Shown here one piece after another: positions 1-64,000 of a stretch of DNA of 64,000 nt; position 1 is the stretch's first letter; every line of letters starts with the position of its first letter. Location: positions 209,492 through 273,491 of the forward strand of contig CAJOFM010000001.1 in NCBI GenBank assembly GCA_905233915.1, in the 5' to 3' direction. Made by a program: the position numbers and the translations under genes. The DNA comes from an uncultured Muribaculaceae bacterium (lineage in GTDB: Bacteria > Bacteroidota > Bacteroidia > Bacteroidales > Muribaculaceae). The notes beneath the pieces are model-generated. The model was not told the DNA's origin, searched no databases, and saw only the letters and a program-made list of their open reading frames with translations.

Positions 1-34
1 TAGTGCAAAGAGGAAACAATAGAAAACTACAGTT

Positions 35-142
35 ATGAATACGGAACTCCAAAAGTGTATGGATACCGACAAGGACAATCATATCATCTACTTTGGAGAA
101 ATAGTAGATGCGTATGTTTTAGAGGATAAAGGAGAACAGTAA
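35..142 (+). pseudogene. Possible 3' remnant of a flavin-reductase-like gene
   Basis: A 35-codon open stretch ends at a TAA. Its centre reads HIIYFGEIVDAYVLED, which resembles the C-terminal strand of flavin reductase-like FMN-binding proteins, where a xxFIGEIVDaxV pattern is common. The same frame has a stop codon at 20-22, so it is not open back to the window edge. It may therefore be a frameshifted or truncated end of a gene lying to the left. The assignment rests on one short motif only. Confidence 0.3.
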
Positions 143-164
143 ATTCTAATTTCTCGCTCATGAC

Positions 165-200
165 AAGGCGCAACGTCAGCCACGGCTGGCGATGCGCCTT
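165..200 (+). terminator. Hairpin after the left-edge fragment
   Basis: An 8-bp perfect outer stem (AAGGCGCA with TGCGCCTT) encloses a second small stem (CAGCC/GGCTG). It is followed by GATTTAATG, only moderately T-rich. It lies just after the stop at 142 and would suit a terminator for the fragment upstream. Confidence 0.45.
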
Positions 201-251
201 GATTTAATGCCCAATTTCCTGACGTGATTGACCTGGGGATCTGATTCGCTC

Positions 252-320
252 TGGTCACGGGGTTGTATTCGGCAGCTTCACGCTCCGCGATGATGACAGC
301 ATCAGGCGTCCCTTTGATGC
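252..320 (+). repeat. Diverged copy of the dispersed intergenic repeat (copy E)
   Basis: Bases 252-288 match the core of the copies at 7070 and 10061 in 36 of 37 positions relative to the 10061 copy. The following part differs, but carries a GCATCA...TGATGC hairpin (299-304/315-320). A similar GCATCAGG...TTTGATGCAC arrangement appears downstream of copy C near 14240-14270. The stretch 143-447 contains no convincing gene; the frame through this repeat is open but starts nowhere sensible. Confidence 0.6.
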
Positions 321-447
321 ACCGCCCATCGTCGTGAACTATTTCTATCATGAGGAGGTCAAGAAATCGGCAGACATGTAAAAATTGATTTTATATTTTT
401 TAACAAATTTAATTTATCTTAAATTTTTTATTGTTATTTATAAGGTG

Positions 448-455
448 TATCTTTG
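448..455 (+). promoter_or_regulatory. Promoter -7 box for nrfHA
   Basis: TATCTTTG fits the Bacteroidetes primary sigma -7 consensus TAnnTTTG and lies 26 bp before the nrfH start. The upstream stretch is very AT-rich. No clear CRP/FNR-type palindrome is visible. Confidence 0.6.
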
Positions 456-480
456 CGATGTTAACCTCAATCCGTGATTG

Positions 481-1086
481 ATGAAGATCGCAAATCGACT
501 GAAAACACTGAAGGATCGCTTCTCTTATAAGCAGAAAATCGGTCTTATCGTCTGTGCCGGCATCCTGGTGGGCTTGGGCGGATTGTTCATGTATCTGCTC
601 AGGGCGCACACCTATATCGCCGATGATCCGTCGGCATGCGTCAACTGCCACATCATGACGCCCTACTATGCCACATGGAGCCATTCCTCTCATGGACGCG
701 ATGCGACTTGCAACGACTGCCATGTGCCGCACTCCAGCCTGGCGGCCAAATACGGCTTCAAGGCGATGGACGGTCTCAAGCATACGGCTTATTTCGTGAC
801 CCACAGCGAGCGTCAGGCCATCATGGCCGAGGATGCCAGTGCCGAGGTCATCATGGACAACTGCATCCGCTGCCACACCCAACTCAACCAGGAATTAGTC
901 AAAACGGGCCGTATCGACTATATGATGGCCAAACGCGGTGAGGGTGTGGAGTGCTGGCATTGTCACCGCAACGTGCCGCACGGTGGCATGAACTCGCTGA
1001 TGTCAACCCCGGGAGCCGAGGGTGTGACTCCGCTGCCGCCCAGCCCTGTTCCCGAATGGCTGGGAGGTGCCCTCTCAAAGAAATGA
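481..1086 (+). CDS. nrfH: NrfH: tetraheme membrane quinol dehydrogenase of nitrite reductase
   Basis: About 201 residues. One N-terminal membrane helix (about residues 19-41) is followed by four CxxCH heme-binding motifs: CVNCH (about 53), CNDCH (about 77), CIRCH (about 127) and CWHCH (about 158). This is the NapC/NirT-type layout of NrfH, which takes electrons from menaquinol and passes them to NrfA on the periplasmic face. The ATG at 481 is preferred over the TTG three bases earlier. nrfA follows immediately, as in other epsilon/delta-type NrfHA systems. Identity is secure from heme count, helix and neighbour. Confidence 0.95.
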   Translation: MKIANRLKTLKDRFSYKQKIGLIVCAGILVGLGGLFMYLLRAHTYIADDPSACVNCHIMTPYYATWSHSSHGRDATCNDCHVPHSSLAAKYGFKAMDGLKHTAYFVTHSERQAIMAEDASAEVIMDNCIRCHTQLNQELVKTGRIDYMMAKRGEGVECWHCHRNVPHGGMNSLMSTPGAEGVTPLPPSPVPEWLGGALSKK

Positions 1087-1119
1087 TTGATAATCGACTA
1101 TAACAAAAACGACAATATT

Positions 1120-2667
1120 ATGGCAAAGCAATTAAAGAAATGGCAAGGTTGGGCGCTCTTTGGCGGCTCAATGATCGCAGTGTTCCTGCTGGGACTGCTC
1201 GTTTCCTCGCTCATGGAGCGCCGTGCCGAAGTCGCTAGTGTGTTCAACAACAAGCGCACCGAGTTCACCGACTCCATCATTGCCCAGAACGAGAAGTTCA
1301 AGGCCGATTATCCCCGTGAGTACGAGACCTGGTCGATGACCGAGGACACCACGTTCGTTTCCAAGTATAATTCCTCGCAGGAGGTTGACGTGCTTGAGCA
1401 GCGTCCCGAGATGGTCGTCCTGTGGGCGGGGTACGCGTTCTCACGCCACTACAACACGCCGCGCGGCCACAAGCATGCGCTGGAGGACATGCGCAAGATT
1501 TTGCGCACGGGCAACCCTGGCATCTCCATCGGAGCCGACTCGATAGCCGCTGACATGCAGCCGGCTACCTGTTGGACGTGCAAAGGCCCTGATGTGCCCC
1601 GCATGATGCGCGAACTCAGTGAAACAAAGTCGGTGTTCGATCCTGCAAACTTCTATGCCAAGAAATGGAGCGAGTTGGGTGCCGAAGAGGTCAATCCCAT
1701 CGGCTGCAGCGACTGCCACGACGCCCGCACGATGGACCTGCGTCCTGCCCGCCCCGCCATCTATGAGGCATTTGCCAATTCAGGCAAGAATTTGAGGAAC
1801 GCCACCCATCAGGAGATGCGCTCACTGGTCTGCGCGCAGTGCCATGTCGAGTACTACTTCATCAAGCCCGATGATCCAAATAATCCCGGCAAGGCCAACT
1901 ATCTTGTGTTCCCTCAGCACTATGGCTTGACCTGTGAGGACGCAGAACACTACTATGATTCTATCGGTTTCTACGACTATATTCATCCGCTGTCCAAGAC
2001 CAAGATCCTGAAGGCTCAGCACCCCGGTTGGGAGATGTCACAGCAGGGCATTCATGCCCAGCGCGGCGTCTCCTGTGCCGACTGCCACATGCCCTATAAG
2101 CAGGATGGTGGCGTGAAATTCTCGGACCACCAGATCATGTCGCCGCTGGCAAAGATCGACCGCACATGCCAGGTATGTCACCGCCAGGATGCAGAGGTGC
2201 TGCGCCAGAACGTATATGACCGTCAAGAAAAGTGCAACGAGGTGCGCGACCGTGCCGAGCAGGAACTGGCCCGTGCCCACTTCGAGACAAAGTTCATCAT
2301 CGACAAGGGTGCCACCGATGCCGAGTTGGCTCCTATCCAAGCCCTGTTGCGCAAGAGCCAGTGGCGTTGGGACTATGCCATCGCATCACATGGGGCCACG
2401 TTCCATGCACCCCAGGAGGTAATCCGCCTGCTTTCACACTCTGTGGATTATGCCCAACAGGCCCGTCTGCTCATCGCACGTGTGGCTGCCAAGCATGGGC
2501 ACATGGGTGAGATTCCCGTGCCTGACTACAGCACCAAGGCTAAGGCTCAGGCGGCCATAGGTCTTGACATGAATATGCTGAACCAGAACAAACGGCGCTT
2601 CCTGGACGAGATTGTTCCCAAGTGGATCATGGATGCCAAAAAGAACGGCAAACTCATTGAAATCTGA
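1120..2667 (+). CDS. nrfA: NrfA: pentaheme cytochrome c nitrite reductase
   Basis: The protein reduces nitrite to ammonium with six electrons in the periplasm. It has an N-terminal signal/anchor helix (about residues 11-30). The active-site heme motif is CWTCK (about 151-155), the CxxCK type with lysine as heme ligand. Four conventional motifs follow: CSDCH, CAQCH, CADCH and CQVCH. The ATG at 1120 is chosen because it places the signal helix at the N-terminus; the reading frame runs back to a TTG at 1087 with no signal-like sequence. The gene ends in a TGATG overlap with the next gene, indicating one operon with nrfH and the ccs genes. Confidence 0.96.
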   Translation: MAKQLKKWQGWALFGGSMIAVFLLGLLVSSLMERRAEVASVFNNKRTEFTDSIIAQNEKFKADYPREYETWSMTEDTTFVSKYNSSQEVDVLEQRPEMVVLWAGYAFSRHYNTPRGHKHALEDMRKILRTGNPGISIGADSIAADMQPATCWTCKGPDVPRMMRELSETKSVFDPANFYAKKWSELGAEEVNPIGCSDCHDARTMDLRPARPAIYEAFANSGKNLRNATHQEMRSLVCAQCHVEYYFIKPDDPNNPGKANYLVFPQHYGLTCEDAEHYYDSIGFYDYIHPLSKTKILKAQHPGWEMSQQGIHAQRGVSCADCHMPYKQDGGVKFSDHQIMSPLAKIDRTCQVCHRQDAEVLRQNVYDRQEKCNEVRDRAEQELARAHFETKFIIDKGATDAELAPIQALLRKSQWRWDYAIASHGATFHAPQEVIRLLSHSVDYAQQARLLIARVAAKHGHMGEIPVPDYSTKAKAQAAIGLDMNMLNQNKRRFLDEIVPKWIMDAKKNGKLIEI

Positions 2668-3614
2668 TGTGGATTAAACCGTGGACTCTTAAAGAAGGCT
2701 GCCTCATTGGCGCCGGATTAATCATCGCAGGACTGATGCTCGAGCTGAGCGTCGGTCCTGTTGTGTGGGATGCCTTCTCGTGGCCAGTCAACGGCATCGT
2801 GCTCGTCGGCTTCCTGGTGATGATTGCCATCATGCACCTGTTGCGTCGCCAGGTCTATGCATTCTCATTCCTGAGCACCTATGCAGCAGCGATACCGGCC
2901 ATTGCCTTTGCAGTGATTCTGACACTGGTCATGGGCCTCACGCGGCAGACAGTGAACGGTACATGGATAAACGACATGCTGTCATTCTGGCCCTTTGTGC
3001 TCATCTATGTCTATATTGCCGTTATCATTGGCCTTGCGGTGTTGAAACGCCTTGGTCACTTTCAGTGGAAGCGTGATATACCGTTCCTGCTCAATCATCT
3101 GGGACTGTTCCTGGCCTTAACCTGTGCGACGCTGGGCAACGCCGATATGCAGCGCCTGAAGATGATTACCGCCGTCGGTGAACCCGAGTGGCGCGTCATG
3201 GACGAGAACCAGCAGGTCAAGGAATTGGACTTGGCTATTGAGCTTCAACAGTTCATCATGGAGCAATATGACGACGGCAGCCCCAAACGCTTTGCCAGCG
3301 AAGTGAACATCATGACCAAATCGGGCAAGAACATCCACACCGTCATCGACGTCAACAAGCCTGTCGAGGTCGAGGGGTGGAAGATCTATCAGTATGGCTA
3401 CGACACTGCTGCCGGCCCTCAGAGCCAGATCAGCATCTTTGAGCTCGTGCGCAACCCGTGGTTACCGCTCGTTTATATCGGCATAGGGCTGATGCTTGCA
3501 GGAGCGATGTGTATGTTTGTGTTATCTCAAAATCAGCGCAAACCGAACGCAAACGGGCAAGCTCGATCTGCTGAGGTTTCGCCTGATTCATCTAAAAAAC
3601 GCGTGACGCCATGA
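2667..3614 (+). CDS. ResB/CcsB-like cytochrome c biogenesis protein
   Basis: About 315 residues with several hydrophobic helices in the first 170 residues, a long soluble domain (about 170-265) and a last helix near 270-290. This is the ResB-like half of System II (Ccs) heme delivery and ligation, which attaches heme to exported CxxCH/CxxCK apocytochromes. The start overlaps the nrfA stop, and the end overlaps ccsA by 4 bp, so the cytochromes and their maturation factors are made together. In several Bacteroidales and epsilonproteobacteria the two halves are fused as NrfI; here they are separate. Family assignment rests on context and topology more than on a single motif. Confidence 0.8.
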   Translation: MWIKPWTLKEGCLIGAGLIIAGLMLELSVGPVVWDAFSWPVNGIVLVGFLVMIAIMHLLRRQVYAFSFLSTYAAAIPAIAFAVILTLVMGLTRQTVNGTWINDMLSFWPFVLIYVYIAVIIGLAVLKRLGHFQWKRDIPFLLNHLGLFLALTCATLGNADMQRLKMITAVGEPEWRVMDENQQVKELDLAIELQQFIMEQYDDGSPKRFASEVNIMTKSGKNIHTVIDVNKPVEVEGWKIYQYGYDTAAGPQSQISIFELVRNPWLPLVYIGIGLMLAGAMCMFVLSQNQRKPNANGQARSAEVSPDSSKKRVTP

Positions 3615-4399
3615 TTTGGGATTATTTCATCTACTTTGCCATTGTGGCCATCATGCTGTGGGCCGTAGGCGCGTTCCTGGCATGGAAAGAAAAAACGGCT
3701 GGCGTCTATGCTTCAACATTGACGGGCTTGGCCGTGTTTTTCACGTTTATCGTCATCATGTGGGTGACGCTCGAGCGCCCGCCGTTGCGCACGATGGGCG
3801 AGACACGCCTGTGGTACTCATTTTTCCTGCCGTTGGCCGGTATTCTCGTTTATAGCCGCTGGAAATACAAGTGGATCCTGTCGTTCTCTACGATGTTGGC
3901 AGCCGTGTTTATCTGTATCAACATCTTCAAGCCCGAGATTCATTCCAAGGCCTTGATGCCTGCCTTGCAGAGTCCCTGGTTCGCTCCGCACGTCATCGTC
4001 TATATGTTCGCCTATACCTTGTTGGGTGCAGCGACACTCATGGCGCTTTACCAACTGTTTTTCAAGAAAGGGCGTCCGTTGGAGCGCAAGGAGATGGACA
4101 TTACCGACAACCTGGTGAATGTCGGTCTTGCGTTCTTGACCTTTGGCATGCTCTTCGGCGCGCTGTGGGCTAAAGAAGCATGGGGCCACTATTGGTCATG
4201 GGACCCCAAGGAGACTTGGGCGGCCATTACCTGGCTTGCTTATTTGGGCTATATCCATTATCGCATCTATCGTCCCAAGTCCATCAAGCCAGCCCTGTGG
4301 GTGCTGCTCATCGCTTTCATCCTGTTGCAGGTCTGCTGGTGGGGCATCAACTACCTGCCGTCAGCTCAAGGCTCCAGCGTACATACCTATACCTCCTGA
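3611..4399 (+). CDS. ccsA: CcsA: heme exporter/ligase of System II cytochrome c maturation
   Basis: A polytopic protein of about 262 residues. The hallmark tryptophan-rich WWD-type segment is visible as WGHYWSWDPKETWA (about 190-203), which binds heme on the outer face of the membrane. Conserved histidines flank it. It forms the complex with the ResB-like protein encoded just upstream (4-bp overlap). Its placement behind nrfHA suggests dedication to NrfA/NrfH, possibly including the CxxCK heme site that often needs a specialised ligase; that dedication is inference. Confidence 0.92.
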   Translation: MIWDYFIYFAIVAIMLWAVGAFLAWKEKTAGVYASTLTGLAVFFTFIVIMWVTLERPPLRTMGETRLWYSFFLPLAGILVYSRWKYKWILSFSTMLAAVFICINIFKPEIHSKALMPALQSPWFAPHVIVYMFAYTLLGAATLMALYQLFFKKGRPLERKEMDITDNLVNVGLAFLTFGMLFGALWAKEAWGHYWSWDPKETWAAITWLAYLGYIHYRIYRPKSIKPALWVLLIAFILLQVCWWGINYLPSAQGSSVHTYTS

Positions 4400-4410
4400 C
4401 ATAACCCATA

Positions 4411-4704
4411 ATGACCAGAATAGAACGAGAGAAGCAGACCGTCCGCAAGATGATTGAGCTTTATTGCAGCCATCGGCTGAAGGCGGACACGATACCTGAG
4501 GCATACCAGCATCTGGCTGACTTTGCGTGCCGCCGTCTCGACCATTGCCGCTATGGGGAGAGCAAGAGCGCCTGCAAGGATTGTCCCACCCACTGCTATC
4601 CCCCTACCGAACGTGAACAGATTCGTGAAGTCATGCGGTGGACTGGTCCCAGAATGATTCTCTATTCACCAATCGCCGCCATTCGGCATTTATTCAACAA
4701 GTAA
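4411..4704 (+). CDS. YgbA-family (nitrous-oxide-stimulated promoter) cysteine-rich protein
   Basis: A 97-residue cytoplasmic protein with a cysteine cluster (ACRRLDHC, then ACKDCPTHCYPP) and a conserved tail (MRWTGPRMILYSPI). This matches the YgbA_NO family, named from an E. coli gene of the NsrR nitric-oxide regulon. Recognition is from the cysteine pattern and the tail motif. It starts 11 bp after ccsA, so it belongs to the nrf operon, consistent with a role in coping with reactive nitrogen made during nitrite reduction. The molecular function is not established; the cysteines suggest metal or Fe-S binding. Confidence 0.8.
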   Translation: MTRIEREKQTVRKMIELYCSHRLKADTIPEAYQHLADFACRRLDHCRYGESKSACKDCPTHCYPPTEREQIREVMRWTGPRMILYSPIAAIRHLFNK

Positions 4705-4711
4705 TGATAAG

Positions 4712-5197
4712 ATGAGAAGATCTGACAGAGAGAGGGATGCCGCTTTCGCCTTGGAGGTCTTGGACAAGGCCCCATTCGTGACGGTCAGCATGACCAGGGA
4801 AGACGGAACACCATACGGTTTACCATTGTCGTTGGCGCGTACCGATGACAAGACGTTCTACTTTCACTGCGCCCTGGAGGGAGAGAAACTGGACTGCATC
4901 GCCCATAACCCGGTTGTGTTCCTCTCTGCGGTGACCCGTTGCTCGCCGACCTTCGACTCCAAAGTCGGGAACTTCACCTTGCAGTACAGGTCTGCTACTG
5001 CCGTCGGCGTGGCAGAACTTGTGTCTGAACGTGAAGAGAAGATATCGGCCCTAAGAGTCATTTGCCAGCGTTTCCTGCCTCATCACATGGATGCTTTTGA
5101 TGATGCAATAGCTCGCAGCCTCGAACGGACAGCCGTGGTTCGTATCACATTGACCGAACCACCCGTCGGTAAGTGCAAGCAACTGACGGAGCAGTGA
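4712..5197 (+). CDS. NimA-like/pyridoxamine 5'-phosphate oxidase-fold flavin-binding protein
   Basis: 161 residues beginning MRRSDRE, the usual opening of the NimA-related branch of the split-barrel flavin-binding family. A conserved HxALEGxKLDxI segment (about 51-63) follows. Members bind FMN or F420-like cofactors or heme; some (Nim) reduce nitroimidazoles to amines, but most have unknown substrates. It follows the YgbA-like gene by only 7 bp and is probably co-transcribed with the nrf genes, which fits a nitro/nitrosative-stress role. Specific nitroimidazole resistance cannot be claimed from sequence alone. Confidence 0.78.
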   Translation: MRRSDRERDAAFALEVLDKAPFVTVSMTREDGTPYGLPLSLARTDDKTFYFHCALEGEKLDCIAHNPVVFLSAVTRCSPTFDSKVGNFTLQYRSATAVGVAELVSEREEKISALRVICQRFLPHHMDAFDDAIARSLERTAVVRITLTEPPVGKCKQLTEQ

Positions 5198-5204
5198 GAA
5201 CCCG

Positions 5205-5224
5205 CTCCCACCGCTCATCGATGG
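5205..5224 (+). repeat. Terminal piece of the dispersed intergenic repeat (copy D)
   Basis: Twenty bases identical to the right end of copy A (7197-7216), placed 7 bp after the preceding stop codon. Only the distal end of the repeat is present. The remaining bases to 5310 hold no gene. Confidence 0.55.
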
Positions 5225-5310
5225 CCCTGCCGACATTATCGCCGACAAATAGTGAAGTCGCCGAAACGCATCAGCGCGCTCCAGCGACTTCTTGGCGAAT
5301 ATACGATAGG

Positions 5311-5619
5311 CTAACGCTTGTCGGGGACTCCGTATTCGAGCCATTTCTCTTGCGGATAAGTCCCCTTGATTAATGCTTTCTTTTCCAAATAAGCGTTTTT
5401 CACTTGTTCAAAAAGCTCATTGGTGTGCTTCACTTTGGGCGCCAGTTCCTCGCGCAGCCTTTCGACCTCGGTGTTGGCTGCCTCGAGTTCTTCCATGGCC
5501 TTTTTCATAGCGGTAATTTCATCGGTGGTGACACCGGCGCCATTACCGTTCAAATGTTTGCGCAAACCCTCAACGAGGTTGCGGCATTTCTCAATCTGGA
5601 TTTCTACAGTTTTTGACAT
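5311..5619 (-). CDS. Small coiled-coil protein of unknown function
   Basis: 102 residues, strongly charged and predicted by eye to be almost wholly helical, with heptad-like spacing of leucine and isoleucine around MKKAMEELEAANTEVERL. No signal peptide or membrane segment. The C-terminus ends in a less charged segment with TYPQEKWLEYGV. It is transcribed alone, convergent with the nrf operon, from a promoter at 5664-5671. Similar short coiled-coil proteins are common in Bacteroidales genomes without an assigned role. Confidence 0.75.
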   Translation of the reverse strand: MSKTVEIQIEKCRNLVEGLRKHLNGNGAGVTTDEITAMKKAMEELEAANTEVERLREELAPKVKHTNELFEQVKNAYLEKKALIKGTYPQEKWLEYGVPDKR

Positions 5620-5663
5620 GTTCTTGATGTATTAAGTGTTTATTATTGATAGAGTTGTCATGG

Positions 5664-5671
5664 CAAAATTA
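5664..5671 (-). promoter_or_regulatory. Promoter -7 box for the coiled-coil gene
   Basis: On the minus strand the sequence reads TAATTTTGCC, a good match to TAnnTTTG, about 45 bp upstream of the start codon. Confidence 0.5.
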
Positions 5672-5762
5672 ACAAAAAAAGCCTTTTTAGTGAACGCTGT
5701 ATATAGGCATGTTTTTTGATTTTTTAACAAGTCATCTAATCAGTTTATATCACTGTTTTTAG

Positions 5763-5770
5763 TAATTTTG
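5763..5770 (+). promoter_or_regulatory. Promoter -7 box for the MFS gene
   Basis: TAATTTTGCG matches TAnnTTTG and lies about 79 bp before the chosen ATG at 5849. Confidence 0.55.
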
Positions 5771-5848
5771 CGCCCGATTTGCTGAAACCGTGAATCGATT
5801 TCTAACGACAAAAAAAGCTTGGTAGAGCTGAAACTCCCGATAATTTTA

Positions 5849-7027
5849 ATGGAACAGAAAAACGTCTCTAAACGGGTGACGGCTACCATCCTTTCGATGT
5901 CGCTACTCACCGTGATGGCAGGAGCCGCCATCGCCCCGGCGCTGGGCATCATTAAGGCTCATTTCGCTTCGGCACCCGACCTGCTGGTGCAACTCATCGT
6001 CAGCATGCCTGCCTTGCTGATTATCATCACCAACATCTTTTTCCTGCAACTCGTCCGAAGGGTCCGTACTCGAACCATAGCCACAATAGGGCTGTTGCTC
6101 TATGTCGCTGCGGGTGCAGGATGCTTCTTCGTTGACGAGATTCATGTGTTGTTGCTGATGCGAGCCTTTCTGGGTATAAGTGTCGGCCTCATCATGCCGC
6201 TGTCAACGGGCCTGCTTGCTTATTATTTCCCTCCTGAGCGGCAAGCAAGGCTCATGGGATTGTCGGCAGCCATGAACCAGATGGGCGGCGTGATTGCCAC
6301 GTTGCTGGCTGGCCTGCTTGCGACAATACAATGGAATTATGCTTTCCTGGTTTATCTGATCGGCTTGATTGCAGTGGTGATGGTATGGCTGTGGCTGCCC
6401 GATGCGCAATTGGGTTCATCAAACCAGCATGGTACACCTTTCAAGCCCAGTCAACTGCTGAAGTTCCATCCATCGGTAACTGGCATGTTGCTGCTGATGA
6501 TCCTGTTTTTCATCTTTCCCACCAACTTCGCCATCATCGCCAGCAAGCAGACAGGGCTATCGGCCGAGGCGATAACGATGATCATGGTGGGGCTTGATGT
6601 CGTGGCGTTCTTTGTAGGACTTGCCTTCGGAACGCTGATGCGCAGGTTCAGGATGTCCATCAAATACTTTGCACCCTTATTTTTCCTTTCGGGTTATGCG
6701 GCTTATCTTGTTCCCGCCATACCGATGGCCATTCTTGGATCAGCCTTTATCGGCATCGCCACGGGAGTAGGGGTACCCTATCTGAATACCATTGCCAGCA
6801 TCAAGGGCGGTCGAGACTCCGCCACAACGGTCATGCCGCTGCTGTCCGCTGCCCTATACCTGGGGCAATTTGTGTCGCCCCTCATCGTGATGCCGTTGTC
6901 CAGGGCACTATTCGGAGTCGAAGACATCCTCGGCCCGTATAAGGTGGGTGCCGTTTTCAGCATCGTGTTTCTCCTTCAAGTGTGGGCAACACGAAACTTC
7001 CAAAGCCTGCCACCCAAGGAACCGTAG
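5849..7027 (+). CDS. Major facilitator superfamily transporter
   Basis: About 392 residues with twelve hydrophobic segments in two six-helix halves, typical of an MFS permease in the inner membrane. Small-residue-rich helices such as SVGLIMPLSTGLLAYYF and the loop FPPERQARLMG (loop 4-5 region) are typical of drug/metabolite:H+ antiporters. The ATG at 5849 is preferred: the frame extends upstream to a TTG at 5819, but the extra ten residues are unlike a transporter N-terminus. The substrate is unknown. It is monocistronic, followed by repeat copy A. Confidence 0.85.
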   Translation: MEQKNVSKRVTATILSMSLLTVMAGAAIAPALGIIKAHFASAPDLLVQLIVSMPALLIIITNIFFLQLVRRVRTRTIATIGLLLYVAAGAGCFFVDEIHVLLLMRAFLGISVGLIMPLSTGLLAYYFPPERQARLMGLSAAMNQMGGVIATLLAGLLATIQWNYAFLVYLIGLIAVVMVWLWLPDAQLGSSNQHGTPFKPSQLLKFHPSVTGMLLLMILFFIFPTNFAIIASKQTGLSAEAITMIMVGLDVVAFFVGLAFGTLMRRFRMSIKYFAPLFFLSGYAAYLVPAIPMAILGSAFIGIATGVGVPYLNTIASIKGGRDSATTVMPLLSAALYLGQFVSPLIVMPLSRALFGVEDILGPYKVGAVFSIVFLLQVWATRNFQSLPPKEP

Positions 7028-7053
7028 CTTGCGACATTGCCCGCAAGCACCAG

Positions 7054-7216
7054 GGGATTTCATTCACTATGGTCACGGGGTCGTATTCGGCTGCTTCACG
7101 CTCCGCACTTCAACCAGCCGGCTGCGCTGGCTGTATTGAGCTGCTCCGCTACAGCCTCATGCCGCTGGGCGACTTCGCCCGGCGGAGATCACCCTGTTCC
7201 CACCGCTCATCGATGG
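7054..7216 (+). repeat. Dispersed intergenic repeat, full copy A
   Basis: About 163 bp, nearly identical to copy B at 10044-10206. It starts GGGATTTCA, has the core TGGTCACGGGG...GCTTCACGCTCCGC, a CAGCCGGCTGCGCTGGCTG palindrome-rich segment, a perfect GGGCGA-CT-TCGCCC hairpin, and ends CCGCTCATCGATGG. It begins 26 bp after the MFS stop codon. Open frames across it share peptide fragments among copies but begin and end at unrelated places, so it reads as a structured noncoding repeat rather than a gene. Confidence 0.85.
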
Positions 7217-7314
7217 ATTAGGGTGTCCCACAGCCCAGCTTTTATAACTTCAATCCGTATCCGAGAGTGCTCGCAATTAGAGAGCCTGCTGGCTTTAAAT
7301 TATATGCTGGATTA

Positions 7315-7344
7315 TTTGTTATATTAAAAAAAGTAGTAATTTTG
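7315..7344 (+). promoter_or_regulatory. Promoter of the cobalamin-riboswitch operon
   Basis: TTTG at 7315-7318 and TAATTTTG at 7337-7344 are separated by 18 bp, the Bacteroidetes -33/-7 arrangement. The expected start of transcription is about 7350, exactly at the first strand of the riboswitch P1 stem. Confidence 0.75.
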
Positions 7345-7352
7345 CAGCCGAA

Positions 7353-7531
7353 AATTTGGTGCTGCGGGCATCACGCCGTGATGTGTCGCAGATTAAAAGG
7401 GAATCAGGTGAGAATCCTGAGCAGACCCGCTGCTGTAAGTCCCGACCAAGTTGTCACACAGACAGAGTCACTGTCCGCCAAGGATGGGAAGGCCGTGTGA
7501 CAATGGGATAAGCCAGAAGACCTGCCAAATT
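7353..7531 (+). ncRNA. Cobalamin (adenosylcobalamin) riboswitch
   Basis: The aptamer is closed by a 7-bp P1 stem (AATTTGG at 7353-7359 with CCAAATT at 7525-7531). Hallmark blocks are GAATCAGGTGAGAATCCTGA, then ACCCGCTGCTGTAAG, then the B12-box region AGCCAGAAGACCTGCC at 7511-7526. It senses cobalamin in the nascent transcript. The downstream gene is cobO, the corrinoid adenosyltransferase, which confirms the assignment. Nearly 300 nt separate the aptamer from the cobO start, so the expression platform is long. Confidence 0.96.
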
Positions 7532-7755
7532 GGACATAAGTTGCTTTGACTCTCGTGGTAATAGAGTTGGACAATCAAGACACCAGTTATCCTCCTGAGT
7601 GAGGAAACTCGCGTGTGTGGCTGCCTGCAAGCAGTCAATCCATCCGATTTATTCACGTCTATGCCCATTGTCAAGGTCACTTTACAGATTTTGATTGTGT
7701 AATGCTTCGTGGCATGAAACAATAAGTGTATGTATATAGTAACCTTTTCGGTGGC

Positions 7756-7803
7756 GCAGTCATGCCGCTCAACCTTTTTCTGCCAACCCTGCGGCATGAC
7801 TGC
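7756..7803 (+). promoter_or_regulatory. 13-bp perfect inverted repeat in the cobO leader
   Basis: GCAGTCATGCCGC (7756-7768) pairs perfectly with GCGGCATGACTGC (7791-7803) across a 22-nt loop. It sits 26 nt before the cobO ATG in the riboswitch leader. It is not followed by a T-run, so it is not a plain terminator. It could be part of the riboswitch expression platform or an operator; the sequence does not decide. Confidence 0.6.
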
Positions 7804-7829
7804 AAAACTGAACTAAACGAGTAATTGAA

Positions 7830-8357
7830 ATGATTACAAATGAGAAAGGCCTTTTGCGCGTGTATACTGGCAACGGCCAGGGTAAGACGACGACAGCCAT
7901 GGGAATGGCCGTCAAAGCGTTGTCTGAAGGAAAATCGGTCTATGTGGGGCGATTCATCAAGAACGAGCTTGACGAAGAGAGCCTGCTGAGCCATCAGTAT
8001 GACAGCCTCCATATCGAACAATTGGGATTTGGCGGTTTTGAGGACCGTGCACCCAACGAAGATGACCGTGCGGCGGCCCTTGCAGGGCTTGACCGCTGTA
8101 AGACGTTGATGGCAAGCGGCATGTATGACATGATTGTGATGGACGAGTTGTGTGTCGCCATCCATTACGGGTTGTTGACCTGTGAACAGGTGATGGAGAT
8201 GCTGTCGCAGCGTCCGCCACATACCGAAGTCATCATTACTGGCGCCGACGCCCCTCAATGGCTCATTGATGCGGCTGATAGCGTAACCGAAATGCACGAA
8301 ATCAAACACACGGCCAACGACATGGAAGCCATGTTGTGTGATGCCATTAACCAATAA
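7830..8357 (+). CDS. cobO: Cob(I)yrinic acid a,c-diamide adenosyltransferase
   Basis: 175 residues with the P-loop GNGQGKTTTAMG (about 14-25) of the BtuR/CobO/CobP family. The enzyme transfers the adenosyl group of ATP to reduced corrinoids, giving adenosylcobalamin or its precursors. The conserved MDELCVAIHYG (Walker-B region, about 109-119) and a late PQWLIDAADSVTEM segment are also visible. The upstream B12 riboswitch gives feedback control. It is followed after 17 bp by a DASS permease, so the two are likely co-transcribed. Confidence 0.95.
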   Translation: MITNEKGLLRVYTGNGQGKTTTAMGMAVKALSEGKSVYVGRFIKNELDEESLLSHQYDSLHIEQLGFGGFEDRAPNEDDRAAALAGLDRCKTLMASGMYDMIVMDELCVAIHYGLLTCEQVMEMLSQRPPHTEVIITGADAPQWLIDAADSVTEMHEIKHTANDMEAMLCDAINQ

Positions 8358-8374
8358 ATAATACCAATCAGATA

Positions 8375-9880
8375 ATGTTTAAGATATTTCATGGCTTCCA
8401 CATGGTTGATGCCTATCACAAGAAGAAGAGAGAAAACCGCAGTCAGGAGTCCTCGGTGAACAAGCGTATTATTACCGCGCTCATTCTGTCGGTGATCACA
8501 TTAATCATCTGGAACCTCCCTGCCGGTGTGTTCGGCATCGATGGCCTGACTGTCATCCAGCAACGCATCATCGCCATCTTCATTTTGGCAACCCTGATGT
8601 GGATTACCGAGGTCGTTCCCTCATGGGCCACCTCCATCTTCATCATGGTGCTTTTGTTGCTTTTCACCTCGAACAGCGGTATCAAACCCATGGTCGATGA
8701 GGAACAGGTGGGGCAACTGCTCAGTTACAAGGACATCATGTCCAGCTTTGCCGACCCGGTCATCATGCTGTTCATTGGCGGTTTTATTCTTGCCATTGCT
8801 GCATCCAAGACAGGTCTTGACACCCACCTGGCGCGTGTGCTGTTGAAGCCTTTCGGCACCAAGAGCGAGAATGTCCTGTTGGGCTTTATCCTTATCACGG
8901 GCTTTTTCTCGATGTTTGTCAGCAACACGGCCACTGCGGCAATGATGCTCACATTCCTGGCCCCCGTGTTCAAACAGCTGCCGCCCGAAGGCAAGGGGCG
9001 TATTGCCTTGACGCTAGCTATCCCTCTCGCTGCCAACCTGGGAGGTATGGGAACGCCCATCGGCACACCGCCCAACACCATCGCAATGAAGTTCCTTAAT
9101 GACCCCGATGGCCTGAATATGGGCCTTGGCTTCGGTCAATGGATGCTGTTCATGTTCCCGCTTGTGATTCTCTTGTTGTTCATCGGCTGGTTCCTGCTCA
9201 AGACGATGTATCCGTTCAGCCAAAAGACCATCCACCTTGAGATAGAGAGCAATATGGAGAAAACCAAGCACACCAAGATCGTCATTTGGACGTTTATCGT
9301 CACCGTCCTCCTGTGGCTCACCGATAGTCTCACGGGTATCAATGCCAACACTGTTGCACTGATTCCGTTTGCCGTCTTCTCCATGACAGGAGTCATCAAC
9401 AAATATGACCTTGAGGAAATCAACTGGAGCGTGATTTGGATGGTAGCGGGCGGTTTTGCCCTGGGCTACAGCCTCAACGCATCAGGCCTTGCCGAGAATG
9501 CCGTCAAGAGCATCCCGTTCAACACGTTCTCGCCCATCTTGATACTGCTGCTTTCCGGTCTGATCTGTTACCTGTTGTCCAACTTCATCAGCAACTCGGC
9601 GACGGCAGCCCTGCTGATGCCCATTCTCGCCATCGTCTGTGGCGCTATGGGTGACAAGCTGGATGCCATCGGCGGCACCGCCACCGTGCTCATCGGCATC
9701 GCCATCGCATCATCAAGCGCTATGGTGTTGCCCATCAGCACACCGCCTAATGCCCTCGCTTTCTCGACCAACCTCGTTAACCAGAAGGATATGAGCCGCA
9801 TGGGCATTATCGTGGGCATCATCAGCATGGTGATGGGCTATGCCCTTCTGTATTTAATAGGAAAAACGCACTTACTATAA
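8375..9880 (+). CDS. SLC13/DASS-family sodium:anion (dicarboxylate/sulfate) symporter
   Basis: 501 residues with about a dozen membrane helices. The two diagnostic Na+/substrate-binding repeats are visible as SNTATAAMM (about 189) and SNSATAALLMP (about 408), and each is followed by a conserved P-rich stretch (GTPIGTPPNTI; STPPNALAF). This family imports succinate, malate, fumarate, citrate or sulfate. The first 25 residues are hydrophilic. The 17-bp gap after cobO suggests control by the cobalamin riboswitch, an unusual link between a DASS permease and B12. Substrate cannot be fixed from sequence. Confidence 0.88.
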   Translation: MFKIFHGFHMVDAYHKKKRENRSQESSVNKRIITALILSVITLIIWNLPAGVFGIDGLTVIQQRIIAIFILATLMWITEVVPSWATSIFIMVLLLLFTSNSGIKPMVDEEQVGQLLSYKDIMSSFADPVIMLFIGGFILAIAASKTGLDTHLARVLLKPFGTKSENVLLGFILITGFFSMFVSNTATAAMMLTFLAPVFKQLPPEGKGRIALTLAIPLAANLGGMGTPIGTPPNTIAMKFLNDPDGLNMGLGFGQWMLFMFPLVILLLFIGWFLLKTMYPFSQKTIHLEIESNMEKTKHTKIVIWTFIVTVLLWLTDSLTGINANTVALIPFAVFSMTGVINKYDLEEINWSVIWMVAGGFALGYSLNASGLAENAVKSIPFNTFSPILILLLSGLICYLLSNFISNSATAALLMPILAIVCGAMGDKLDAIGGTATVLIGIAIASSSAMVLPISTPPNALAFSTNLVNQKDMSRMGIIVGIISMVMGYALLYLIGKTHLL

Positions 9881-9937
9881 GGAGAGAGAATCGGATAAAT
9901 CTTTCTGAACAATTATTTAATTGAATTAAGTGATTGG

Positions 9938-9970
9938 TGTGGGGCGCTATCAAGGCTCCCCACATTTTTT
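9938..9970 (+). terminator. Rho-independent terminator of the cobO-DASS operon
   Basis: TGTGGGG (9938-9944) pairs with CCCCACA (9958-9964), followed directly by six T residues. It ends the operon before repeat copy B. Confidence 0.85.
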
Positions 9971-10043
9971 GTCAATGGGACAAACACCAATCCCCGACAG
10001 ACAGCATACACTTGAGAAGGCCTCCACCATTCCATCATTGCAT

Positions 10044-10206
10044 GGGAAATTCACTTGCTATGGTCACGGGGTTGTATTCGGCTGCTTCACGCTCCGCACT
10101 TCAACCAGCCGGCTGCGCTGGCTGGATTGAGCTGCTCCGCTACAGCCTCATGCCGCTGGGCGACTTCGCCCGGCTGAGATTACCCTGTTCCACCGCTCAT
10201 CGATGG
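10044..10206 (+). repeat. Dispersed intergenic repeat, full copy B
   Basis: Same order and length as copy A, with only a few substitutions and one single-base deletion near the right end (CTGTTCCACC instead of CTGTTCCCACC). It lies in the 426-bp gap between the DASS terminator and the esterase gene. The rest of the gap (10207-10306) is AT-rich promoter sequence, with a weak TAACTTG box at 10304. Confidence 0.85.
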
Positions 10207-10306
10207 CGATGCCTTACTTGATTATTCACATTCTTCTACAATTATTGTTTAAAGTGAATTTGAATATTCTTTGGGGGTATTTCGAAGATTTTTAGTAACT
10301 TGCGGC

Positions 10307-11122
10307 ATGAAAAAGATTCTGATATTTTTGATACTGGCGGCAGTTGCCGTCACATGGGACCTTGGCGCTAGCGCACAAGGCAGGAGCAAGGGTGACAACC
10401 TGTTCTATGTTTTCGCCGAAAAAACGGTGAAAATTGACAAGAAGAAGATCCGGTATAGGGCGGCGTTGACAGCCCCGACCGATACCGCCCGTCCCGCAAT
10501 CATCATCTACCTGCATGGCGGCAGTGGTGCCGGCAGTGACAACGAACAGCAACTGAGGTCGCCCGGCATCGCCCAAATTTATGACTACCTCGCTGAGCAG
10601 GGCATCAAGGCCTATTTCTTGGTCCCCCAATGCGAGGATGAATCGTCATGGTCTGGCTATAATCCCCCACCCAAACGGTCGGGACGCCGCACCCCAGGAG
10701 GCCCCCATCCCCAAGGGCCGGTAAAATGCCCGTCCTACAACCCGTTTGTCAAAGCATTGGCCGACCTGTATGTGCAGGACTTCGGCGCCGACCCCAACAG
10801 GATCTACATCTTTGGAGCATCGATGGGAGGCGATGGCGTGTGGCACATCGTGAAAGATTATCCTGACTACTTCGCAGCAGCCATGGCGGCTTCGGGCGCC
10901 TACCGTGGAATGGGTGTACCCGACTTGGGCAGCACACCGCTGCTTTGCACCAAGGGAACCCGTGAAGGAAACTACAGCAAGTATGTGCAGATGATTGACG
11001 ACATTAGGCTTTTGGGTGGTGAAGTCAATTTCCAGCCCTTGGAGGGGTGCGATCACCGTTCAGCGATTGATAATGCCTTTACCAGCGAACGTATCGCCTG
11101 GGTCTTGTCCCATCAGCGCTGA
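10307..11122 (+). CDS. Secreted alpha/beta-hydrolase (esterase, PHB-depolymerase/feruloyl-esterase-like)
   Basis: About 271 residues. A signal peptide (MKKILIFLILAAVAVTW..., cleavage near ASAQG) sends it to the periplasm or outside. The nucleophile elbow GASMGG (about 173-178) lies after IYIFGAS, an oxyanion-type YLHGGSGAG precedes it (about 66-74), and a late CDHRSA provides the probable catalytic histidine. The layout suits carboxylesterases active on polyester or acylated glycans. The ATG at 10307 is used because it gives a clean signal peptide; the upstream TTG at 10271 would spoil it. Substrate unknown. Confidence 0.82.
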   Translation: MKKILIFLILAAVAVTWDLGASAQGRSKGDNLFYVFAEKTVKIDKKKIRYRAALTAPTDTARPAIIIYLHGGSGAGSDNEQQLRSPGIAQIYDYLAEQGIKAYFLVPQCEDESSWSGYNPPPKRSGRRTPGGPHPQGPVKCPSYNPFVKALADLYVQDFGADPNRIYIFGASMGGDGVWHIVKDYPDYFAAAMAASGAYRGMGVPDLGSTPLLCTKGTREGNYSKYVQMIDDIRLLGGEVNFQPLEGCDHRSAIDNAFTSERIAWVLSHQR

Positions 11123-11415
11123 GCGTTTAACGCCATCATTAAAGGCTATGATAATGGACACATTGTTTGCATATTCTTAGCAGGCATTTCTTTAGGCCTC
11201 CGTGTCGCGAATCCATATTGATAGCGGTACGAGGAAGCCTATCTCTGTGACAAGATCCTAATCATCGCCTGTAGCGATTGGCCCACCCGCGAACCCCGCT
11301 GGCGATGGGCCGTTCCGCTCCGTCTGCGTCCGCTCCGAATGACTGACTTATCGGCTAGAGCTGTCGTAAACTAGCTGGCGCCCTCTTGGCGGGCCTTGAC
11401 ATGATCGTCTTTCCT
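11123..11415. other. Convergent intergenic region with short GC-rich hairpins
   Basis: The gap between the esterase (+) and GNAT (-) genes has no credible reading frame. It contains a GGCCCA...TGGGCC stem around 11279-11310 and several GC-rich dyads resembling those of the 14.1-14.5 kb gap. It may act as a two-way terminator region. Confidence 0.4.
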
Positions 11416-11982
11416 TCATAGCACCAGGTGCTTCATGTCATGACCGCCCCAGTGGTTGTCGTTTACATATCGAAAACCGATTGATGCATAAAGTGCTTCA
11501 CCAACGGGATTGCCTTTATCAACCAGTAGCCCAAGGCTAGGCAGGCCCATTTGGTCGGCGCGTTCTTTGGTGATGCGTATCAGGCGCCTTGCAATTCCCT
11601 GCCGGCGATAATCAGGCAGCACAGCCAGCGAGTCAAGATAGAGTTCGCCGGGCTGCGTTTCGTCATTCATGCCTGAATGATCCTTACCGATGAGTTCCGG
11701 GGCCAATTCGAGGAAAGGACGGCGAAGTTCGTGGAGCCTTGAGCCATCATAGCTAACCGAGATGCCGACCACCTTGTCACCGTCCAGGGCAACACAGGTG
11801 TTCTTGTAACTGTATTGGGAATCCTCCCGCTCCACCAGCAGGGTCATCATTTTGTAAAAGTCATCCAGCCCATAGCCCTCGCCACAGAAACTCAGGCAGC
11901 AGTCGTCCGTCATGGCCAACATGATCATGCGGGCAATCTCTGGGGCCTGCTCCTTGCTTGCTTGTCGGATGTCAATCTTCAT
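11416..11982 (-). CDS. GNAT-family N-acetyltransferase
   Basis: 188 residues. The acetyl-CoA pyrophosphate-binding motif is seen as YRRQGIARRLI (about 131-141), preceded by the beta-strand LYLDSLAVLPD. A C-terminal ALYASIGFRYV (about 168-178) completes the GNAT fold. It would move an acetyl group from acetyl-CoA to an amine or hydroxyl of an unknown substrate in the cytoplasm. Monocistronic, minus strand. Confidence 0.88.
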   Translation of the reverse strand: MKIDIRQASKEQAPEIARMIMLAMTDDCCLSFCGEGYGLDDFYKMMTLLVEREDSQYSYKNTCVALDGDKVVGISVSYDGSRLHELRRPFLELAPELIGKDHSGMNDETQPGELYLDSLAVLPDYRRQGIARRLIRITKERADQMGLPSLGLLVDKGNPVGEALYASIGFRYVNDNHWGGHDMKHLVL

Positions 11983-12223
11983 GTTCTGTCATTTTTTTCG
12001 AAGGAATAATTGCCACGAAGTTACACTTTTTCTAACGAATACACATGCTGCTCGTACATTTTTCCTAAGGAATAACTTTCCCAATTGTACTAGACCTTCA
12101 AAGTGAAAAGAGTAGAAATGTGACAAAGAAAGCGAGTGTGTTGCTTCGCCAGCGGAAGTAAACATGGACTGAAAAACAATATTCTTTGAGCTAAAAAGAA
12201 AAGTCTTCTTGGCTGAACAGTTG

Positions 12224-12231
12224 TAATTTTG
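12224..12231 (+). promoter_or_regulatory. Promoter -7 box for the NTF2-fold pair
   Basis: TAATTTTGC matches TAnnTTTG and lies about 43 bp before the ATG at 12274. The upstream gap 11983-12223 has no gene. Confidence 0.55.
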
Positions 12232-12273
12232 CAACCAGAAAACATTCATTCACTTAAATAATATCACGACAAG

Positions 12274-12657
12274 ATGAGAAGCAAGATTGAAGAGTACAAT
12301 GCAGTGGTTGAGGCTGCAAGCAAGTTCACACAGAGTGTTGCCGAGGGCAACAGCAAGTATGCAAAGGAACTGTTCACCGAGGACGCCTGCCTGTTCGGTT
12401 TCCTGAACGGAAAGTTTGAGCGCGGCTCCATCGAGCAGTTCTACCACAACGTGGACACCGTGGGTGCCGGTGACGAGTTCAAGACCCGTATCGACGTGTT
12501 GGAACTGGAAGAGACGCTGGCCGTCGTCCGCGTGCTTGAAGAGGGCTGGGGAGGCTCCATCGACTTTACCGATGTTCTCCTGCTGCTCAAGATCGACGGC
12601 GAGTGGAAGTGCGTGGCCAAGGCCTATAACCAGAACTCCAACACCATCACCAAGTAA
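12274..12657 (+). CDS. NTF2-fold (SnoaL/lumazine-binding-like) protein, cytoplasmic
   Basis: 127 residues with an N-terminal helix pair (VVEAASKFTQSVAEGN...), a FTEDACLFGFL strand and a final WKCVAKAYNQ strand, the usual order of the cone-shaped NTF2-like fold. No signal peptide. Members are small enzymes or ligand binders; function here is unknown. It is followed after 5 bp by an exported paralogue, so the pair form an operon. Confidence 0.75.
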   Translation: MRSKIEEYNAVVEAASKFTQSVAEGNSKYAKELFTEDACLFGFLNGKFERGSIEQFYHNVDTVGAGDEFKTRIDVLELEETLAVVRVLEEGWGGSIDFTDVLLLLKIDGEWKCVAKAYNQNSNTITK

Positions 12658-12662
12658 TCAAC

Positions 12663-13106
12663 ATGGCAATCAAGCAAAAGATATTCATCGCCATCGCGTT
12701 TTGCCTCATGGCATTGAGCGCAACGGCACAAACAATGACAACAATGACAAATCACAGTGAAAAGGTGGCTGCAATCCTTAAAGCAGTGGAACTTTATGCC
12801 GAGGCAGGCCGCAGCGCCAGTCGTGAAATCGGACAGCAGGCGTTTACCGAGGCCGCAACGATGAGTTGGGTGGAAAACGGGAATATCACGACCGTGCCCA
12901 TTACCGCTCTCTATGACGGGTTGGAGCAGACCGGTGAGGAAGAGGTGACCTATGAGGTCGTTGACGTGAACATCGCAGGCAACATCGCCTTTGTCCGCAT
13001 TGACTCATGGTTCAGCAAACTCGGGTCGTTCAACGACATGTTCACGCTCGCTCAGCAGGAGAACGGCGAGTGGAAGATCGTGAGCAAGATCTACAGCGTT
13101 AAGTAA
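12663..13106 (+). CDS. Exported NTF2-fold protein
   Basis: 147 residues, with a signal peptide (IFIAIAFCLMALSATAQ). The mature part shows the same fold elements as the gene before it: AILKAVELYAEAGR, FTEAATMSWVENG, AFVRIDSWFSKLG and WKIVSKIYSV. This resembles the lumazine-binding-like (Lumazine_bd_2) branch of the NTF2 superfamily. The cytosolic and periplasmic pair in one operon suggests related ligands on both sides of the membrane; that is inference. Confidence 0.75.
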   Translation: MAIKQKIFIAIAFCLMALSATAQTMTTMTNHSEKVAAILKAVELYAEAGRSASREIGQQAFTEAATMSWVENGNITTVPITALYDGLEQTGEEEVTYEVVDVNIAGNIAFVRIDSWFSKLGSFNDMFTLAQQENGEWKIVSKIYSVK

Positions 13107-13146
13107 AAACCTACCGAAAAACGACTTGGTGTGCCGAAATGATTTG

Positions 13147-13154
13147 TATTTTTG
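13147..13154 (+). promoter_or_regulatory. Promoter -7 box for the AraC gene
   Basis: TATTTTTGC with a TTGG at 13126-13129, 17 bp upstream, resembles the Bacteroidetes -33/-7 pair. Confidence 0.5.
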
Positions 13155-13185
13155 CACACCAGTTTTTTATATCATCACTTGAAGT

Positions 13186-14049
13186 ATGGCAAAGACAACG
13201 AAATTCCCCACAGCGCTCGTGTCGGGCGATTACACGGCCAGCTCACTTGTGCTTGACGGCGGAGCGGTCATTGACCAGTGCATCGTCACTGCGGGTGAAC
13301 GGGGCACGTTCTTCCTGGAGCAGCATCTGCTCTATGTGGTGCTGGGAGGCGAGGTGACGCTGACCTGCGGTCGCAGGCAATGGACAGTGCGTAAGAACCA
13401 GATGATCCTGCTGCGCAAGTCCCAGTCGGTGAACTACGAGAAACGCGGCGGTGAGGACACCGGCCTGTTCGAGAGCCTGCTGTTTGCCATCAACGATGAC
13501 CTGCTCAAGGATTTCCTCACGTCGCAGAGCGTCACGGTACCGCCCATGACCGAGGAATTCGGCACCCAGGTCAGCCCGATGAGCGAGAAACTCGTTGCCT
13601 ACTGCTGGAGCCTCTCCCCGTATTTCAACGACCCGTCCCAGGTCAATCCGGGTTTGTTGCGGCTGAAAGTGATGGAACTGCTTTATCTTGTCATGGATTG
13701 CTCGAAGAACATCTTTCGGCAGATGCTGCAGCTGCGCCAACCTGTCAAGACCGACATCCGCAGGGTCGTTGAGGAGAACTATACCTCGCCCGTGTCGCTT
13801 GAGGATCTGGCCTACCTGAGCGGTCGCAGCCTGTCAAGTTTCAAGCGCGACTTCAACCTCATTTACGGCTGCTCGCCTGCAGGCTGGATAAGGGAGCACC
13901 GTCTCGTGAAGGCCAAAGAGATGCTCGCTTCATCCTCATTGTCGGTGGCCGATGTCTGCTACTCCCTGGGCTTTGAGAATCCCACCCATTTCTCACGCAT
14001 CTTCAAGCAACGCTTTGGCTTTGCCCCATCAAGAGCGGCAGCCAATTGA
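13186..14049 (+). CDS. AraC-family transcriptional regulator
   Basis: 287 residues. The N-terminal half looks like a cupin-type sensor (GTFFLEQHLLYVVLGGEV...). The C-terminal hundred residues carry the paired helix-turn-helix DNA-binding domain: LEDLAYLSGRSLSSFKRDF and the conserved VADVCYSLGFENPTHFSRIF (about 255-274). The effector is unknown. The gene stands alone behind the NTF2-fold pair, which may be its target, but nothing in the sequence proves that. Confidence 0.9.
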   Translation: MAKTTKFPTALVSGDYTASSLVLDGGAVIDQCIVTAGERGTFFLEQHLLYVVLGGEVTLTCGRRQWTVRKNQMILLRKSQSVNYEKRGGEDTGLFESLLFAINDDLLKDFLTSQSVTVPPMTEEFGTQVSPMSEKLVAYCWSLSPYFNDPSQVNPGLLRLKVMELLYLVMDCSKNIFRQMLQLRQPVKTDIRRVVEENYTSPVSLEDLAYLSGRSLSSFKRDFNLIYGCSPAGWIREHRLVKAKEMLASSSLSVADVCYSLGFENPTHFSRIFKQRFGFAPSRAAAN

Positions 14050-14072
14050 ATCACCATCAGTAAATAAAAGAA

Positions 14073-14131
14073 CATACCGCTGGGCGACTTCACCCGGCGG
14101 CAATTATCTTGTCCGTACCGCTCATCGATGG
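14073..14131 (+). repeat. Partial copy C of the dispersed intergenic repeat
   Basis: The right third of the repeat: CATACCGCTGGGCGACTTC (CATGCCG in A and B) through CCGCTCATCGATGG. It begins 23 bp after the AraC stop codon, the same kind of position as copies A and D. Confidence 0.7.
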
Positions 14132-14570
14132 CGATGCCGCCGTTACCGCCGTGTCGGGATCACTCCGTTACCGAGAGTGCCTTATCGGGCTGTCTGTACG
14201 CATCGAGACCTCACACGCACGGCTCGTTTCGTCGCTGACGCATCAGGTCTCGCTTCGCTCGATTTGATGCACGCTCCTCAATCAAGCCCAGCGTTCTCGC
14301 TGCGCTCGGAGGTATCGATGCTGCCAGCCCCATGGCACACTCGTCCACTACGTTCATCCTGGCACGGAAGCACAGGCGTCACGAGGACGAGCCCGTGTCG
14401 TGGAACAATCTGACTGCGTTCGGTCGCCCACGGCGAAACCTGCGGCAAGGCTCGATATCCTGCGCGCCATCTGGCTCTTTAGACACGCCCCAATGTATCA
14501 GAATATCCCCTTTTTGTAAATTTCTCATAACTTTTTGTCTAGTTTACTTGTCATTTTGAAAAGTTTACTT
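14132..14570. other. Gene-free region rich in short dyads
   Basis: No frame here looks like a protein. The left 350 bp are GC-rich with many short inverted repeats, including CGAGACCT/AGGTCTCG (14204-14211/14245-14252), GCATCA/TGATGC (about 14240-14268) and TCTCGCTGCGCTCGG-type foldbacks. The right part turns AT-rich towards the next promoter. It looks like an extension of repeat copy C or another decayed element. Confidence 0.45.
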
Positions 14571-14578
14571 TACCTTTG
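14541..14578 (+). promoter_or_regulatory. Promoter with two AGTTTACTT boxes
   Basis: TACCTTTG (14571-14578) is the -7 box. AGTTTACTT occurs at 14541-14549 and 14562-14570, 21 bp apart (about two helical turns). A TTAAACT in the opposite orientation occurs downstream near 14608. These are candidate operators for the small XRE regulator encoded in the same operon. Confidence 0.5.
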
Positions 14579-14634
14579 CTGCCGTAATCGATTACAAAGA
14601 CAAGTATGTTAAACTATTTAATGAGGTTTCAATT

Positions 14635-15096
14635 ATGAATTACAGTTATTTGTTCCCATCTGTATTCAAGAAGGTCGGTTGGGTTTTGTTTGTATTTTTC
14701 TCAGTACTGAATGTATTGTGGATGACAGGTGTTATCGAGGGAATGCTACCTCAGTGCGAAGTCTTCAGCATCTGGCCAGATGATGGCAAATTCGTCATGA
14801 CTAATGATGACTGGACCGATGAGATATGCATCGTTGGCATGATCTTATCGCTGCTTTTTATCACATTTGCCCGTCTCAAACAGGAAGACGAGTTCACTAT
14901 CAACCTAAGGATGAAATCAATGGCATGGGCTGTAAAGGGCTATGGCCTCATCATCATTACAGCCACATTGTTCATCTATGGTACTAATTGGCTCTATGTC
15001 ATCGTGCTATCGCTATATCTGGTGTTTTTCCTGTTCATCATCAAGTTTTATTATGAGTTAGCCAAGTTCAGGAAGGAGGCGTCTCATGAAGAATAA
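14635..15096 (+). CDS. Four-helix membrane protein paired with an XRE regulator
   Basis: 153 residues with four hydrophobic helices (about 12-32, 64-80, 100-117 and 120-138) and a short, charged C-terminus. The order membrane protein then tiny XRE repressor is a common Bacteroidales and Firmicutes gene pair (DUF2975/DUF2178-like partners); the exact family is not certain. It overlaps the next gene by 11 bp, showing translational coupling. Base composition is AT-richer than its neighbours, which hints at separate ancestry. Confidence 0.75.
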   Translation: MNYSYLFPSVFKKVGWVLFVFFSVLNVLWMTGVIEGMLPQCEVFSIWPDDGKFVMTNDDWTDEICIVGMILSLLFITFARLKQEDEFTINLRMKSMAWAVKGYGLIIITATLFIYGTNWLYVIVLSLYLVFFLFIIKFYYELAKFRKEASHEE

Positions 15097-15286
15097 CGTC
15101 AGGGTAGAGCGTGCCATACACCGCATGACACAAGCCCAACTGGCTGAACGCATCGGAGTGAGCCGACAAACCATCAATGCTATCGAGAGCGGCAAGTATG
15201 TCCCTTCGACGGTGCTTGCCCTGAAAATGTCAATTGTTTTCAACAAGCCAGTCAATGAACTATTCACTCTTGACGACGAGGATTAA
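15086..15286 (+). CDS. Small XRE-family helix-turn-helix regulator
   Basis: 66 residues that are almost entirely one HTH domain: MTQAQLAERIGVSRQTINAI (about 14-33) followed by ESGKYVPS. This is the YozG/Cro-like type of minimal repressor. It overlaps the 3' end of the membrane protein gene. Likely autoregulates through the repeated boxes upstream of the pair (inference). Confidence 0.88.
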   Translation: MKNNVRVERAIHRMTQAQLAERIGVSRQTINAIESGKYVPSTVLALKMSIVFNKPVNELFTLDDED

Positions 15287-15366
15287 TGATTACAGCGTGG
15301 CAAGAGAAAAGGCTTTTGGGTGGAGCCAGGTTTCAAATAAGTGTGCAATGTTGGGAATAAAAAAAT

Positions 15367-15395
15367 CGGAAGTCGTTGAAAATCAACGACTTCCG
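15367..15395 (-). terminator. Terminator of the tRNA operon
   Basis: A perfect 13-bp stem (CGGAAGTCGTTGA / TCAACGACTTCCG) with a 3-nt loop. Read on the minus strand it is followed by ATTTTTTTA, so it ends the leftward tRNA transcript. It may also stop rightward transcription from the XRE gene. Confidence 0.85.
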
Positions 15396-15406
15396 CTTAA
15401 ATTAGG

Positions 15407-15490
15407 TGTCCAAGATGAGAGTCGAACTCACACGCCCAATTGGGCACTACCCCCTCAAAGTAGCGCGTCTACCAATTCCGCCACCTGGAC
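15407..15490 (-). tRNA. tRNA-Leu (anticodon GAG)
   Basis: 84 nt including the discriminator base. The acceptor stem GTCCAGG/CTTGGAC pairs with one G-T wobble. The anticodon arm CTACT-TTGAGGG-GGTAG gives anticodon GAG. The long variable arm is typical of leucine tRNA, and the T-arm GTTCGA is present. The 3' CCA is not fully encoded (ACC then TAATT). Confidence 0.95.
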
Positions 15491-15498
15491 AAAAAGAG

Positions 15499-15571
<73 letters not shown>

Positions 15572-15623
15572 AATCAAAGTACTGTTGCCAGTACCGTACC
15601 ATTGTAAAGTTCAAAGAACGTTG

Positions 15624-15696
<73 letters not shown>

Positions 15697-15707
15697 ATTG
15701 GGCAAAT

Positions 15708-15733
15708 AAAACACCCGCTGAGGGGGTGTTTTT
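15708..15733 (-). terminator. Terminator-like hairpin between folE and the tRNA operon
   Basis: AAAACACCC (15708-15716) pairs with GGGTGTTTT (15724-15732). T-rich flanks exist on both strands. On the minus strand it would end folE transcripts, but it also lies between the tRNA promoter (15747) and the first tRNA, so tRNA transcripts must pass it. Confidence 0.65.
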
Positions 15734-15746
15734 GCGAATTGCGGTG

Positions 15747-15777
15747 CAAAGATATAGCGACTTTTTGAACTGGCAAA
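15747..15777 (-). promoter_or_regulatory. Promoter of the tRNA operon
   Basis: On the minus strand TTTG (15774-15777) and TATCTTTG (15747-15754) are separated by exactly 19 bp, the best -33/-7 match in the window. Confidence 0.8.
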
Positions 15778-15810
15778 ATTTTTGGCCAAAAAAATCGCTT
15801 TTTTCTTGAA

Positions 15811-16395
15811 TTATTTTTTCACACCGAGGAGTGTGAAGAATTCATTCTGACGGTGAATGTCCTCGAACTCACCACTATACTCAAAAGTGATGGTGGTTGA
15901 GTCCTGCTTCTCGACACCGCGCATCTTCATGCACATGTGCTGTGCCTCGGCATAGACGATGACGCCGCGGTTGGGCAACACGCGGGTGAGCAGTTCGCAG
16001 ATGTCGTGTGTCATGCGTTCCTGCACCTGCAGTCGGCGCGAGAAGGTGTCGACGATGCGGGCGAGCTTGCTCAGGCCGACGATGCCTCCGGCGGGGATGT
16101 AGCCGATGGAGACTTTGCCGAAGAAGGGCAACACGTGGTGCTCGCACAGGGAGTAGAACTCGATGTCCTTGACGATGACAATCTCACTGCCCTCATGCTC
16201 AAAGATGGCGCTGTGCACGATGGCGTCGGCGTCCTCGTTGTATCCGCGGGTGTTCTCGATGAGCGCCTTGGCGGCACGCATGGGGGTTTTGGCCAGACCT
16301 TCACGGTCGGGATCCTCGCCAATCAGCTCGATGATGGCGCGGTAGTGTTCGGCTATTTTCTCGGCGAGTTTAATATCCTCGTCGCTGAATTTCAT
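15811..16395 (-). CDS. folE: GTP cyclohydrolase I
   Basis: 194 residues from the ATG at 16395 (protein begins MKFSDEDIKLAEK). The enzyme converts GTP to 7,8-dihydroneopterin triphosphate, the first step of folate and pterin synthesis. Diagnostic residues are the zinc-binding CEHHVLPF and MCMKMRGV segments, and GLSKLARIVD. The frame stays open upstream to 16518, but that extension overlaps the SPOR gene and has no family character. It follows the SPOR gene by about one base and is probably in the same transcript. Confidence 0.95.
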   Translation of the reverse strand: MKFSDEDIKLAEKIAEHYRAIIELIGEDPDREGLAKTPMRAAKALIENTRGYNEDADAIVHSAIFEHEGSEIVIVKDIEFYSLCEHHVLPFFGKVSIGYIPAGGIVGLSKLARIVDTFSRRLQVQERMTHDICELLTRVLPNRGVIVYAEAQHMCMKMRGVEKQDSTTITFEYSGEFEDIHRQNEFFTLLGVKK

Positions 16396-16396
16396 T

Positions 16397-17050
16397 TTAA
16401 TCATTACTCCAGATGTTAATGCGGTCACGCACGATGACCATTTCGCGTGCAAAGTTGGGATAAACGCTCTTGATGCGGCGCAGGGCAGCCTGTGCCTCAT
16501 GCTGGGTCTTGAAGTCACCGATGCGCAGCCTCCATGACGGGGCCTTGTAGGAGATATAAGAGCGGTACTGAGGGAACTTCATGGCGATGGCACGGGCCCG
16601 CTTCTGGGTATTGGCCTTGCCGGTCTTGTGGTTGTTGTCGCTATAGGCCTGGATACGGTAGCCCACGCCGTGGGACTCGATGGTCTGCTGGGCGGTGTGC
16701 TGGCGCTTGGGCTTCTTGAGTGTGACCTCTTCTTTTTTCTTCTCCTCGTCCTTCTTCTTGTCCTCGTCTTTCTTGACGTCCTTGCTGGTGTCCTCGTCAA
16801 GCTCGTTGAGTTTCTCTTCCTCGACCTTTTTCTTGTCTTTTTCCTTAGCTTTCTTGTCTTTGTTGGACTGCTGAGGCTGCTTGCCCAGATCGGCATTGTT
16901 GCGTTTCACGAGTTCCTGAGGCGCGTCAACGGTCACCTGGCCGTTGCGGTTCAGGCGTTCGGTGATCTGTGGGCGCTGCGCGTTGGCTGCCAGCGCAATG
17001 ATAAGCATCATGCACATGCACAGGGAGCGGAAGTGTAAGTGTTTCAACAT
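16397..17050 (-). CDS. Exported SPOR-domain protein with Lys/Glu-rich linker
   Basis: About 217 residues from the ATG at 17050. A signal peptide (about 1-25, ending ALAANAQ) leads to a very charged stretch (about 65-125) of alternating K/E/D runs. A C-terminal SPOR domain follows (about 140-217: YRIQAYSDNN..., WRLRIGDFKTQHEAQAAL, INIW). SPOR domains bind denuded peptidoglycan, often at the division site. The linker is probably an extended spacer across the periplasm. Promoter TATCTTTGCG at 17090-17097. Confidence 0.88.
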   Translation of the reverse strand: MLKHLHFRSLCMCMMLIIALAANAQRPQITERLNRNGQVTVDAPQELVKRNNADLGKQPQQSNKDKKAKEKDKKKVEEEKLNELDEDTSKDVKKDEDKKKDEEKKKEEVTLKKPKRQHTAQQTIESHGVGYRIQAYSDNNHKTGKANTQKRARAIAMKFPQYRSYISYKAPSWRLRIGDFKTQHEAQAALRRIKSVYPNFAREMVIVRDRINIWSND

Positions 17051-17089
17051 TATATCTATATGATGATGTGTTGTTGTCAAATTTTGGCG

Positions 17090-17097
17090 CAAAGATA
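17090..17097 (-). promoter_or_regulatory. Promoter -7 box for the SPOR-folE operon
   Basis: The minus strand reads TATCTTTGCG, 40 bp before the ATG at 17050. Confidence 0.6.
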
Positions 17098-17261
17098 GTG
17101 CATTTTTCCGTATCAGATGGCATTTTTCAACTTTTTATGCACTCTCCTCCTGCAAATCACATTTCTGCCGTTATTTCTCGTCGGCGAATGAAGCGAATCA
17201 ATTAAATCAACAATTCGCTCTCTATTCAACAGGCCACACTGCGATAGTTGTAAATAATCAT

Positions 17262-17346
17262 GTCGGCGAATTAGGAGAACATATATTTTACACTGCCTCA
17301 CTTGCCTGAGATTTGATAAAATATATAATTCGCCTAATTCGCCGAC
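17262..17346. repeat. Long inverted repeat between SPOR and tpiA genes
   Basis: Left arm 17262-17290 and right arm 17317-17346 are nearly perfect complements over about 30 bp, beginning GTCGGCGAATTAGG on both strands. The loop is 26 nt. GTCGGCGAAT also occurs alone at about 17178. It could form a long hairpin or cruciform. It lies downstream of tpiA and well upstream of the SPOR promoter. The rest of the 17051-17379 gap has no gene. Confidence 0.75.
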
Positions 17347-17379
17347 AGTAAAGGATTGTCGACCGGGGTCGTGGCCTTT

Positions 17380-18138
17380 TTAGAAGGCGGTCACGATGCC
17401 CATAAAGTCAGCGGCCTTGAGCGATGCGCCGCCGATGAGTCCGCCGTCGATGTCGGGCTTGGCAAACAGCTCGGGCGCATTGCTGGGCTTGCAGCTGCCA
17501 CCGTACAGGATGGTGGTGTCGTCGGCCACCTGAGCGCCGAAGTGCTCGGCCAGCAGGCCGCGGATGAAGGCGTGGATTTCCTGTGCCTGGTCGCTAGTAG
17601 CGGTCTTGCCGGTGCCGATGGCCCAGATGGGCTCATAGGCGATGACGATATTGGCAAACTGCTCGGCTGAGAGGTGGAACAAGGAGTCGCGGATCTCGGC
17701 ACCGATGACATCCTTGAACGAACCGTTCTCACGCTCCTCGAGGCTCTCGCCGCAGCAGAAGATCACCTTCAACCCATTCTCGAGGGCCAGGTCAACCTTC
17801 TCCTTAAGCATCTCGGCGGTCTCGTTGTAGTAGCCACGGCGCTCGCTGTGACCCAGGATCACGTAGTTGGCACCCGTTGATGCCACCATAGCGGCCGACA
17901 CCTCGCCGGTGTAGGCACCGCTGGTGTGGTTGGCGCAGTTCTGTGCAGCCAGTCCCACCTTGCCCATGTCGATCACGTCCTTGACGGCTGTCAAGTGGGT
18001 AAAGGGAACGCCCACGATGACGTCACACTTCAGATCGGCTGCTGCCGCTACTGCCTCGTTAACCTCCTTGGCGAGCTGTACGCCCTCGGGAACTGTGGTA
18101 TTCATCTTCCAGTTACCCGCAACAATGTTCTTTCTCAT
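17380..18138 (-). CDS. tpiA: Triose-phosphate isomerase
   Basis: 252 residues from the ATG at 18138 ([13 protein letters not shown]). It interconverts dihydroxyacetone phosphate and glyceraldehyde 3-phosphate. Catalytic residues are in NWKMN (Lys), ILGHSERR (His) and [13 protein letters not shown] (Glu, phosphate loop 6). [12 protein letters not shown] and [11 protein letters not shown] are the final phosphate-binding strands. The open frame extends to 18228 but those residues are not family-like. Complete and ordinary. Confidence 0.97.
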
Positions 18139-18185
18139 TTTAACCTTGTCTAAATTTTGAATTAAAAAATAGTTGTTTACTACCG

Positions 18186-18193
18186 CAAAGTTA
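18186..18193 (-). promoter_or_regulatory. Promoter -7 box for tpiA
   Basis: The minus strand reads TAACTTTGCGG, about 48 bp upstream of the tpiA start. Confidence 0.55.
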
Positions 18194-18372
18194 CAACTAA
18201 ATCCTGAGATTGCACCCACTCTCGCCATAAAAGATTACACGACGTGAGGAAAATGGGGAGCGACTCAGCAAGAGGAAGAACGAGGCTAGCAGCCGAACTC
18301 GCCTTGTTGTTAAAAAATGTAAAACAACGGAAATGATAATAGATTGGCGCATCCAAAGACGATTTTTCTGGT

Positions 18373-18380
18373 TATATTTG
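18373..18380 (+). promoter_or_regulatory. Promoter -7 box for the BspA-like gene
   Basis: TATATTTGC at 18373-18380 leaves a leader of about 90 nt. The leader has the dyad GTTAAGATGCTTCTTAAC. The remainder of the 18139-18476 gap shows no gene. Confidence 0.6.
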
Positions 18381-18476
18381 CAACATTGAGTTAGTTTCTC
18401 TTGTTAAGATGCTTCTTAACATTGTTTCCTACCGCTTATAACCATCTCTATTTTATAACTTTAAAACCGAATCATT

Positions 18477-21137
18477 ATGACTAGACAATTTAACCCGAAA
18501 CTACTGCTCGCCCTTGTGGCTGGCTTGATGTGCAGCCTTGTCGCGAACGCCTATAGCTTCAAGGTTGACGGTGTTTTCTACAACATCTTGAGCAGCAACA
18601 CCGTCGCAGTGGCTGGAGACACCCAATCCAGTAACGAATGGACACCCGGCACCATGCCTGATGACCTGGTGGCATCTTATAGTGGCTACGTGTTCGTGCC
18701 TGAGACGGTGACCTATAATGGCACCACCTATACTGTTAAAGCAGTATATGATTGCGCATTCATCGGGTCAAGTGCAACGACTATTGATCTGCCAAGCACT
18801 ATCACCCGCATTGGAAACCTTGCTTTTGAAAGTTCACAGGTGAGAACACTCAAATGCCGTGCCAGCAGCCCTCCCTCGTGCGACACAAGATACTCATTAA
18901 GCGGCATGAGTCACATCGAAACAATCTATGTGCCTGAAGAATCATTATCGGACTACAAGTATGCTACTTATTGGTCATCCTATAGTGACTATTATGAGGC
19001 GTTGCCCGACTATGACTTCACGTATAACAACCTGAAGTTTGCCATCACCAGCAACACCACTGCCAAAGTCGTGGGATTTGCGGTTACAAACCCAAGTGGC
19101 TCCTGGAGCATCCCAGCCACCGCCAACGGCTACAGGATCACCGAAGTCGGCAAACGGGCGTTCATCAATTGCAAAAATATCACAGGTATGATAATGGGCA
19201 GCAATATCACGACCATCAGCACCTATGCCTTCTATGGTTGTTCATCTTTGAGCAGTGCGGAGTTGAATCCGAACTTGACCACCATCGGCCCTGCCGCCTT
19301 CTGCTATTGCACTGCATTGCACGCAATCTCACTGCCCAACCAGCTGAAGACAATTGCCAGCCGTGCATTCAGTGGCAGTGGCCTGACATCAATCTTTATC
19401 CCGCAATCGGTTAACAACATCAGTGAGGACAACCCCTTCTTTAGCTGCGCATCGATGACAGCCATCAGCGTGGACAGTTCCAATGCCTATTATTGCTCGG
19501 AGGACGGCATCTTGTTTAATAAGGACAAAACAAAACTGTTCTGTTACCCTGCAGGCAAGACCGACATCGAGTACACGGTTCCCTCGACGGTGACGAGCAT
19601 CTGTCCCGGGGCATTCAGGGCTTGCAAATTATACATCCTGAACCTGCCCGGAGGCTTGACCTCGATTGGGGACTATGCCCTCAGTTATTGTCCCAATTTG
19701 TATCAGGTGACCTGCGGAGCCATAGTTCCCCCCACCATCAGCAACAACGTTTTCTACTCCACAACCGGCAACAGCGACCTCACCTTGACGGTGCCCAAGG
19801 ACACCAAGAGCGCCTATCAGGCCGCTGTGGGTTGGAGGGACTTCCCCACCATCAACGAGACCTATTACTCGTTCAAGCAAGGCAACATCTTCTACAACGT
19901 CACCGGAGCCAACACCGTCGAGGTGACCGACGAGAGCCCCCAGCACCGCAGCTACAGTGGCAGCGTGACCATCCCCAGCACCGTGACCTATGGCGGCGTG
20001 ACTTATACGGTGACCGCCATCGGGGATGCCGCCTTCGCCGTATGCTACGACTTGACGAGCGTTTCCATCCCCGGCACGGTTACCAAGGTGGGCGATTTGG
20101 CTTTTTATTATTGCACCAGTTTGACCTCCATAGAGATACCTAATTCTGTCACCTCGATTGGCAGCTATGCCTTCAACACTTGCTCTGCACTGACCAAAGT
20201 GTCGCTTCCCAAAGACTTGACAACCCTCAACACCTTCGTCTTCCTGGAATGCTCATCCTTGACCCATGTGACCATTCCCTCAAAGGTGACCACTATCGAC
20301 TATGGCGCCTTCAAGAGCTGCACCTCATTGACGAATGTGACTATTCCCAGTTCGGTGACTTATATCTCAGGCGTTGCCTTTGAGAATTGCACAGGCCTGA
20401 AGAGTGTAACTTGCCAAGCTGCGACACCACCCGTGATCAGCGTCAGCTTCAGCGAATCGACCTACTCCAGTGCGACACTGTTTGTTCCCAGCGCCTCGAT
20501 ACAAGACTACGCCGAAACAAGCTACTGGAAAAACTTCACCGATATCAAGCCTACGTTGAATTATGCGCTCAACACCGACGGCGGCAACATCGTGTTCACC
20601 TCGGGCGATGACTACCCCTGGACCAACGTGGTAGAGGACGGCCGCGTGTATGCCGTTTCGGGCAACAAGAGCATGCACGGCACCTTTTCATTAATGACTG
20701 CTTTCGTCAACGCGCCGCAAGGCGGCACGTTGTCGTTCGACTACAAGGCATGGGGTGAGGGCTCGTCTTGGGACTATTGCACCTTCTTGATCGATGGCAG
20801 CGTACAGTTCAGTTATGGCAATCTTGACAACGACTGGACCACCTTCACCGTGGAACTGGGCAGTGCCAGCCACAGGCTCGACTGGATATACTACAAGGAC
20901 GGAAGCGTTAACGCCATGGGCGACTACTTCGCTGTGGACAACGTGAAGCTTGTCACACCCGTTCAACCCGGTGACATCAACGGCGACGGCCTTATCAATG
21001 TAGCCGACGTGACGGCATTGATCCAGATCGTCCTGAACAGCACGCCTGTGGATCTTGCTTTGGCCGACCTGAGTGGCGACGGCGCGGTCAACGTGGCCGA
21101 CGTAACCACCCTGATCCAAATAGTGCTTAATAATTAA
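18477..21137 (+). CDS. BspA-type leucine-rich-repeat surface protein with dockerin-like C-terminus
   Basis: 886 residues. A signal peptide (LLLALVAGLMCSLVANA) is followed by two blocks of LRR_5/BspA repeats of about 23 residues (for example LTSIEIPNSVTSIGSYAFNTCS). The blocks are separated near 460-480 by a repeat of the YSFKxGxIFYNV opening, so the protein is internally duplicated. A jelly-roll-like segment follows (about 700-820), then a C-terminal duplicated Ca2+-binding dockerin-like module (GDINGDGLINVADVTALI and LSGDGAVNVADVTTLI). BspA proteins mediate adhesion to host or other bacteria. Surface location is inferred from the signal peptide and repeats. Confidence 0.9.
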   Translation: MTRQFNPKLLLALVAGLMCSLVANAYSFKVDGVFYNILSSNTVAVAGDTQSSNEWTPGTMPDDLVASYSGYVFVPETVTYNGTTYTVKAVYDCAFIGSSATTIDLPSTITRIGNLAFESSQVRTLKCRASSPPSCDTRYSLSGMSHIETIYVPEESLSDYKYATYWSSYSDYYEALPDYDFTYNNLKFAITSNTTAKVVGFAVTNPSGSWSIPATANGYRITEVGKRAFINCKNITGMIMGSNITTISTYAFYGCSSLSSAELNPNLTTIGPAAFCYCTALHAISLPNQLKTIASRAFSGSGLTSIFIPQSVNNISEDNPFFSCASMTAISVDSSNAYYCSEDGILFNKDKTKLFCYPAGKTDIEYTVPSTVTSICPGAFRACKLYILNLPGGLTSIGDYALSYCPNLYQVTCGAIVPPTISNNVFYSTTGNSDLTLTVPKDTKSAYQAAVGWRDFPTINETYYSFKQGNIFYNVTGANTVEVTDESPQHRSYSGSVTIPSTVTYGGVTYTVTAIGDAAFAVCYDLTSVSIPGTVTKVGDLAFYYCTSLTSIEIPNSVTSIGSYAFNTCSALTKVSLPKDLTTLNTFVFLECSSLTHVTIPSKVTTIDYGAFKSCTSLTNVTIPSSVTYISGVAFENCTGLKSVTCQAATPPVISVSFSESTYSSATLFVPSASIQDYAETSYWKNFTDIKPTLNYALNTDGGNIVFTSGDDYPWTNVVEDGRVYAVSGNKSMHGTFSLMTAFVNAPQGGTLSFDYKAWGEGSSWDYCTFLIDGSVQFSYGNLDNDWTTFTVELGSASHRLDWIYYKDGSVNAMGDYFAVDNVKLVTPVQPGDINGDGLINVADVTALIQIVLNSTPVDLALADLSGDGAVNVADVTTLIQIVLNN

Positions 21138-21189
21138 CAGTTAATAGTTAACAGTTAATAGTTAACAGATAACAGTTAATAGTTAACAG
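21134..21189 (+). repeat. Heptanucleotide tandem repeat after the BspA-like gene
   Basis: Eight consecutive 7-mers of the type TTAACAG/TTAATAG. The first unit contains the gene's TAA stop codon. Confidence 0.9.
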
Positions 21190-21195
21190 ATAGAG

Positions 21196-21231
21196 GCATC
21201 CGCATTCCCATCTTCATGGGGGTGCGGATGC
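21196..21231 (+). terminator. Hairpin terminator of the BspA-like gene
   Basis: GCATCCGCA pairs with TGCGGATGC across an 18-nt loop that itself can pair (CCCAT/ATGGG). Followed by TATTTAGG, a weak T-run. Confidence 0.7.
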
Positions 21232-21315
21232 TATTTAGGGAGTAGGTACTTGAAACTGAAAACTTTTTTTCACGAAGATTGCTTTTTGCACTGGCGGAGG
21301 GGTGGCGGGCGGTTG

Positions 21316-21323
21316 TAATTTTG
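21316..21323 (+). promoter_or_regulatory. Promoter -7 box for the portal-like gene
   Basis: TAATTTTGCGG matches TAnnTTTG with about 78 bp of leader to the ATG at 21401. It is of host type, suggesting the phage-derived gene can be expressed by the cell. Confidence 0.55.
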
Positions 21324-21400
21324 CGGTGTCAACTACGAATAGCACTAATTAAACGGACAATCGTTATTGGTGACATTCGCGAAAACAGTCGTTAACAATA

Positions 21401-22834
21401 ATGAGAACCATGAAGACATTAAACAATGAACAACACACACGGGTGCTGCATGCGGCCTATCAAGCGTGGATGAACGCGTCGGGACTGCGGCAGTCGAGGC
21501 TGAGGAACAAGCGGTTCACCTATGGCGACCAATGGGGCGACCTGGTGCGGAACCACGAGGGGCGGGTGCTGACCGAACGCGAGCACCTGGCGAACCAGGG
21601 GTGCGAGAGCATCACCAACAACCTGATCCGCCAGCTGGTAAAGACTATTGTGGGACACTTCCGCTCACATTACATCAAGCAAGAAGACGGGAAAGAGGGC
21701 GCCTTCCCCACCCTTGCCGCGGTGAGCCGCAGCAATGAGCTAGACGAGTTGGACAGCCGTGCGCTGGAGGAATTCCTGATCTCGGGATGCAGCATCCAGC
21801 GCATCGACACCGAGCAGGAGCCCGGGAGCAGCGAACAGGTGCGCGTCGATAACGTGAACGTGAACAAACTGATCATCGGTCCGATGAACGACACGCGCTC
21901 GTGGGACTGTGAACTCATCGGCCAGTTGCATGACCTGAACATCGCCCAACTGTTGCGGCGCGTGGCGGGAGGCAACCCGCGCAAGGCGGCATGGGTGAGG
22001 CGACTCTACACCGACGGCGCCGAGAGCCGTCTGGCCGACTTCACCACCCGCCTGGGGGCCGACTCGCAGTTGGGGACCGACTTTTGGCACTCACGCGACG
22101 GGAAATTCCGCGCCATCGAGGTGTGGACGCTCGAGAGCCGCGAGGTGATCGTGTGCCACAACCGCCACGAGGGTACGCTGACGGTGGAACCCGCCAGCGG
22201 CAGCCACCGACTGAAAAACCGTCCCGACGCCACCACCCGCTGGGACATCGCCACAGTGTGGCACTGCCGCTGGTTCAGCCCGATGGGCGACCTGCTGTGC
22301 GAGTACGACTCGCCGTGGGGGCACGGGAGCCATCCGTTTGTGGTGAAACTGTACCCATTGACCGACGGCGAGGTGCACGCCATCGTCGAGGACATCATCG
22401 ACACGCAGAAGCACGTCAACCGCCTGATCTCGCTGCTGGACCAGGTGATGCGCTCAAGCGCCAAGGGTGTGCTGCTTTTCCCCGAGACTGCCCTGCCCGA
22501 CGGCTGGACCTGGGAAGACGCACGCCGCTGCTGGTCAAGCTCCAACGGTTTATTGCCCTACAACCCGCGCTTCAGCGACGCCAAACCCGAGCAGGTGACG
22601 ACCAACGGCACCAACATCGGAGCTTACCAGATGATTGAGCTGCAGATGAAGCTGTTCGAGGAAATCAGCGGCGTGAACAGCGTGCTGCAGGGCAAGAACC
22701 CGACGGGAAACAGCCTGGGCTTGTACCAGATGCAGAGCGAAAATGCGAGTATCGCCTTGAGTGACGTGCTCGACACGTTTGAGGCATTCAGGCGGCAGCG
22801 CGACCGCAAGATCCTGTCAATGCCATCGTCTTGA
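21401..22834 (+). CDS. Isolated phage portal-like protein
   Basis: 477 residues (MRTMKTLNNE or from the second Met, three codons later). It contains an early RNKRFTYGDQWGD segment, conserved QLVKTIVGHFRSH, a middle NVNKLIIGPMNDTRSWDCELIG, and a HAIVEDIIDTQKHVNRLISL helix of the kind found in the stem/crown of P22- and crAss-type portal proteins. Portals are dodecameric rings through which DNA enters the capsid. Recognition is by overall pattern. It is shorter than many P22-type portals and its C-terminus ends abruptly (FRRQRDRKILSMPSS). No terminase, capsid, protease or integrase gene is nearby. Confidence 0.7.
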   Translation: MRTMKTLNNEQHTRVLHAAYQAWMNASGLRQSRLRNKRFTYGDQWGDLVRNHEGRVLTEREHLANQGCESITNNLIRQLVKTIVGHFRSHYIKQEDGKEGAFPTLAAVSRSNELDELDSRALEEFLISGCSIQRIDTEQEPGSSEQVRVDNVNVNKLIIGPMNDTRSWDCELIGQLHDLNIAQLLRRVAGGNPRKAAWVRRLYTDGAESRLADFTTRLGADSQLGTDFWHSRDGKFRAIEVWTLESREVIVCHNRHEGTLTVEPASGSHRLKNRPDATTRWDIATVWHCRWFSPMGDLLCEYDSPWGHGSHPFVVKLYPLTDGEVHAIVEDIIDTQKHVNRLISLLDQVMRSSAKGVLLFPETALPDGWTWEDARRCWSSSNGLLPYNPRFSDAKPEQVTTNGTNIGAYQMIELQMKLFEEISGVNSVLQGKNPTGNSLGLYQMQSENASIALSDVLDTFEAFRRQRDRKILSMPSS

Positions 22835-22837
22835 ACT

Positions 22838-22863
22838 TTTTTATACCGTGCAACGCACGGGGT
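22838..22863 (+). terminator. Hairpin between portal gene and its companion
   Basis: ATACCGTGC and GCACGGGGTAT pair around a short AAC loop, with one bulge. It sits between the two phage-like genes and could attenuate or end the portal transcript. Confidence 0.5.
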
Positions 22864-22897
22864 ATTTCACTAATTATTAATTCTAAATTTTATTGCC

Positions 22898-23197
22898 ATG
22901 AAAGAAGAAGAAATTGCCGAGAAAATCGGCGCCATGGGACTCGACGAGGCGGTCAACAGCCAACTCGCCCAATTCACCCAGGGCATGGATGCCGAGCAGG
23001 TCACTCCCGAGCTGCTATCCACCCTGGCGCGGGGTATCACCCACGACGAGGACGTTCAAAATGCCGACGCGGCGGGCTACCTGCGTGGCCGCAACGAGAA
23101 AATCGAGGCAGTGCTGCATCCGCAGCCCGACCTTGATGACGAGGCTCAAGCCACACCCGTGTTTCCCCGCTACTGCCGGCGCAGCATTTGGGAGTGA
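22898..23197 (+). CDS. Small acidic protein beside the portal gene
   Basis: 99 residues, acidic, starting MKEEEIAEKIGAMG, with a helical first 70 residues and a less ordered end (FPRYCRRSIWE). No known motif recognised. Its position behind the portal gene and its acidic, helical nature would suit a scaffold-like or head-associated phage protein, or a remnant of one; this is inference. The stop codon lies in the first unit of a heptanucleotide repeat tract. Confidence 0.6.
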   Translation: MKEEEIAEKIGAMGLDEAVNSQLAQFTQGMDAEQVTPELLSTLARGITHDEDVQNADAAGYLRGRNEKIEAVLHPQPDLDDEAQATPVFPRYCRRSIWE

Positions 23198-23272
23198 GTT
23201 AGAAGTTAGGAGTTAGAAGTTAGAAGTTAGGAGTTAGAAGTTAGAAGTTAGGAGTTAGAAGTTAGAAGTTAA
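23196..23272 (+). repeat. Heptanucleotide tandem repeat after the portal companion gene
   Basis: Eleven consecutive 7-mers of GAGTTAG/AAGTTAG. The repeat starts inside the TGA stop codon of the gene before it. Confidence 0.92.
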
Positions 23273-23277
23273 AGAGA

Positions 23278-23320
23278 GGGCAAGACTGTGACGCATGGCG
23301 TCGTGGTCTTGCCCATTTTC
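23278..23320 (+). terminator. Rho-independent terminator of the portal region
   Basis: GGGCAAGAC pairs with GTCTTGCCC; inside is a second stem GACGC-ATG-GCGTC. Followed by ATTTTCTTT. Confidence 0.8.
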
Positions 23321-23394
23321 TTTGCCGTGCGGAGCATTTGATGGACATTTTGTGTTTATTTGTGGGTATGAACCAGGAGGATTGATTATCTGCC

Positions 23395-23473
23395 GCCCCG
23401 ATGGGGCTAGGACGGATGCTCACTTTTGCAGGGGTTGCACCCCTGCCTATGCTCTAACCGCTCCTAACGGAGC
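23395..23473. repeat. Three-hairpin REP-like intergenic element
   Basis: Three consecutive small perfect hairpins: GCCCC-GAT-GGGGC (23395-23407), CAGGGGT-TGC-ACCCCTG (23429-23445) and GCTCC-TAAC-GGAGC (23460-23473). Elements with this order (GGGG-loop stems ending in a GCTCC/GGAGC stem) are, from memory, frequent between Bacteroidetes genes. A frame crosses it but looks like a translation of the hairpins. Confidence 0.6.
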
Positions 23474-23499
23474 TTTATGAAACTTATAGTAAACACACA

Positions 23500-23538
23500 A
23501 AACTGCCCCTGTCGTTCAAAACGCGACAGGGGCAGTTT
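23500..23538. terminator. Bidirectional terminator before the acyl-CoA dehydrogenase gene
   Basis: A 15-bp perfect stem (AAACTGCCCCTGTCG with CGACAGGGGCAGTTT) and a 9-nt loop, with A/T tracts on both sides. It ends the acyl-CoA dehydrogenase transcript (minus) and any rightward transcript. Confidence 0.88.
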
Positions 23539-23557
23539 ATTTTGATGTCAGGGCTGA

Positions 23558-25264
23558 TTACTGGCGCATGTAGGCAGCTTGGTCGGCAGGGTTGAAGTTG
23601 CCGATGAAGCGTGCGTGGCGTGCCACCTCGGCCTCGCCCATGTTGACATAAACCTTGGCGCTGTCCATGAACAGGTCGGGCTCCTGGCTGGCGTCACCAA
23701 TGAGCAGATAGCCCATGATGATGTGACCGAGCATCTCGACCAAACGACGGGCGTGGAAGGTGATGTACTCGGGATCCTCGGCGGCCTGCACCTTAGCGAA
23801 GGTTTCCTCGTAGAGGGCGGTCATGGCCTCGAGCTTGGCCTTCATGGGAGCGACGGCCTCGCTGTACTCGCGTGCGGCGTACTCCTTGATCTGGTTCAGA
23901 TAGGTGCCTGTGGTGACGTGGCGGATGGCGGCAACCACCTGCAACTGGGTCGTACCCTCATAGATGCTGGTGATGCGGGCGTCACGGTAGATGCGCTCAC
24001 AGGCGTAGTCGCGCATGAAACCGCTACCACCATGAATCTGCACGCAGTCATAGGCGTTCTGGTTACAGAACTCACTGGTCATACCCTTGGCCAGCGGCGT
24101 GAAGGCGTCGGCCAAGCGGTTGTAAGCCTTCATGGTCTTGCGCTCCTCGGGGGCGAGGGTGCGCTCGCGGCTGATGGCCTCCATCGACTTGTACATGTCC
24201 ACAAAACGGGTGCACTCATACAGCAGGGTGCGCGAAGCGTCGAGCTTGGCCTTGATGTTGGCAATCATCTCGCTCACGGCGGGGAAATTGATGATGGCCT
24301 TGCCGAACTGCTCACGGCTGCGGGCATAGGCGATAGCCTCCTGATAGGCGGCCTCGCTCACGCCAACGCTCTGGGCAGCGATGCCCAAGCGGGCACCGTT
24401 CATCAGCGACATCACATACTTGATGAGACCCAGCTTGCGATCACCGCACAGCTCGGCCTTGGCATTCTTGAACACGAGTTCGCACGTGGGACTGCCATGG
24501 ATACCCATCTTGTCCTCGATGCGGCGCACGGTCATGCCGCCGTCGCGCTTGTCATAGATGAACATCGACAGGCCACGGCCGTCACGGGTGCCTTCCTCAC
24601 TGCGGGCGAGCACGAGCGAGATGTCGCCGTCGCCGTTGGTGATGAAGCGCTTCACGCCGTTCAGGCGCCATGTGCCGTCCTCGTCCTGGGTAGCCTTGAG
24701 CATTACCGACTGCAGGTCGCTACCGGCATCGGGCTCGGTCAAGTCCATCGCCAGGGTCTCGCCCTTGCAGGTGCGGGGCAGGAAACGCTCCTTCTGATCC
24801 TCGCTGGCAAACTCGTTGATGGTCTCGGCACAGTCCTGCAGACCCCACACGTTCACGAAGCCCGCATCAGCACGGCTCACCATGTCGGCAGCCATGATAT
24901 AGGGAATCGACGACATGTTCAGGCCACCATACTGGCGGGGCAAGGTAATGCCCATCAGTCCAGCCTGGTTCAGGGCCTTGAGGTTTTGCTCAGTGCCCTT
25001 GGCATAGCGCACGCGGCCGTTCTCGTGATGGGGACCCTCCAGGTCAACATCCTTGGCATTGGGGGCGATGATGTCACCGCACACCTCGCCGATGATGTCC
25101 AGCACGCGCTCGTAAGAATCCATCGCATCCTCGAAGTCGAGGGGCGCATAGTCGAATTTCTCGCTCTGGGTATAATCGCGCTCGCGCAGTGCGACGATCT
25201 GCTTCATCAACGGGTGACGCAGGTGGTACTGGAGCGCTTTATTGTCGGAATAAAAGTTAGCCAT
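23558..25264 (-). CDS. Acyl-CoA dehydrogenase
   Basis: 568 residues, longer than classic 380-residue enzymes because of extra N-terminal residues and a C-terminal helical domain (about 450-568), as in the Bacteroidetes and VLCAD-like group. FAD-binding (MDLTEPDAGSD, about 173) and acyl-binding parts are intact. The catalytic glutamate is in ITSIYEGTTQLQ (about 428-439). It oxidises an acyl-CoA to the 2-enoyl-CoA and hands electrons to ETF, whose two subunits are encoded just upstream. The acyl substrate is not decided by sequence. Confidence 0.92.
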   Translation of the reverse strand: MANFYSDNKALQYHLRHPLMKQIVALRERDYTQSEKFDYAPLDFEDAMDSYERVLDIIGEVCGDIIAPNAKDVDLEGPHHENGRVRYAKGTEQNLKALNQAGLMGITLPRQYGGLNMSSIPYIMAADMVSRADAGFVNVWGLQDCAETINEFASEDQKERFLPRTCKGETLAMDLTEPDAGSDLQSVMLKATQDEDGTWRLNGVKRFITNGDGDISLVLARSEEGTRDGRGLSMFIYDKRDGGMTVRRIEDKMGIHGSPTCELVFKNAKAELCGDRKLGLIKYVMSLMNGARLGIAAQSVGVSEAAYQEAIAYARSREQFGKAIINFPAVSEMIANIKAKLDASRTLLYECTRFVDMYKSMEAISRERTLAPEERKTMKAYNRLADAFTPLAKGMTSEFCNQNAYDCVQIHGGSGFMRDYACERIYRDARITSIYEGTTQLQVVAAIRHVTTGTYLNQIKEYAAREYSEAVAPMKAKLEAMTALYEETFAKVQAAEDPEYITFHARRLVEMLGHIIMGYLLIGDASQEPDLFMDSAKVYVNMGEAEVARHARFIGNFNPADQAAYMRQ

Positions 25265-25265
25265 A

Positions 25266-25349
25266 TTTCAGTTCTCAGTTTTCAGTTTTTAGTCTTCAGT
25301 TTTCTGTTGAATGCGAATGCCGCTGACAACTGACAACTGAAGACTGAAA
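25266..25349 (-). repeat. Heptad foldback element between etfA and the acyl-CoA dehydrogenase gene
   Basis: Six 7-mers like TTTCAGT (25266-25307), a centre TGAATGCGAATGCCGCTGACA, then three complementary 7-mers like ACTGACA/ACTGAAG/ACTGAAA (25329-25349). Arms 25286-25308 and 25328-25350 can pair along about 23 bp. It starts a few bases after the etfA stop. Confidence 0.9.
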
Positions 25350-25354
25350 GCCTA

Positions 25355-26383
25355 TTATTTTGAATTCTTCTTGTAGTGCTTGATGAGACGGGGAATCACG
25401 TCCTCGACGCTGCCCGTGATCACGTAGTCGGCGATCGCGTTGATGGGAGCCTCGGGGTCGGTGTTGATGCTGATGATGATGGAGCTCTCGTTCATACCGG
25501 CGATGTGCTGGATCTGACCCGAGATACCACAAGCGATGTAGAGCTTGGGACGTACGGTGACACCCGTCTGGCCAATCTGGCGGTCATGGTCGGTGAAACC
25601 GGCATCCACGGCAGCGCGCGATGCACCCACTTCACCACCGAGCACGTCGGCCAACTCGAACAACATGTCAAAGTTCTCCTTGCTGCCCATGCCGTAGCCA
25701 CCAGCCACGATGATATGGGCGCCCTTGATGTTGACCTTGCTCTGCTCAATCTCACGATCGATAATCTTCACCACGAGGCTGGCGGGGTCGATGTACTTGT
25801 CGGGGTCAAGGTTGATGACCTCACCCTTGTAGTTAGCATCGAAAATCTCCTTCTTCATCACGCCCTCGCGCACGGTAGCCATCTGGGGACGGCATTCGGG
25901 GTTGACGATGGTGGCGACGATGTTGCCACCGAAGGCGGGACGGATCTGGTACAGCAGGTCCTTGTACTCCTTGCCCTTGGCTGCGTCGGTGTGGTCACCG
26001 ATTTCCAGCGAAGTGCAGTCGGCAGTCAAGCCGCTGTGCAGGCACGACGACACGCGGGGACCCAGGTCACGGCCGATGGTGGTGGCGCCCATGAGGCACA
26101 CCTGCGGCTCAATTTCCTTGAACAGGGTGGTTACCACGCTCGAGTGAGGCAGCGACGTGTAGGGGAACAGGCGCTCATCCTGCACCTTATAGACCACGTC
26201 AACGCCATAGGGGAACAACTCCTGCTCGATGCCCTCGAGCTTGTCGCCCAGCACCAGTGCCTCGAGGCGGCAACCCAGGCGGGTCGCGAGCTGGCGGCCC
26301 TTGGTCAAGAGTTCGAGGCTGACGTCGGCGATGCGGCCCTCGTCATACTCGCAATAGACTATCAGATTATTCTTGTCTTCCAT
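25355..26383 (-). CDS. etfA: Electron transfer flavoprotein, alpha subunit
   Basis: 342 residues. The C-terminal FAD-binding domain is clear: GGYGMGSKENFDML, VGASRAAVDAGF, IGQTGVTVRPKLYIACGISG (about 260-285) and SIIISINTDPEAPINAIADY. The N-terminal part is the nucleotide-fold half. With EtfB it accepts electrons from acyl-CoA dehydrogenase. Order etfB-etfA-acd in one minus-strand operon, each gap carrying a heptad foldback. Confidence 0.95.
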   Translation of the reverse strand: MEDKNNLIVYCEYDEGRIADVSLELLTKGRQLATRLGCRLEALVLGDKLEGIEQELFPYGVDVVYKVQDERLFPYTSLPHSSVVTTLFKEIEPQVCLMGATTIGRDLGPRVSSCLHSGLTADCTSLEIGDHTDAAKGKEYKDLLYQIRPAFGGNIVATIVNPECRPQMATVREGVMKKEIFDANYKGEVINLDPDKYIDPASLVVKIIDREIEQSKVNIKGAHIIVAGGYGMGSKENFDMLFELADVLGGEVGASRAAVDAGFTDHDRQIGQTGVTVRPKLYIACGISGQIQHIAGMNESSIIISINTDPEAPINAIADYVITGSVEDVIPRLIKHYKKNSK

Positions 26384-26396
26384 TTTTTCTTTTACT

Positions 26397-26483
26397 TTTT
26401 AGGTTTTAGGCTTTAGGTTTTAGGCTTTAGGGGGCGGCGGATATAAATCCTAACGCCTGATGCCTAACACCTAATGCCTAATA
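26397..26483 (-). repeat. Heptad foldback element between etfB and etfA
   Basis: Five 7-mers of TTTTAGG/CTTTAGG (26397-26431), a 17-nt centre containing GGCGGATATAAAT, then five complementary 7-mers CCTAACG/CCTGATG/CCTAACA/CCTAATG/CCTAATA (26449-26483). The two halves are symmetrical 5+5. It ends 3 bp from the etfB stop codon. Confidence 0.9.
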
Positions 26484-26486
26484 AAA

Positions 26487-27359
26487 TTATCCGATGATGT
26501 GGTCGGCGATGAGTTCTTTCACGAGGCCCTCGAGTTCGGCATCGGCAGCAGCGTCGATGCGGCGGGCTTCCTTGGCCTGGAAGGCTACGTTCACGATGGT
26601 TTTCACCTTGGTGGGCGATCCAGCCATACCGATCTGCTCGGGATCGGCCTCAATCTCCTTCACGCCCCACTCCTTGATGGCAAGGTAGGGACGAGCCTCC
26701 ATGAGCGCCTGACGGTCGGCGGGAAGGGCAGCCTTCTCGCTGGGGGTCACGGCATATTTGTACTTCTGCACCAGGCGGGCGTTGCGGGGACGGCATGCGT
26801 CGGCACTGCCGTTAACGGTCACCACGAGGGGCAGCGGGCACTCAACGGTCTCAAAGCCGCGCTCGATGCGGCGCTTGATGGTAGCCTTGCCGTCAGCGAC
26901 CTTGATGCTCTCGGCATAAGTCACCTGGGGCAGACCCAACTTCTCGGCAATCTGCGGACCCACCTGTGCGGTGTCGCCGTCGATGGCCTGACGGCCGCCA
27001 ACGATGATGTCAAACTCGCCCATGTGCCTGATGGCCTGGGCCAACGAATAGCTGGTAGCCAGCGTGTCGGCGCCACCCAGGGGGCGGTCGGTCAATACCA
27101 CGCCGTCATCACCACCACGGTACATGCTCTCGCGCACCATCTCGGCGCTGCGGGGCAGACCCATCGTCAGCAACGTGATCGTCGAGCCGGGATGGGCATC
27201 CTTGAGCTGCAACGCCTGTTCAAGGGCGTTCAGGTCCTCGGGGTTGAAAATTGCGGGCAAGGCGGCACGGTTGATGGTACCGTCCTCCTTCATCGCGTCT
27301 TTACCCACATTGCGGGTGTCTGGCACTTGCTTGGCCAAAACAATGATTCTTAAACCCAT
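26487..27359 (-). CDS. etfB: Electron transfer flavoprotein, beta subunit
   Basis: 290 residues starting MGLRIIVLAKQVPDT. Family motifs include NPEDLNALEQALQLKD (about 40-55), GGADTLATSYSLA, and GRQAIDGDTAQVGPQIAE (about 122-139, the AMP/FAD-binding region). It pairs with EtfA. Promoter TACCTTTGCGG on the minus strand at 27443-27450. Confidence 0.95.
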   Translation of the reverse strand: MGLRIIVLAKQVPDTRNVGKDAMKEDGTINRAALPAIFNPEDLNALEQALQLKDAHPGSTITLLTMGLPRSAEMVRESMYRGGDDGVVLTDRPLGGADTLATSYSLAQAIRHMGEFDIIVGGRQAIDGDTAQVGPQIAEKLGLPQVTYAESIKVADGKATIKRRIERGFETVECPLPLVVTVNGSADACRPRNARLVQKYKYAVTPSEKAALPADRQALMEARPYLAIKEWGVKEIEADPEQIGMAGSPTKVKTIVNVAFQAKEARRIDAAADAELEGLVKELIADHIIG

Positions 27360-27442
27360 GTTTATTCCTTTAAATTATAGTTATTCTATTGATATTTCTC
27401 TTATTAACAGCTACTTGCACACAAGATGCACAAAAAGCGCCG

Positions 27443-27450
27443 CAAAGGTA
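27443..27450 (-). promoter_or_regulatory. Promoter -7 box for etfB-etfA-acd
   Basis: The minus strand reads TACCTTTGCGG, about 84 bp before etfB. Confidence 0.55.
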
Positions 27451-27514
27451 CAAATTTTTCGCCAATTACCCCCTTCCCTCCCCATTAAAGTATATTAATA
27501 ATGTGAATATTCAA

Positions 27515-27543
27515 TTTGGGCCACTATTATTTTCGTACCTTTG
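27515..27543 (+). promoter_or_regulatory. Promoter of the acyl-ACP thioesterase gene
   Basis: TTTG (27515-27518) and TACCTTTG (27536-27543), 17 bp apart. Divergent from the etf promoter. Confidence 0.6.
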
Positions 27544-27575
27544 CACCCAATTTCAACATTACACTACCAGCAACC

Positions 27576-28277
27576 ATGTACACCCTGAATTACAAGGTCA
27601 CGACCAGCACTTGTGACAGCGAGGGAAAACTGAAACTCTACTCGGCCCTACAGATGATGCAGGACTGCTCCGAGATGTGGATCGACAGCGAGCCAACGGC
27701 CCGCAAGTTCTTCGCCGACAACAATATGACCCAACTGCTGGCCACACGTCAAGTCGAAGTTGTCCGTGTCCCCCGATTCAAGGAGGACTTGACGGTGACA
27801 ACTTCCATCTATGAGGTGATGCCGATGTACGGCTTCCGCAACACTTTCATCCGCGACGCACAAGGGCAACCTTGTTACCGCACATGGAGCATGGGGGCCT
27901 TTGTTGACCTTGCAACGGGCAAACTCGCGAGGCTCTCGGAGGAAACCATCGCCTCGCTCACGCTGGAGCCCAAGCAAGAGATGAATTACCGCGGCCGCCG
28001 CATCATCCTGCCCAAGCAGGAAGGTATCGTGATGGAACCCGTCACGGTCATGCGGGCCGACATCGACTACAACCGACACATGAACAACGCCAACTATGTG
28101 CGCATCGCGATGGAGCTTCTGCCCGAGGACTTTATGGTCAAAGACATGCGCGTGGAATACCGCATTCCAGCCAAACTTGGCGATCAGCTCATCCCCACCC
28201 TCTACCCCATCAATGGCGGGTTCATCATCTCGCTCGCCATTGAGGGCCATCCCAGCACCATCATCGAGTTCCTGTAA
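27576..28277 (+). CDS. Acyl-[acyl-carrier-protein] thioesterase
   Basis: 233 residues from the ATG at 27576 (MYTLNYKVTTSTCD). A double hotdog fold as in plant FatA/FatB-related bacterial thioesterases: the first hotdog has LATRQVEVVRVPRF and YRTWSMGAFVDLATGK, the second DIDYNRHMNNANYVRIAMEL with conserved Asp, Asn and His residues. It releases free fatty acids from ACP. The frame opens at 27516 but that extension overlaps the promoter. It stands divergent to the ETF/acyl-CoA dehydrogenase operon, so acyl-chain synthesis release and acyl-CoA oxidation genes are neighbours. Confidence 0.9.
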   Translation: MYTLNYKVTTSTCDSEGKLKLYSALQMMQDCSEMWIDSEPTARKFFADNNMTQLLATRQVEVVRVPRFKEDLTVTTSIYEVMPMYGFRNTFIRDAQGQPCYRTWSMGAFVDLATGKLARLSEETIASLTLEPKQEMNYRGRRIILPKQEGIVMEPVTVMRADIDYNRHMNNANYVRIAMELLPEDFMVKDMRVEYRIPAKLGDQLIPTLYPINGGFIISLAIEGHPSTIIEFL

Positions 28278-28461
28278 CCCTAATCACGTCCAGACAACCT
28301 GGGTTCAAATAACCATAGCTCAATAAAATCTGATACTTATCGAGGCGCCAACTCCCTCTTTAAGATTAAGAAGGGATGTTGAGACGTCTTGCACATCTTT
28401 TAATCTTGCAACAAATGTGAACATTTTTTGGCGAATTGTTGATTATTTCGCAGTTTTTCTA

Positions 28462-28469
28462 TAATTTTG
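28462..28469 (+). promoter_or_regulatory. Promoter -7 box for the exported-protein operon
   Basis: TAATTTTGCG, 24 bp before the ATG at 28494. Confidence 0.6.
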
Positions 28470-28493
28470 CGAATAGTTAAACAATTTAGGCTT

Positions 28494-29036
28494 ATGAAAA
28501 TTTTACTTTTAAAAATCACCATTGCAGCAAGTGTTGTGATGGCATTGTGTATCAGCAGCTTTCATGCTAATGCGACAGTCCCCGAGGGCTACAAGACCAT
28601 TCAAGTGGGAAGTTTCCAGGTGAGCATACCCGCAGAGTTTGAAAAATCAGAGGGTTGGAGCAGTGAAAGTCAAATGAGTTTTAACTCAAATGCCGTTAAC
28701 GTGAGGGATGATGGCGATGAGTACCTCTCCAGTGTCACATTCAATGTGTATGAGACTGAAGGCGATATCACCGAGTTGAACGAGTATGCTGAGAACATGA
28801 AAGGGTCCGCCATGGCCATGGAGGAGAAAGTCGAGGATCCGATTATTGAAGGCAACACTATAATCATGCGTTCGACAGTCGATTTTGATGAAGAGTACTA
28901 TTATGTCAACTGGCGCTTCGTCGTCTTCGGCCAGAACGGCAAAGTTGCCGGCGGCACCATTTCCTACCATTGCGGGGATGCCAAGTTCTATGACGGCATC
29001 GTGACCCCTATTATCCAGTCCATCGAGTTCAAGTAG
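28494..29036 (+). CDS. Exported protein of unknown function, first of a five-gene operon
   Basis: 180 residues from the ATG at 28494. A signal peptide runs to about ISSFHANA. The mature part is beta-rich and acidic (YKTIQVGSFQVSIPAEFE, YYYVNWRFVVFGQNGKVAGG, SIEFK end). The opening VGSFQVSIPAEFEKSE looks like a PsbP/DcrB-type small lipid- or cell-envelope-associated fold, but no diagnostic residue supports that. One base separates it from the next gene. Confidence 0.75.
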   Translation: MKILLLKITIAASVVMALCISSFHANATVPEGYKTIQVGSFQVSIPAEFEKSEGWSSESQMSFNSNAVNVRDDGDEYLSSVTFNVYETEGDITELNEYAENMKGSAMAMEEKVEDPIIEGNTIIMRSTVDFDEEYYYVNWRFVVFGQNGKVAGGTISYHCGDAKFYDGIVTPIIQSIEFK

Positions 29037-29037
29037 C

Positions 29038-29592
29038 ATGAGAAAACTGCTAGCCATATTGGCGTTGTGCAGCACCCTCCTGCTGTATGCCCAGGATATC
29101 AAAGTGAACACCTCCGAACGCGAGGACTACCGCTTTGAGGTATCGTTCGGCACCGACAGCGAGGGCAACATCGGGCGCGTCATCGTCAAGGGCTATACGT
29201 CCCAAAGCGACAGCCCCGTGATAGAATATGAGCACGAGCTGGTGATGAGGCTCGACAAGCTGCCCGATGCCGACGAAGCCGCAGCCTATGTGGACGACAA
29301 GACGGATATCAACTTTGACGGCATTCCCGACCTGATGTTTTTCATCGGCCGCAACGTCGTGGGACGCGTTTCGGAGTACTACGCCGGCTATATCTGGGAC
29401 GACGAGTACAAGAGCTTTGCCCTGATTCCAGGCTTTGACGATTTAAGCAATCCCGTTGTGCATCCCGACTCCCAGACAATCACCAGTTCAGCCCGCACCG
29501 ATGCGATAGAAATCACCAAATGGACATATGTGTTGGATGGCGGGCTCCTCGAATTAATTGACGAAACCACAGATACTTTTGGTCATGAATAA
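29038..29592 (+). CDS. Exported protein with an FG-GAP/EF-hand-like segment
   Basis: 184 residues with a signal peptide (LLAILALCSTLLLYAQ). The motif DDKTDINFDGIPDLMFFIG (about 81-99) has the DxNxDGxxDL calcium loop often seen in FG-GAP-like beta-propeller and XAC2610-type proteins. The rest is beta-rich. Its stop overlaps the next start (ATGAATAA). Function unknown. Confidence 0.75.
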   Translation: MRKLLAILALCSTLLLYAQDIKVNTSEREDYRFEVSFGTDSEGNIGRVIVKGYTSQSDSPVIEYEHELVMRLDKLPDADEAAAYVDDKTDINFDGIPDLMFFIGRNVVGRVSEYYAGYIWDDEYKSFALIPGFDDLSNPVVHPDSQTITSSARTDAIEITKWTYVLDGGLLELIDETTDTFGHE

Positions 29593-31039
29593 GACACTAT
29601 TTTTCACCTTGATTTTTGCCTGCAGCATGCTTTCCATGACGGCAGGCAACGACCCGAGCAAGAAGAGTGAGGCCACTCTCCCACCCATGTTCCTGCTCGG
29701 CACCAACGACAACATGATGCAGATGGTGTATTGGTGCAGCCTCAAAGAGCCCCAGCGGGACGAGGATTATGCCGAGGAATATGATGCTTGGCACCAGGAA
29801 TGGGCACTTCAAGACCTGTTTCGCCGCAATGCATCCAAGTACACCAAACTGATGGTTGACGACACCAAGACCGTGGATGCGAAATATGTGGATGAGATTC
29901 TGCTCAACCCCGACGGAGAGGAGATATACGCGGGCGAATTGCACGGCTTGCCCGACATCCCCTCAGCCGGTGCCCGATTTGCCATCTCGGGCCAACCCAA
30001 ATTGAATGAGGAAGAAATACCTGGCATTATCATCGTTACCGACGACTATCTAGCCACTCGCAAGCCGCTGACAATCAAGCCAATCGAGTTGGGCGAGGAC
30101 GAAAGCGAGAAGTTGCTGCCTCCTGCCGTCCTCACACCGATGGAAGAAAAATATGGCATGACGGTTTCAGATGCCACTCAAAGCTGCATTATCGGTGACC
30201 GTTACCTCTATGGCGTATTACAATTCGATGGTGTATACCGGAATGCGAAAACGAAGCGTGACCCGGACCAGTTGTCGTCACTGGCGCTGGAAATCATCGT
30301 CGACGGCGACAAAATCTATGACTATCCCGTCGAAGGGTATTATGACCTTGATTTTGGCCCCACATGGAATGCCGATGACGGCGGCACCTACTTCCCCAGC
30401 CGCATCGCGGCGGCATTTGAAGGTCCTCAAGGATTGGAACTTTGCTATGTGCACAGTGCCCCCGAGAGTGCCACCACAGGCATCATGACCATCAACAACG
30501 GCGAACTCAACCTCCAGCAATATGGCGTTTACCATGTCTTGTTCGACGAGAACAAGCCCGTATGGAAGAAAGACATCGAGGAGATGAGGAGAATCTTTGT
30601 TGCCGACAATCCGGGTGAGAATGAGTCCGTGAAGCTGACCAAGTGGGCCCACGTGTTTATCGACTATGAAGGCGAGCAGATCTGGATCAGCGACGAGGCC
30701 GAGGAAAACGGTGCATTCTTCAACCGCAAGGATGGCAAGTTTGAGCTCATTGGCACCGTGAGAGGCAATTTCAAGCCCTCGTTCCCTGAAAGCCGAAACG
30801 GCAACCATTACCTGGTGATCTCAGGACCCGCCGGAGGCCCGTCCTATTATACCGAAATCTACAAGTTTAAAAACGGCAATGTGATTGAGAGATTCAACGG
30901 CCTGGAGGTCTATGGCGAACTTGACGGCTGCGCCCTCAACGGCAAGGAAATCAGCGTTGAGCAAGGCAAGGCCTACATGAAGGAACTCCCCGAAGCCACC
31001 GAGCCCTACATCTTTTGGACAGAAATCAACGAAAAATGA
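29585..31039 (+). CDS. Large exported protein of unknown function
   Basis: 484 residues from the ATG at 29585, overlapping the gene before by 8 bp. A signal peptide ends near SMTAGND. No family motif recognised. There is a WHQEWALQDLFRRNASKY helix (about 75-92) and a long beta-rich remainder with frequent aspartate/glycine turns (YPVEGYYDLDFGPTWNADDGG). A few cysteines are unpaired by eye. The frame extends upstream to 29558 but the signal peptide fixes the start. Confidence 0.72.
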   Translation: MNKTLFFTLIFACSMLSMTAGNDPSKKSEATLPPMFLLGTNDNMMQMVYWCSLKEPQRDEDYAEEYDAWHQEWALQDLFRRNASKYTKLMVDDTKTVDAKYVDEILLNPDGEEIYAGELHGLPDIPSAGARFAISGQPKLNEEEIPGIIIVTDDYLATRKPLTIKPIELGEDESEKLLPPAVLTPMEEKYGMTVSDATQSCIIGDRYLYGVLQFDGVYRNAKTKRDPDQLSSLALEIIVDGDKIYDYPVEGYYDLDFGPTWNADDGGTYFPSRIAAAFEGPQGLELCYVHSAPESATTGIMTINNGELNLQQYGVYHVLFDENKPVWKKDIEEMRRIFVADNPGENESVKLTKWAHVFIDYEGEQIWISDEAEENGAFFNRKDGKFELIGTVRGNFKPSFPESRNGNHYLVISGPAGGPSYYTEIYKFKNGNVIERFNGLEVYGELDGCALNGKEISVEQGKAYMKELPEATEPYIFWTEINEK

Positions 31040-31049
31040 CGACTGAGCG

Positions 31050-32249
31050 ATGAGAAAAGCAATCACACTCTTCTGCTGCTGGGTGCTGGCGTTGGGCGCC
31101 AACGTCATGGGCGCTAACATCCTGCCACTCAGTGCTATCGATGGCAACTGGATGAGCAAGCCCATTCCAGTGCAGGCTAGCGACGGTACAGCCGATGTGA
31201 TGACGCTGCTGAAGGCTTTTCATGCCACCTGGCCCACCAGAAGCGTACAGGCGATCATAGACGCAGCGGGCAATAACAGCTTTTATCAGCATGATGAATC
31301 GACCATGCCTCCTGGGTGCAACGGCATAGTGTATGTGGACTGTGAGGACTTTAACTGGGCCTATTTCCGTCACACCGAGGGAGCGACCCAAGACGCCGAA
31401 GCCCGCGCCTGTGCATGCGATAACGGGCACACGCTGTTCGTCATTACTTTTGCTGGAGCCGATGGCGAGGTCCAGCCTTTCTGCTGCTTCTACGACTACG
31501 ATCCCGCGAACCGGGTGATGAAGCCCGAAGAGCCGCCCTTCAAGGGCATGCCGCGCAAATGGAATAATTCCAAACTACGCTATCATCTGGGATTCGAGTA
31601 TGACCAGACCGTCATTGTGGAAGAAACGTCCCCTGCCGGAGAGAATTGGTACCACAAGTATGTATTTACCGGCATGGTCCATGTGTATGACCACTCCAGC
31701 GCCGTGGCCTTTGAGGACATGGACGAGGAGGATATAGAGGTGAGGTTGCCTGACGAGGCCGAATTGAAAGACCAGGACGAGGACAGGGAACTGTATGTGA
31801 ACGTCGACGGCGTGGGGTCAGAGAACGGCCAGTATTCGGTGTGGATGCGTGACAAGAACACGGGATGCGTGACCTACGTCTTTGCCACCGAGAACACCGC
31901 CGCGCCCCGTTGGGACCAGATGCAAGACGGCAACGGCATCAAGGTCCCGATTGACCTGATTGCCGCCGGTAACTGCTTTACCGCCCTGTTTATTCCATGG
32001 GATGCCGACAAAATCTTTGTCGAGGGCTGTCCCGACGACCGCAACGTCTGGTCCTATGTCATCGACATCAAGACCCGGGAAGCCATCCAGCTGCCCACCA
32101 ACGAGGGTTTGATTGCCCTTGACAACGGGTCAAAGACCCTGCACATGAGCAACTACCAGTATCACCCCGAAGGCGGCAGATACTCGGTGGAGCGCGTCTA
32201 TACCATCGACGGCCGATTCACTGGAAAGGAATACCGGATTGCCGATTAA
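31050..32249 (+). CDS. Exported protein of unknown function
   Basis: 399 residues. The signal peptide (AITLFCCWVLALGANVMGA) leads into a conserved-looking opening ILPLSAIDGNWMSKPIP. A cysteine-rich stretch ACACDNGH...FCCFYDYDP (about 120-155) and a very acidic patch (FEDMDEEDIEVRLPDEAELKD, about 222-242) stand out. It starts 10 bp after the preceding gene. No fold recognised. Confidence 0.72.
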   Translation: MRKAITLFCCWVLALGANVMGANILPLSAIDGNWMSKPIPVQASDGTADVMTLLKAFHATWPTRSVQAIIDAAGNNSFYQHDESTMPPGCNGIVYVDCEDFNWAYFRHTEGATQDAEARACACDNGHTLFVITFAGADGEVQPFCCFYDYDPANRVMKPEEPPFKGMPRKWNNSKLRYHLGFEYDQTVIVEETSPAGENWYHKYVFTGMVHVYDHSSAVAFEDMDEEDIEVRLPDEAELKDQDEDRELYVNVDGVGSENGQYSVWMRDKNTGCVTYVFATENTAAPRWDQMQDGNGIKVPIDLIAAGNCFTALFIPWDADKIFVEGCPDDRNVWSYVIDIKTREAIQLPTNEGLIALDNGSKTLHMSNYQYHPEGGRYSVERVYTIDGRFTGKEYRIAD

Positions 32250-32281
32250 CAGAGAACTAACACAACAACAACCATTATCCA

Positions 32282-33220
32282 ATGAGAAGAATTGCAACCA
32301 TTTTACTGATGCTCAGCGTCCTCACCGCATGGGCACAGCACATCGAGCAAGGCAGCTTGTGGTACAACGGCGCACTCGTCTATAACGCCACCTTGCAACA
32401 AGGGGGAAAAGTGCTAATGAGCACGACAGTCGAGGGTGAGGATATTGAATTCATGCTCGTGCCCGTGAAAGGCAGCCCCGACACCTACACCATCTCCAAG
32501 GGTCCCAACGACGCGATGATGGTCGAAGAGGTAGGACACACCGTTCGCCACATCATGCAGGAAGACTTGAACATCCTCTGTTTCTACGACTCAGAAGACA
32601 AACTCTACAAGCTGATGGACAGGACCATAGAAGAAGACAACCAGAAGCTGAATGTGGATAACTGGATGACGCTCGTCAGGGGCGACTACACCATGGCCGA
32701 CGGCACCCGCGTGTCCATCGACTGGAACAAAGCCCTCGTGGGTGGAACCTATGTGCCCATCGAAGCCCAGACCTTCAACGGCCATGTGACAGGCATCCTC
32801 AATATCGACGGTGAAGGCACTCCGTTGAACGGCTGCATGGAAGTGCAGTTCATCAGGGACGGACTGTGCCTGTACCCGGTGGGGTATGATGAATTTGGTT
32901 GGCCGCACAGGTTGCTTGTTGACAGTATTACCCTCACCAAGTCCAGTCCCATCTACGGCAACTATGACTACGTCTGCGCCACATTGCTTCACGGCAGCGA
33001 ACTGAACTACTTTGACAAACCCACGCTACGCCTGATGCGCAATTTCATCTTGGCCCGTCGCGGCTATGTGTTCCAGTCCAAAGACCTGAATGAATATTTC
33101 AGCAAACAACCGTGGTATCAACCCGCCGACAGCAACGACGAAATCAGGCTCTTCCTCATCGAGCAGTTGAACATCGAACTGATCAAGTACCGGGAAGCCA
33201 CCTTCGATAACGAAGTATAG
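32282..33220 (+). CDS. Exported YARHG-domain protein
   Basis: 312 residues with a signal peptide (ATILLMLSVLTAWAQ). The C-terminal 60 residues contain the YARHG domain pattern: LRLMRNFILARRGYVF, then QSKDLNEYFSKQPWYQP, a module believed to act at the cell surface in peptidoglycan or envelope contexts. The N-terminal 220 residues are beta-rich and unassigned. It is the last gene of the five-gene exported operon and is followed by a terminator. Confidence 0.82.
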   Translation: MRRIATILLMLSVLTAWAQHIEQGSLWYNGALVYNATLQQGGKVLMSTTVEGEDIEFMLVPVKGSPDTYTISKGPNDAMMVEEVGHTVRHIMQEDLNILCFYDSEDKLYKLMDRTIEEDNQKLNVDNWMTLVRGDYTMADGTRVSIDWNKALVGGTYVPIEAQTFNGHVTGILNIDGEGTPLNGCMEVQFIRDGLCLYPVGYDEFGWPHRLLVDSITLTKSSPIYGNYDYVCATLLHGSELNYFDKPTLRLMRNFILARRGYVFQSKDLNEYFSKQPWYQPADSNDEIRLFLIEQLNIELIKYREATFDNEV

Positions 33221-33254
33221 AACAGACCTAAAGAAACGTGAGTTCAATGCGTTA

Positions 33255-33289
33255 GCGACTCCCCGTCTAAGGCTTAGAGGGGGAGTCGC
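33255..33289. terminator. Terminator after the exported-protein operon
   Basis: GCGACTCCCC pairs with GGGGAGTCGC over 10 bp; the loop also contains TCTAAG/CTTAGA. No strong T-run, but it sits 35 bp after the last gene, between convergent units. Confidence 0.65.
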
Positions 33290-33400
33290 TATGTGATTCC
33301 ATTCGATACATTCGTGAAATTTGTGGACAGAAAATCTTAGCGGCTTTGCGGCTTAGCGTGGGGAATGTGGCCACGCCAAGGCGAGGCCCTACAACTAAAA

Positions 33401-33427
33401 CCTAAAGCCTAATGCCTAAAGCCTATT
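33401..33427 (-). repeat. Heptad tract after murF
   Basis: CCTAAAG, CCTAATG, CCTAAAG, CCTATTA: four 7-mers (the last one shortened), meeting the murF stop codon (33426-33428). Read in the murF sense it is TTAGGCT-type. Confidence 0.8.
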
Positions 33428-34742
33428 ACAGGAGTTCCGGGAGTTGGAACAGGCGGGTGCCGTTGGAGCCCTTGATGAGGATGTAGCGGCCCTCGGGGCG
33501 GCATTCGGCGATAGCGGCCTTGACCTGCTCAACGTCGTCAAACTTGCGATAAGGGCACTCAATGTCCTTGAACTCGGCGCCCACCAGCCATACCTCGTCA
33601 AAGGGGCAACTGGCCAACTTCTCCACCATGCGGCGGTGCTCCTCGGCACTGCTGTCGCCCAACTCACGCATTTCGCCCAGGATGGCCAACTTGGGCGCTA
33701 CTTCCATGAGGCTGAAATTGTCGAGTGCCGCAGCCATTGAGGTGGGGTTGGCGTTGTAGGCATCCACAATCAAGTGGTTATGAGGGGTCTCGGTGAGCTG
33801 CGAGCGGTTGTTGGACGGCACATAGTTCTCGATGGCATGGCAGATCTGCTCAGGAGTCACATCAAAGTGCAGGCCAATGGTGACCGCTGCCAACACATTG
33901 TCGAGGTTGTAACTGCCGATGAGATGGGTCGTTACCTCGTGCCAATCGCCATCTTCCCCACAACGCCACTTAAGACGCAAGAAGGGGTCGCACGCGATGA
34001 GCTGACCATAAACCCGTGCGCCAGGCTTATTCTCGTCCTGGGTATAGCACTCGGCCTTGACATTCTTGGGCAGGATGCCCATCAGATGCTCGTTGTCGGC
34101 GTTAATGAAGATGACGCTATCCTCGCGCGTAGCCAGGTTGTCGTAGAGTTCACCCTTGGTGCGGATGACGCCCTCCAACGAACCGAAGCCCTGCAAGTGG
34201 GCTTTTCCCACGTTGGTAATGAGGCCACAAGTGGGCTCGGCAGTCTCGGCCAGCGTCTTGATGTCGCCGGGGTGACTTGCACCCATCTCGATGACAGCGA
34301 TCTCGTGCATGACGCTCAGGCGGAACAACGTCTTGGGTACACCCACGTCGTTGTTGAAGTTGCCCTCGGTCGCCATCTCATCATAGCGCTCGGCGAGCAC
34401 GGCGCGCACGAGCTCTTTGGTTGTCGTCTTGCCGTTAGTACCAGTGATACCAATCACGGGAATATCGAAGCGGCGGCGGTGCTCACGCGCCATGTCCTTG
34501 AAGGCCTGCAGCGTGTCAGGGACAAGAATCATCTGCTTATCACCATGATAACTGTTATATACTTGCTCATCACTGACGATGGCGACGGCGCAACCCTTTT
34601 CAAGAGCTTGGGGGGCAAACTGGTTACCGTCGAACGACTCGCCCTTCAATGCGATGAAGATGCTGCCCTCGGGGCAGTCACGACTGTCGGTTGTGATGAC
34701 GGGATGCTGTAGATAAATCGCGTAAAGTTCTTGGCTATTCAT
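33426..34742 (-). CDS. murF: UDP-N-acetylmuramoyl-tripeptide--D-alanyl-D-alanine ligase
   Basis: 438 residues from the ATG at 34742 (MNSQELYAIYLQHP). The ligase adds D-Ala-D-Ala to the UDP-MurNAc-tripeptide. The ATP loop GITGTNGKTTTKE, central EMGASHPGDIKTL, NVGKAHLQGFG and the C-terminal DAYNANPTSMAAAL are typical of Mur ligases and of MurF in particular. The open frame continues to 34931 through the promoter, so that part is not used. It is divergent from ddl, the enzyme that makes its D-Ala-D-Ala substrate. Confidence 0.95.
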   Translation of the reverse strand: MNSQELYAIYLQHPVITTDSRDCPEGSIFIALKGESFDGNQFAPQALEKGCAVAIVSDEQVYNSYHGDKQMILVPDTLQAFKDMAREHRRRFDIPVIGITGTNGKTTTKELVRAVLAERYDEMATEGNFNNDVGVPKTLFRLSVMHEIAVIEMGASHPGDIKTLAETAEPTCGLITNVGKAHLQGFGSLEGVIRTKGELYDNLATREDSVIFINADNEHLMGILPKNVKAECYTQDENKPGARVYGQLIACDPFLRLKWRCGEDGDWHEVTTHLIGSYNLDNVLAAVTIGLHFDVTPEQICHAIENYVPSNNRSQLTETPHNHLIVDAYNANPTSMAAALDNFSLMEVAPKLAILGEMRELGDSSAEEHRRMVEKLASCPFDEVWLVGAEFKDIECPYRKFDDVEQVKAAIAECRPEGRYILIKGSNGTRLFQLPELL

Positions 34743-34763
34743 AATTAGTCTTTTATTTTGCCA

Positions 34764-34802
34764 CAAAAGTACACAAAAAGCACAAAAAAATATGTACTTT
34801 TG
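34764..34802. promoter_or_regulatory. Divergent murF/ddl promoter pair
   Basis: The minus strand reads TACTTTTG at 34764-34771 (for murF); the plus strand reads TACTTTTG at 34795-34802 (for ddl). The same -7 box is used in both directions, 23 bp apart, back to back. Confidence 0.7.
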
Positions 34803-34833
34803 CACCTGAATTTTTAATGTGCGCAATATTACA

Positions 34834-35835
34834 ATGAACACTACCAAAAGAACTATAGCCATCGTGTGTGGTGGCGACTCATCAGAGTATGAAGTTTCCC
34901 TGCGTTCGGCCCAAGGTATCGATTCGGCCATGGACCATGAGCGTTATGATGTTTATATCGTGTTAATCAGGAAAGACGATTGGCATGTCAACCTGCCCGA
35001 CGGACGGCAGCCTGTCATCGACAAGAACGACTTCTCTTTCATGGACAACGGAGAGAAAATCCGTTTTGACTATGCCTATATCACTATCCATGGGACCCCG
35101 GGCGAGAATGGCGTGCTGCAAGGCTACTTCGACATGATAGGACTGCCCTACTCGACCTGCAACGTGCTGGTTGAGGCGTTGACGTTCCACAAGTTCGCGC
35201 TGAACAACTACTTGAGGGCTTTCGGCTGCTCGGTGCCTGACAGCATCCAGGTGCGCCGCGGTGTGGCTCATGGCTGGACGGCCGAGAAAGTCAAGGACTA
35301 TTTGGGAATGCCCTGCTTTGTTAAACCCACAGCCGACGGTTCGAGCTTCGGCGTGACCAAGGTGAAGAGCTGCGACCAGCTTGACGATGCCATGGAGTTT
35401 GCTTTCAAGCAGTGCGACAACGTGATGATCGAGCGTTTCCTCGATGGTACCGAGGTCACCGTTGGCTGCTACAAGACCAAGGACAAATCGGTCGTGTTCC
35501 CCGTCACCGAGGTCGTGACCGACAACGAGTTCTTTGACTACGACGCCAAGTACAACGGCCAAGTGGAGGAAATCACCCCCGCCCGCATCAGCGACGAGCT
35601 GACCAAGGCGTTACAGGCCGAGACCTCACGCATCTATGACATCCTGCACTGCAACGGCATCATCCGCATCGACTACATCATCACCAAGAACGAGGACGGC
35701 AGCGACCACATCAACCTGCTGGAAATCAACACCACACCAGGCATGACAGTCACCAGCTTCATCCCGCAGCAGGTGCGTGCCGCAGGCCTCGACCTGAAGG
35801 ACGTCCTCACCGACATCATTGAGAACCAATTCTGA
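34834..35835 (+). CDS. ddl: D-alanine--D-alanine ligase
   Basis: 333 residues from the ATG at 34834. ATP-grasp fold: IAIVCGGDSSEYEVSLRSA (about 9-27), the HGTPGENGVLQGYFD substrate loop (about 84-98), FVKPTADGSSFGVTKV, and the metal-binding INLLEINTTPGMT (about 293-305). It joins two D-alanines for peptidoglycan. The pairing with divergent murF gives shared control of consecutive steps. Confidence 0.95.
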   Translation: MNTTKRTIAIVCGGDSSEYEVSLRSAQGIDSAMDHERYDVYIVLIRKDDWHVNLPDGRQPVIDKNDFSFMDNGEKIRFDYAYITIHGTPGENGVLQGYFDMIGLPYSTCNVLVEALTFHKFALNNYLRAFGCSVPDSIQVRRGVAHGWTAEKVKDYLGMPCFVKPTADGSSFGVTKVKSCDQLDDAMEFAFKQCDNVMIERFLDGTEVTVGCYKTKDKSVVFPVTEVVTDNEFFDYDAKYNGQVEEITPARISDELTKALQAETSRIYDILHCNGIIRIDYIITKNEDGSDHINLLEINTTPGMTVTSFIPQQVRAAGLDLKDVLTDIIENQF

Positions 35836-35937
35836 TTGACGGCCGTGCCGAGCAACTTTGTGGGGCTGTAATACAATAAAAAGGCGGTTTTGTAGTTTAT
35901 TAGGTAAAAAGACAAACCAAATTTTTCGGATTTAGAA

Positions 35938-37107
35938 ATGAAATTGACAAGATCAATACTTGCCGTCGTACTGATGGCTACCGCCCTGACTGCCTGGTCT
36001 CAGGACGACATTAAGAACACTGAATTCAACCCCGTAACCACCGGTGTGACCTCGCTGGCCATCACGCCTGACGCACGTGGTGCCTCGATGGGCGACCTGG
36101 GTGCCGCCACCGAGCCCGATGTGAACTCCCAGTTCTGGAACCCGTCGAAATATGCCTTTGCCTATAGCCAGGCCGGCGTTTCGTTGTCCTACACCCCGTG
36201 GTTGCGCAAGATTGTCAACGACATCTATCTGGCCAACCTTACCGGTTACTACAAAATCGGCAGCAATGACAATCAGGCTGTGAGCGCCTCGTTGCGTTAC
36301 TTCTCACTGGGTGAGGTAATGGCGACCGACGGCGAGGGCTCCATGATTTCGACCATCAACCCGTTTGAGATGGCTGTGGATTTGGGCTATTCGCGCAAAC
36401 TGAGCGAGAAGTTCTCGATGGGTGTTGTGCTGCGCTACATCTACAGTGACCTGGGTTACAGCGATATGAACACAGGTGAGCAGACCTCGGGTGCCTCGGC
36501 GTTCTCGGCCGACCTCTCGGGCTACTACACCACCTACCCCATCATCGGCCGCAACGAGTGCCAATGGTCGCTGGGTTTCAACATCTCGAATATCGGTTCC
36601 AAGGTGTCCTATAACAAGGGCAATGACCCCGCCTATCTGCCGGCCAACCTCAAGTTGGGTACCGCTTTCACGTTCCCCCTGGCCGATGCCAACAACCTGA
36701 CCCTCTCGCTCGATGCCAACAAGATGCTGGTGCCCGCCAAGCCCCGTCTTGCCGACTACGAGGACGCACTCGCCTATGATGACGCGCTGCAGGAGTGGAA
36801 GGACAAATCGTCAATTTCGGGAATCTTTGACAGCTTCAGCGACAACTTTGCCAAGCGCATCACCTATTCCGTAGGTGCCGAGTATGCCTATGACCAAAAG
36901 TTCTTCCTGCGCGGCGGTTACTACTATGAGAGCAAGTATGCCGGTAACCGTCAATACTTTGGCCTGGGTGCCGGTTTTGCCATGCAGGTCATCAAGATTG
37001 ACGCCAGCTATATGATCGCCACCGCCCAGAACAGTCCTCTGGACCAGACGTTGCGTTTCACCCTGTCGTTTGACATGGATGGCATCAAGAACCTGTTTGG
37101 CAGGTAA
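35938..37107 (+). CDS. porV: Type IX secretion outer-membrane protein PorV (LptO)
   Basis: 389 residues. A signal peptide (AVVLMATALTAWSQ) is followed by NPVTTGVTSLAITPDARGASMGDLGAAT, the usual PorV/PorQ opening, then alternating beta-strands of an FadL-like barrel ending in QTLRFTLSFDMDG. PorV receives T9SS cargo from the Sov translocon and brings it to the sorting/attachment complex. Its presence supports a working type IX system; no other T9SS gene is in the window. The gene is single and followed by a heptad tract. Confidence 0.88.
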   Translation: MKLTRSILAVVLMATALTAWSQDDIKNTEFNPVTTGVTSLAITPDARGASMGDLGAATEPDVNSQFWNPSKYAFAYSQAGVSLSYTPWLRKIVNDIYLANLTGYYKIGSNDNQAVSASLRYFSLGEVMATDGEGSMISTINPFEMAVDLGYSRKLSEKFSMGVVLRYIYSDLGYSDMNTGEQTSGASAFSADLSGYYTTYPIIGRNECQWSLGFNISNIGSKVSYNKGNDPAYLPANLKLGTAFTFPLADANNLTLSLDANKMLVPAKPRLADYEDALAYDDALQEWKDKSSISGIFDSFSDNFAKRITYSVGAEYAYDQKFFLRGGYYYESKYAGNRQYFGLGAGFAMQVIKIDASYMIATAQNSPLDQTLRFTLSFDMDGIKNLFGR

Positions 37108-37111
37108 TACT

Positions 37112-37174
37112 GGTTATTGGTTAAAGGTTAGAGGTTAATGGTTAGAGGTTAATGGTTAGAGGTTAATGGTTAAA
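37112..37174 (+). repeat. Heptad tract after porV
   Basis: Nine consecutive 7-mers GGTTATT/GGTTAAA/GGTTAGA/GGTTAAT, beginning 4 bp after the porV stop. The block GGTTAGA-GGTTAAT recurs three times. Confidence 0.92.
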
Positions 37175-37226
37175 GTTGCTGAGGCGACTTGTCATTACTC
37201 ACCATAATAATATAAATATCCAGAAC

Positions 37227-37718
37227 ATGATGTTCCGCGTGGGAATGGGATTTGATGTACATCGCCTGGTCGAGGGTCGCGAACTCTGGCTGGGCGGCGT
37301 CAATATTCCATGGGAACGCGGTTTGCTGGGACACAGCGACGCTGACGTCGCCATCCACGCTTTGTGCGATGCCCTGCTGGGTGCCGCCGCCCTGCGTGAC
37401 ATCGGTTACCATTTCCCCGATACCGACCCTCGCTACAAGGGCATCGACAGCCGCCTGCTGCTGCGTCACGTCATTGCGCTGCTCGACGAGCACGGCTACC
37501 AGTTGGGCAACTGTGACATCACCATCTGTGCCGAGCAGCCCAAACTCAACCCCCACATCCCCGCCATGCAGCAGGAACTGGCTGCCTGCATGGGCTGTGA
37601 CCCCGGCCAGGTGTCCATCAAGGCCACCACAACCGAAAAACTTGGTTACACTGGACGCGGCGAGGGCATCGCCGCCTATGCCGTCGCACTGATTGAATCC
37701 AAACCCTCACGGCCATGA
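37227..37718 (+). CDS. ispF: 2-C-methyl-D-erythritol 2,4-cyclodiphosphate synthase
   Basis: 163 residues from the ATG at 37227. MEP-pathway enzyme forming the cyclic diphosphate on the way to isoprenoids. Metal and substrate motifs GMGFDVHRL (about 6-14), [21 protein letters not shown] and GYHFPDTD are intact; the C-terminal [17 protein letters not shown] is also typical. The frame is open upstream to 37176 but that is in the heptad tract. It overlaps the next gene by 4 bp. Confidence 0.95.
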
Positions 37719-38785
37719 TGACCGAGGCTCAACTGCAACGGCGCATTCCCTATCTTGACATCCTGCGTGTCATCGCTTGCCTGCTGGTCATCCTCATCCA
37801 CACCCCCATCAGGCAATATGACACCTATTATAACACACCATCAATCGCTGGTGCGGTCTATACCGTGCTTGTGGCGGTGAACTGCAACCTGTTCTTCATG
37901 ATTACAGGCGCCTTGCTGTTGCCCGTCACCATGAGCGACAAGCGGTTCATAAAGCGCCGCCTGCTCGTGGTGTTGCCGCCGCTCATCCTGTGGTCGATCG
38001 TATATCTTCTTGAGCATGCCTTCTTGCTCCACAACTTCACTCCGCGGTTACTGGCATCTATCCTGTTCCATCCCGTCGAGGGGTTGCTGTGGTATGTCTA
38101 TGTGCTGGTGGTTATCTATGTGACCCTGCCGCTGGTGAGCAAGTGCATTGACGCCATTGGCAAGCGCGGCGTCGAGGTCGTGCTTGTGCTGTGGATTCTA
38201 TCATCATTTATCCCCTACCAGCACGGGGTGTTTATTGAGGCCACACAATACAGCCACAACATGTTCGGTGCCTTTGCCAACTACTACGGTTACGTGCTGC
38301 TGGGCTATTACCTGCACCACTACGGCTTACCCGTCTTCACACCCGGGAAGGGTTGGAAATGGATTGCATTGCTGGCATTTGGCATTGTAGTGATGCCGAT
38401 GTTTGAATTCCTTGTGCAGGGCCATTTCGGCATCACCTGGCAGCAGCACATCGACACCATCACCAACGACATCAGTGTCAACAACATCGCCATGGCGACC
38501 TTGTTGTTCGTTACGATACAACACTTTGCGCCCAAGCATTACGACCGCAAGAACCATGCTGCCGCCGCCACATGGTGGCCGATGCTGAGCAAATGCACCT
38601 TCGGCATCTACCTGTCACAGATGCTCATCCTGCGCCAGGTGGTATGGCCCCTGACGCCGTGGCTGGGCCGCACCCATTGGGTCGTTGACTGCCTCGTGAG
38701 CGGCGTGCTGGCCTTTGTCGTCTGCTTCATAGCCGTGCTGTTGTTGCGCCGCCTGCCCCGCAGCAGGTACCTGGTGGGCAAGTAA
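37715..38785 (+). CDS. Acyltransferase-3-family membrane protein
   Basis: 356 residues, about ten membrane helices. The opening [22 protein letters not shown] carries the conserved helix and histidine of the acyltransferase-3/OafA family, which O-acetylate or O-succinylate surface glycans. The end is basic ([14 protein letters not shown]). It is translationally coupled to ispF (ATG overlaps TGA). The acceptor is unknown. Confidence 0.85.
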
Positions 38786-38811
38786 AAAAAGGTCATATCC
38801 GTAAAAAACGC

Positions 38812-38841
38812 GCGGTGCAAGTCCATCTTTCACCGCTTTTT
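38812..38841 (+). terminator. Terminator of ispF-acyltransferase
   Basis: GCGGTG (38812-38817) pairs with CACCGC (38831-38836), followed by five T residues. The next promoter TAAATTTG starts at 38844. Confidence 0.75.
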
Positions 38842-38843
38842 AG

Positions 38844-38851
38844 TAAATTTG
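38844..38851 (+). promoter_or_regulatory. Promoter -7 box for the YfhO gene
   Basis: TAAATTTGCAGG, 37 bp before the ATG at 38888. Confidence 0.6.
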
Positions 38852-38887
38852 CAGGTTGTTTACAGAAAAACCTATCCAACCAAGATA

Positions 38888-41413
38888 ATGAAAAGTAATT
38901 TAGACAAGAAACTGATCGGGTCGCTGTCGCTTGCCGACGTGATCCACTTCGTGATTGCGGTGGTTGTGTTTGCCGCCGTGTCGTGGATTTATTTCTACCC
39001 TAACGATGTAAATGGTGATGTCCTGCAGCAACACGATGTCATGCAGGGTGCCGCCAACGGCCAGGAAACCAAAGCCATGCTGGAACAGACAGGAGAAAAA
39101 TCCTGGTGGACCGATGCACTGTTCGGCGGTATGCCCACCTTCCAGATTGCGCCTTCTTATCATGGCACTACCTTCCTGAAGCCCGCCGAGGCCCTGTATC
39201 GCCTGTATTTCCCCACACCCGTGAGCTGGATTTTCGTGCTCATGCTGGGCTTCTTCCTGCTGATGCTGGCCTTCAAGGTCAAGTGGTACTACGCCGTGCT
39301 GGGTGCTATAGGCTACGCCTTCTCAAGTTACTTCTTCATCCTCATGGGCGCAGGCCACATCTGGAAACTGATGACCCTGGCCTACATCCCGCCCACGCTT
39401 GCCGGCATCGTGTGGTGCTATCGTGGCAAGTACCTGGGTGGCGCGGCTGTGGCTGCATTCTTTGCCGCATTGCAGCTGATGAGCAACCACGTGCAGATGA
39501 CCTATTACTCGATGTTCATCATTGCAGCCCTGGTCATCGCCTACCTGGTCAAGGCCATCATCGACAAGAAGGTGGGCCGCTGGTGCATCGCCACCGCTTC
39601 GCTGGCTGTTGCTGCCCTGTTAGCGCTGGCCGCCAATTCGCCCAACCTGTATCTGACCTACAAATACTCCCAAGAGACCATTCGCGGCGGTCACAGTGAA
39701 CTCACCCCCAAGGGTGAGGATGCCGTCAATGCCAAGCCCACCGACGGCGGTCTTGACAAGGACTACATCACGCAGTGGAGCTACGGCAAGGACGAGACCT
39801 TTACCCTGCTTATTCCTAACGTGAAGGGTGGCGCCACCATCAAGCCCGAGCACGGCGACAACACCATGCTGGCGCTGAGTGCGACCAAGAAGGCCGAGAA
39901 GATGGCCAACACGGGCGAGATGAGCCAGCAGGACGCACAAATCCTGAGCCAATTCCCGCAATACTTCGGCGACCAGCCGATGACCAACGGCCCAGTGTAT
40001 GTCGGAGCGCTGATTTGTGCCCTGTTCCTGCTGGGATGCCTGATTGTCAAGGGTCCCGTGAAATGGGCGCTGCTCATCGTGACCATCATCAGCATCCTGC
40101 TCTCGTGGGGTCACAACATGATGTGGCTCACCGACTGGATGATTGACCACTTCCCCATGTACAACAAGTTCCGCACGGTGGCCTCGATTCTTGTCATAGC
40201 CGAGGTGGCAATGCCCATCCTTGCAGTGCTTGGCCTGCGCGAACTGTTCAAGGAACCCGACGGCTGGCGCAAGCACAAGGTGGCGCTGATGGCCTCCTTC
40301 GGCCTGTGTGCCGTCATCTGTCTTATCACAGCTATCTTCCCAGGCATTTTCGGCCACTTCTCGGCACAAGAGCACGAGCAACTGGTTGCCTCGGGCCAAA
40401 TCCAGCAATTCCCCAGCGTTGACGCTGCCATCGCCGCCGTGCGCGGTGCCCTGGTGAGCGGTGACGCTTGGCGCAGCCTCATCGTGCTGCTCATAGGTTT
40501 TGGCGTTATCTTTGCCTGCCTCAAGGGCAAACTCAACGAGATGGTTGCCACGCTCATCGTGGCAGGTATCGTGCTGGTGGACATGTATGCCGTGAACAAG
40601 CGCTACATCGACTCCGACTCGTTCACCTCACGTTATGAAGTGCCCGAGCAGGATTTTGCACAGCGTCCCGCCGATGCCCAAATCCTGCAAGACAAGGACA
40701 TCAATTACCGCGTGATGGACGTGCAGCACTTTGGCGAGGCCATGCCCAGCTACTTCCACAAGACCATCGGCGGCTACCATGCCGCCAAGCTGTCGCGCTA
40801 CAACGACCTGATCAACAACCAGATCGCCAAGAACAACATGCAGGTTCTGAACATGCTCAACGCCCGCTACTTCATCCTCGATGACCAAACGGTACAGCGC
40901 AATCCCGGCGCGCTGGGCAATGCATGGTTTGTGGACTCGCTCACCTATGTGAACAATGCCGACGAGGAGATGGCGTTCCTGGACAACTTCAACCCCGCCC
41001 GCAGCGCCGTTGCCGATGCCAAGTTCAAGCAGCAGCTGGGTGAGGCCAAGGCTGTACAGCCCGGCGACACCATATATGAGACGACCTATGCCCCCAACCA
41101 CTTGACCTACAAGAGCCATAGCGCCAATGGCGGCCTGGCAGTCTTCAGTGAGATTTATTTCCCGTGGGGATGGAAGGTAACCGTTGACGGCAAGCCCGTG
41201 GAGATGGGCCGCGTGAACTATGTGCTGCGCGCCCTGCAACTGCCGGCTGGTGACCATGAGATCGACTTCAAGTATGACCCCGACGAGGTGAGCAAGACCC
41301 AGTCATGGGCCACTATCGCCGTAATCATCATCTACCTATTGTTGCTGCTGGCATTGAACTATGCCCTGTTCGGCGACAAACTGCGCAAAGCAAAAGAAGA
41401 GCCTGAAGCCTAA
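38888..41413 (+). CDS. YfhO-family integral membrane protein
   Basis: 841 residues from the ATG at 38888. About twelve membrane helices in the N-terminal two thirds and a large extracytoplasmic C-terminal domain, then a last helix near 805-828. YfhO proteins are GT-C-like glycosyltransferase relatives; in Gram-positives they glycosylate lipoteichoic acid. Conserved early elements are WWTDALFGGMPTFQ and GAGHIWKLMTLAYIPP. The role in a Gram-negative envelope is unsettled, probably glycan decoration. It may share a transcript with the next gene, 12 bp further on. Confidence 0.88.
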   Translation: MKSNLDKKLIGSLSLADVIHFVIAVVVFAAVSWIYFYPNDVNGDVLQQHDVMQGAANGQETKAMLEQTGEKSWWTDALFGGMPTFQIAPSYHGTTFLKPAEALYRLYFPTPVSWIFVLMLGFFLLMLAFKVKWYYAVLGAIGYAFSSYFFILMGAGHIWKLMTLAYIPPTLAGIVWCYRGKYLGGAAVAAFFAALQLMSNHVQMTYYSMFIIAALVIAYLVKAIIDKKVGRWCIATASLAVAALLALAANSPNLYLTYKYSQETIRGGHSELTPKGEDAVNAKPTDGGLDKDYITQWSYGKDETFTLLIPNVKGGATIKPEHGDNTMLALSATKKAEKMANTGEMSQQDAQILSQFPQYFGDQPMTNGPVYVGALICALFLLGCLIVKGPVKWALLIVTIISILLSWGHNMMWLTDWMIDHFPMYNKFRTVASILVIAEVAMPILAVLGLRELFKEPDGWRKHKVALMASFGLCAVICLITAIFPGIFGHFSAQEHEQLVASGQIQQFPSVDAAIAAVRGALVSGDAWRSLIVLLIGFGVIFACLKGKLNEMVATLIVAGIVLVDMYAVNKRYIDSDSFTSRYEVPEQDFAQRPADAQILQDKDINYRVMDVQHFGEAMPSYFHKTIGGYHAAKLSRYNDLINNQIAKNNMQVLNMLNARYFILDDQTVQRNPGALGNAWFVDSLTYVNNADEEMAFLDNFNPARSAVADAKFKQQLGEAKAVQPGDTIYETTYAPNHLTYKSHSANGGLAVFSEIYFPWGWKVTVDGKPVEMGRVNYVLRALQLPAGDHEIDFKYDPDEVSKTQSWATIAVIIIYLLLLLALNYALFGDKLRKAKEEPEA

Positions 41414-41425
41414 GGCCCTAAAACT

Positions 41426-42121
41426 TTGAAAAGCTGGAAACGATATATGAGTGCCTGGAGCCGCCACCATCGCAGTGGCGGCTTCGGCATACATTCGCCC
41501 TATGCCTACCAGTTTGTGCGCAATGTGTGGCGCCAACGGCTGCCCTATTATGCCTACGGGGGCATCCATCAGCTCATCGACACCATCAAGCAGAGCACGA
41601 CACGGCAACAGCGACGTGAGATGGACCTCATCAGCGAGCGGGAAGCCCGCCTGCTGTTTCGTGTGACCAACTTCTTTAATCCGCAGAGCATCCTGCAAGC
41701 GGGAGCCTCGACAGGCGTCGAGAGTGTCGCCATGATGGAAGTGGGGCACAATAGCCGCCTATACCTTTATGACCCTGACATCGAACAAAAGGCACTTGCC
41801 GTGCGCGTTCTCCAGACCCAACTGGAACGAATCGACTGTTATGACAACATCGATGTAGCGGTCAACGAAATGCTGGAAGGCAGCGACTCACCCATGATGG
41901 CACTACTCAACACCCCTGTCAAAGACGAAGCGGTGAAACGGCTATTGGATGCCCAATGCGTCGTTGTGTTGCGCAATCTGAACCGCGACAAACTGATGAC
42001 ACAACTATTCGACACCTGCCGCCAAGACATGACCAAGGGGCAAACCTACACCAACGACAAAATCGCCATCCTCAACCCCCACCCCAAACTGCAACGCGAG
42101 GATTTCCTCCTGTGGCTATAA
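41426..42121 (+). CDS. SAM-dependent methyltransferase-like protein
   Basis: 231 residues from TTG at 41426 (or from ATG at 41447). The N-terminus WSRHHRSGGFGIHSPYAYQFV is typical of a Bacteroidetes class I methyltransferase group. The central QAGASTGVESVAMMEVG (about 91-107) is in the position of the SAM-binding glycine loop but departs from the usual DxGxGxG, and the DPDIEQKALA strand follows. Catalytic status is therefore uncertain. The final 13 codons lie in a 43-bp sequence that is repeated exactly 1564 bp downstream, beyond the ATPase gene. Confidence 0.7.
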   Translation: MKSWKRYMSAWSRHHRSGGFGIHSPYAYQFVRNVWRQRLPYYAYGGIHQLIDTIKQSTTRQQRREMDLISEREARLLFRVTNFFNPQSILQAGASTGVESVAMMEVGHNSRLYLYDPDIEQKALAVRVLQTQLERIDCYDNIDVAVNEMLEGSDSPMMALLNTPVKDEAVKRLLDAQCVVVLRNLNRDKLMTQLFDTCRQDMTKGQTYTNDKIAILNPHPKLQREDFLLWL

Positions 42122-42161
42122 AAAATGCCATCAAAGGGATAGTTTCTTTGACGACATTTTT

Positions 42162-42240
42162 CCGATTATGTGATTTTTTATCGGAAAATCTTTCCGATAA
42201 TGTGATTTTTTGCTTAATTTTGCTGCCGATAATGTGATTT
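42162..42240 (+). promoter_or_regulatory. Promoter with three 15-bp boxes at exact 32-bp spacing
   Basis: CCGATTATGTGATTT (42162-42176), CCGATAATGTGATTT (42194-42208) and CCGATAATGTGATTT (42226-42240). Starts are 32 bp apart, about three helical turns. The -7 box TAATTTTG is at 42215-42222, so the third box covers the expected transcription start and the second covers the -33 region. This is the layout of a cooperative repressor or regulator array. Confidence 0.8.
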
Positions 42241-42252
42241 AACGATTTCAAG

Positions 42253-43593
42253 ATGCTCAAGAGAAAGATAGATAACGTATTGGCAGAGTGGAAAAAACGT
42301 CCAGACCGAAAGCCACTTATCGTTCGTGGTGCCCGCCAAGTGGGCAAGACCATGTCGATACAGAATTTCGCTCATCAGCACTATCAACATGTAGTTGAGA
42401 TCAACTTTGTGCTACAGAGCCAATACCAGAGAATATTTGATGACGGTTATGATGTCAACTCTGTCATCAAGAACATCACTTTGATTAATCCCGAACACAG
42501 TTTTGTGCCTGGCAAAACACTGATTTTCTTTGATGAACTACAAGCTTGCCCCAACTGTGCCACGAGTTTGAAAGCCTTTAAGACCGATGGCAGATATGAT
42601 GTAATCTGCTCAGGCTCGTTGATGGGAGTCTATTATCAGCAAATAGAGTCCAACAGCGTCGGCTACAAGGAGGATTACACTATGCATTCCATGGACTTTG
42701 AAGAGTTTCTATGGGCTTGTGGATATGACAAAAGGTTGACCGATGACCTTTTGACTCACATGCTTGAAGTGAAGCCTCTGCCAGAGTTACAGATGCAGCG
42801 CATGGAGGAACTCTTTCGTTGCTATATGGTCCTAGGTGGAATGCCCGAGGTTGTCAACACCTATGTCACACAGGGAAACTTCAGCGGCACGTTGTCGCTC
42901 CAACGCCAGCTGCTACTTGACTATGAGGAAGACATTACCAAATATGCAATAGGCTTTGAGAAGGCAAAGGTATTGGCCATCTATCGCCACATCTCGACAT
43001 TTCTTGCTAAAGAGAACAAGCGTTTCCAAATCACTAAACTCTCTCCCACCGCCCGCAACAGAGCTTATATTGGCGCAGTGGAGTGGCTGGACAATGCTGG
43101 TATCATTAACGTGTGCTATTGTCTGCACGAATTGGCACTGCCGCTCAAGGGGAATTATGACCCAAAACTCTATAAAGTTTATTACCGGGACACAGGCCTT
43201 TTGATCGCCTCGCTTGACGAGGAAGCCCAAGAAGATTTGCGCAGGAATAAGAACTTTGCCACTTACAAAGGAGCTATCTTTGAGAATATTGTGGCCGACA
43301 TGCTTGTGAAACAAGGCTATAACCTCTATTACTATAAAGATGAAAAGTCATCCCTTGAAATGGACTTCTTTGTTCGCAGCGCCAACCACCTGTGGCCAAT
43401 AGAAGTTAAAGCAAGCAATACGTCCAGCGCATCTCTCAAGCGATTGACAGTTCCAGAAACAACCAACGCCCATCCCGACATCAAATGGGGCATTAAATTA
43501 TGTGCCGCCAATATCGGTTTCAATGGACACTTTTATACCTTCCCCTATTTCACAACGTTCCTGCTCAAACAGTGGTTGCGAGAGCAAGAGTGA
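42253..43593 (+). CDS. AAA-family ATPase with C-terminal DUF4143
   Basis: 446 residues. Walker A is IVRGARQVGKT (about 23-33), Walker B LIFFDELQ (about 92-99), sensor-like ICSGSLMGV (about 118-126). The C-terminal third is the DUF4143 domain, with YYRDTGLLIASL, GAIFENIVADML and MDFFVRSANHLWPIEVKAS; the last has the D...ExK pattern of PD-(D/E)xK nuclease folds. Such genes are abundant, variably present and of unproven role in bacteria. Composition is AT-richer than its neighbours. It is the only gene between the 43-bp direct repeats. Confidence 0.93.
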   Translation: MLKRKIDNVLAEWKKRPDRKPLIVRGARQVGKTMSIQNFAHQHYQHVVEINFVLQSQYQRIFDDGYDVNSVIKNITLINPEHSFVPGKTLIFFDELQACPNCATSLKAFKTDGRYDVICSGSLMGVYYQQIESNSVGYKEDYTMHSMDFEEFLWACGYDKRLTDDLLTHMLEVKPLPELQMQRMEELFRCYMVLGGMPEVVNTYVTQGNFSGTLSLQRQLLLDYEEDITKYAIGFEKAKVLAIYRHISTFLAKENKRFQITKLSPTARNRAYIGAVEWLDNAGIINVCYCLHELALPLKGNYDPKLYKVYYRDTGLLIASLDEEAQEDLRRNKNFATYKGAIFENIVADMLVKQGYNLYYYKDEKSSLEMDFFVRSANHLWPIEVKASNTSSASLKRLTVPETTNAHPDIKWGIKLCAANIGFNGHFYTFPYFTTFLLKQWLREQE

Positions 43594-43691
43594 TACTTGA
43601 AAATGTCATCAAAGGAATCATCCCCCAATGATGACATTATCCTATTCCCAAACTGCAACGCGAGGATTTCCTCCTGTGGCTATAAAAAACA

Positions 43692-43719
43692 CTGCCCCGG
43701 GCCTGATGGCTCGGGGCAG
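43692..43719. terminator. Terminator between the cassette and the FKBP genes
   Basis: CTGCCCCG pairs with CGGGGCAG (8 bp), inner GGCC/GGCT pairing extends it. Positioned between convergent genes. It probably served the methyltransferase-like gene before the cassette was inserted. Confidence 0.75.
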
Positions 43720-43745
43720 CATGTAATAAATCTTATACCTCAAGA

Positions 43746-44630
43746 TTATTCCGTCTTAGCCTTAACGGGAGCGTTGATCTTGGGGAGCTTGGGCTGAGCG
43801 GGAGTATCATCCACACCGAGGGTCTCGATGTCGAAAATCAGAGTCTCCATGGGCTCGATGCCACGGTTACCCTGGGGACCGTAAGCGAGCTCACCGGGGA
43901 TAACAACGGTTACCTTGCTACCGGGCTTCATGAGCTGGATCATCTCGGCGAAGCCGGGGATGACTTGCTTCAGGTTGAAGGGAACGGGCTGCTCACCGCT
44001 CTTGTCAAACTCAGAGCCATCGAGGTGACGACCCACGTAGTTAACCTTTACGATGTCGCTGTCGCTGAAGTTCTGGCCCTCACCCTGGGCGAGCACCTTG
44101 TAGGCGATACCGCTCTTGGTGAAAACATAACCCTTGTCGCTCTTGAGCTTAGCCATGTACTCATCACCAGCCTTCTTGTTGGCGATAGCCTTGGGAGACT
44201 GCTCCATAGCCTTGTTCAACAGGGGCTCAATCTTGCTCTGCATGGCCATCATCTCTTCCTGACCCATGGGAGTGGTCTTCATGAGGGCATCCTTGAGGTG
44301 CTTCATGAAGAGACCCTTGTTGATGGACATACCACACTGCTGCTCAATGCCACCGTACAGCTGGGCAATCTGCATACCCATCTGCAGACCCTGCATAAAG
44401 GCCTTGCTAGTATCGGCGTTAGCGATATATTCCATACCCTTGAGGGCTTCTTCCATGTTGATAGCGGAGTCCATGCTGCGGAGCTGCTGACCCATACCGG
44501 CGCCATAGAGGTCACCAAAAGCCATGCTCAGCGAGTCCATAGCCTCACTGCTGCCACCACTCTTGCTGTTGCAACCAACGAAACCAATGGTCAGCAGACC
44601 TGCGGCTGCAAATGCTAAAATCTTCTTCAT
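43746..44630 (-). CDS. FKBP-type peptidyl-prolyl isomerase, lipoprotein
   Basis: 294 residues with a lipobox (GFVGCNS, Cys about 20). An N-terminal FKBP_N-like helical domain (about 30-165) precedes the FKBP fold (about 170-275: IVKVNYVGRHLDGSEFDKS, VIPGFAEMIQLMKPGSKVTVVIPGELAYG, LIFDIETL). It catalyses proline isomerisation and chaperones proteins in the envelope. A KxNAPVKAKTE tail ends the protein. First of the leftward end of three adjacent FKBP genes. Confidence 0.92.
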   Translation of the reverse strand: MKKILAFAAAGLLTIGFVGCNSKSGGSSEAMDSLSMAFGDLYGAGMGQQLRSMDSAINMEEALKGMEYIANADTSKAFMQGLQMGMQIAQLYGGIEQQCGMSINKGLFMKHLKDALMKTTPMGQEEMMAMQSKIEPLLNKAMEQSPKAIANKKAGDEYMAKLKSDKGYVFTKSGIAYKVLAQGEGQNFSDSDIVKVNYVGRHLDGSEFDKSGEQPVPFNLKQVIPGFAEMIQLMKPGSKVTVVIPGELAYGPQGNRGIEPMETLIFDIETLGVDDTPAQPKLPKINAPVKAKTE

Positions 44631-44692
44631 AATAATAAAACTTGAATTAAATGAATTGAATGTTGATATGTGATTAAAAATTTTCTCAGTGT

Positions 44693-45214
44693 TTACTTCT
44701 TCTCGACCTTGATGAGCTCAACGTCAAAGATAAGCGTCGAGTTGGGCAGAATCTGATCACCAGCGCCCTTGGAGCCGTAGGCCAGCTCGCTGGGAATGAA
44801 CAGGCGATACTTGCTGCCCTCGCTCATGAGCTGCAGGCCCTCGGTCCAACCGGGAATCACCTGATCCAGGCCGAAGGTTGCGGGCTCGCCGCGATCCACG
44901 CTGCTGTCAAACACGGTGCCGTCAAGCAACTTGCCGGTATAGTGAACAGTGACCACATCGGTGGGACCAGGCTTGGCGCCAGTGCCTTCCTTCAACACCA
45001 TGTACTGCAAGCCGCTCTTGGTCTGCACAACGCTATCGTTCTTGGCATTCTGCTCCATGAACTCGCGACCCAGGGTCTTGTTATCCTTGATCTGCTGGCC
45101 ATAGTCGGGAGTGGTCTCCTCGGTTGCCTCGGTGTTGCTAGAAGTGTTACCGGCACAACTGGCTAAGCCCATCATGAACAGGGCTGCCACTGCAAAAGAT
45201 AATACCTTCTTCAT
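44693..45214 (-). CDS. FKBP-type peptidyl-prolyl isomerase, short lipoprotein
   Basis: 173 residues with a lipobox (GLASCAGN). One FKBP domain (about 80-170) with VTVHYTGKLLDGTVFDSS, VIPGWTEGLQLMSEGSKYRLFIPSELAYG and STLIFDVELIKVEKK. Close to the downstream-coded 195-residue protein in its FKBP domain, indicating a recent tandem duplication with replacement of the N-terminus. Confidence 0.92.
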   Translation of the reverse strand: MKKVLSFAVAALFMMGLASCAGNTSSNTEATEETTPDYGQQIKDNKTLGREFMEQNAKNDSVVQTKSGLQYMVLKEGTGAKPGPTDVVTVHYTGKLLDGTVFDSSVDRGEPATFGLDQVIPGWTEGLQLMSEGSKYRLFIPSELAYGSKGAGDQILPNSTLIFDVELIKVEKK

Positions 45215-45247
45215 CGTATTGTTGAAATTGTTGTGAAAGGGAAATGC

Positions 45248-45835
45248 TTATTTCTTCTCGACCTTGAGCAACTGCACATCAAAGATGAGCGTTGAGTTGG
45301 GCTGGATGGGACCAGTGCCGTGGGAGCCATAGGCAAGGTTGGACGGAATGAACAACCTGTAGGCAGCACCCTCACGCATCAACTGCAAACCCTCGACCCA
45401 ACCGGGAATTACCTGACCGACAGCAAAGGTGGCGGGCTCGCCGCGCTCAACACTGCTGTCAAATACGGTGCCGTCAATCAATTTACCAGTATAGTGAACA
45501 GTGACCACATCGTTGGGGCCAGGCTGGAGGCCGTCACCCTCTTTCACGACCTGATACTGCAATCCGCTGGCAGTAACCTTGACGCCCTCGACGCTCTTGT
45601 TCTTCTCGAGGTACTCGCGGCCCAGGCGCTCGTTCTCCTCGGCACCCTGCTTCTCCAGATTGGTGAAAAACTCGGTGACAATCTGTTTGGCCTCGTCAAA
45701 GGTCATTTTCTGTTCAGCATTCTCGTAGATGGCACGCAGACCATCAGCAAAGTCGTTGATTTCCAGTTTCTTGATGCCAGAGCCAATGAAGTTGCCTCCC
45801 ATGCTCAAGCCTAATGCATAACTCAGTTTATCCAT
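45248..45835 (-). CDS. FKBP-type peptidyl-prolyl isomerase, no signal peptide
   Basis: 195 residues starting MDKLSYALGLSMGGNFIGSG, a MIP/FkpA-type dimerisation domain without signal or lipobox, so probably cytoplasmic. FKBP domain at about 105-193 (VVTVHYTGKLIDGTVFDSS, VIPGWVEGLQLMREGAAYRLFIPS). It is the promoter-proximal gene of the cluster (TATCTTTGC, minus, 45868-45875). Confidence 0.92.
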   Translation of the reverse strand: MDKLSYALGLSMGGNFIGSGIKKLEINDFADGLRAIYENAEQKMTFDEAKQIVTEFFTNLEKQGAEENERLGREYLEKNKSVEGVKVTASGLQYQVVKEGDGLQPGPNDVVTVHYTGKLIDGTVFDSSVERGEPATFAVGQVIPGWVEGLQLMREGAAYRLFIPSNLAYGSHGTGPIQPNSTLIFDVQLLKVEKK

Positions 45836-45867
45836 TGAAAAATCATCTATTTTTGTAAAAAACGGTG

Positions 45868-45926
45868 CAAAGATAGTGATTTATGTGATTAGGGTGTACG
45901 TTTTTAGAAAATTTTTATTATTTTTG
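45868..45926. promoter_or_regulatory. Divergent promoters for the FKBP cluster and the sirtuin
   Basis: Minus strand TATCTTTG at 45868-45875 for the FKBP genes; plus strand TATTTTTG at 45919-45926 for the sirtuin. Confidence 0.6.
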
Positions 45927-45972
45927 CTTTCACATTATATAAAAAACACCCAGTAACGAACCTAATAAACCA

Positions 45973-46689
45973 ATGACTATGAGCAACAAGAAGAAATTAG
46001 TAATCTCGTCGGGCGCCGGCATCAGCGCCGAGAGCGGCATCAAGACCTTCCGCGATTCCGACGGCCTGTGGGAGAATTACCCCGTGATGGACGTGGCGAG
46101 CCATGAGGGCTTCCTGCGCAACCCGTCGCTTATCCACAAGTTCTATAATGAGCGCCGCGAGCAATTGATCAATGCTCAGCCCAATGCCGCCCATCTGGGA
46201 TTGGTGGAGCTCGAGAAGGACTTTGACGTGCGCGTCATTACCCAAAACGTGGACGACCTGCACGAGCGCGCCGGCAGCAGCAACGTGCTGCACCTGCATG
46301 GTGAACTGATGAAAGTGCGCTCACTCAGGCACGAGGAGCGTCTTTACACCCTGCCCTGTGACGAGCTGACCGACAAGGGTCTTGTGACCAGTGTGGACAC
46401 GCGCGACCCTTACGGTGACCCTGTGAGGCCCCACATCGTATTCTTTGGTGAGGCTGTGCCCAACATGGAGGCTGCCGCCCAACTGGCTCATGATGCCGAC
46501 ATCTTTGTCGTCATCGGCACCACACTGGTGGTTTATCCCGCCGCAGCACTTATCCAGTATGTGAAGCGTGGTGTGCCCATCTATTACATTGATCCCAATC
46601 CCGCCGCAGTACCCGATTGGGTGCACGTGATCAAGAAGCCGGCCACCCAAGGTGTTGCCGACCTGATTGACATCCTGCGCAAGGCATAA
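45973..46689 (+). CDS. cobB: Sir2-family NAD-dependent protein deacylase
   Basis: 238 residues. Motifs: SSGAGISAESGIKTFRD (about 12-28), TQNVDDLHERAG (about 88-99), catalytic His in HLHGEL, FFGEAVPNM, and VIGTTLVVYPAA. It removes acyl groups from lysines using NAD+. The structural zinc module usually has two CxxC pairs between HGEL and the RPHIVFFGE strand; here that stretch has a single cysteine (TLPCDE), so zinc binding appears lost. Small sirtuins without these cysteines are known in bacteria. Confidence 0.9.
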   Translation: MTMSNKKKLVISSGAGISAESGIKTFRDSDGLWENYPVMDVASHEGFLRNPSLIHKFYNERREQLINAQPNAAHLGLVELEKDFDVRVITQNVDDLHERAGSSNVLHLHGELMKVRSLRHEERLYTLPCDELTDKGLVTSVDTRDPYGDPVRPHIVFFGEAVPNMEAAAQLAHDADIFVVIGTTLVVYPAAALIQYVKRGVPIYYIDPNPAAVPDWVHVIKKPATQGVADLIDILRKA

Positions 46690-46696
46690 AAAAATA

Positions 46697-46771
46697 GAGA
46701 CGCACGGTTATGCGTCTCCCAATCCATTTGAACTATAAACGTCAAGGAGGCAAGCATCAGCTTGCCTCCTT
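46697..46771. terminator. Two terminators between the sirtuin and a convergent lipoprotein gene
   Basis: GAGACGCA/TGCGTCTC (46697-46718) preceded by A-run, and a perfect 13-bp stem CAAGGAGGCAAGC/GCTTGCCTCCTTG with a 4-nt loop (46742-46771). Confidence 0.85.
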
Positions 46772-46774
46772 GAA

Positions 46775-47128
46775 TTAATCTTTAAACTTGATGATGGTGT
46801 CCTCGCCGGCCCGTATCTCAACCACGTCTTGGTATAGCAAGCGCTCATTCTTTTGGCGAATCATCACCTGACGGGTCCCTTGCTGGGCACCGTAGCGCAT
46901 GCCCTTGACCTCGCCGTCAACGATTTGAGCCGTCGATGCGAGGAAGGTTTTGTTGAGGCCCGAGATATTGACCCACAGGTCGTCATACTGCTCGCCCGAC
47001 TCACTCACGAACACGAGGAAACCGAAAGAGTCGGTGGTAGCATAATCCTTGGCCAACTTATAGCTGTTGCCACAACCGCCCAGCAGCAAGCCGACGGCAC
47101 ACAACAACAAGCACAGGCACCTTTTCAT
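46775..47128 (-). CDS. Small lipoprotein of unknown function
   Basis: 117 residues with a lipobox (GLLLGGCGNS, Cys about 19). The mature part is a short beta-rich domain (FGFLVFVSESGEQYDDLWVNISG, VMIRQKNERLLYQDVVEIRAGEDTIIKF). No family recognised. It follows the threonine dehydrogenase gene by 14 bp and is likely co-transcribed. Confidence 0.72.
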   Translation of the reverse strand: MKRCLCLLLCAVGLLLGGCGNSYKLAKDYATTDSFGFLVFVSESGEQYDDLWVNISGLNKTFLASTAQIVDGEVKGMRYGAQQGTRQVMIRQKNERLLYQDVVEIRAGEDTIIKFKD

Positions 47129-47142
47129 CGCAGTGTTTCAGT

Positions 47143-48102
47143 TTATTTGTTGATACCGAACTTGATGCGCAGTTTCTCGATCATGTCCTGGGTCATGGCA
47201 TCGAGGTCATACTCGGGCTTCCAGTCCCACTCCACGCGTGCGCAGGTGTCATCGAGCTTGTTGGGCCAGCTGTCGGCGATGCCTTGACGCAACGGGTCAA
47301 CCTCGTAAACCATCTCAAACTCGGGGATGTACTCCTTGATCTTGTGGTAAATCACCTCGGGGTCAAAGCTCATCGATGCGATGTTGAACGAGTTGCGGTG
47401 AACAAGACGGGTTGGGTCGGCTTCCATAATCTCGATAGCGGCGCGCAGGGCATCGGGCATGTACATCATGTCCATCAGGGTGCCAGCGGCAATGGGGCTG
47501 CTGAACTTCTTGCCCTGAACGGCGCTGTAATAGATGTCAACAGCATAGTCGGTCGTGCCGCCACCCGGAGGTGTAACGTAGCTGATGAGGCCGGGGAAAC
47601 GCACCGAACGGGTGTCCACACCATACTTGAGAGCATAGTAGTTGCTCAGCAACTCGCCGGTCACCTTGGTAACGCCGTACATCGTGTGCGGCTGCTGGAT
47701 GGTGTCCTGAGGCGTGCCGTCCTTAGGCGCATTGGGACCAAAAGAGCCGATGCTGCTGGGGGTGAATACCGCGCAGTGTTTCTCGCGCGCAACCTCCAAC
47801 ACATTCATCAGGCCGTCAATACCGATGTGCCAAGCCAGCTGGGGCTTGTTCTCGGCAACGGCACTCAACAGGGCTGCCAGGTTGTAGATGGTGTCGATGT
47901 TGTACTTATCCACCGTTGCACCAATCTGGGCTGCGTTAGTGATGTCAACAATCTCCGAGGGTCCGCTCTCAGCAAGTTCGCCCTTGGGCTCAGCACCAGG
48001 GATATAACCAGCAACTACGTTACCCGTGTAAATACCTCTCAGTTTCATTGTCAGCTCCGAACCGATTTGTCCTGTCGAGCCGATGATCAGGATATTCTTC
48101 AT
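47143..48102 (-). CDS. tdh: SDR-type L-threonine 3-dehydrogenase
   Basis: 319 residues, NAD-binding Rossmann loop GSTGQIGSE (about 8-16), catalytic PSSIG (Ser) and MYGVTKVTGE (Tyr-x3-Lys, about 143). The signature RFPGLISYVTPPGGGTTDYAV (here split by position, about 168-188) is specific for the extended-SDR threonine dehydrogenases, which oxidise L-threonine to 2-amino-3-oxobutyrate. The partner kbl lyase gene is not in the window. Confidence 0.87.
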   Translation of the reverse strand: MKNILIIGSTGQIGSELTMKLRGIYTGNVVAGYIPGAEPKGELAESGPSEIVDITNAAQIGATVDKYNIDTIYNLAALLSAVAENKPQLAWHIGIDGLMNVLEVAREKHCAVFTPSSIGSFGPNAPKDGTPQDTIQQPHTMYGVTKVTGELLSNYYALKYGVDTRSVRFPGLISYVTPPGGGTTDYAVDIYYSAVQGKKFSSPIAAGTLMDMMYMPDALRAAIEIMEADPTRLVHRNSFNIASMSFDPEVIYHKIKEYIPEFEMVYEVDPLRQGIADSWPNKLDDTCARVEWDWKPEYDLDAMTQDMIEKLRIKFGINK

Positions 48103-48262
48103 TGCAGTCTATAATTTTATGTCAAGGTTTATGTTACATTAATCGTGGCACAAAAATACACCAATTCTCATTAATGTGCAACACCACTCCCATTTTTTTC
48201 AGGATTGATAGCAACGTAAATGCTCCAAAGAGGGGAAATTTGGTGGGGAGGAATAAAGTTTT

Positions 48263-48270
48263 TATATTTG
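48263..48270 (+). promoter_or_regulatory. Promoter -7 box for the GH13 gene
   Basis: TATATTTGCAGG, 34 bp before the ATG at 48305. Confidence 0.6.
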
Positions 48271-48304
48271 CAGGTAGAAACTAAATGACAAAAATGTAAC
48301 CAAA

Positions 48305-50164
48305 ATGAAGAAACTACTGATGATGATCATGGCGGCACTGAGCGTGCTCGCCGTGGAGGGAGCGGTCAAGGTGGACCGCATCGAGCCTACCAACTGGTAT
48401 GTGGGGCTGAATGACCCCAGTGTGCAACTCATGGTCTATGGCGAGGGCATCCGTGATGCCGAGGTGACAACCGATTATGCAGGCATCGCCATCGACAGCC
48501 TGGTGCGCCTGGACTCGCCCAACTATCTGCTCATCTACATGAACACCCGTGGCGCCCAGCCTGGCGTGATGGAGCTGACCTTCAAGCAGGGCCGCAGCAA
48601 GAAGAAAGTGAAATACCAGCTGCTCGCCCGAGAGATGAGCGGCGGCAAGCGCATGGGCTTTTCCATCGCCGACGTGCTCTACATGCTCATGCCCGACCGC
48701 TTTGCCGACGGCAACCCCGCCAACAATCAGATTCCCGGCATGGAGGCCTACAAGAACGACAGGACGCAGCCCAGCCTGCGCCACGGCGGCGACATCGAGG
48801 GCATCCGCCAGCACTTGGACTACTTCACCCAACTGGGCGTCACCGCCCTGTGGTTCACCCCTGTGCTGGAGAACAACTCGCCTGATAGCCACAACCACTC
48901 GACTTACCACGGCTATGCCACCACCAATTATTACAAGGTGGACCCGCGCTTCGGCACCAACGAGGAATACCGCCGCCTGTGCGACGAGGCCCACAGTCGC
49001 GGCCTCAAGGTGGTGATGGACATGATTTTCAACCACTGCGGCGCTCATCATCCCTGGCTCAAGGACATGCCCAGCCACGACTGGTTCAACCAGCCCGATT
49101 ACAAGAACAATTACCTGCAGACGAGCTATAAGCTCACGCCCGTCATGGACCCCTATGCCAGCGAGGTGGACCTCAAGGAGACCGTCGAGGGCTGGTTCGT
49201 GCCCTCGATGCCCGACCTGAACCATCACAACGTGCACGTGATGAACTACTTGATTCAGAACAGCATCTGGTGGATTGAGACCGTGGGTATTGACGGCATC
49301 CGCATGGACACCTACCCCTATGCCTACGCCGATGCGATGGCGCGCTGGATGAAACGCCTCGACAACGAGTATCCCAACTTCAACACCGTGGGCGAGACTT
49401 GGGTCGAGAACCCGGCCTATACCGCCGCTTGGCAAAAAGGCAACAAAATGGGCAAGCCCGAGAGTTACCTCAAGACGGTGATGGACTTCTCATTCTATGA
49501 GAAAATCGACAGCGCCAGGCATGAGGAGACCGACGGCTGGTGGCGCGGCTACAACCGCGTGTACAACAGCCTGTGCCTCGATTACCTCTACCCTAACCCG
49601 TCGAGCGTGATGGCCTTTATCGAGAACCACGACACCGACCGCTACCTGCACAACGGCCAGGATGTGGCCTCCCTGAAGCAGGCCCTCGCCCTGCTGCTCA
49701 CCATCAAGCGCATCCCGCAACTGTACTACGGCACCGAGGTGCTGATGAACGGCACCAAGGAGGTGACCGACGGCAACGTGCGCAAGGATTTCCCCGGCGG
49801 TTTTCCCGGCGACAAGCAGAACGCGTTCACGGCCGCAGGCCGCACCCCTGCCCAGAACGACATGTTCAACTGGCTGAGCGCACTGCTGCACTGGCGCCAG
49901 GGCAATGACGTGATTACCAAGGGCAAGATGACCCAATTCATTCCCTATAACGGCATCTATGTCGTCGCACGCACCCTAAAGGACCGTCATGCCGTGACCA
50001 TCATCAACGGCACTAGCAGCGAGCGCGAGATGAAACTCGCACGCTACAGCGAGGTGTTCGGTAACGCCACCATGGCGCGCGACGTGCCCACAGGCAAGTC
50101 GGTCGACCTCTCGACCGGCACAATCACCCTGCCGCCACGCGGCACGCTTGTGCTGGATTTCTAA
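48305..50164 (+). CDS. GH13 cyclomaltodextrinase/neopullulanase-like enzyme
   Basis: 619 residues. A signal peptide (LLMMIMAALSVLAVEG) precedes an N-terminal beta domain of the cyclomaltodextrinase_N type (about 20-110). The (beta/alpha)8 barrel has DMIFNHCGAHHPW, the nucleophile in GIDGIRMDTYPYA (Asp, about 338), acid/base in VGETWVE (Glu, about 367), and FIENHDTDR (Asp, about 436). A small C-terminal beta domain ends TLVLDF. It splits alpha-1,4-glucan oligosaccharides or cyclodextrins, in the periplasm or outer membrane, as SusA does in Bacteroides. It lies about 10 kb from susCDEF and is transcribed towards them. Confidence 0.92.
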   Translation: MKKLLMMIMAALSVLAVEGAVKVDRIEPTNWYVGLNDPSVQLMVYGEGIRDAEVTTDYAGIAIDSLVRLDSPNYLLIYMNTRGAQPGVMELTFKQGRSKKKVKYQLLAREMSGGKRMGFSIADVLYMLMPDRFADGNPANNQIPGMEAYKNDRTQPSLRHGGDIEGIRQHLDYFTQLGVTALWFTPVLENNSPDSHNHSTYHGYATTNYYKVDPRFGTNEEYRRLCDEAHSRGLKVVMDMIFNHCGAHHPWLKDMPSHDWFNQPDYKNNYLQTSYKLTPVMDPYASEVDLKETVEGWFVPSMPDLNHHNVHVMNYLIQNSIWWIETVGIDGIRMDTYPYAYADAMARWMKRLDNEYPNFNTVGETWVENPAYTAAWQKGNKMGKPESYLKTVMDFSFYEKIDSARHEETDGWWRGYNRVYNSLCLDYLYPNPSSVMAFIENHDTDRYLHNGQDVASLKQALALLLTIKRIPQLYYGTEVLMNGTKEVTDGNVRKDFPGGFPGDKQNAFTAAGRTPAQNDMFNWLSALLHWRQGNDVITKGKMTQFIPYNGIYVVARTLKDRHAVTIINGTSSEREMKLARYSEVFGNATMARDVPTGKSVDLSTGTITLPPRGTLVLDF

Positions 50165-50205
50165 AGGCTATAAACGACAAGGCTTTAACGAGCCAACGAT
50201 TTAAC

Positions 50206-50238
50206 AATCAGCTGAATGGGTAATCCATTCAGCTGATT
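50206..50238. terminator. Terminator of the GH13 gene
   Basis: A perfect 14-bp stem AATCAGCTGAATGG/CCATTCAGCTGATT with a 5-nt loop, followed by a short T-rich end. Confidence 0.82.
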
Positions 50239-50288
50239 TCGCATACCCACCACTGTTTTCGGTTATTGCATATAATTAGGGAACTGAT

Positions 50289-50296
50289 TATCTTTG
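50289..50296 (+). promoter_or_regulatory. Promoter -7 box for the methyltransferase gene
   Basis: TATCTTTGC, 22 bp before the ATG at 50319. Confidence 0.6.
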
Positions 50297-50318
50297 CAAT
50301 GCCAAAATTCAGTATAGA

Positions 50319-50948
50319 ATGAATAGAATCCAGAAGCACTACTATCGTGCCCGAAATCCCAAAGGATTTTGGGGTATGCGTGTCATCAAGAATATGAACG
50401 GCAAGCGCCATGCCGCATTGCCCGAATGGGTATTTGAGAACATCAAGCCAAGCAGCGATGCCAGGGTGCTTGACATGGGCTGTGGCGGTGGTGCCAATGT
50501 TGCCCGCTTGGTCGCCATGTGCCCCGATGGCCGTGTGACCGGCCTTGATTTCTCGTCGCTGGCGATAGAAGTAGCTACCGACCTGAATTACCGCGCCATC
50601 AAGGACGGCTATTGTGTGATTGCCGGAGGCAATGCCATGCAGTTGCCGCTGGCCCGCGAGGTGTTTGACATGGTCACGGTTTTTGAGACCATCTATTACT
50701 GGGCATCACTTGACATTGGCCTATCTGAAGCCTTCAGGGTCCTCAAACAAGGCGGCACCATCATTGTGGCCAATGAACTCGACGGCCTTAGCCAGGAGAG
50801 CAATGAAGTCTCCAGGGCGGTTAACATCCTGCGCATCTACACTTCGGACGAAATCGAGAGTTGCCTAGATGAAGCCGGATTTACCGACATCAAGTCCATA
50901 CACGACGAGCAGCGACACTTCATCTGTGTCACTGCCCGTAAACCTTAA
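50319..50948 (+). CDS. Class I SAM-dependent methyltransferase
   Basis: 209 residues. The SAM loop VLDMGCGGGANVARLV (about 49-64) and VTGLDFSSLAIEVA (about 72-85) are complete. The later PLAREVFDMVTVFETIYYW and EAFRVLKQGGTIIVANE blocks are methyltransferase-11-like. The substrate is unknown. It is monocistronic, convergent with the GH53 gene. Confidence 0.88.
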   Translation: MNRIQKHYYRARNPKGFWGMRVIKNMNGKRHAALPEWVFENIKPSSDARVLDMGCGGGANVARLVAMCPDGRVTGLDFSSLAIEVATDLNYRAIKDGYCVIAGGNAMQLPLAREVFDMVTVFETIYYWASLDIGLSEAFRVLKQGGTIIVANELDGLSQESNEVSRAVNILRIYTSDEIESCLDEAGFTDIKSIHDEQRHFICVTARKP

Positions 50949-50953
50949 TCGTA

Positions 50954-50967
50954 TCCAGTTTCCAGTT
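50954..50967 (-). repeat. Two-unit heptad tract after the GH53 gene
   Basis: TCCAGTT twice, touching the GH53 stop codon; the shortest member of the heptad family. Confidence 0.6.
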
Positions 50968-52343
50968 TATCGCTCGACAAAGGACTTCAGCTCATACAGT
51001 GCCGGAGTGGCTTTTCCTGTCTCATGGTTCCACAGGCCAGCGTTGTACCAGTTGTCGTTGACGTGCAGCTGGTTCCAGTAGCTGCCGCCCAAGCCATACT
51101 CATTGGCCTCGGGGAACCACCAGAAGAGGCCTTTCAGCCTGCTGTAAGGCTTGATTTTGGCAATGAGGTCGGCGGTGAATTTGCGCTGTCCCTCGGCAGT
51201 CAACGGCCACGTTGACGAGTAGTCCAAGTCGCCCACCTTGTAGTGGTAGCTGTAGCCCGTCTCAACAATCATGATGTCCTTGTCCTGGAAACCGTTGCTC
51301 ACCGCGTTAAGGGCTATTGCCAGCGTGGCCAGGTCACCATGGAAATAAGGATAGTAGCTCAAGCCGATGATGTCATAATCCACCTGCTTGCTGCGCATCT
51401 GGTTGTAGAAATTAACCAAGATGCTGGTCTTGCCCGCGGCGACGCGCTCGGTGTGGAGAATGATTTTGGCCTGGGGACACTCCTCACGGCATGCACGGCC
51501 GGCAGCCTTGAGCAGGTTGGTGAATCGTTCCCAGTTGGACTCGTCGTTGATATAGCACTTCTTGAGCGCACTGGCCGGTGTTCCCACGGGTCCCCACAAC
51601 ATGCCGTAACTGATCTCGTTACCCGTCTGGATGTAGTCGGGCGTGGCGCCAGCGGCCTTGAGGGCGCGCAAGCAGTCGCGGGTGTACTCATAGACCCGCT
51701 GCGTCAATGCCTCGTCGTCCAGCGACGCCCAGGCTGCAGGTGTGTACTGCTTGACAGGGTCGGCCCAACTGTCGCTGTAGTGGAAATCGAGCATGAACTG
51801 CATGCCGGCGGCCTTGATGCGCGCACCGAGCACCTTGACCGTGTCGAGGTTCTGGATGACGCCCTGGCCCTTGTCGTCGGCCGATGCGTTCTCGGGGTTA
51901 ACGAACAGGCGCACGCGTGCCGCGTTCCACCCCTGCTGCTTGGTCCATGTGATGACGTCATCAATAATCTGGCCGTTAATGTCATAGTAATGGGCCGTCC
52001 TGATGCCGTAGCGCGATGCAGCCATCTGCTGGTGGGCCTCATATTTGGTCAGCATCGAGATGTCACCGCCCACCACGGGACCATCATAGGGTTCAGGTTC
52101 GCCATTATCGCCCAGGATGATAGCAATCAGGGCATTGATATCGGCGACATTGATTTCGCCATCGCTATTCACATCGCCCACGAGATCCACATCATCGGTA
52201 AAAATCATGTCGATGAGAGCGTTGACATCGGCGATGCCCACCTCGCCGTCACGGTTCACGTCACCCTTAATCGCCGCATTGGCAATGAGCGCCGACAGCG
52301 CCATTGCCAATGCCAAGAATAAGCCTTTATATTCTACTTTCAT
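50967..52343 (-). CDS. GH53 endo-beta-1,4-galactanase with N-terminal dockerin-like module
   Basis: 458 residues from the ATG at 52343 (MKVEYKGLFLALAMA). Right after the signal peptide is a dockerin-like pair (GDVNRDGEVGIADVNALI, GDVNSDGEINVADINALI, about 28-85). The GH53 barrel follows: ITWTKQQGWNAARVRLF, FMLDFHYSDSWADP, the acid/base glutamate in QTGNEISYG, and the nucleophile glutamate in IVETGYSY. It cuts beta-1,4-galactan side chains of pectin. The gene follows the amylase by 14 bp and may share its transcript. Confidence 0.9.
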   Translation of the reverse strand: MKVEYKGLFLALAMALSALIANAAIKGDVNRDGEVGIADVNALIDMIFTDDVDLVGDVNSDGEINVADINALIAIILGDNGEPEPYDGPVVGGDISMLTKYEAHQQMAASRYGIRTAHYYDINGQIIDDVITWTKQQGWNAARVRLFVNPENASADDKGQGVIQNLDTVKVLGARIKAAGMQFMLDFHYSDSWADPVKQYTPAAWASLDDEALTQRVYEYTRDCLRALKAAGATPDYIQTGNEISYGMLWGPVGTPASALKKCYINDESNWERFTNLLKAAGRACREECPQAKIILHTERVAAGKTSILVNFYNQMRSKQVDYDIIGLSYYPYFHGDLATLAIALNAVSNGFQDKDIMIVETGYSYHYKVGDLDYSSTWPLTAEGQRKFTADLIAKIKPYSRLKGLFWWFPEANEYGLGGSYWNQLHVNDNWYNAGLWNHETGKATPALYELKSFVER

Positions 52344-52357
52344 GAATAATCCAATTA

Positions 52358-54421
52358 TCACAAACTCAAGATAATATCAATCAGGCGGTTGATATCGCTG
52401 ATGCCTACCTCGCCGTCATCGTTCACATCGCCCACGGCATCGAGGTTACCCGACAGAATCATGTTGATCAAGGCATTCACATCGGCGACATTCACCTCAC
52501 CATCTTTATTAACATCACCAACGGTCTGATTAAGGTAAGGCAGATAGATGTCGGTCACATCCTTAACCTGATACTTGTTGGTCTGCGTCGTCACCTCAAA
52601 GAAGGAGGTCTTCTTGACATCGGTGACATCCACCGTCTGGTGGTCGCCTGCCGTGCTGCCGCCCTGATTGAAGACAAAGTTCATGTAATAGTTCTTGCCC
52701 GTAATCTGATAGGTGCAGTAGTAGAACTTGACACCGTTCACCACCTTGGTGTCGGTAATCGTCTGCCCTGGCCAGTTGCCGTTGAACTGCTTGTCGGAGC
52801 TGTCCCAGGTGTAATAGTTCACACGGGGCCAATTGTTGGGTGCGGTAGTGGGATCCTTGAGGAAAACCGTAATCTCATAAGGCTCAAAATCACTGTTACC
52901 GACCGAGTAGTAGCGGGTGATCATACCATCGACCGTGCTGCCCTTGAGCAGGGCGACCTTGAGGGTCACGCTGCGGCTGATGTTGATGGTCGTGCCATTG
53001 GCCACACGGGTACCGTTGCTGGCCGTGGGATTGCTGCCGTCGAGGGTATAGACCAACTGCGCGCCATCGGTCTGGCTCACGGCGGTAAGGGTCACGTCGA
53101 TAGCACCCTCATACTCGCCACTGGGCTTGCTCACCCATGCGGTCTCAATAGCCTTGGCCAGAGCCATGCGGTAATTAGGACCACTGGCAACAAGGACAAA
53201 GGTCTCGGGAATCGCATAGCTCGTGTTACCCATGGCAATCAGCAACGAGCCACGGTCGCCCACGGTGCGCTGGATATAATAGTTCTGCGTCGGGCTGTTG
53301 GCCATGTTGTAGGAGGCGCTGGTGTTGGTGATGCCTGCCAGCTGACGGGCATAAATCATCTGCTTGATGCTCTCCTTGTAATCCATCCAGTGCTTGAGGA
53401 AGATGCACGGTGTGCCGGGCATTGCCAGCAGGTAGGCGTTGGCAGCCTCGATGTTGGAGCGGATGGGGTCATTCTGGTTGTTGGCATCGCGGTACTGGGT
53501 ATCGTGGTTCTCGACAAAGGTCACCGAGTAACGCTTGTAGTTGCTGTTCATGTTCAAGCCCTTGGTGCTCGAAGCCAGACTGGTCCAACGGTTATTGTTG
53601 ACCGCATCACGGATGACGTAGCGGAAGGGGAAGTCGAATGCGGCACTCTGCACCACACCATCGACCTTAGTGCCATCGACCCAGTTCTTGACGGCCGTCT
53701 CGTTACCGTCCCAATACTCACCCACCGAGAACTGAGTGCCCGAGTAGGCATTGTACATGCCTGTGTAGGAAGCCGAGTAGCCCTTAACCATATCGTAGCG
53801 GAAGCCGATATAGCCCAGGTCATCAAGCAGCATCTTCACATAGGCCTTGACATTGTTCTGCACATTGGTGCTCTTGTGGTCCAGGTCACGCATGCCGCCC
53901 CAGTCCTCACCGGTATCGTTGCTGGAGCTCAACGAGTAGCCATTCTGCGTCGCCCAGTTGAGCGTCGCACCGCCATCATCGTTGCGGCAGATATCGGTGG
54001 ACTTGAGCTGATAGGTCACGCCCTTATAGGTCTCGGCGGGAAAATCCACCCAGTTGGACACATTCTTGCGGTGATTGACAACCACATCGGCAATTGTGCC
54101 GATTCCCTTGCTCTTGAAGGTGTTGATCATTGAACGCAGCTGCGCCTCGGTACCGAACGAGCTGTTGTAGTTGGTGAACCAGTACAGGTCGTCATAGCCC
54201 ATCGACGTGCCACCACAGTTGGCACTCTGGGGCACCCAAACGAGCTTAAAGAACTCGGCCAATTCATCGGCTTGAGCCTCAAGACGTGTCCAGCGGGAGT
54301 CGGAGAACGAATCCCAATAGAAACCTTGCAACATCACGCCGTCATACTTGTTGGGCCAGCCCTGGGCCAGCATCAAGAGCGGCAGCATCACAACCGTGAT
54401 AGTGGTAAAAATCTTTTTCAT
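52358..54421 (-). CDS. GH13 alpha-amylase with starch-binding and dockerin-like modules
   Basis: 687 residues. Signal peptide, then barrel: GVMLQGFYWDSFSDSRW, IADVVVNHR, nucleophile Asp in YIGFRYDMVKGY, acid/base Glu in FSVGEYWDG, FVENHDTQYR. After about residue 405 comes a chitobiase/FN3-like segment (YTLDGSNPTASNGT), a starch-binding CBM26-like module (VFLKDPTTAPNNWPRVNYYTW...), and a C-terminal dockerin-like pair (GDVNKDGEVNVADVNALI, GDVNDDGEVGISDINRLI). It degrades starch outside the cell, the role of SusG in Bacteroides. It is followed by the GH53 gene. Confidence 0.94.
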   Translation of the reverse strand: MKKIFTTITVVMLPLLMLAQGWPNKYDGVMLQGFYWDSFSDSRWTRLEAQADELAEFFKLVWVPQSANCGGTSMGYDDLYWFTNYNSSFGTEAQLRSMINTFKSKGIGTIADVVVNHRKNVSNWVDFPAETYKGVTYQLKSTDICRNDDGGATLNWATQNGYSLSSSNDTGEDWGGMRDLDHKSTNVQNNVKAYVKMLLDDLGYIGFRYDMVKGYSASYTGMYNAYSGTQFSVGEYWDGNETAVKNWVDGTKVDGVVQSAAFDFPFRYVIRDAVNNNRWTSLASSTKGLNMNSNYKRYSVTFVENHDTQYRDANNQNDPIRSNIEAANAYLLAMPGTPCIFLKHWMDYKESIKQMIYARQLAGITNTSASYNMANSPTQNYYIQRTVGDRGSLLIAMGNTSYAIPETFVLVASGPNYRMALAKAIETAWVSKPSGEYEGAIDVTLTAVSQTDGAQLVYTLDGSNPTASNGTRVANGTTINISRSVTLKVALLKGSTVDGMITRYYSVGNSDFEPYEITVFLKDPTTAPNNWPRVNYYTWDSSDKQFNGNWPGQTITDTKVVNGVKFYYCTYQITGKNYYMNFVFNQGGSTAGDHQTVDVTDVKKTSFFEVTTQTNKYQVKDVTDIYLPYLNQTVGDVNKDGEVNVADVNALINMILSGNLDAVGDVNDDGEVGISDINRLIDIILSL

Positions 54422-54452
54422 CGTCAGCTAAGTTTAATGGTAATGTATAATG

Positions 54453-54460
54453 CAAAGATA
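54453..54460 (-). promoter_or_regulatory. Promoter -7 box for amylase-GH53
   Basis: The minus strand reads TATCTTTGC, about 32 bp before the amylase ATG. Confidence 0.65.
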
Positions 54461-54567
54461 GCAAATTATCTAAAAAGCATCACATCCCAAGAAAATTTCT
54501 TATCAAAAAAATCAAATGCAATCGTTTGCAGCCCCTTTTCACTACTAGCTGTGTGAGATAAAAAACA

Positions 54568-54596
54568 GTGGGGACACAAGAATCTTGCGTCCCCAC
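54568..54596 (-). terminator. Terminator of the sorting-tail protein gene
   Basis: GTGGGGACACAAGA and TCTTGCGTCCCCAC pair with one mismatch. On the minus strand TGTTTTTTATC follows. Confidence 0.85.
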
Positions 54597-54614
54597 AATT
54601 ATGTCTGCAATAGA

Positions 54615-54642
54615 CCTAAAGCCTAATAGCTAATGTCTAAAG
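54615..54642 (-). repeat. Heptad tract after the sorting-tail protein gene
   Basis: CCTAAAG, CCTAATA, GCTAATG, TCTAAAG: four 7-mers, 9 bp beyond the stop codon. Confidence 0.75.
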
Positions 54643-54651
54643 CTTGAATAA

Positions 54652-55734
54652 TTACTTCACAACCTTAACAGCGCTCTGGGTGCCGTCGGTGAAGGTGGTC
54701 ACCATGATGGTCAGACCATTGGCCTGCTGCATCTCCTGACCAGCCAGGTTGAAGTAGCGTACGTTAGCAACAGACTTGCCAGCGAAGAGCTCCTCAACGT
54801 CAACCATCTTAGATACGGTAAAGCCGTCCCAGATGTGGTCGCTCTCGGTCTTGCCCTCGGCTACAGCATAAGCCTCGATCATGTAGGTACCCTCCTCGTT
54901 GAAGTTCAGCTCACCGGTGTACTCCATCCACTCGCCATATACATAGTCACCGTCAACCATGACGCCAACACGGTAGTAAATGGTGCTGGGCTCGGTCTCG
55001 ATCAGGTTTACAGTGTAGGCGTTGTAGTACATGTTACCGTCGTTGAAAACGTAGTTCTCCTTGGTGCTGCTGGGAGCATCGGTCTTCTCGGTGGGCTCGA
55101 TGGGACCAACCTGACCTTCCTCGTAGATGAACTCTACAGCAGGGAGGAAGCTCGTAAGGCCAGAGTTATAGACGTCACCACTATAGCCATAGTTCACGAA
55201 GTAGCTGGGATAGTAGAGGTCAATCTCGTTCTCGTCAACCATTGCAGTGCCAAGGAAATAGGTCGTACCGTAGCCACCAGGAGTGTTAATGTTCACTTCC
55301 ATGAGCAGGTTACCACCATTGTACTGGAAGGGCTCGTCCAGAACGAAGGTCAGAAGCTGCTCACCACTTACAGGAACCATGGTAGCCACAACCTGTGCGC
55401 CAGTCATGAAAGCTTCCTCCTCAAAGCCAAGAGCGTCAACCTCCTTGAGAGCCAACTGAATCTCACCGTCATGGAAATTAACGGTATAACTGGCGTAATC
55501 ATCACCAACAACAGCAAGGGTCATGAAGGAAATCTCGTTGATCTGGCCACCAGCCATCTCGGTCAGCTCCTCGGCAGGATAAATCATCTGGGTTGTACCC
55601 GGAGTGTCATACCAGAGACCGTAAACGGGAATACTACCCGAATACCATTCGCCATCTGCATAAACACTCAGCACGTTTGCCTGAGCGGCGAAAGCCATTA
55701 CGGCAACAGCAAAAAGAGTAAATAACTTCTTCAT
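54652..55734 (-). CDS. Secreted protein with a type IX-like C-terminal sorting tail
   Basis: 360 residues. Signal peptide (TLFAVAVMAFAAQA). The mature part is beta-rich and acidic with many aromatic residues (GEWYSGSIPVYGLWYDTPG). The last 35 residues (VRYFNLAGQEMQQANGL, then VTTFTDGTQSAVKVVK) resemble the Por-secretion-system tail, with its YFNLxGQ and DGxxxxxKxxK features. Function unknown. It has its own promoter (55843) and terminator, placed between susF and the amylase gene. Starch surface binding is possible by context only. Confidence 0.78.
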   Translation of the reverse strand: MKKLFTLFAVAVMAFAAQANVLSVYADGEWYSGSIPVYGLWYDTPGTTQMIYPAEELTEMAGGQINEISFMTLAVVGDDYASYTVNFHDGEIQLALKEVDALGFEEEAFMTGAQVVATMVPVSGEQLLTFVLDEPFQYNGGNLLMEVNINTPGGYGTTYFLGTAMVDENEIDLYYPSYFVNYGYSGDVYNSGLTSFLPAVEFIYEEGQVGPIEPTEKTDAPSSTKENYVFNDGNMYYNAYTVNLIETEPSTIYYRVGVMVDGDYVYGEWMEYTGELNFNEEGTYMIEAYAVAEGKTESDHIWDGFTVSKMVDVEELFAGKSVANVRYFNLAGQEMQQANGLTIMVTTFTDGTQSAVKVVK

Positions 55735-55842
55735 AATTGTAAAAATTAATTGAATGATTAAAAATATGAATTAATACAAAAAATGTCTTTATTAAAACCA
55801 CTCATCGAGTAATTTGCTATAATACTCATGTAATTATATCTG

Positions 55843-55874
55843 CAAAGGTAGGAATTTTTTTTATTTTCTACAAA
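55843..55874 (-). promoter_or_regulatory. Promoter of the sorting-tail protein gene
   Basis: Minus strand TTTG (55871-55874) and TACCTTTG (55843-55850), 20 bp apart; about 110 nt of AT-rich leader. Confidence 0.65.
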
Positions 55875-55944
55875 AAATTTTACTTTTTTTATATTGCAGG
55901 GAAAAATACTCCCTTTTATAGTAGTATGCATTTTTTATAAAAAA

Positions 55945-55980
55945 GAGACGGCTCGCCTCTCACAAGAGGCAAACCGTCTC
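55945..55980 (-). terminator. Terminator of the susCDEF operon
   Basis: GAGACGG/CCGTCTC with an inner GCCTC/GAGGC stem. On the minus strand it is followed by TTTTTTATAAAA. It closes the sus operon. Confidence 0.88.
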
Positions 55981-56014
55981 AAAAATACGATCGGTCAACT
56001 AATGACCTTAGTCT

Positions 56015-57496
56015 TTACTTAGCGATGAAGTAGTACTCGCCAATGATGTCATTAAAGATGACGTCATAGGTACCCTCGGCAATGGGGATGTTATCACCAT
56101 TCTGCACGCCGATGCCCAATGGGAAGGCTGCACCACCCCAGTTCACAGTCCAAGCGCCGTCGGCAGCAAACTTGAGAACGGTCTCGGGATAGGTCACATC
56201 CTTCAGGCACCAGTCATGGTTCTCAACCACAGTGCTCATGGCTGACATCAGGTTTCCACCGGGATTCCATCCCTGATAGTCGCCAGGCATACCAATCATA
56301 CTGTAAACGCTAACAGCACCAGTGTACTTGGTGATGGTCACATTGTCCATCTCCATGTCGTAGGTAATCTGGTAGTAACCGTCCTCGGCCACCTCGATGT
56401 TACTGCTGCCACCGTCATTCTTCACGATGACGCCGTCCTTCATACCCCACTGCTCATCCCAGTTACCGGGAGTGTGGATGAGCTTGAAGCCCTGTCCGGC
56501 GGGGAAGTAACCGACGTAGTTCAGGATCGAGTAGTTGTCGGTTGCGGGATACAGGGGAACAAGTGCGGTGCCAAGAGCGTCGGCAGCATTGTCCCACGAG
56601 CCGTTACCGATGCAGCTACCAACGAGGTACCACAGGTCGGGCGTGCCGAGCTCAATGATGGGCTCGATCTCAAAGGTGCGGTTCATCATGTCGAAGGTCA
56701 GACGATACTTGTCGGCACGGATGTCGGCGGGAATCTTGAAGGCGAAGGCGATCTGGTCGTTAGCGCCCTCCACGAAGTTACCACTCATCTCGTTAGCGCC
56801 ATTCTCGGCATAACCGATGAAGTCGCCGTTCCAGAAACCATCAGTACCCAGGTCCATGGTCTCCTGCGGGAAAATCTTGAACCAGTTGTCGATACGGGCA
56901 CCGTTAACGTCATAGGCGGCAGGAACCACAACGGTAAATACGGGGTTAGCATAAACATCACCACCGCCATTGCTCAACTGGTAAGTGGGATCACATGCAG
57001 TCCAATCGTTGCTTTGACCCACATAGTAATAGGCTGTCGAAATCTTGGGAGTAGCAGGTATAACCTTAACGGTAAACTCGTCGCTCAGGATTGAGGTGGC
57101 GGTTGTGCCGTTGGTCATGGTGCTCTTGACGCGAGCGGTAAGCTCACGCACCTCGGGAGCCTGGCCGAACAATGATACCACATAGTCCGAAAGCTCCTTA
57201 ACGTCCATCGTGCCATCTAAGCCCAACTCAAAGGGCTGACCATTCAGGTAAATGACGTACTTAGGAGCGTAGGTGGTGTCGTTGGACGAGGGAGCGGTGA
57301 TGTCACACACCTTGACCGTCTCGGCGTCCTCAGGGACTTCAGCCAGGTCGATGACACCCACGGCGGCAACCGAACCGTTGCCAAAGGCTACCATCTCGCC
57401 CTGGGGATTGTTCTGGGGCTCAGCCCAGTCCTTGAAATCCTCGGTACAACTTGCCAGCAACAGAGTCATTGCTGCGATATATAAAAACTTCTTCAT
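56015..57496 (-). CDS. susF: SusF-like outer-membrane starch-binding lipoprotein
   Basis: 493 residues with a lipobox (LLLASCTED). The C-terminal 350 residues hold three CBM-like beta-sandwich repeats (YYYVGQSNDWTACDP..., LWYLVGSCIGNGSWDN..., VYSMIGMPGDYQGWNPGG...), typical of SusE/SusF starch-binding domains. Aromatic platforms (W, Y) are conserved. It helps retain starch at the cell surface. Last gene of the sus operon. Confidence 0.87.
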   Translation of the reverse strand: MKKFLYIAAMTLLLASCTEDFKDWAEPQNNPQGEMVAFGNGSVAAVGVIDLAEVPEDAETVKVCDITAPSSNDTTYAPKYVIYLNGQPFELGLDGTMDVKELSDYVVSLFGQAPEVRELTARVKSTMTNGTTATSILSDEFTVKVIPATPKISTAYYYVGQSNDWTACDPTYQLSNGGGDVYANPVFTVVVPAAYDVNGARIDNWFKIFPQETMDLGTDGFWNGDFIGYAENGANEMSGNFVEGANDQIAFAFKIPADIRADKYRLTFDMMNRTFEIEPIIELGTPDLWYLVGSCIGNGSWDNAADALGTALVPLYPATDNYSILNYVGYFPAGQGFKLIHTPGNWDEQWGMKDGVIVKNDGGSSNIEVAEDGYYQITYDMEMDNVTITKYTGAVSVYSMIGMPGDYQGWNPGGNLMSAMSTVVENHDWCLKDVTYPETVLKFAADGAWTVNWGGAAFPLGIGVQNGDNIPIAEGTYDVIFNDIIGEYYFIAK

Positions 57497-57527
57497 ATTT
57501 TCTGTTTCTCATTAATTATATCTAATG

Positions 57528-57561
57528 GGGTGGGCAATTGCTTGAGGGCGCTCGCCCACCC
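57528..57561 (-). promoter_or_regulatory. Hairpin between susE and susF
   Basis: GGGTGGGC pairs with GCCCACCC around an 18-nt loop. It may set the susE:susF ratio by stabilising the upstream RNA; not followed by a T-run. Confidence 0.5.
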
Positions 57562-57578
57562 TGTCGATTGGTTAACAA

Positions 57579-58769
57579 TTACTCCACAGCTACAAAGTTG
57601 TAGGTGCCAAGGATATCATTGAAGAACACATTGTAGGTGCCTGCGGCAACGGGGATGTTCGGGCCACCTCCGGTACCAACACCATAGGGGAAGTCAGTAG
57701 CACCCCAGTTCACATCCCAAGCATTGTCGGCAGCGAACTTGAGCTCGGTGTTCTCGTAGGTCACGTTCATCAAGTACCAGTCATGGTTCTCAACGTTGGT
57801 GCTCATGCCGTTCATCACGTTCTCACCGGTGTTCCAATCCTGATAAGCGCCAGGCATGGCAATCATGCTGTAAACGCCTACGGGATCGTTAATCGGCTCG
57901 ATAACGAGTTCATCGGTAGCGGTGTTGAGCAGGATGCGGTAGTAGCCATCGGCCTCAACGGTGATGTTACCACTGCCGCCGTCGTTCTTGACGAAGCCGC
58001 CATCGCCCATGCCCCACTGGTCATCCCACTTGCCGGGAACCTTGATGAGCTTGAAGCCCTTGCCGCCATAGAAGAAGCCGGCATACTGGATCTCGCCCTG
58101 ACCGGTGCGCGAGTCATACTCATTGCCCATAATGGGATACATCGGGATCAGACCGCCGGTAGCAACGCTCTTTTCACCATTGTCCCAATCAGTTGAGCCA
58201 ATGCCCTCACCCACGAGGTACCACAGCTCGATGGGAGCGTCGGCGAGTTCGATGTAGTAAGGATTAACCTCCAGGCTGACCACATTGGAGTAGATCTTCT
58301 TGGCACCGGGGGTCGTAGCGCTACAGCGCACATACACGGTCTGCTTCTCGGGAACATTATCTTCTTCCCACTGGCAGATGCTTACCAGGGCCTTAGCCAG
58401 CTCAACAGCCGACATCTCACCCGTGCACGAAGCGTACACCGAGGGCAGGATGGCATAGTCGGCGATGGTTTCGCCTGTCTCGTCGGCAGCGGCCTCATCG
58501 GTCGTTACCTTCCAGCTATTGTCGTCATTGGTGGGAGAAACCTCCAATTGATACTCCACTGCTGCGGGCCAGCCACCATAGTCGGGCTGCGACCAAGCAA
58601 AGGGGATACCGGTAGACTCAGCCAGGTCAACCAGGGCGTTCACGGGATTGTTGAGCGTGAACCCGGTGGGCTGCACCAGCGTGGGGTTGGAATCACGGTC
58701 ATCCTCACATGCCGTGAACACGAGTGCCATGCTCAGCAACATCAGTGATGAAAATAATATCTTTTTCAT
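57579..58769 (-). CDS. susE: SusE-like outer-membrane starch-binding lipoprotein
   Basis: 396 residues with a lipobox (LVFTACEDD). An N-terminal SusE domain (FTLNNPVNALVDLAES) leads to two CBM-like domains whose C-terminal part (VYSMIAMPGAYQDWNTGENVMNGM) closely matches the equivalent part of the SusF-like protein, so the two share a duplicated module. Domain number is one lower than in SusF, as in Bacteroides. Confidence 0.88.
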   Translation of the reverse strand: MKKILFSSLMLLSMALVFTACEDDRDSNPTLVQPTGFTLNNPVNALVDLAESTGIPFAWSQPDYGGWPAAVEYQLEVSPTNDDNSWKVTTDEAAADETGETIADYAILPSVYASCTGEMSAVELAKALVSICQWEEDNVPEKQTVYVRCSATTPGAKKIYSNVVSLEVNPYYIELADAPIELWYLVGEGIGSTDWDNGEKSVATGGLIPMYPIMGNEYDSRTGQGEIQYAGFFYGGKGFKLIKVPGKWDDQWGMGDGGFVKNDGGSGNITVEADGYYRILLNTATDELVIEPINDPVGVYSMIAMPGAYQDWNTGENVMNGMSTNVENHDWYLMNVTYENTELKFAADNAWDVNWGATDFPYGVGTGGGPNIPVAAGTYNVFFNDILGTYNFVAVE

Positions 58770-58794
58770 GTTCTTTATTGTCGTTTAGTTAAGT

Positions 58795-58864
58795 TTTCAG
58801 TTTCCAGTTTTCAGTTTCCAGTTGATTGCGGATATCGCTGACAACTGACGACTGACGACTGACA
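58795..58864 (-). repeat. Heptad foldback element between susD and susE
   Basis: Four 7-mers TTTCAGT/TTCCAGT (58795-58822), centre TGATTGCGGATATCGCTGACA, then three 7-mers ACTGACG/ACTGACG/ACTGACA (58844-58864). The centre matches that of the element at 25308-25328 in 17 of 21 positions. It lies downstream of the susD stop. Confidence 0.88.
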
Positions 58865-58890
58865 ACTTTTAATTGTTAGACATTGGTGCA

Positions 58891-60558
58891 TCAATAACCC
58901 GGATTCTGTTTCAGCTTGGAGTTAGCAATCAGGTCATCGGTGGGGATGGCAAACACGTTGCGGAATGCCTCAAAATCACGACCGGCATAGACGCCGCCCT
59001 TCCATTGCCACTGGTAGTCGGTGTTGCCACCAAACTTGCCAAAGCGGATCAGGTCGACGCGACGACGGCCCTCGAAGTAGAACTCACGGCCCCACTCATC
59101 CAGAATCTGGTTGAGGGTGTAGCTGCTGCGCTGAGTAGCGTGAGCACGGCCACGGATAGCGTTGATGGCAGCCACGGCCTCGGCAGGAGCGTTACCGCCA
59201 TTCATGCGGGTCAGTGCCTCGGCATAGGTCAGGTAGGCCTCAGCCGCACGCATGTAGAACAGGTGAGAATCGGCAAAGGTGTTGTCACTGCCCTTGGAGC
59301 CATCGCACTTGAAGTTGTTGAACTTGGCGATAGCGTAGCCATACTTGAAGTTGGACTCGTCCTCAACGTTGAGGAAGCGACCCTCGGTCTCAAACAGAGC
59401 GCGGTCGTCACCAGCGGCATATGCTACAGCATAGGCGTGAGCCGAAGGTGCGTCATCGTTGGGGAAGAACAAGCGAATCAGCTCGGGACGGGCACGGTTG
59501 CCGCCCCAGGTGCTGTTATTGTACAGACCATTGACCTCGGTCTCGTCGTAGGGGTAGGGATGTACATCAGCATCCACGGTGGAGCAGATCAGGAAGTTGG
59601 TACCGCCCCACGAGGTGGTGCGCAGACCATCTTGGATAACAGGGAACACGGCCTCATAGGCAGCGTCGGTCTTGCTGTTATCACCCATGAACAGCATCTG
59701 GTAGGCAGTGAACTCGCGGTAAACGCCGTCGGCACCCGGTGCGTTGTAGCCCACGGTGTGCAGCTTGTAGGGCGAATCCATCACCTTCTTGGCATAGTTG
59801 GCAGCATCCTGCCAGCGTGCGGTGCCAGTGTAAACCTCGCTATTGAGATACAGGCGGGCAAGCAGCATCCAGGCAGCGGCCTTGTCGATGCGGCCATAAC
59901 CAGCCTCACCATACTTCTTGGGCTTGGGATCGTTGAGGATATAGGCGTTGTCGCTCTCATCCTCACCAACGATAGCCTTCAGCTCCTTCTCGATGAACTC
60001 GCACACCTGAGCACGGGTGTACTGCTCGGGATTCTCACCCGAGATGGTGGTAGCAAAGGGGATATTGCCAAAAGCATCGGTCAGCAGATAGAACTGGAAA
60101 GCACGCAAGAAGCGCACCTCGGCAGTCATTGTGGCATCATAGTCACCGTAAACCTCCAGATACTGGTTGCAGAAGGTGATACCGATACACAAGCCATAGT
60201 AGTAACCACGCAGCATGGGGTGGCTAGCATCATAGGAGTTGTGGCAATAGGAGGGGATACCCTCATCACCCCAACCGCAGATGGCCTCGTCGGAGGTCAG
60301 CTCGTTGGAGTTCCACATCTGGCGGTACTTGTGCTGGAAACCGCCGTCAAGACCGTCAACGTCAACGTTGTCATCGCCACCGTTGTTACCCGAGGTGGCA
60401 AATACCGAATAGCACTTGTTGAACAACTGCTCGGGAGTGACATCGCTCTGCAATGAGGGGTCGATGGGCTCAACATCCAGGTCATTGATACAGGAGGAGA
60501 GACCACCCATCAACAGAACCACAGCTGCACTCAATATATATTTGAAAAACTTATTCAT
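58891..60558 (-). CDS. susD: SusD/RagB-family starch-binding outer-membrane lipoprotein
   Basis: 555 residues with a lipobox (MGGLSSCIND, Cys about 23). The TPR-like fold with the family C-terminus (RREFYFEGRRRVDLIRFGKF style: WGREFYFEGRRRVDLIRFG, about 490-508) and the conserved ATMTAEVRFLRAFQFYLLTDAFGNIPF is complete. It caps the SusC barrel as the lid of the importer and binds glycan. Second gene after susC. Confidence 0.94.
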   Translation of the reverse strand: MNKFFKYILSAAVVLLMGGLSSCINDLDVEPIDPSLQSDVTPEQLFNKCYSVFATSGNNGGDDNVDVDGLDGGFQHKYRQMWNSNELTSDEAICGWGDEGIPSYCHNSYDASHPMLRGYYYGLCIGITFCNQYLEVYGDYDATMTAEVRFLRAFQFYLLTDAFGNIPFATTISGENPEQYTRAQVCEFIEKELKAIVGEDESDNAYILNDPKPKKYGEAGYGRIDKAAAWMLLARLYLNSEVYTGTARWQDAANYAKKVMDSPYKLHTVGYNAPGADGVYREFTAYQMLFMGDNSKTDAAYEAVFPVIQDGLRTTSWGGTNFLICSTVDADVHPYPYDETEVNGLYNNSTWGGNRARPELIRLFFPNDDAPSAHAYAVAYAAGDDRALFETEGRFLNVEDESNFKYGYAIAKFNNFKCDGSKGSDNTFADSHLFYMRAAEAYLTYAEALTRMNGGNAPAEAVAAINAIRGRAHATQRSSYTLNQILDEWGREFYFEGRRRVDLIRFGKFGGNTDYQWQWKGGVYAGRDFEAFRNVFAIPTDDLIANSKLKQNPGY

Positions 60559-60597
60559 TGTATTCTCACTAATTTATAAGTTAATGTGTCAACTTAA

Positions 60598-63500
60598 TTA
60601 GAAGTTCAGGCTCAGACCAAGGATGAACGAAATGGGACGCGGGAAGATGTCGCCACCGATACCACCGAAGACCTCGGGATCGATGCCATCATACTTGGTA
60701 ATGCAGAACACATTGGATACACTGCCATAGATGCGGCCGCCCACACCATTGTAGCTGCCGTGCTTGAGCAAGTTGTTGAAGCTATAACCCAGGGTGATGT
60801 TGTCACACTTGAGGAACGAAGCATTCTGTACCCAATAGTCGCTGAAGATCGACTTGTTGTCATAGGTCTGCCAACCCAGGTCTACCAGAGCCTTAGGACG
60901 GTTGTTCAAATAGAAACCGGAAACCTCCTCGAATACTGCTGCGGGGCTCACATTGTGATAACCCTGCATCACGTTATTGAACATGTAGTTGCCGATGCTG
61001 GCACGCAGGCTGAAGCCGAAGTCCCAGTTCTTCCAGTCGAGGCGTGATGCCAGACCCATGGTAACGGGAGCCCACGGTGACTTGTACAGATACTTGTCGG
61101 CGTCACTGATGACACCGTCACCGTTGCGGTCAACGACCTGATTCTCGATGGGCTTGCCATCCTGGCCATAAACCTGCTGGTAAACGTAGAAGCTGTTGGA
61201 GGGATAACCTGCGACATGAGCCTGAGCCGAACCGTTGATACCGATACTGCCGGTGGTCACGAAGTAGCTGGGATCGTCGCCGATGAGCTCGAGCACCTTA
61301 TTGCTGTTATAGGTCAGGTTATAGTCGATGGTCCACAACAGGTCGGTGGTGGAGATGGCCTTCCAGTTCAACGAGAACTCGATACCGGTGTTGCGCAGCG
61401 AACCGATGTTCTTGTAGAACGCGTTGCGGAAGTTGGTCATTGCCGAGAAAGTGGCCCAGTTCAACAGGTCGGTGGTCTTGCGATAGTACCAGTCGATGCT
61501 ACCGCTCAGACGCTGGTTCATAACACCCCAGTCCAGACCGATGTTGGTCGTGGTGGTGGTCTCCCACTTCAGCTCGGGGTTGTAAACGTTGGGCCTAGCC
61601 TTGGAACCGTCGCCACTGACATCGTAGAACGAACCCATGCTACCGTTGCTCATCACGTAGGTGGCAAAGTAGTTGTAGTCGCCGATGCCTTCCTGCTGAC
61701 CGGTCTTACCCCAACCGAGACGCAGCTTCAGGTCGCTGAAGGCGCCGTCCTTCATGAAGTCTTCCTCGTTGATCTTCCAAGCGAAGGCTGCCGAGGGGAA
61801 GAGTGCCCAGTGCTTTTTGAAGCGCGACGAACCGTCGTAACGGGTGGTGAAGGTCAAGAGATAGCGGTTGGCGTAGGTGTAATTCATACGGCCGAAGAAG
61901 GATACCAGATAGTTCTCGGTGCGGTAACCCAGACCGTTGTTCTGGCGGTAAACGCCCTCGGCACGGATGGCGCCACCCTTGCTGTCGCCCACATTGTAGC
62001 GGGCAGAGGGAATCCACTGACCGGGAGTCACAACGAGAGCGCCGTTCTCAGCGTCAGCCTCGGTGAAAATGAGTGCTGAGTTGGCGGGATAGGTGCCCCA
62101 TGACTCATTGAACTCCTTGCGCCAGTTGTGCTGCCACTCGTAACCTGCCATGATGTCGAAGTGGTGCAGGTCATTGAAGTCCTTGTAGTACTGTGCATAG
62201 GTACTCAACTGCAGGTTCTCCTTGCTCTGGGTGTAGTAGCTAGTGCTGCCCCAGTAGTTGGAGGTGTTGGAGATATTGGCGCTGATGTTGTGGCCATTAC
62301 CGCCGGTGAAGTCACCACCCAGGGTGAGGTGCAGTCTCAAGTCCTCAAAGCCGTGGACCTTATAGTCGATGTCGGCACTACCGATGAACGAGTGGGTCTT
62401 ACCACTGTTGTCATGGTTGTCGAGCATAGCCACGGGGTTGTAAGGAGCATTGGTGTTCTTGGTGTAGGGCCAAGCGCCATCCGAGCCATTCACTTGGAGC
62501 CACTCAAAGTAGCCACCCACGCCATTATACATGGCGCCGTCGCCATAAATGGGCTGGGTCGGGTCCATGCGCACTGCGTTGCCCACAGCACCGGTATCGG
62601 CCCAACGCGACTTGGTCCAAGCCAACTTACCATTCAGGTTGAAGGTCAGGTGGTCGTCAAACAGCGAGGGGTTCAGGTTCAGGGCCACGGTGTAGCGCTT
62701 GAAGTCTGAGGTCTTGAGGATACCTTCCTGGTCGGTGTAGCCTGCCGATACACGATAGGGCAAGAACTGACCAAGCGAACCGGCCACGGTCAGGTTGTGG
62801 TCGTGGCTGAAGGCGGTGCGGTAGATCTCGTTCTGCCAGTCGGTGTTGGCATCACCCAGCAGCGGGTCAACGATGCCCGAGTTGCCTTCACCTTCTACCC
62901 AAGACCATCCAGTGGGCAGGGCAATGTCATCAACGCCATAGCGAGTGAGCTTGCCGTTGTTGACGGTGTTGATCATGTCGACGCGCTGCTCGTTGCCATC
63001 GGCATCCTTAGCATTGCGCCATGCATAGCCCATGACATTGCCGGCACGCGTGTTGCCCTCAAAAATCTTGGCGACAAACTCGCGGTACTCGTCACCGCTC
63101 ATCACGTCGATGGTCTTTTTCTTCATGCTCCAGGTCACACTACCGTTGTAGGAAACGGCGGGACGCTGGCCGCGACGGCCCTTCTTGGTGGTGATGATGA
63201 TGACACCGTTAGAACCACGGCTACCGTAGATGGCGGTTGCCGATGCGTCCTTCAGCACGTTGAAGCTCTCGATGTCCTGGGGGTTAACCAGTGACAAGGG
63301 GTTGGACAGACCGCTCACGCCGTTGTTATCCATGGCGATACCATCGATAACAACGAGGGGGTTGTTGCTGGCGTTCAGTGACGAACCACCACGGATGCGG
63401 ATGGTTGCGCCGCCACCAGGCTCACCACTGTTGCTGGTCACGCTCACACCGGCAACCTTACCGCCGAGCATGTCCTGGGCGCTGACAACGACACCCTTGT

Positions 63501-63900
63501 TCTTGGCATCGGGCTTAAGAGCCGTTACCGAACCGGTCAAGTCGTTTTTCTTTACAACACCATAACCGATGACCACCAGATTTTCAAGCATCTGGGTGCT
63601 CTCGGTCAGGGTTACTACCATGTCGCTGGCTGCGGTGACCTCATGGTCCTCGTAGCCGATAGACGTGATCAGGAGCTTGGCGCCCTGGGGCACACCGTCG
63701 AGGGTGAAGAGACCGTCAAAGTCGGTCACCGTTCCCTGCTGGGTGCCAACGACACGAACACTCGCGCCGATGACAGGCTCGCCGGTAGCATCCTTAACAA
63801 TGCCGTTCACAGTAATCTGTGCATAGGCTCCCAGTGACAGGAACAGTCCCATCACTAAGGCAAGAATCCTAAACGGAATTCTGATGTTTACCTGCTTCAT
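60598..63900 (-). CDS. susC: SusC/RagA-family TonB-dependent outer-membrane transporter
   Basis: 1100 residues. Signal peptide, then the carboxypeptidase-regulatory-like N-terminal extension (ITVNGIVKDATGEPVIGASV, about 30-110), a TonB box/plug (VVIGYGVVKKNDLTGSV, GATIRIRGGSSLNASNNPL) and a long beta-barrel ending in SFILGLSLNF. It imports malto-oligosaccharides bound by SusD using TonB energy. It is the first gene of the susCDEF operon. Its promoter and any SusR-like regulator lie at or beyond the right window edge; 63901-64000 is AT-rich leader. Confidence 0.95.
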   Translation of the reverse strand: MKQVNIRIPFRILALVMGLFLSLGAYAQITVNGIVKDATGEPVIGASVRVVGTQQGTVTDFDGLFTLDGVPQGAKLLITSIGYEDHEVTAASDMVVTLTESTQMLENLVVIGYGVVKKNDLTGSVTALKPDAKNKGVVVSAQDMLGGKVAGVSVTSNSGEPGGGATIRIRGGSSLNASNNPLVVIDGIAMDNNGVSGLSNPLSLVNPQDIESFNVLKDASATAIYGSRGSNGVIIITTKKGRRGQRPAVSYNGSVTWSMKKKTIDVMSGDEYREFVAKIFEGNTRAGNVMGYAWRNAKDADGNEQRVDMINTVNNGKLTRYGVDDIALPTGWSWVEGEGNSGIVDPLLGDANTDWQNEIYRTAFSHDHNLTVAGSLGQFLPYRVSAGYTDQEGILKTSDFKRYTVALNLNPSLFDDHLTFNLNGKLAWTKSRWADTGAVGNAVRMDPTQPIYGDGAMYNGVGGYFEWLQVNGSDGAWPYTKNTNAPYNPVAMLDNHDNSGKTHSFIGSADIDYKVHGFEDLRLHLTLGGDFTGGNGHNISANISNTSNYWGSTSYYTQSKENLQLSTYAQYYKDFNDLHHFDIMAGYEWQHNWRKEFNESWGTYPANSALIFTEADAENGALVVTPGQWIPSARYNVGDSKGGAIRAEGVYRQNNGLGYRTENYLVSFFGRMNYTYANRYLLTFTTRYDGSSRFKKHWALFPSAAFAWKINEEDFMKDGAFSDLKLRLGWGKTGQQEGIGDYNYFATYVMSNGSMGSFYDVSGDGSKARPNVYNPELKWETTTTTNIGLDWGVMNQRLSGSIDWYYRKTTDLLNWATFSAMTNFRNAFYKNIGSLRNTGIEFSLNWKAISTTDLLWTIDYNLTYNSNKVLELIGDDPSYFVTTGSIGINGSAQAHVAGYPSNSFYVYQQVYGQDGKPIENQVVDRNGDGVISDADKYLYKSPWAPVTMGLASRLDWKNWDFGFSLRASIGNYMFNNVMQGYHNVSPAAVFEEVSGFYLNNRPKALVDLGWQTYDNKSIFSDYWVQNASFLKCDNITLGYSFNNLLKHGSYNGVGGRIYGSVSNVFCITKYDGIDPEVFGGIGGDIFPRPISFILGLSLNF

Positions 63901-64000
63901 TTTTTAATTTTTAAAGTTAATATTATGTTGGTAATCAAATATTTAAACTTCAATCTATATGGTTTTTCCATGTACTGTGCCCAATCACTGCCATTTGCCA

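Follow-up and report, generated by a model that had tools for sequence, protein, structure and literature searches.

Probable insertion with long target duplication of an AAA/DUF4143 (PDC-S01) gene at a gene end in Bacteroidales

Introduction

In the 64,000-nt stretch of Muribaculaceae DNA analysed here (the window), a single AAA/DUF4143 ATPase gene lies past the 3' end of a conserved gene, between two exact copies of that gene end, and the fragment that carries it was probably inserted there with a long duplication of its target. This reading is favoured because the repeat is exact, relatives have the gene end in single copy, the GC content of the insert is low and the footprint recurs elsewhere; these four features are read directly from the sequences, and from them we infer how the insertion may have come about. 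The original prediction had proposed an insertion at the end of a gene and a duplication of this end, and the exact repeat and the single-copy relatives bear this out. From the few searches made, we know of no report of such a footprint at DUF4143/PDC-S01 genes.

The family concerned is a prominent one. According to those sections of PMC12988326 that deal with it, PDC-S01 is an ATPase fused to a PD-(D/E)XK member, ranks fourth in frequency among the defences of prokaryotes and is a phage-defence candidate, validation being pending for most such candidates; its mode of insertion is no part of the description in these sections, and its profile matches the window protein. In a survey of rumen genomes, PDC-S01 is given as the most frequent individual locus in the passages devoted to it (PMC13356809). 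The recurrent footprint suggests how AAA/DUF4143 genes may spread and offers a handle on the spread of this very common defence-candidate family, it links PDC-S01 genes to a form of mobility described for restriction-modification genes, and it makes testable whether the gene moves by itself or is merely carried.

Results

Layout of the locus

The target is a conserved ORF of 231 aa (41426..42121, forward strand), the 3' end of which is the duplicated sequence. It had been called methyltransferase-like; the duplication of its 3' end holds, whereas the label is the earlier reader's alone, the ORF being without a Pfam match. The first copy of the direct repeat (42083..42125, forward strand) is joined to the intact gene and the second (43647..43689, forward strand) is a partial gene end alone; as predicted, the two are identical over 43 nt at a spacing of 1564 and enclose a single AAA/DUF4143 gene. 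The repeat is made up of the 3' end of the ORF followed by a run of A, and since the A-run of the left palindrome and that of the terminator on the right may coincide, the true duplication may measure 37-43 nt, with the terminal A's common to both copies by chance. When the window was scanned for direct repeats of at least 24 nt within 5 kb, the one further pair listed with full identity consisted of tRNA-Gly genes (15498 and 15623), and the remaining families were simple repeats or imperfect copies. An assembly artefact is unlikely: the copies stand 1.5 kb apart, and diverged copies are found at other loci.

The elements follow one another in the order repeat-REP-gene-REP-repeat, with a three-copy 32-nt repeat between the left REP and the gene. 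The two REP-type palindromes, assigned by alignment of hairpins, lie directly inside copy 1 (42119..42165, forward strand, overlapping the A-run of copy 1; 50.7 bits with model R1, see below) and directly inside copy 2 (43597..43645, forward strand; 47.2 bits). Near-identical 16-mers inside the repeats, each in a hairpin, had been reported and were recovered as AAAATG[CT]CATCAAAGG at 42122 and 43600, the left one beginning within the A-run of repeat copy 1. Upstream of the gene, CCGATNATGTGATTT occurs three times in tandem with a 32-nt period (42162..42243, forward strand) and forms a probable operator array, the third copy sitting between the ATG and what we take to be a -7-like box. The AAA_14 and DUF4143 gene itself (42253..43593, forward strand) encodes 446 aa and is assigned to PDC-S01 by PADLOC, with a STAND-like ATPase and a nuclease-like C-terminus predicted.

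The terminator-like structure expected 2 nt past the right copy is seen by eye as a GC-rich hairpin (43692..43719, unstranded); it is probably the terminator that originally separated the target gene from the convergent FKBP-type isomerase gene, the right-hand neighbour (43746..44630, reverse strand), and a similar GC-rich hairpin is seen by eye after the target-gene end in relatives, for example in L034. No integrase gene was noticed near the insert, either by eye among the ORFs at 38-48 kb or with Pfam on four proteins.

The insert has a GC content of 0.44 against 0.53 for the window, and among 625 segments of equal length (in steps of 100) so low a value is reached solely by the one that lies on the insert. 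The nearest protein found, from the Bacteroidales MAG RUG12992, is 87% identical. Judged by its sequence, the insert is a foreign fragment, both REPs included, and the REPs arrived together with the ATPase gene, because both lie inside the duplication. The same position and the order of the elements led us to reject a scenario with the REP present first and the ATPase added later.

The same site in relatives

Of 101 genomes of the genus, 77 (the window's own included) match the target gene at the DNA level, some of them over a short stretch only, and loci were obtained for 29 of the 76 other matching genomes; the relatives are ~67-79% identical in the longer matches, and the comparison is one between species only. 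Relatives without the ATPase had been predicted to carry a single copy of the repeat: all 29 same-genus loci have one gene-end copy and no ATPase match in the DNA compared, and 22 of them are empty sites, running directly into the FKBP gene, which starts 72-406 nt past the target-gene end. Six others (L007, L012, L014, L018, L021 and L026) have other ORFs past the gene end without a detectable second copy within the ~1.5 kb compared downstream, and a copy farther out would escape notice in these six; the FKBP gene is 1.25-1.3 kb from the gene end in L012 and L018 and outside the 1.5 kb compared in L007, L014, L021 and L026. The contig of L031 stops 71 nt past the target gene. Judging by the six occupied sites, gene gain at the target-gene end does not require a duplication.

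A different occupant was found in G088, a further genome with the same neighbours. Here an ORF of 262 aa, weakly matching dockerin, sits between the gene end and the terminator; G088's own gene end is repeated directly on its two sides over 164 bp at 91% identity, and the FKBP gene lies beyond the insert. Relatives with both repeat copies and no ATPase had been named by the original prediction as contrary evidence, and G088 goes part of the way, having both copies of its own gene end around an unrelated gene; the process is therefore not exclusive to the ATPase. Given the window insert, the G088 insert and the six otherwise occupied relatives, the target-gene end is a variable site that has taken up different genes, in at least two species with a duplication.

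Flanking repeats across the AAA/DUF4143 family

The 400 nt upstream of each ORF were compared with the 400 nt downstream (blastn, same strand, E <= 1e-6), after leaving out loci with <250 nt of flank on one side, those containing runs of N, refetched loci and identical proteins, as well as five loci with no ORF call (L319, L320, L361, L364 and L386). The footprint predicted around other AAA/DUF4143 genes does recur: a flanking direct repeat is present at 35 of 193 non-redundant loci (genus and named), being absent at the remaining 158 at E <= 1e-6, as against 6 of 357 control ORFs in total, these controls being mostly neighbours of the ATPases and not accessory genes, with a few possibly double-counted, as some loci overlap the window or one another. 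Control ORFs of at least 250 aa gave 0/18, 3/156 and 3/47, those of at least 150 aa from the window and five larger loci gave 0/83, and two accessory families gave 0/25 (Fic) and 0/28 (AbiEii). Of the six controls with a repeat, four are transposase genes (three RAYT-like, one PDDEXK_2), one is a GH2 gene and one, from a locus rich in repeats, is trypsin-like. The excess is significant against the 353 non-transposase controls (Fisher p = 6e-15) and against the accessory families (0/53; Fisher p = 2e-4), a set smaller than the test set of 193. With flanks chosen differently, the comparison had earlier given 13/72 vs 7/165, three of the seven being themselves AAA/DUF4143 genes. Phylum-wide, 5 of 29 loci have a flanking repeat; L389 and L390, having one repeat in common, are not independent cases. 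Many of the genomes compared are drafts in many contigs, and an identical pair considered as a fresh jump (L297/L298) was dropped, with runs of N alongside.

Assigned to kinds by eye and after the fact, the 35 repeats comprise nine gene-end duplications, eight arrays (repeats on each side of the gene, no more than ~100 nt from it), ten hairpins and eight dispersed or low-complexity repeats; their identity ranges between 76 and 100%, as would be expected if the events differ in age. Besides the 43 nt of the window, the gene-end duplications involve a small ORF end (48 nt, L051), a GGGtGRT gene (96 nt, L081), an SbcC-like gene (83 nt, L189), a tRNA-Leu end (40 nt, L167), sequences like the end of ComM in three cases (33 nt in L211, 30 nt in L206 and 66 nt in L213) and a repeat of 161 nt in L225, 24 nt of which are the end of an amino-acid-kinase gene. 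A larger fetch of the L211 locus (L250) contains both a longer ComM ORF and a partial one. The nine repeats have no 5-mer in common on the same strand, and the longest stretch common to any pair is 13 nt (L206/L213, both ComM-like). In another family of the phylum (L393), the ATPase gene lies between a 5' remnant and an intact FAD-oxidoreductase gene, the duplication being of the 5' end of that gene (~144 nt, 79%).

Hairpins as REP palindromes

The same hairpin as in the insert flanks Y1_Tnp/RAYT-like genes in the same-genus loci L035, L036 and L041, and for this reason the insert hairpins are called REPs; the genes so flanked match Y1_Tnp over cut-off and the REP-associated transposase model under its cut-off. 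Both window hairpins agree with the consensus in an alignment of 21 hairpins and align with those flanking the RAYT-like genes, from which they differ in flanking an ATPase gene and in lying inside a 43-bp direct repeat. A covariance model, R1, was built from the aligned hairpins, the window copies among them. Across the window's own genome, R1 recovers both window copies and otherwise gives a weak match at 25 bits and three more that are close to chance level, and the RAYT-like gene of this genome carries a different hairpin. There were four weak hits, in three sources, among 92 genus sources, and the matches in 92 further sources were to both strands of L014 and to L252, a second record of the L189 locus.

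The original prediction had suggested looking for the end hairpins at other AAA/DUF4143 genes of Bacteroidales. R1 has no match (E 0.001) in 80 named AAA/DUF4143 homolog loci, and L014 has a REP after the same target-gene end with no ATPase there; hairpins as general cassette ends were accordingly rejected. Rfam returned one match only, far under its gathering score.

Upstream repeats and limits of the element

In many of the pairs listed, homologs in different contexts have DNA in common from ~50-170 nt before the ATG to shortly before the stop codon, and the start of the common DNA often steps by ~32 nt; same-locus pairs have more DNA in common. What such pairs have in common is therefore made up of the upstream repeats and the ORF. 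Repeats of this kind (13/16 matching positions) precede 171 of 213 genus and named loci vs 52 of 420 control ORFs, and 9.5% of shuffles, with a period of 32-33 in 118 of the 140 best; the count falls to 13 of 28 loci in the canonical subset and to 3 of 29 across the phylum, and 8 of 27 Fic genes are likewise preceded by such repeats, mostly with period 33. These last three counts weaken the idea that the repeats are transposon ends, and the 32-33-nt repeats are most likely autoregulatory operators overlapping the promoter. The C-termini of the Fic proteins gave us the impression of being winged-helix-like.

The encoded protein

The protein matches PF13173 (85.6 bits) and PF13635 (105.7 bits) over cut-off in Pfam, and the PADLOC profile PDC-S01 over residues 1-440 (E 1.3e-151). 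An AlphaFold model made with 30 sequences (pLDDT 84.1, pTM 0.86) best matches the archaeal ATPases PABY2304 and SSO1545 and then, over residues 1-340, CED-4 and plant NLRs; as modelled, the N-terminal part is a STAND-type ATPase fold. The match to SSO1545/PABY2304 spans residues 1-322, the nuclease-like C-terminal part lying outside it, and a search of the PDB by sequence gave nothing significant. E344 is invariant, and D371, E384 and K386 are present in at least 90% of the 30 sequences; this E...D...ExK pattern (E344, D371, E384-x-K386) is what a PD-(D/E)XK nuclease would be expected to have, and residues of Walker type are conserved too. These conserved residues, a weak profile similarity and the description of PDC-S01 in the relevant sections of PMC12988326 together point to a nuclease-like C-terminus. 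AAA/DUF4143 genes have up to 35 matches per genome, 32 of them over cut-off.

Discussion

The favoured explanation would proceed as follows. An incoming foreign fragment, composed of a REP, the operator repeats, the AAA/DUF4143 gene and a second REP, would meet a target in which, most likely, there was a break or a pair of nicks, one in each strand and tens of bases from each other; once the fragment was joined into the opened target, gap filling would copy the stretch between the nicks onto both sides, duplicating the 37-43 bp at the insertion point and leaving the host gene intact, with a partial copy of its end beyond the insert. The nicks might be made by the encoded ATPase-nuclease itself or result from chance damage, the balance leaning against self-mobilisation.

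As to what drives the insertion, we give close to an even chance to a passive gain, in which the gene would be accessory (defence) cargo with no role of its own, captured by general repair or recombination processes that duplicate target ends. The same gene end in G088 bears a 164-bp, 91% duplication around an unrelated gene and six relatives have other genes there, the REPs resemble flanks carried along from a REP-rich donor, and the upstream repeats, occurring before 8/27 Fic genes too, are no mark of mobility; on the other side, flanking repeats are found at 0/25 Fic and 0/28 AbiEii genes vs 35/193 AAA/DUF4143 loci and 5/29 phylum-wide. Because an unrelated gene has the same footprint at the same site, passive capture is preferred to self-mobilisation, by which the STAND-like ATPase, equipped with a PD-(D/E)XK-like domain, would bind its own repeats, nick the target twice with an offset and insert its gene with a long duplication. 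This is not very likely, and it is kept in play because the footprint is enriched in the family and was not seen at the 53 Fic and AbiEii genes. The conserved E344, D371, E384-x-K386 and Walker-type residues, a fold near SSO1545/PABY2304, the high number of matches per genome (up to 35, 32 over cut-off), the unit of upstream repeats and ORF common to many of the pairs listed and the excess of flanking repeats around the family would all suit it, as opposed to the footprint of the unrelated gene in G088, the upstream repeats in just 3/29 phylum-wide loci and the variable duplication length, with no common end sequence seen. That PDC-S01 genes are one-gene mobile elements lacking both terminal repeats and a known transposase, in which a STAND ATPase-nuclease makes two offset nicks and duplicates tens to ~160 bp, seems unlikely.

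The REPs raise the further prospect of a composite moved by a Y1 transposase, which would recognise both hairpins and carry REP-gene-REP as single-stranded DNA, and this is very unlikely. Both hairpins are indeed of a REP family found on the flanks of Y1/RAYT-like genes (L035, L036, L041), and the genome has a RAYT-like gene, but this gene has a different hairpin and the REP is found in 0/80 named ATPase loci (E 0.001). The 43-bp duplication also conflicts with the rule, in those parts of PMC2817692 that treat target sites, that IS200/IS605 members make no larger target site duplications, its extension to RAYTs being ours. Long target duplication likewise fits better than the att-site integration of the original prediction, which the data do not favour. 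Duplicated gene and tRNA 3' ends are typical att sites, and the same gene end has inserts with duplicated ends in two species (the window and G088), as would be expected if a tyrosine or serine recombinase had acted in trans at an att site in the gene end; yet the targets differ, the repeats vary from 30 to 161 nt, the nine of them have no common 5-mer on the same strand, the duplication in L393 is of the 5' end of a gene, and inspection by eye of the ORFs at 38-48 kb brought up no integrase gene, which makes att-site integration most improbable.

The favoured insertion with long target duplication has a counterpart in other accessory genes. Nobusato and colleagues are said to have described it in 2000 for restriction-modification genes of Helicobacter. 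The relevant passages of later accounts state that restriction-modification systems insert with "long and variable target duplications", without settling the mechanism of such insertions (PMC1643837, PMC3031569, PMC4978471). As far as these passages go, the likeness is that an accessory gene has been inserted and its target directly duplicated over a long stretch, and the differences are that here a single AAA/DUF4143 gene is concerned, in Bacteroidales, mostly at gene ends and with duplications of 30-161 nt, and that, in the window case only, REP hairpins lie inside the duplication.

The target gene end in relatives

The 3' end of the target gene is a hotspot for gaining genes. In one relative (L247, G088:C22:24500-29500), an ORF of 262 aa that matches dockerin weakly lies at the gene end corresponding to that of the window and is flanked on both sides by a duplication of 164 bp (91% identity), with a premature stop in the second copy. 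Other ORFs lie downstream of the target gene end in six further relatives (L007, L012, L014, L018, L021 and L026), where a second copy of the gene end was not detectable in the ~1.5 kb downstream that were compared. Among these, the ORFs of L012, L014 and L018, each of ~350 aa, resemble one another, and those of L007 and L026 form another mutually similar pair.

AAA/DUF4143 genes and their repeats

At three loci, L248 (G051:C37), L057 and L073, AAA/DUF4143 genes are arranged in tandem, with a repeat between them that recurs past the next gene, an arrangement which resembles stacked cassettes. The between-gene repeats are ComM-like gene ends in L248/L213, and hairpins in L057 and L073. A single AAA/DUF4143 gene (L198, 1104-2273) carries an exact 60-nt two-unit repeat at both edges, immediately 5' of the ATG and immediately 3' of the stop codon. 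As for copy number, two genomes of ~2.8 Mb each contain 35 (G043; 32 above the cut-off) and 29 (G040; 26 above the cut-off) DUF4143 matches, vs. 3 in the window's own genome.

Other repeats

A layout of promoter-overlapping repeats similar to that of the AAA/DUF4143 genes also occurs at Fic genes of the genus (L323, L336, L338, L340 and L344-L347), where the repeats are spaced by 31-41 nt, mostly 33. Elsewhere in the window, a 148-nt repeat (7053-7200 and 10044-10191; copies 94% identical, ~3 kb apart, each 3' of a different gene), with partial copies near 5191 and 14073, is a dispersed intergenic repeat family.
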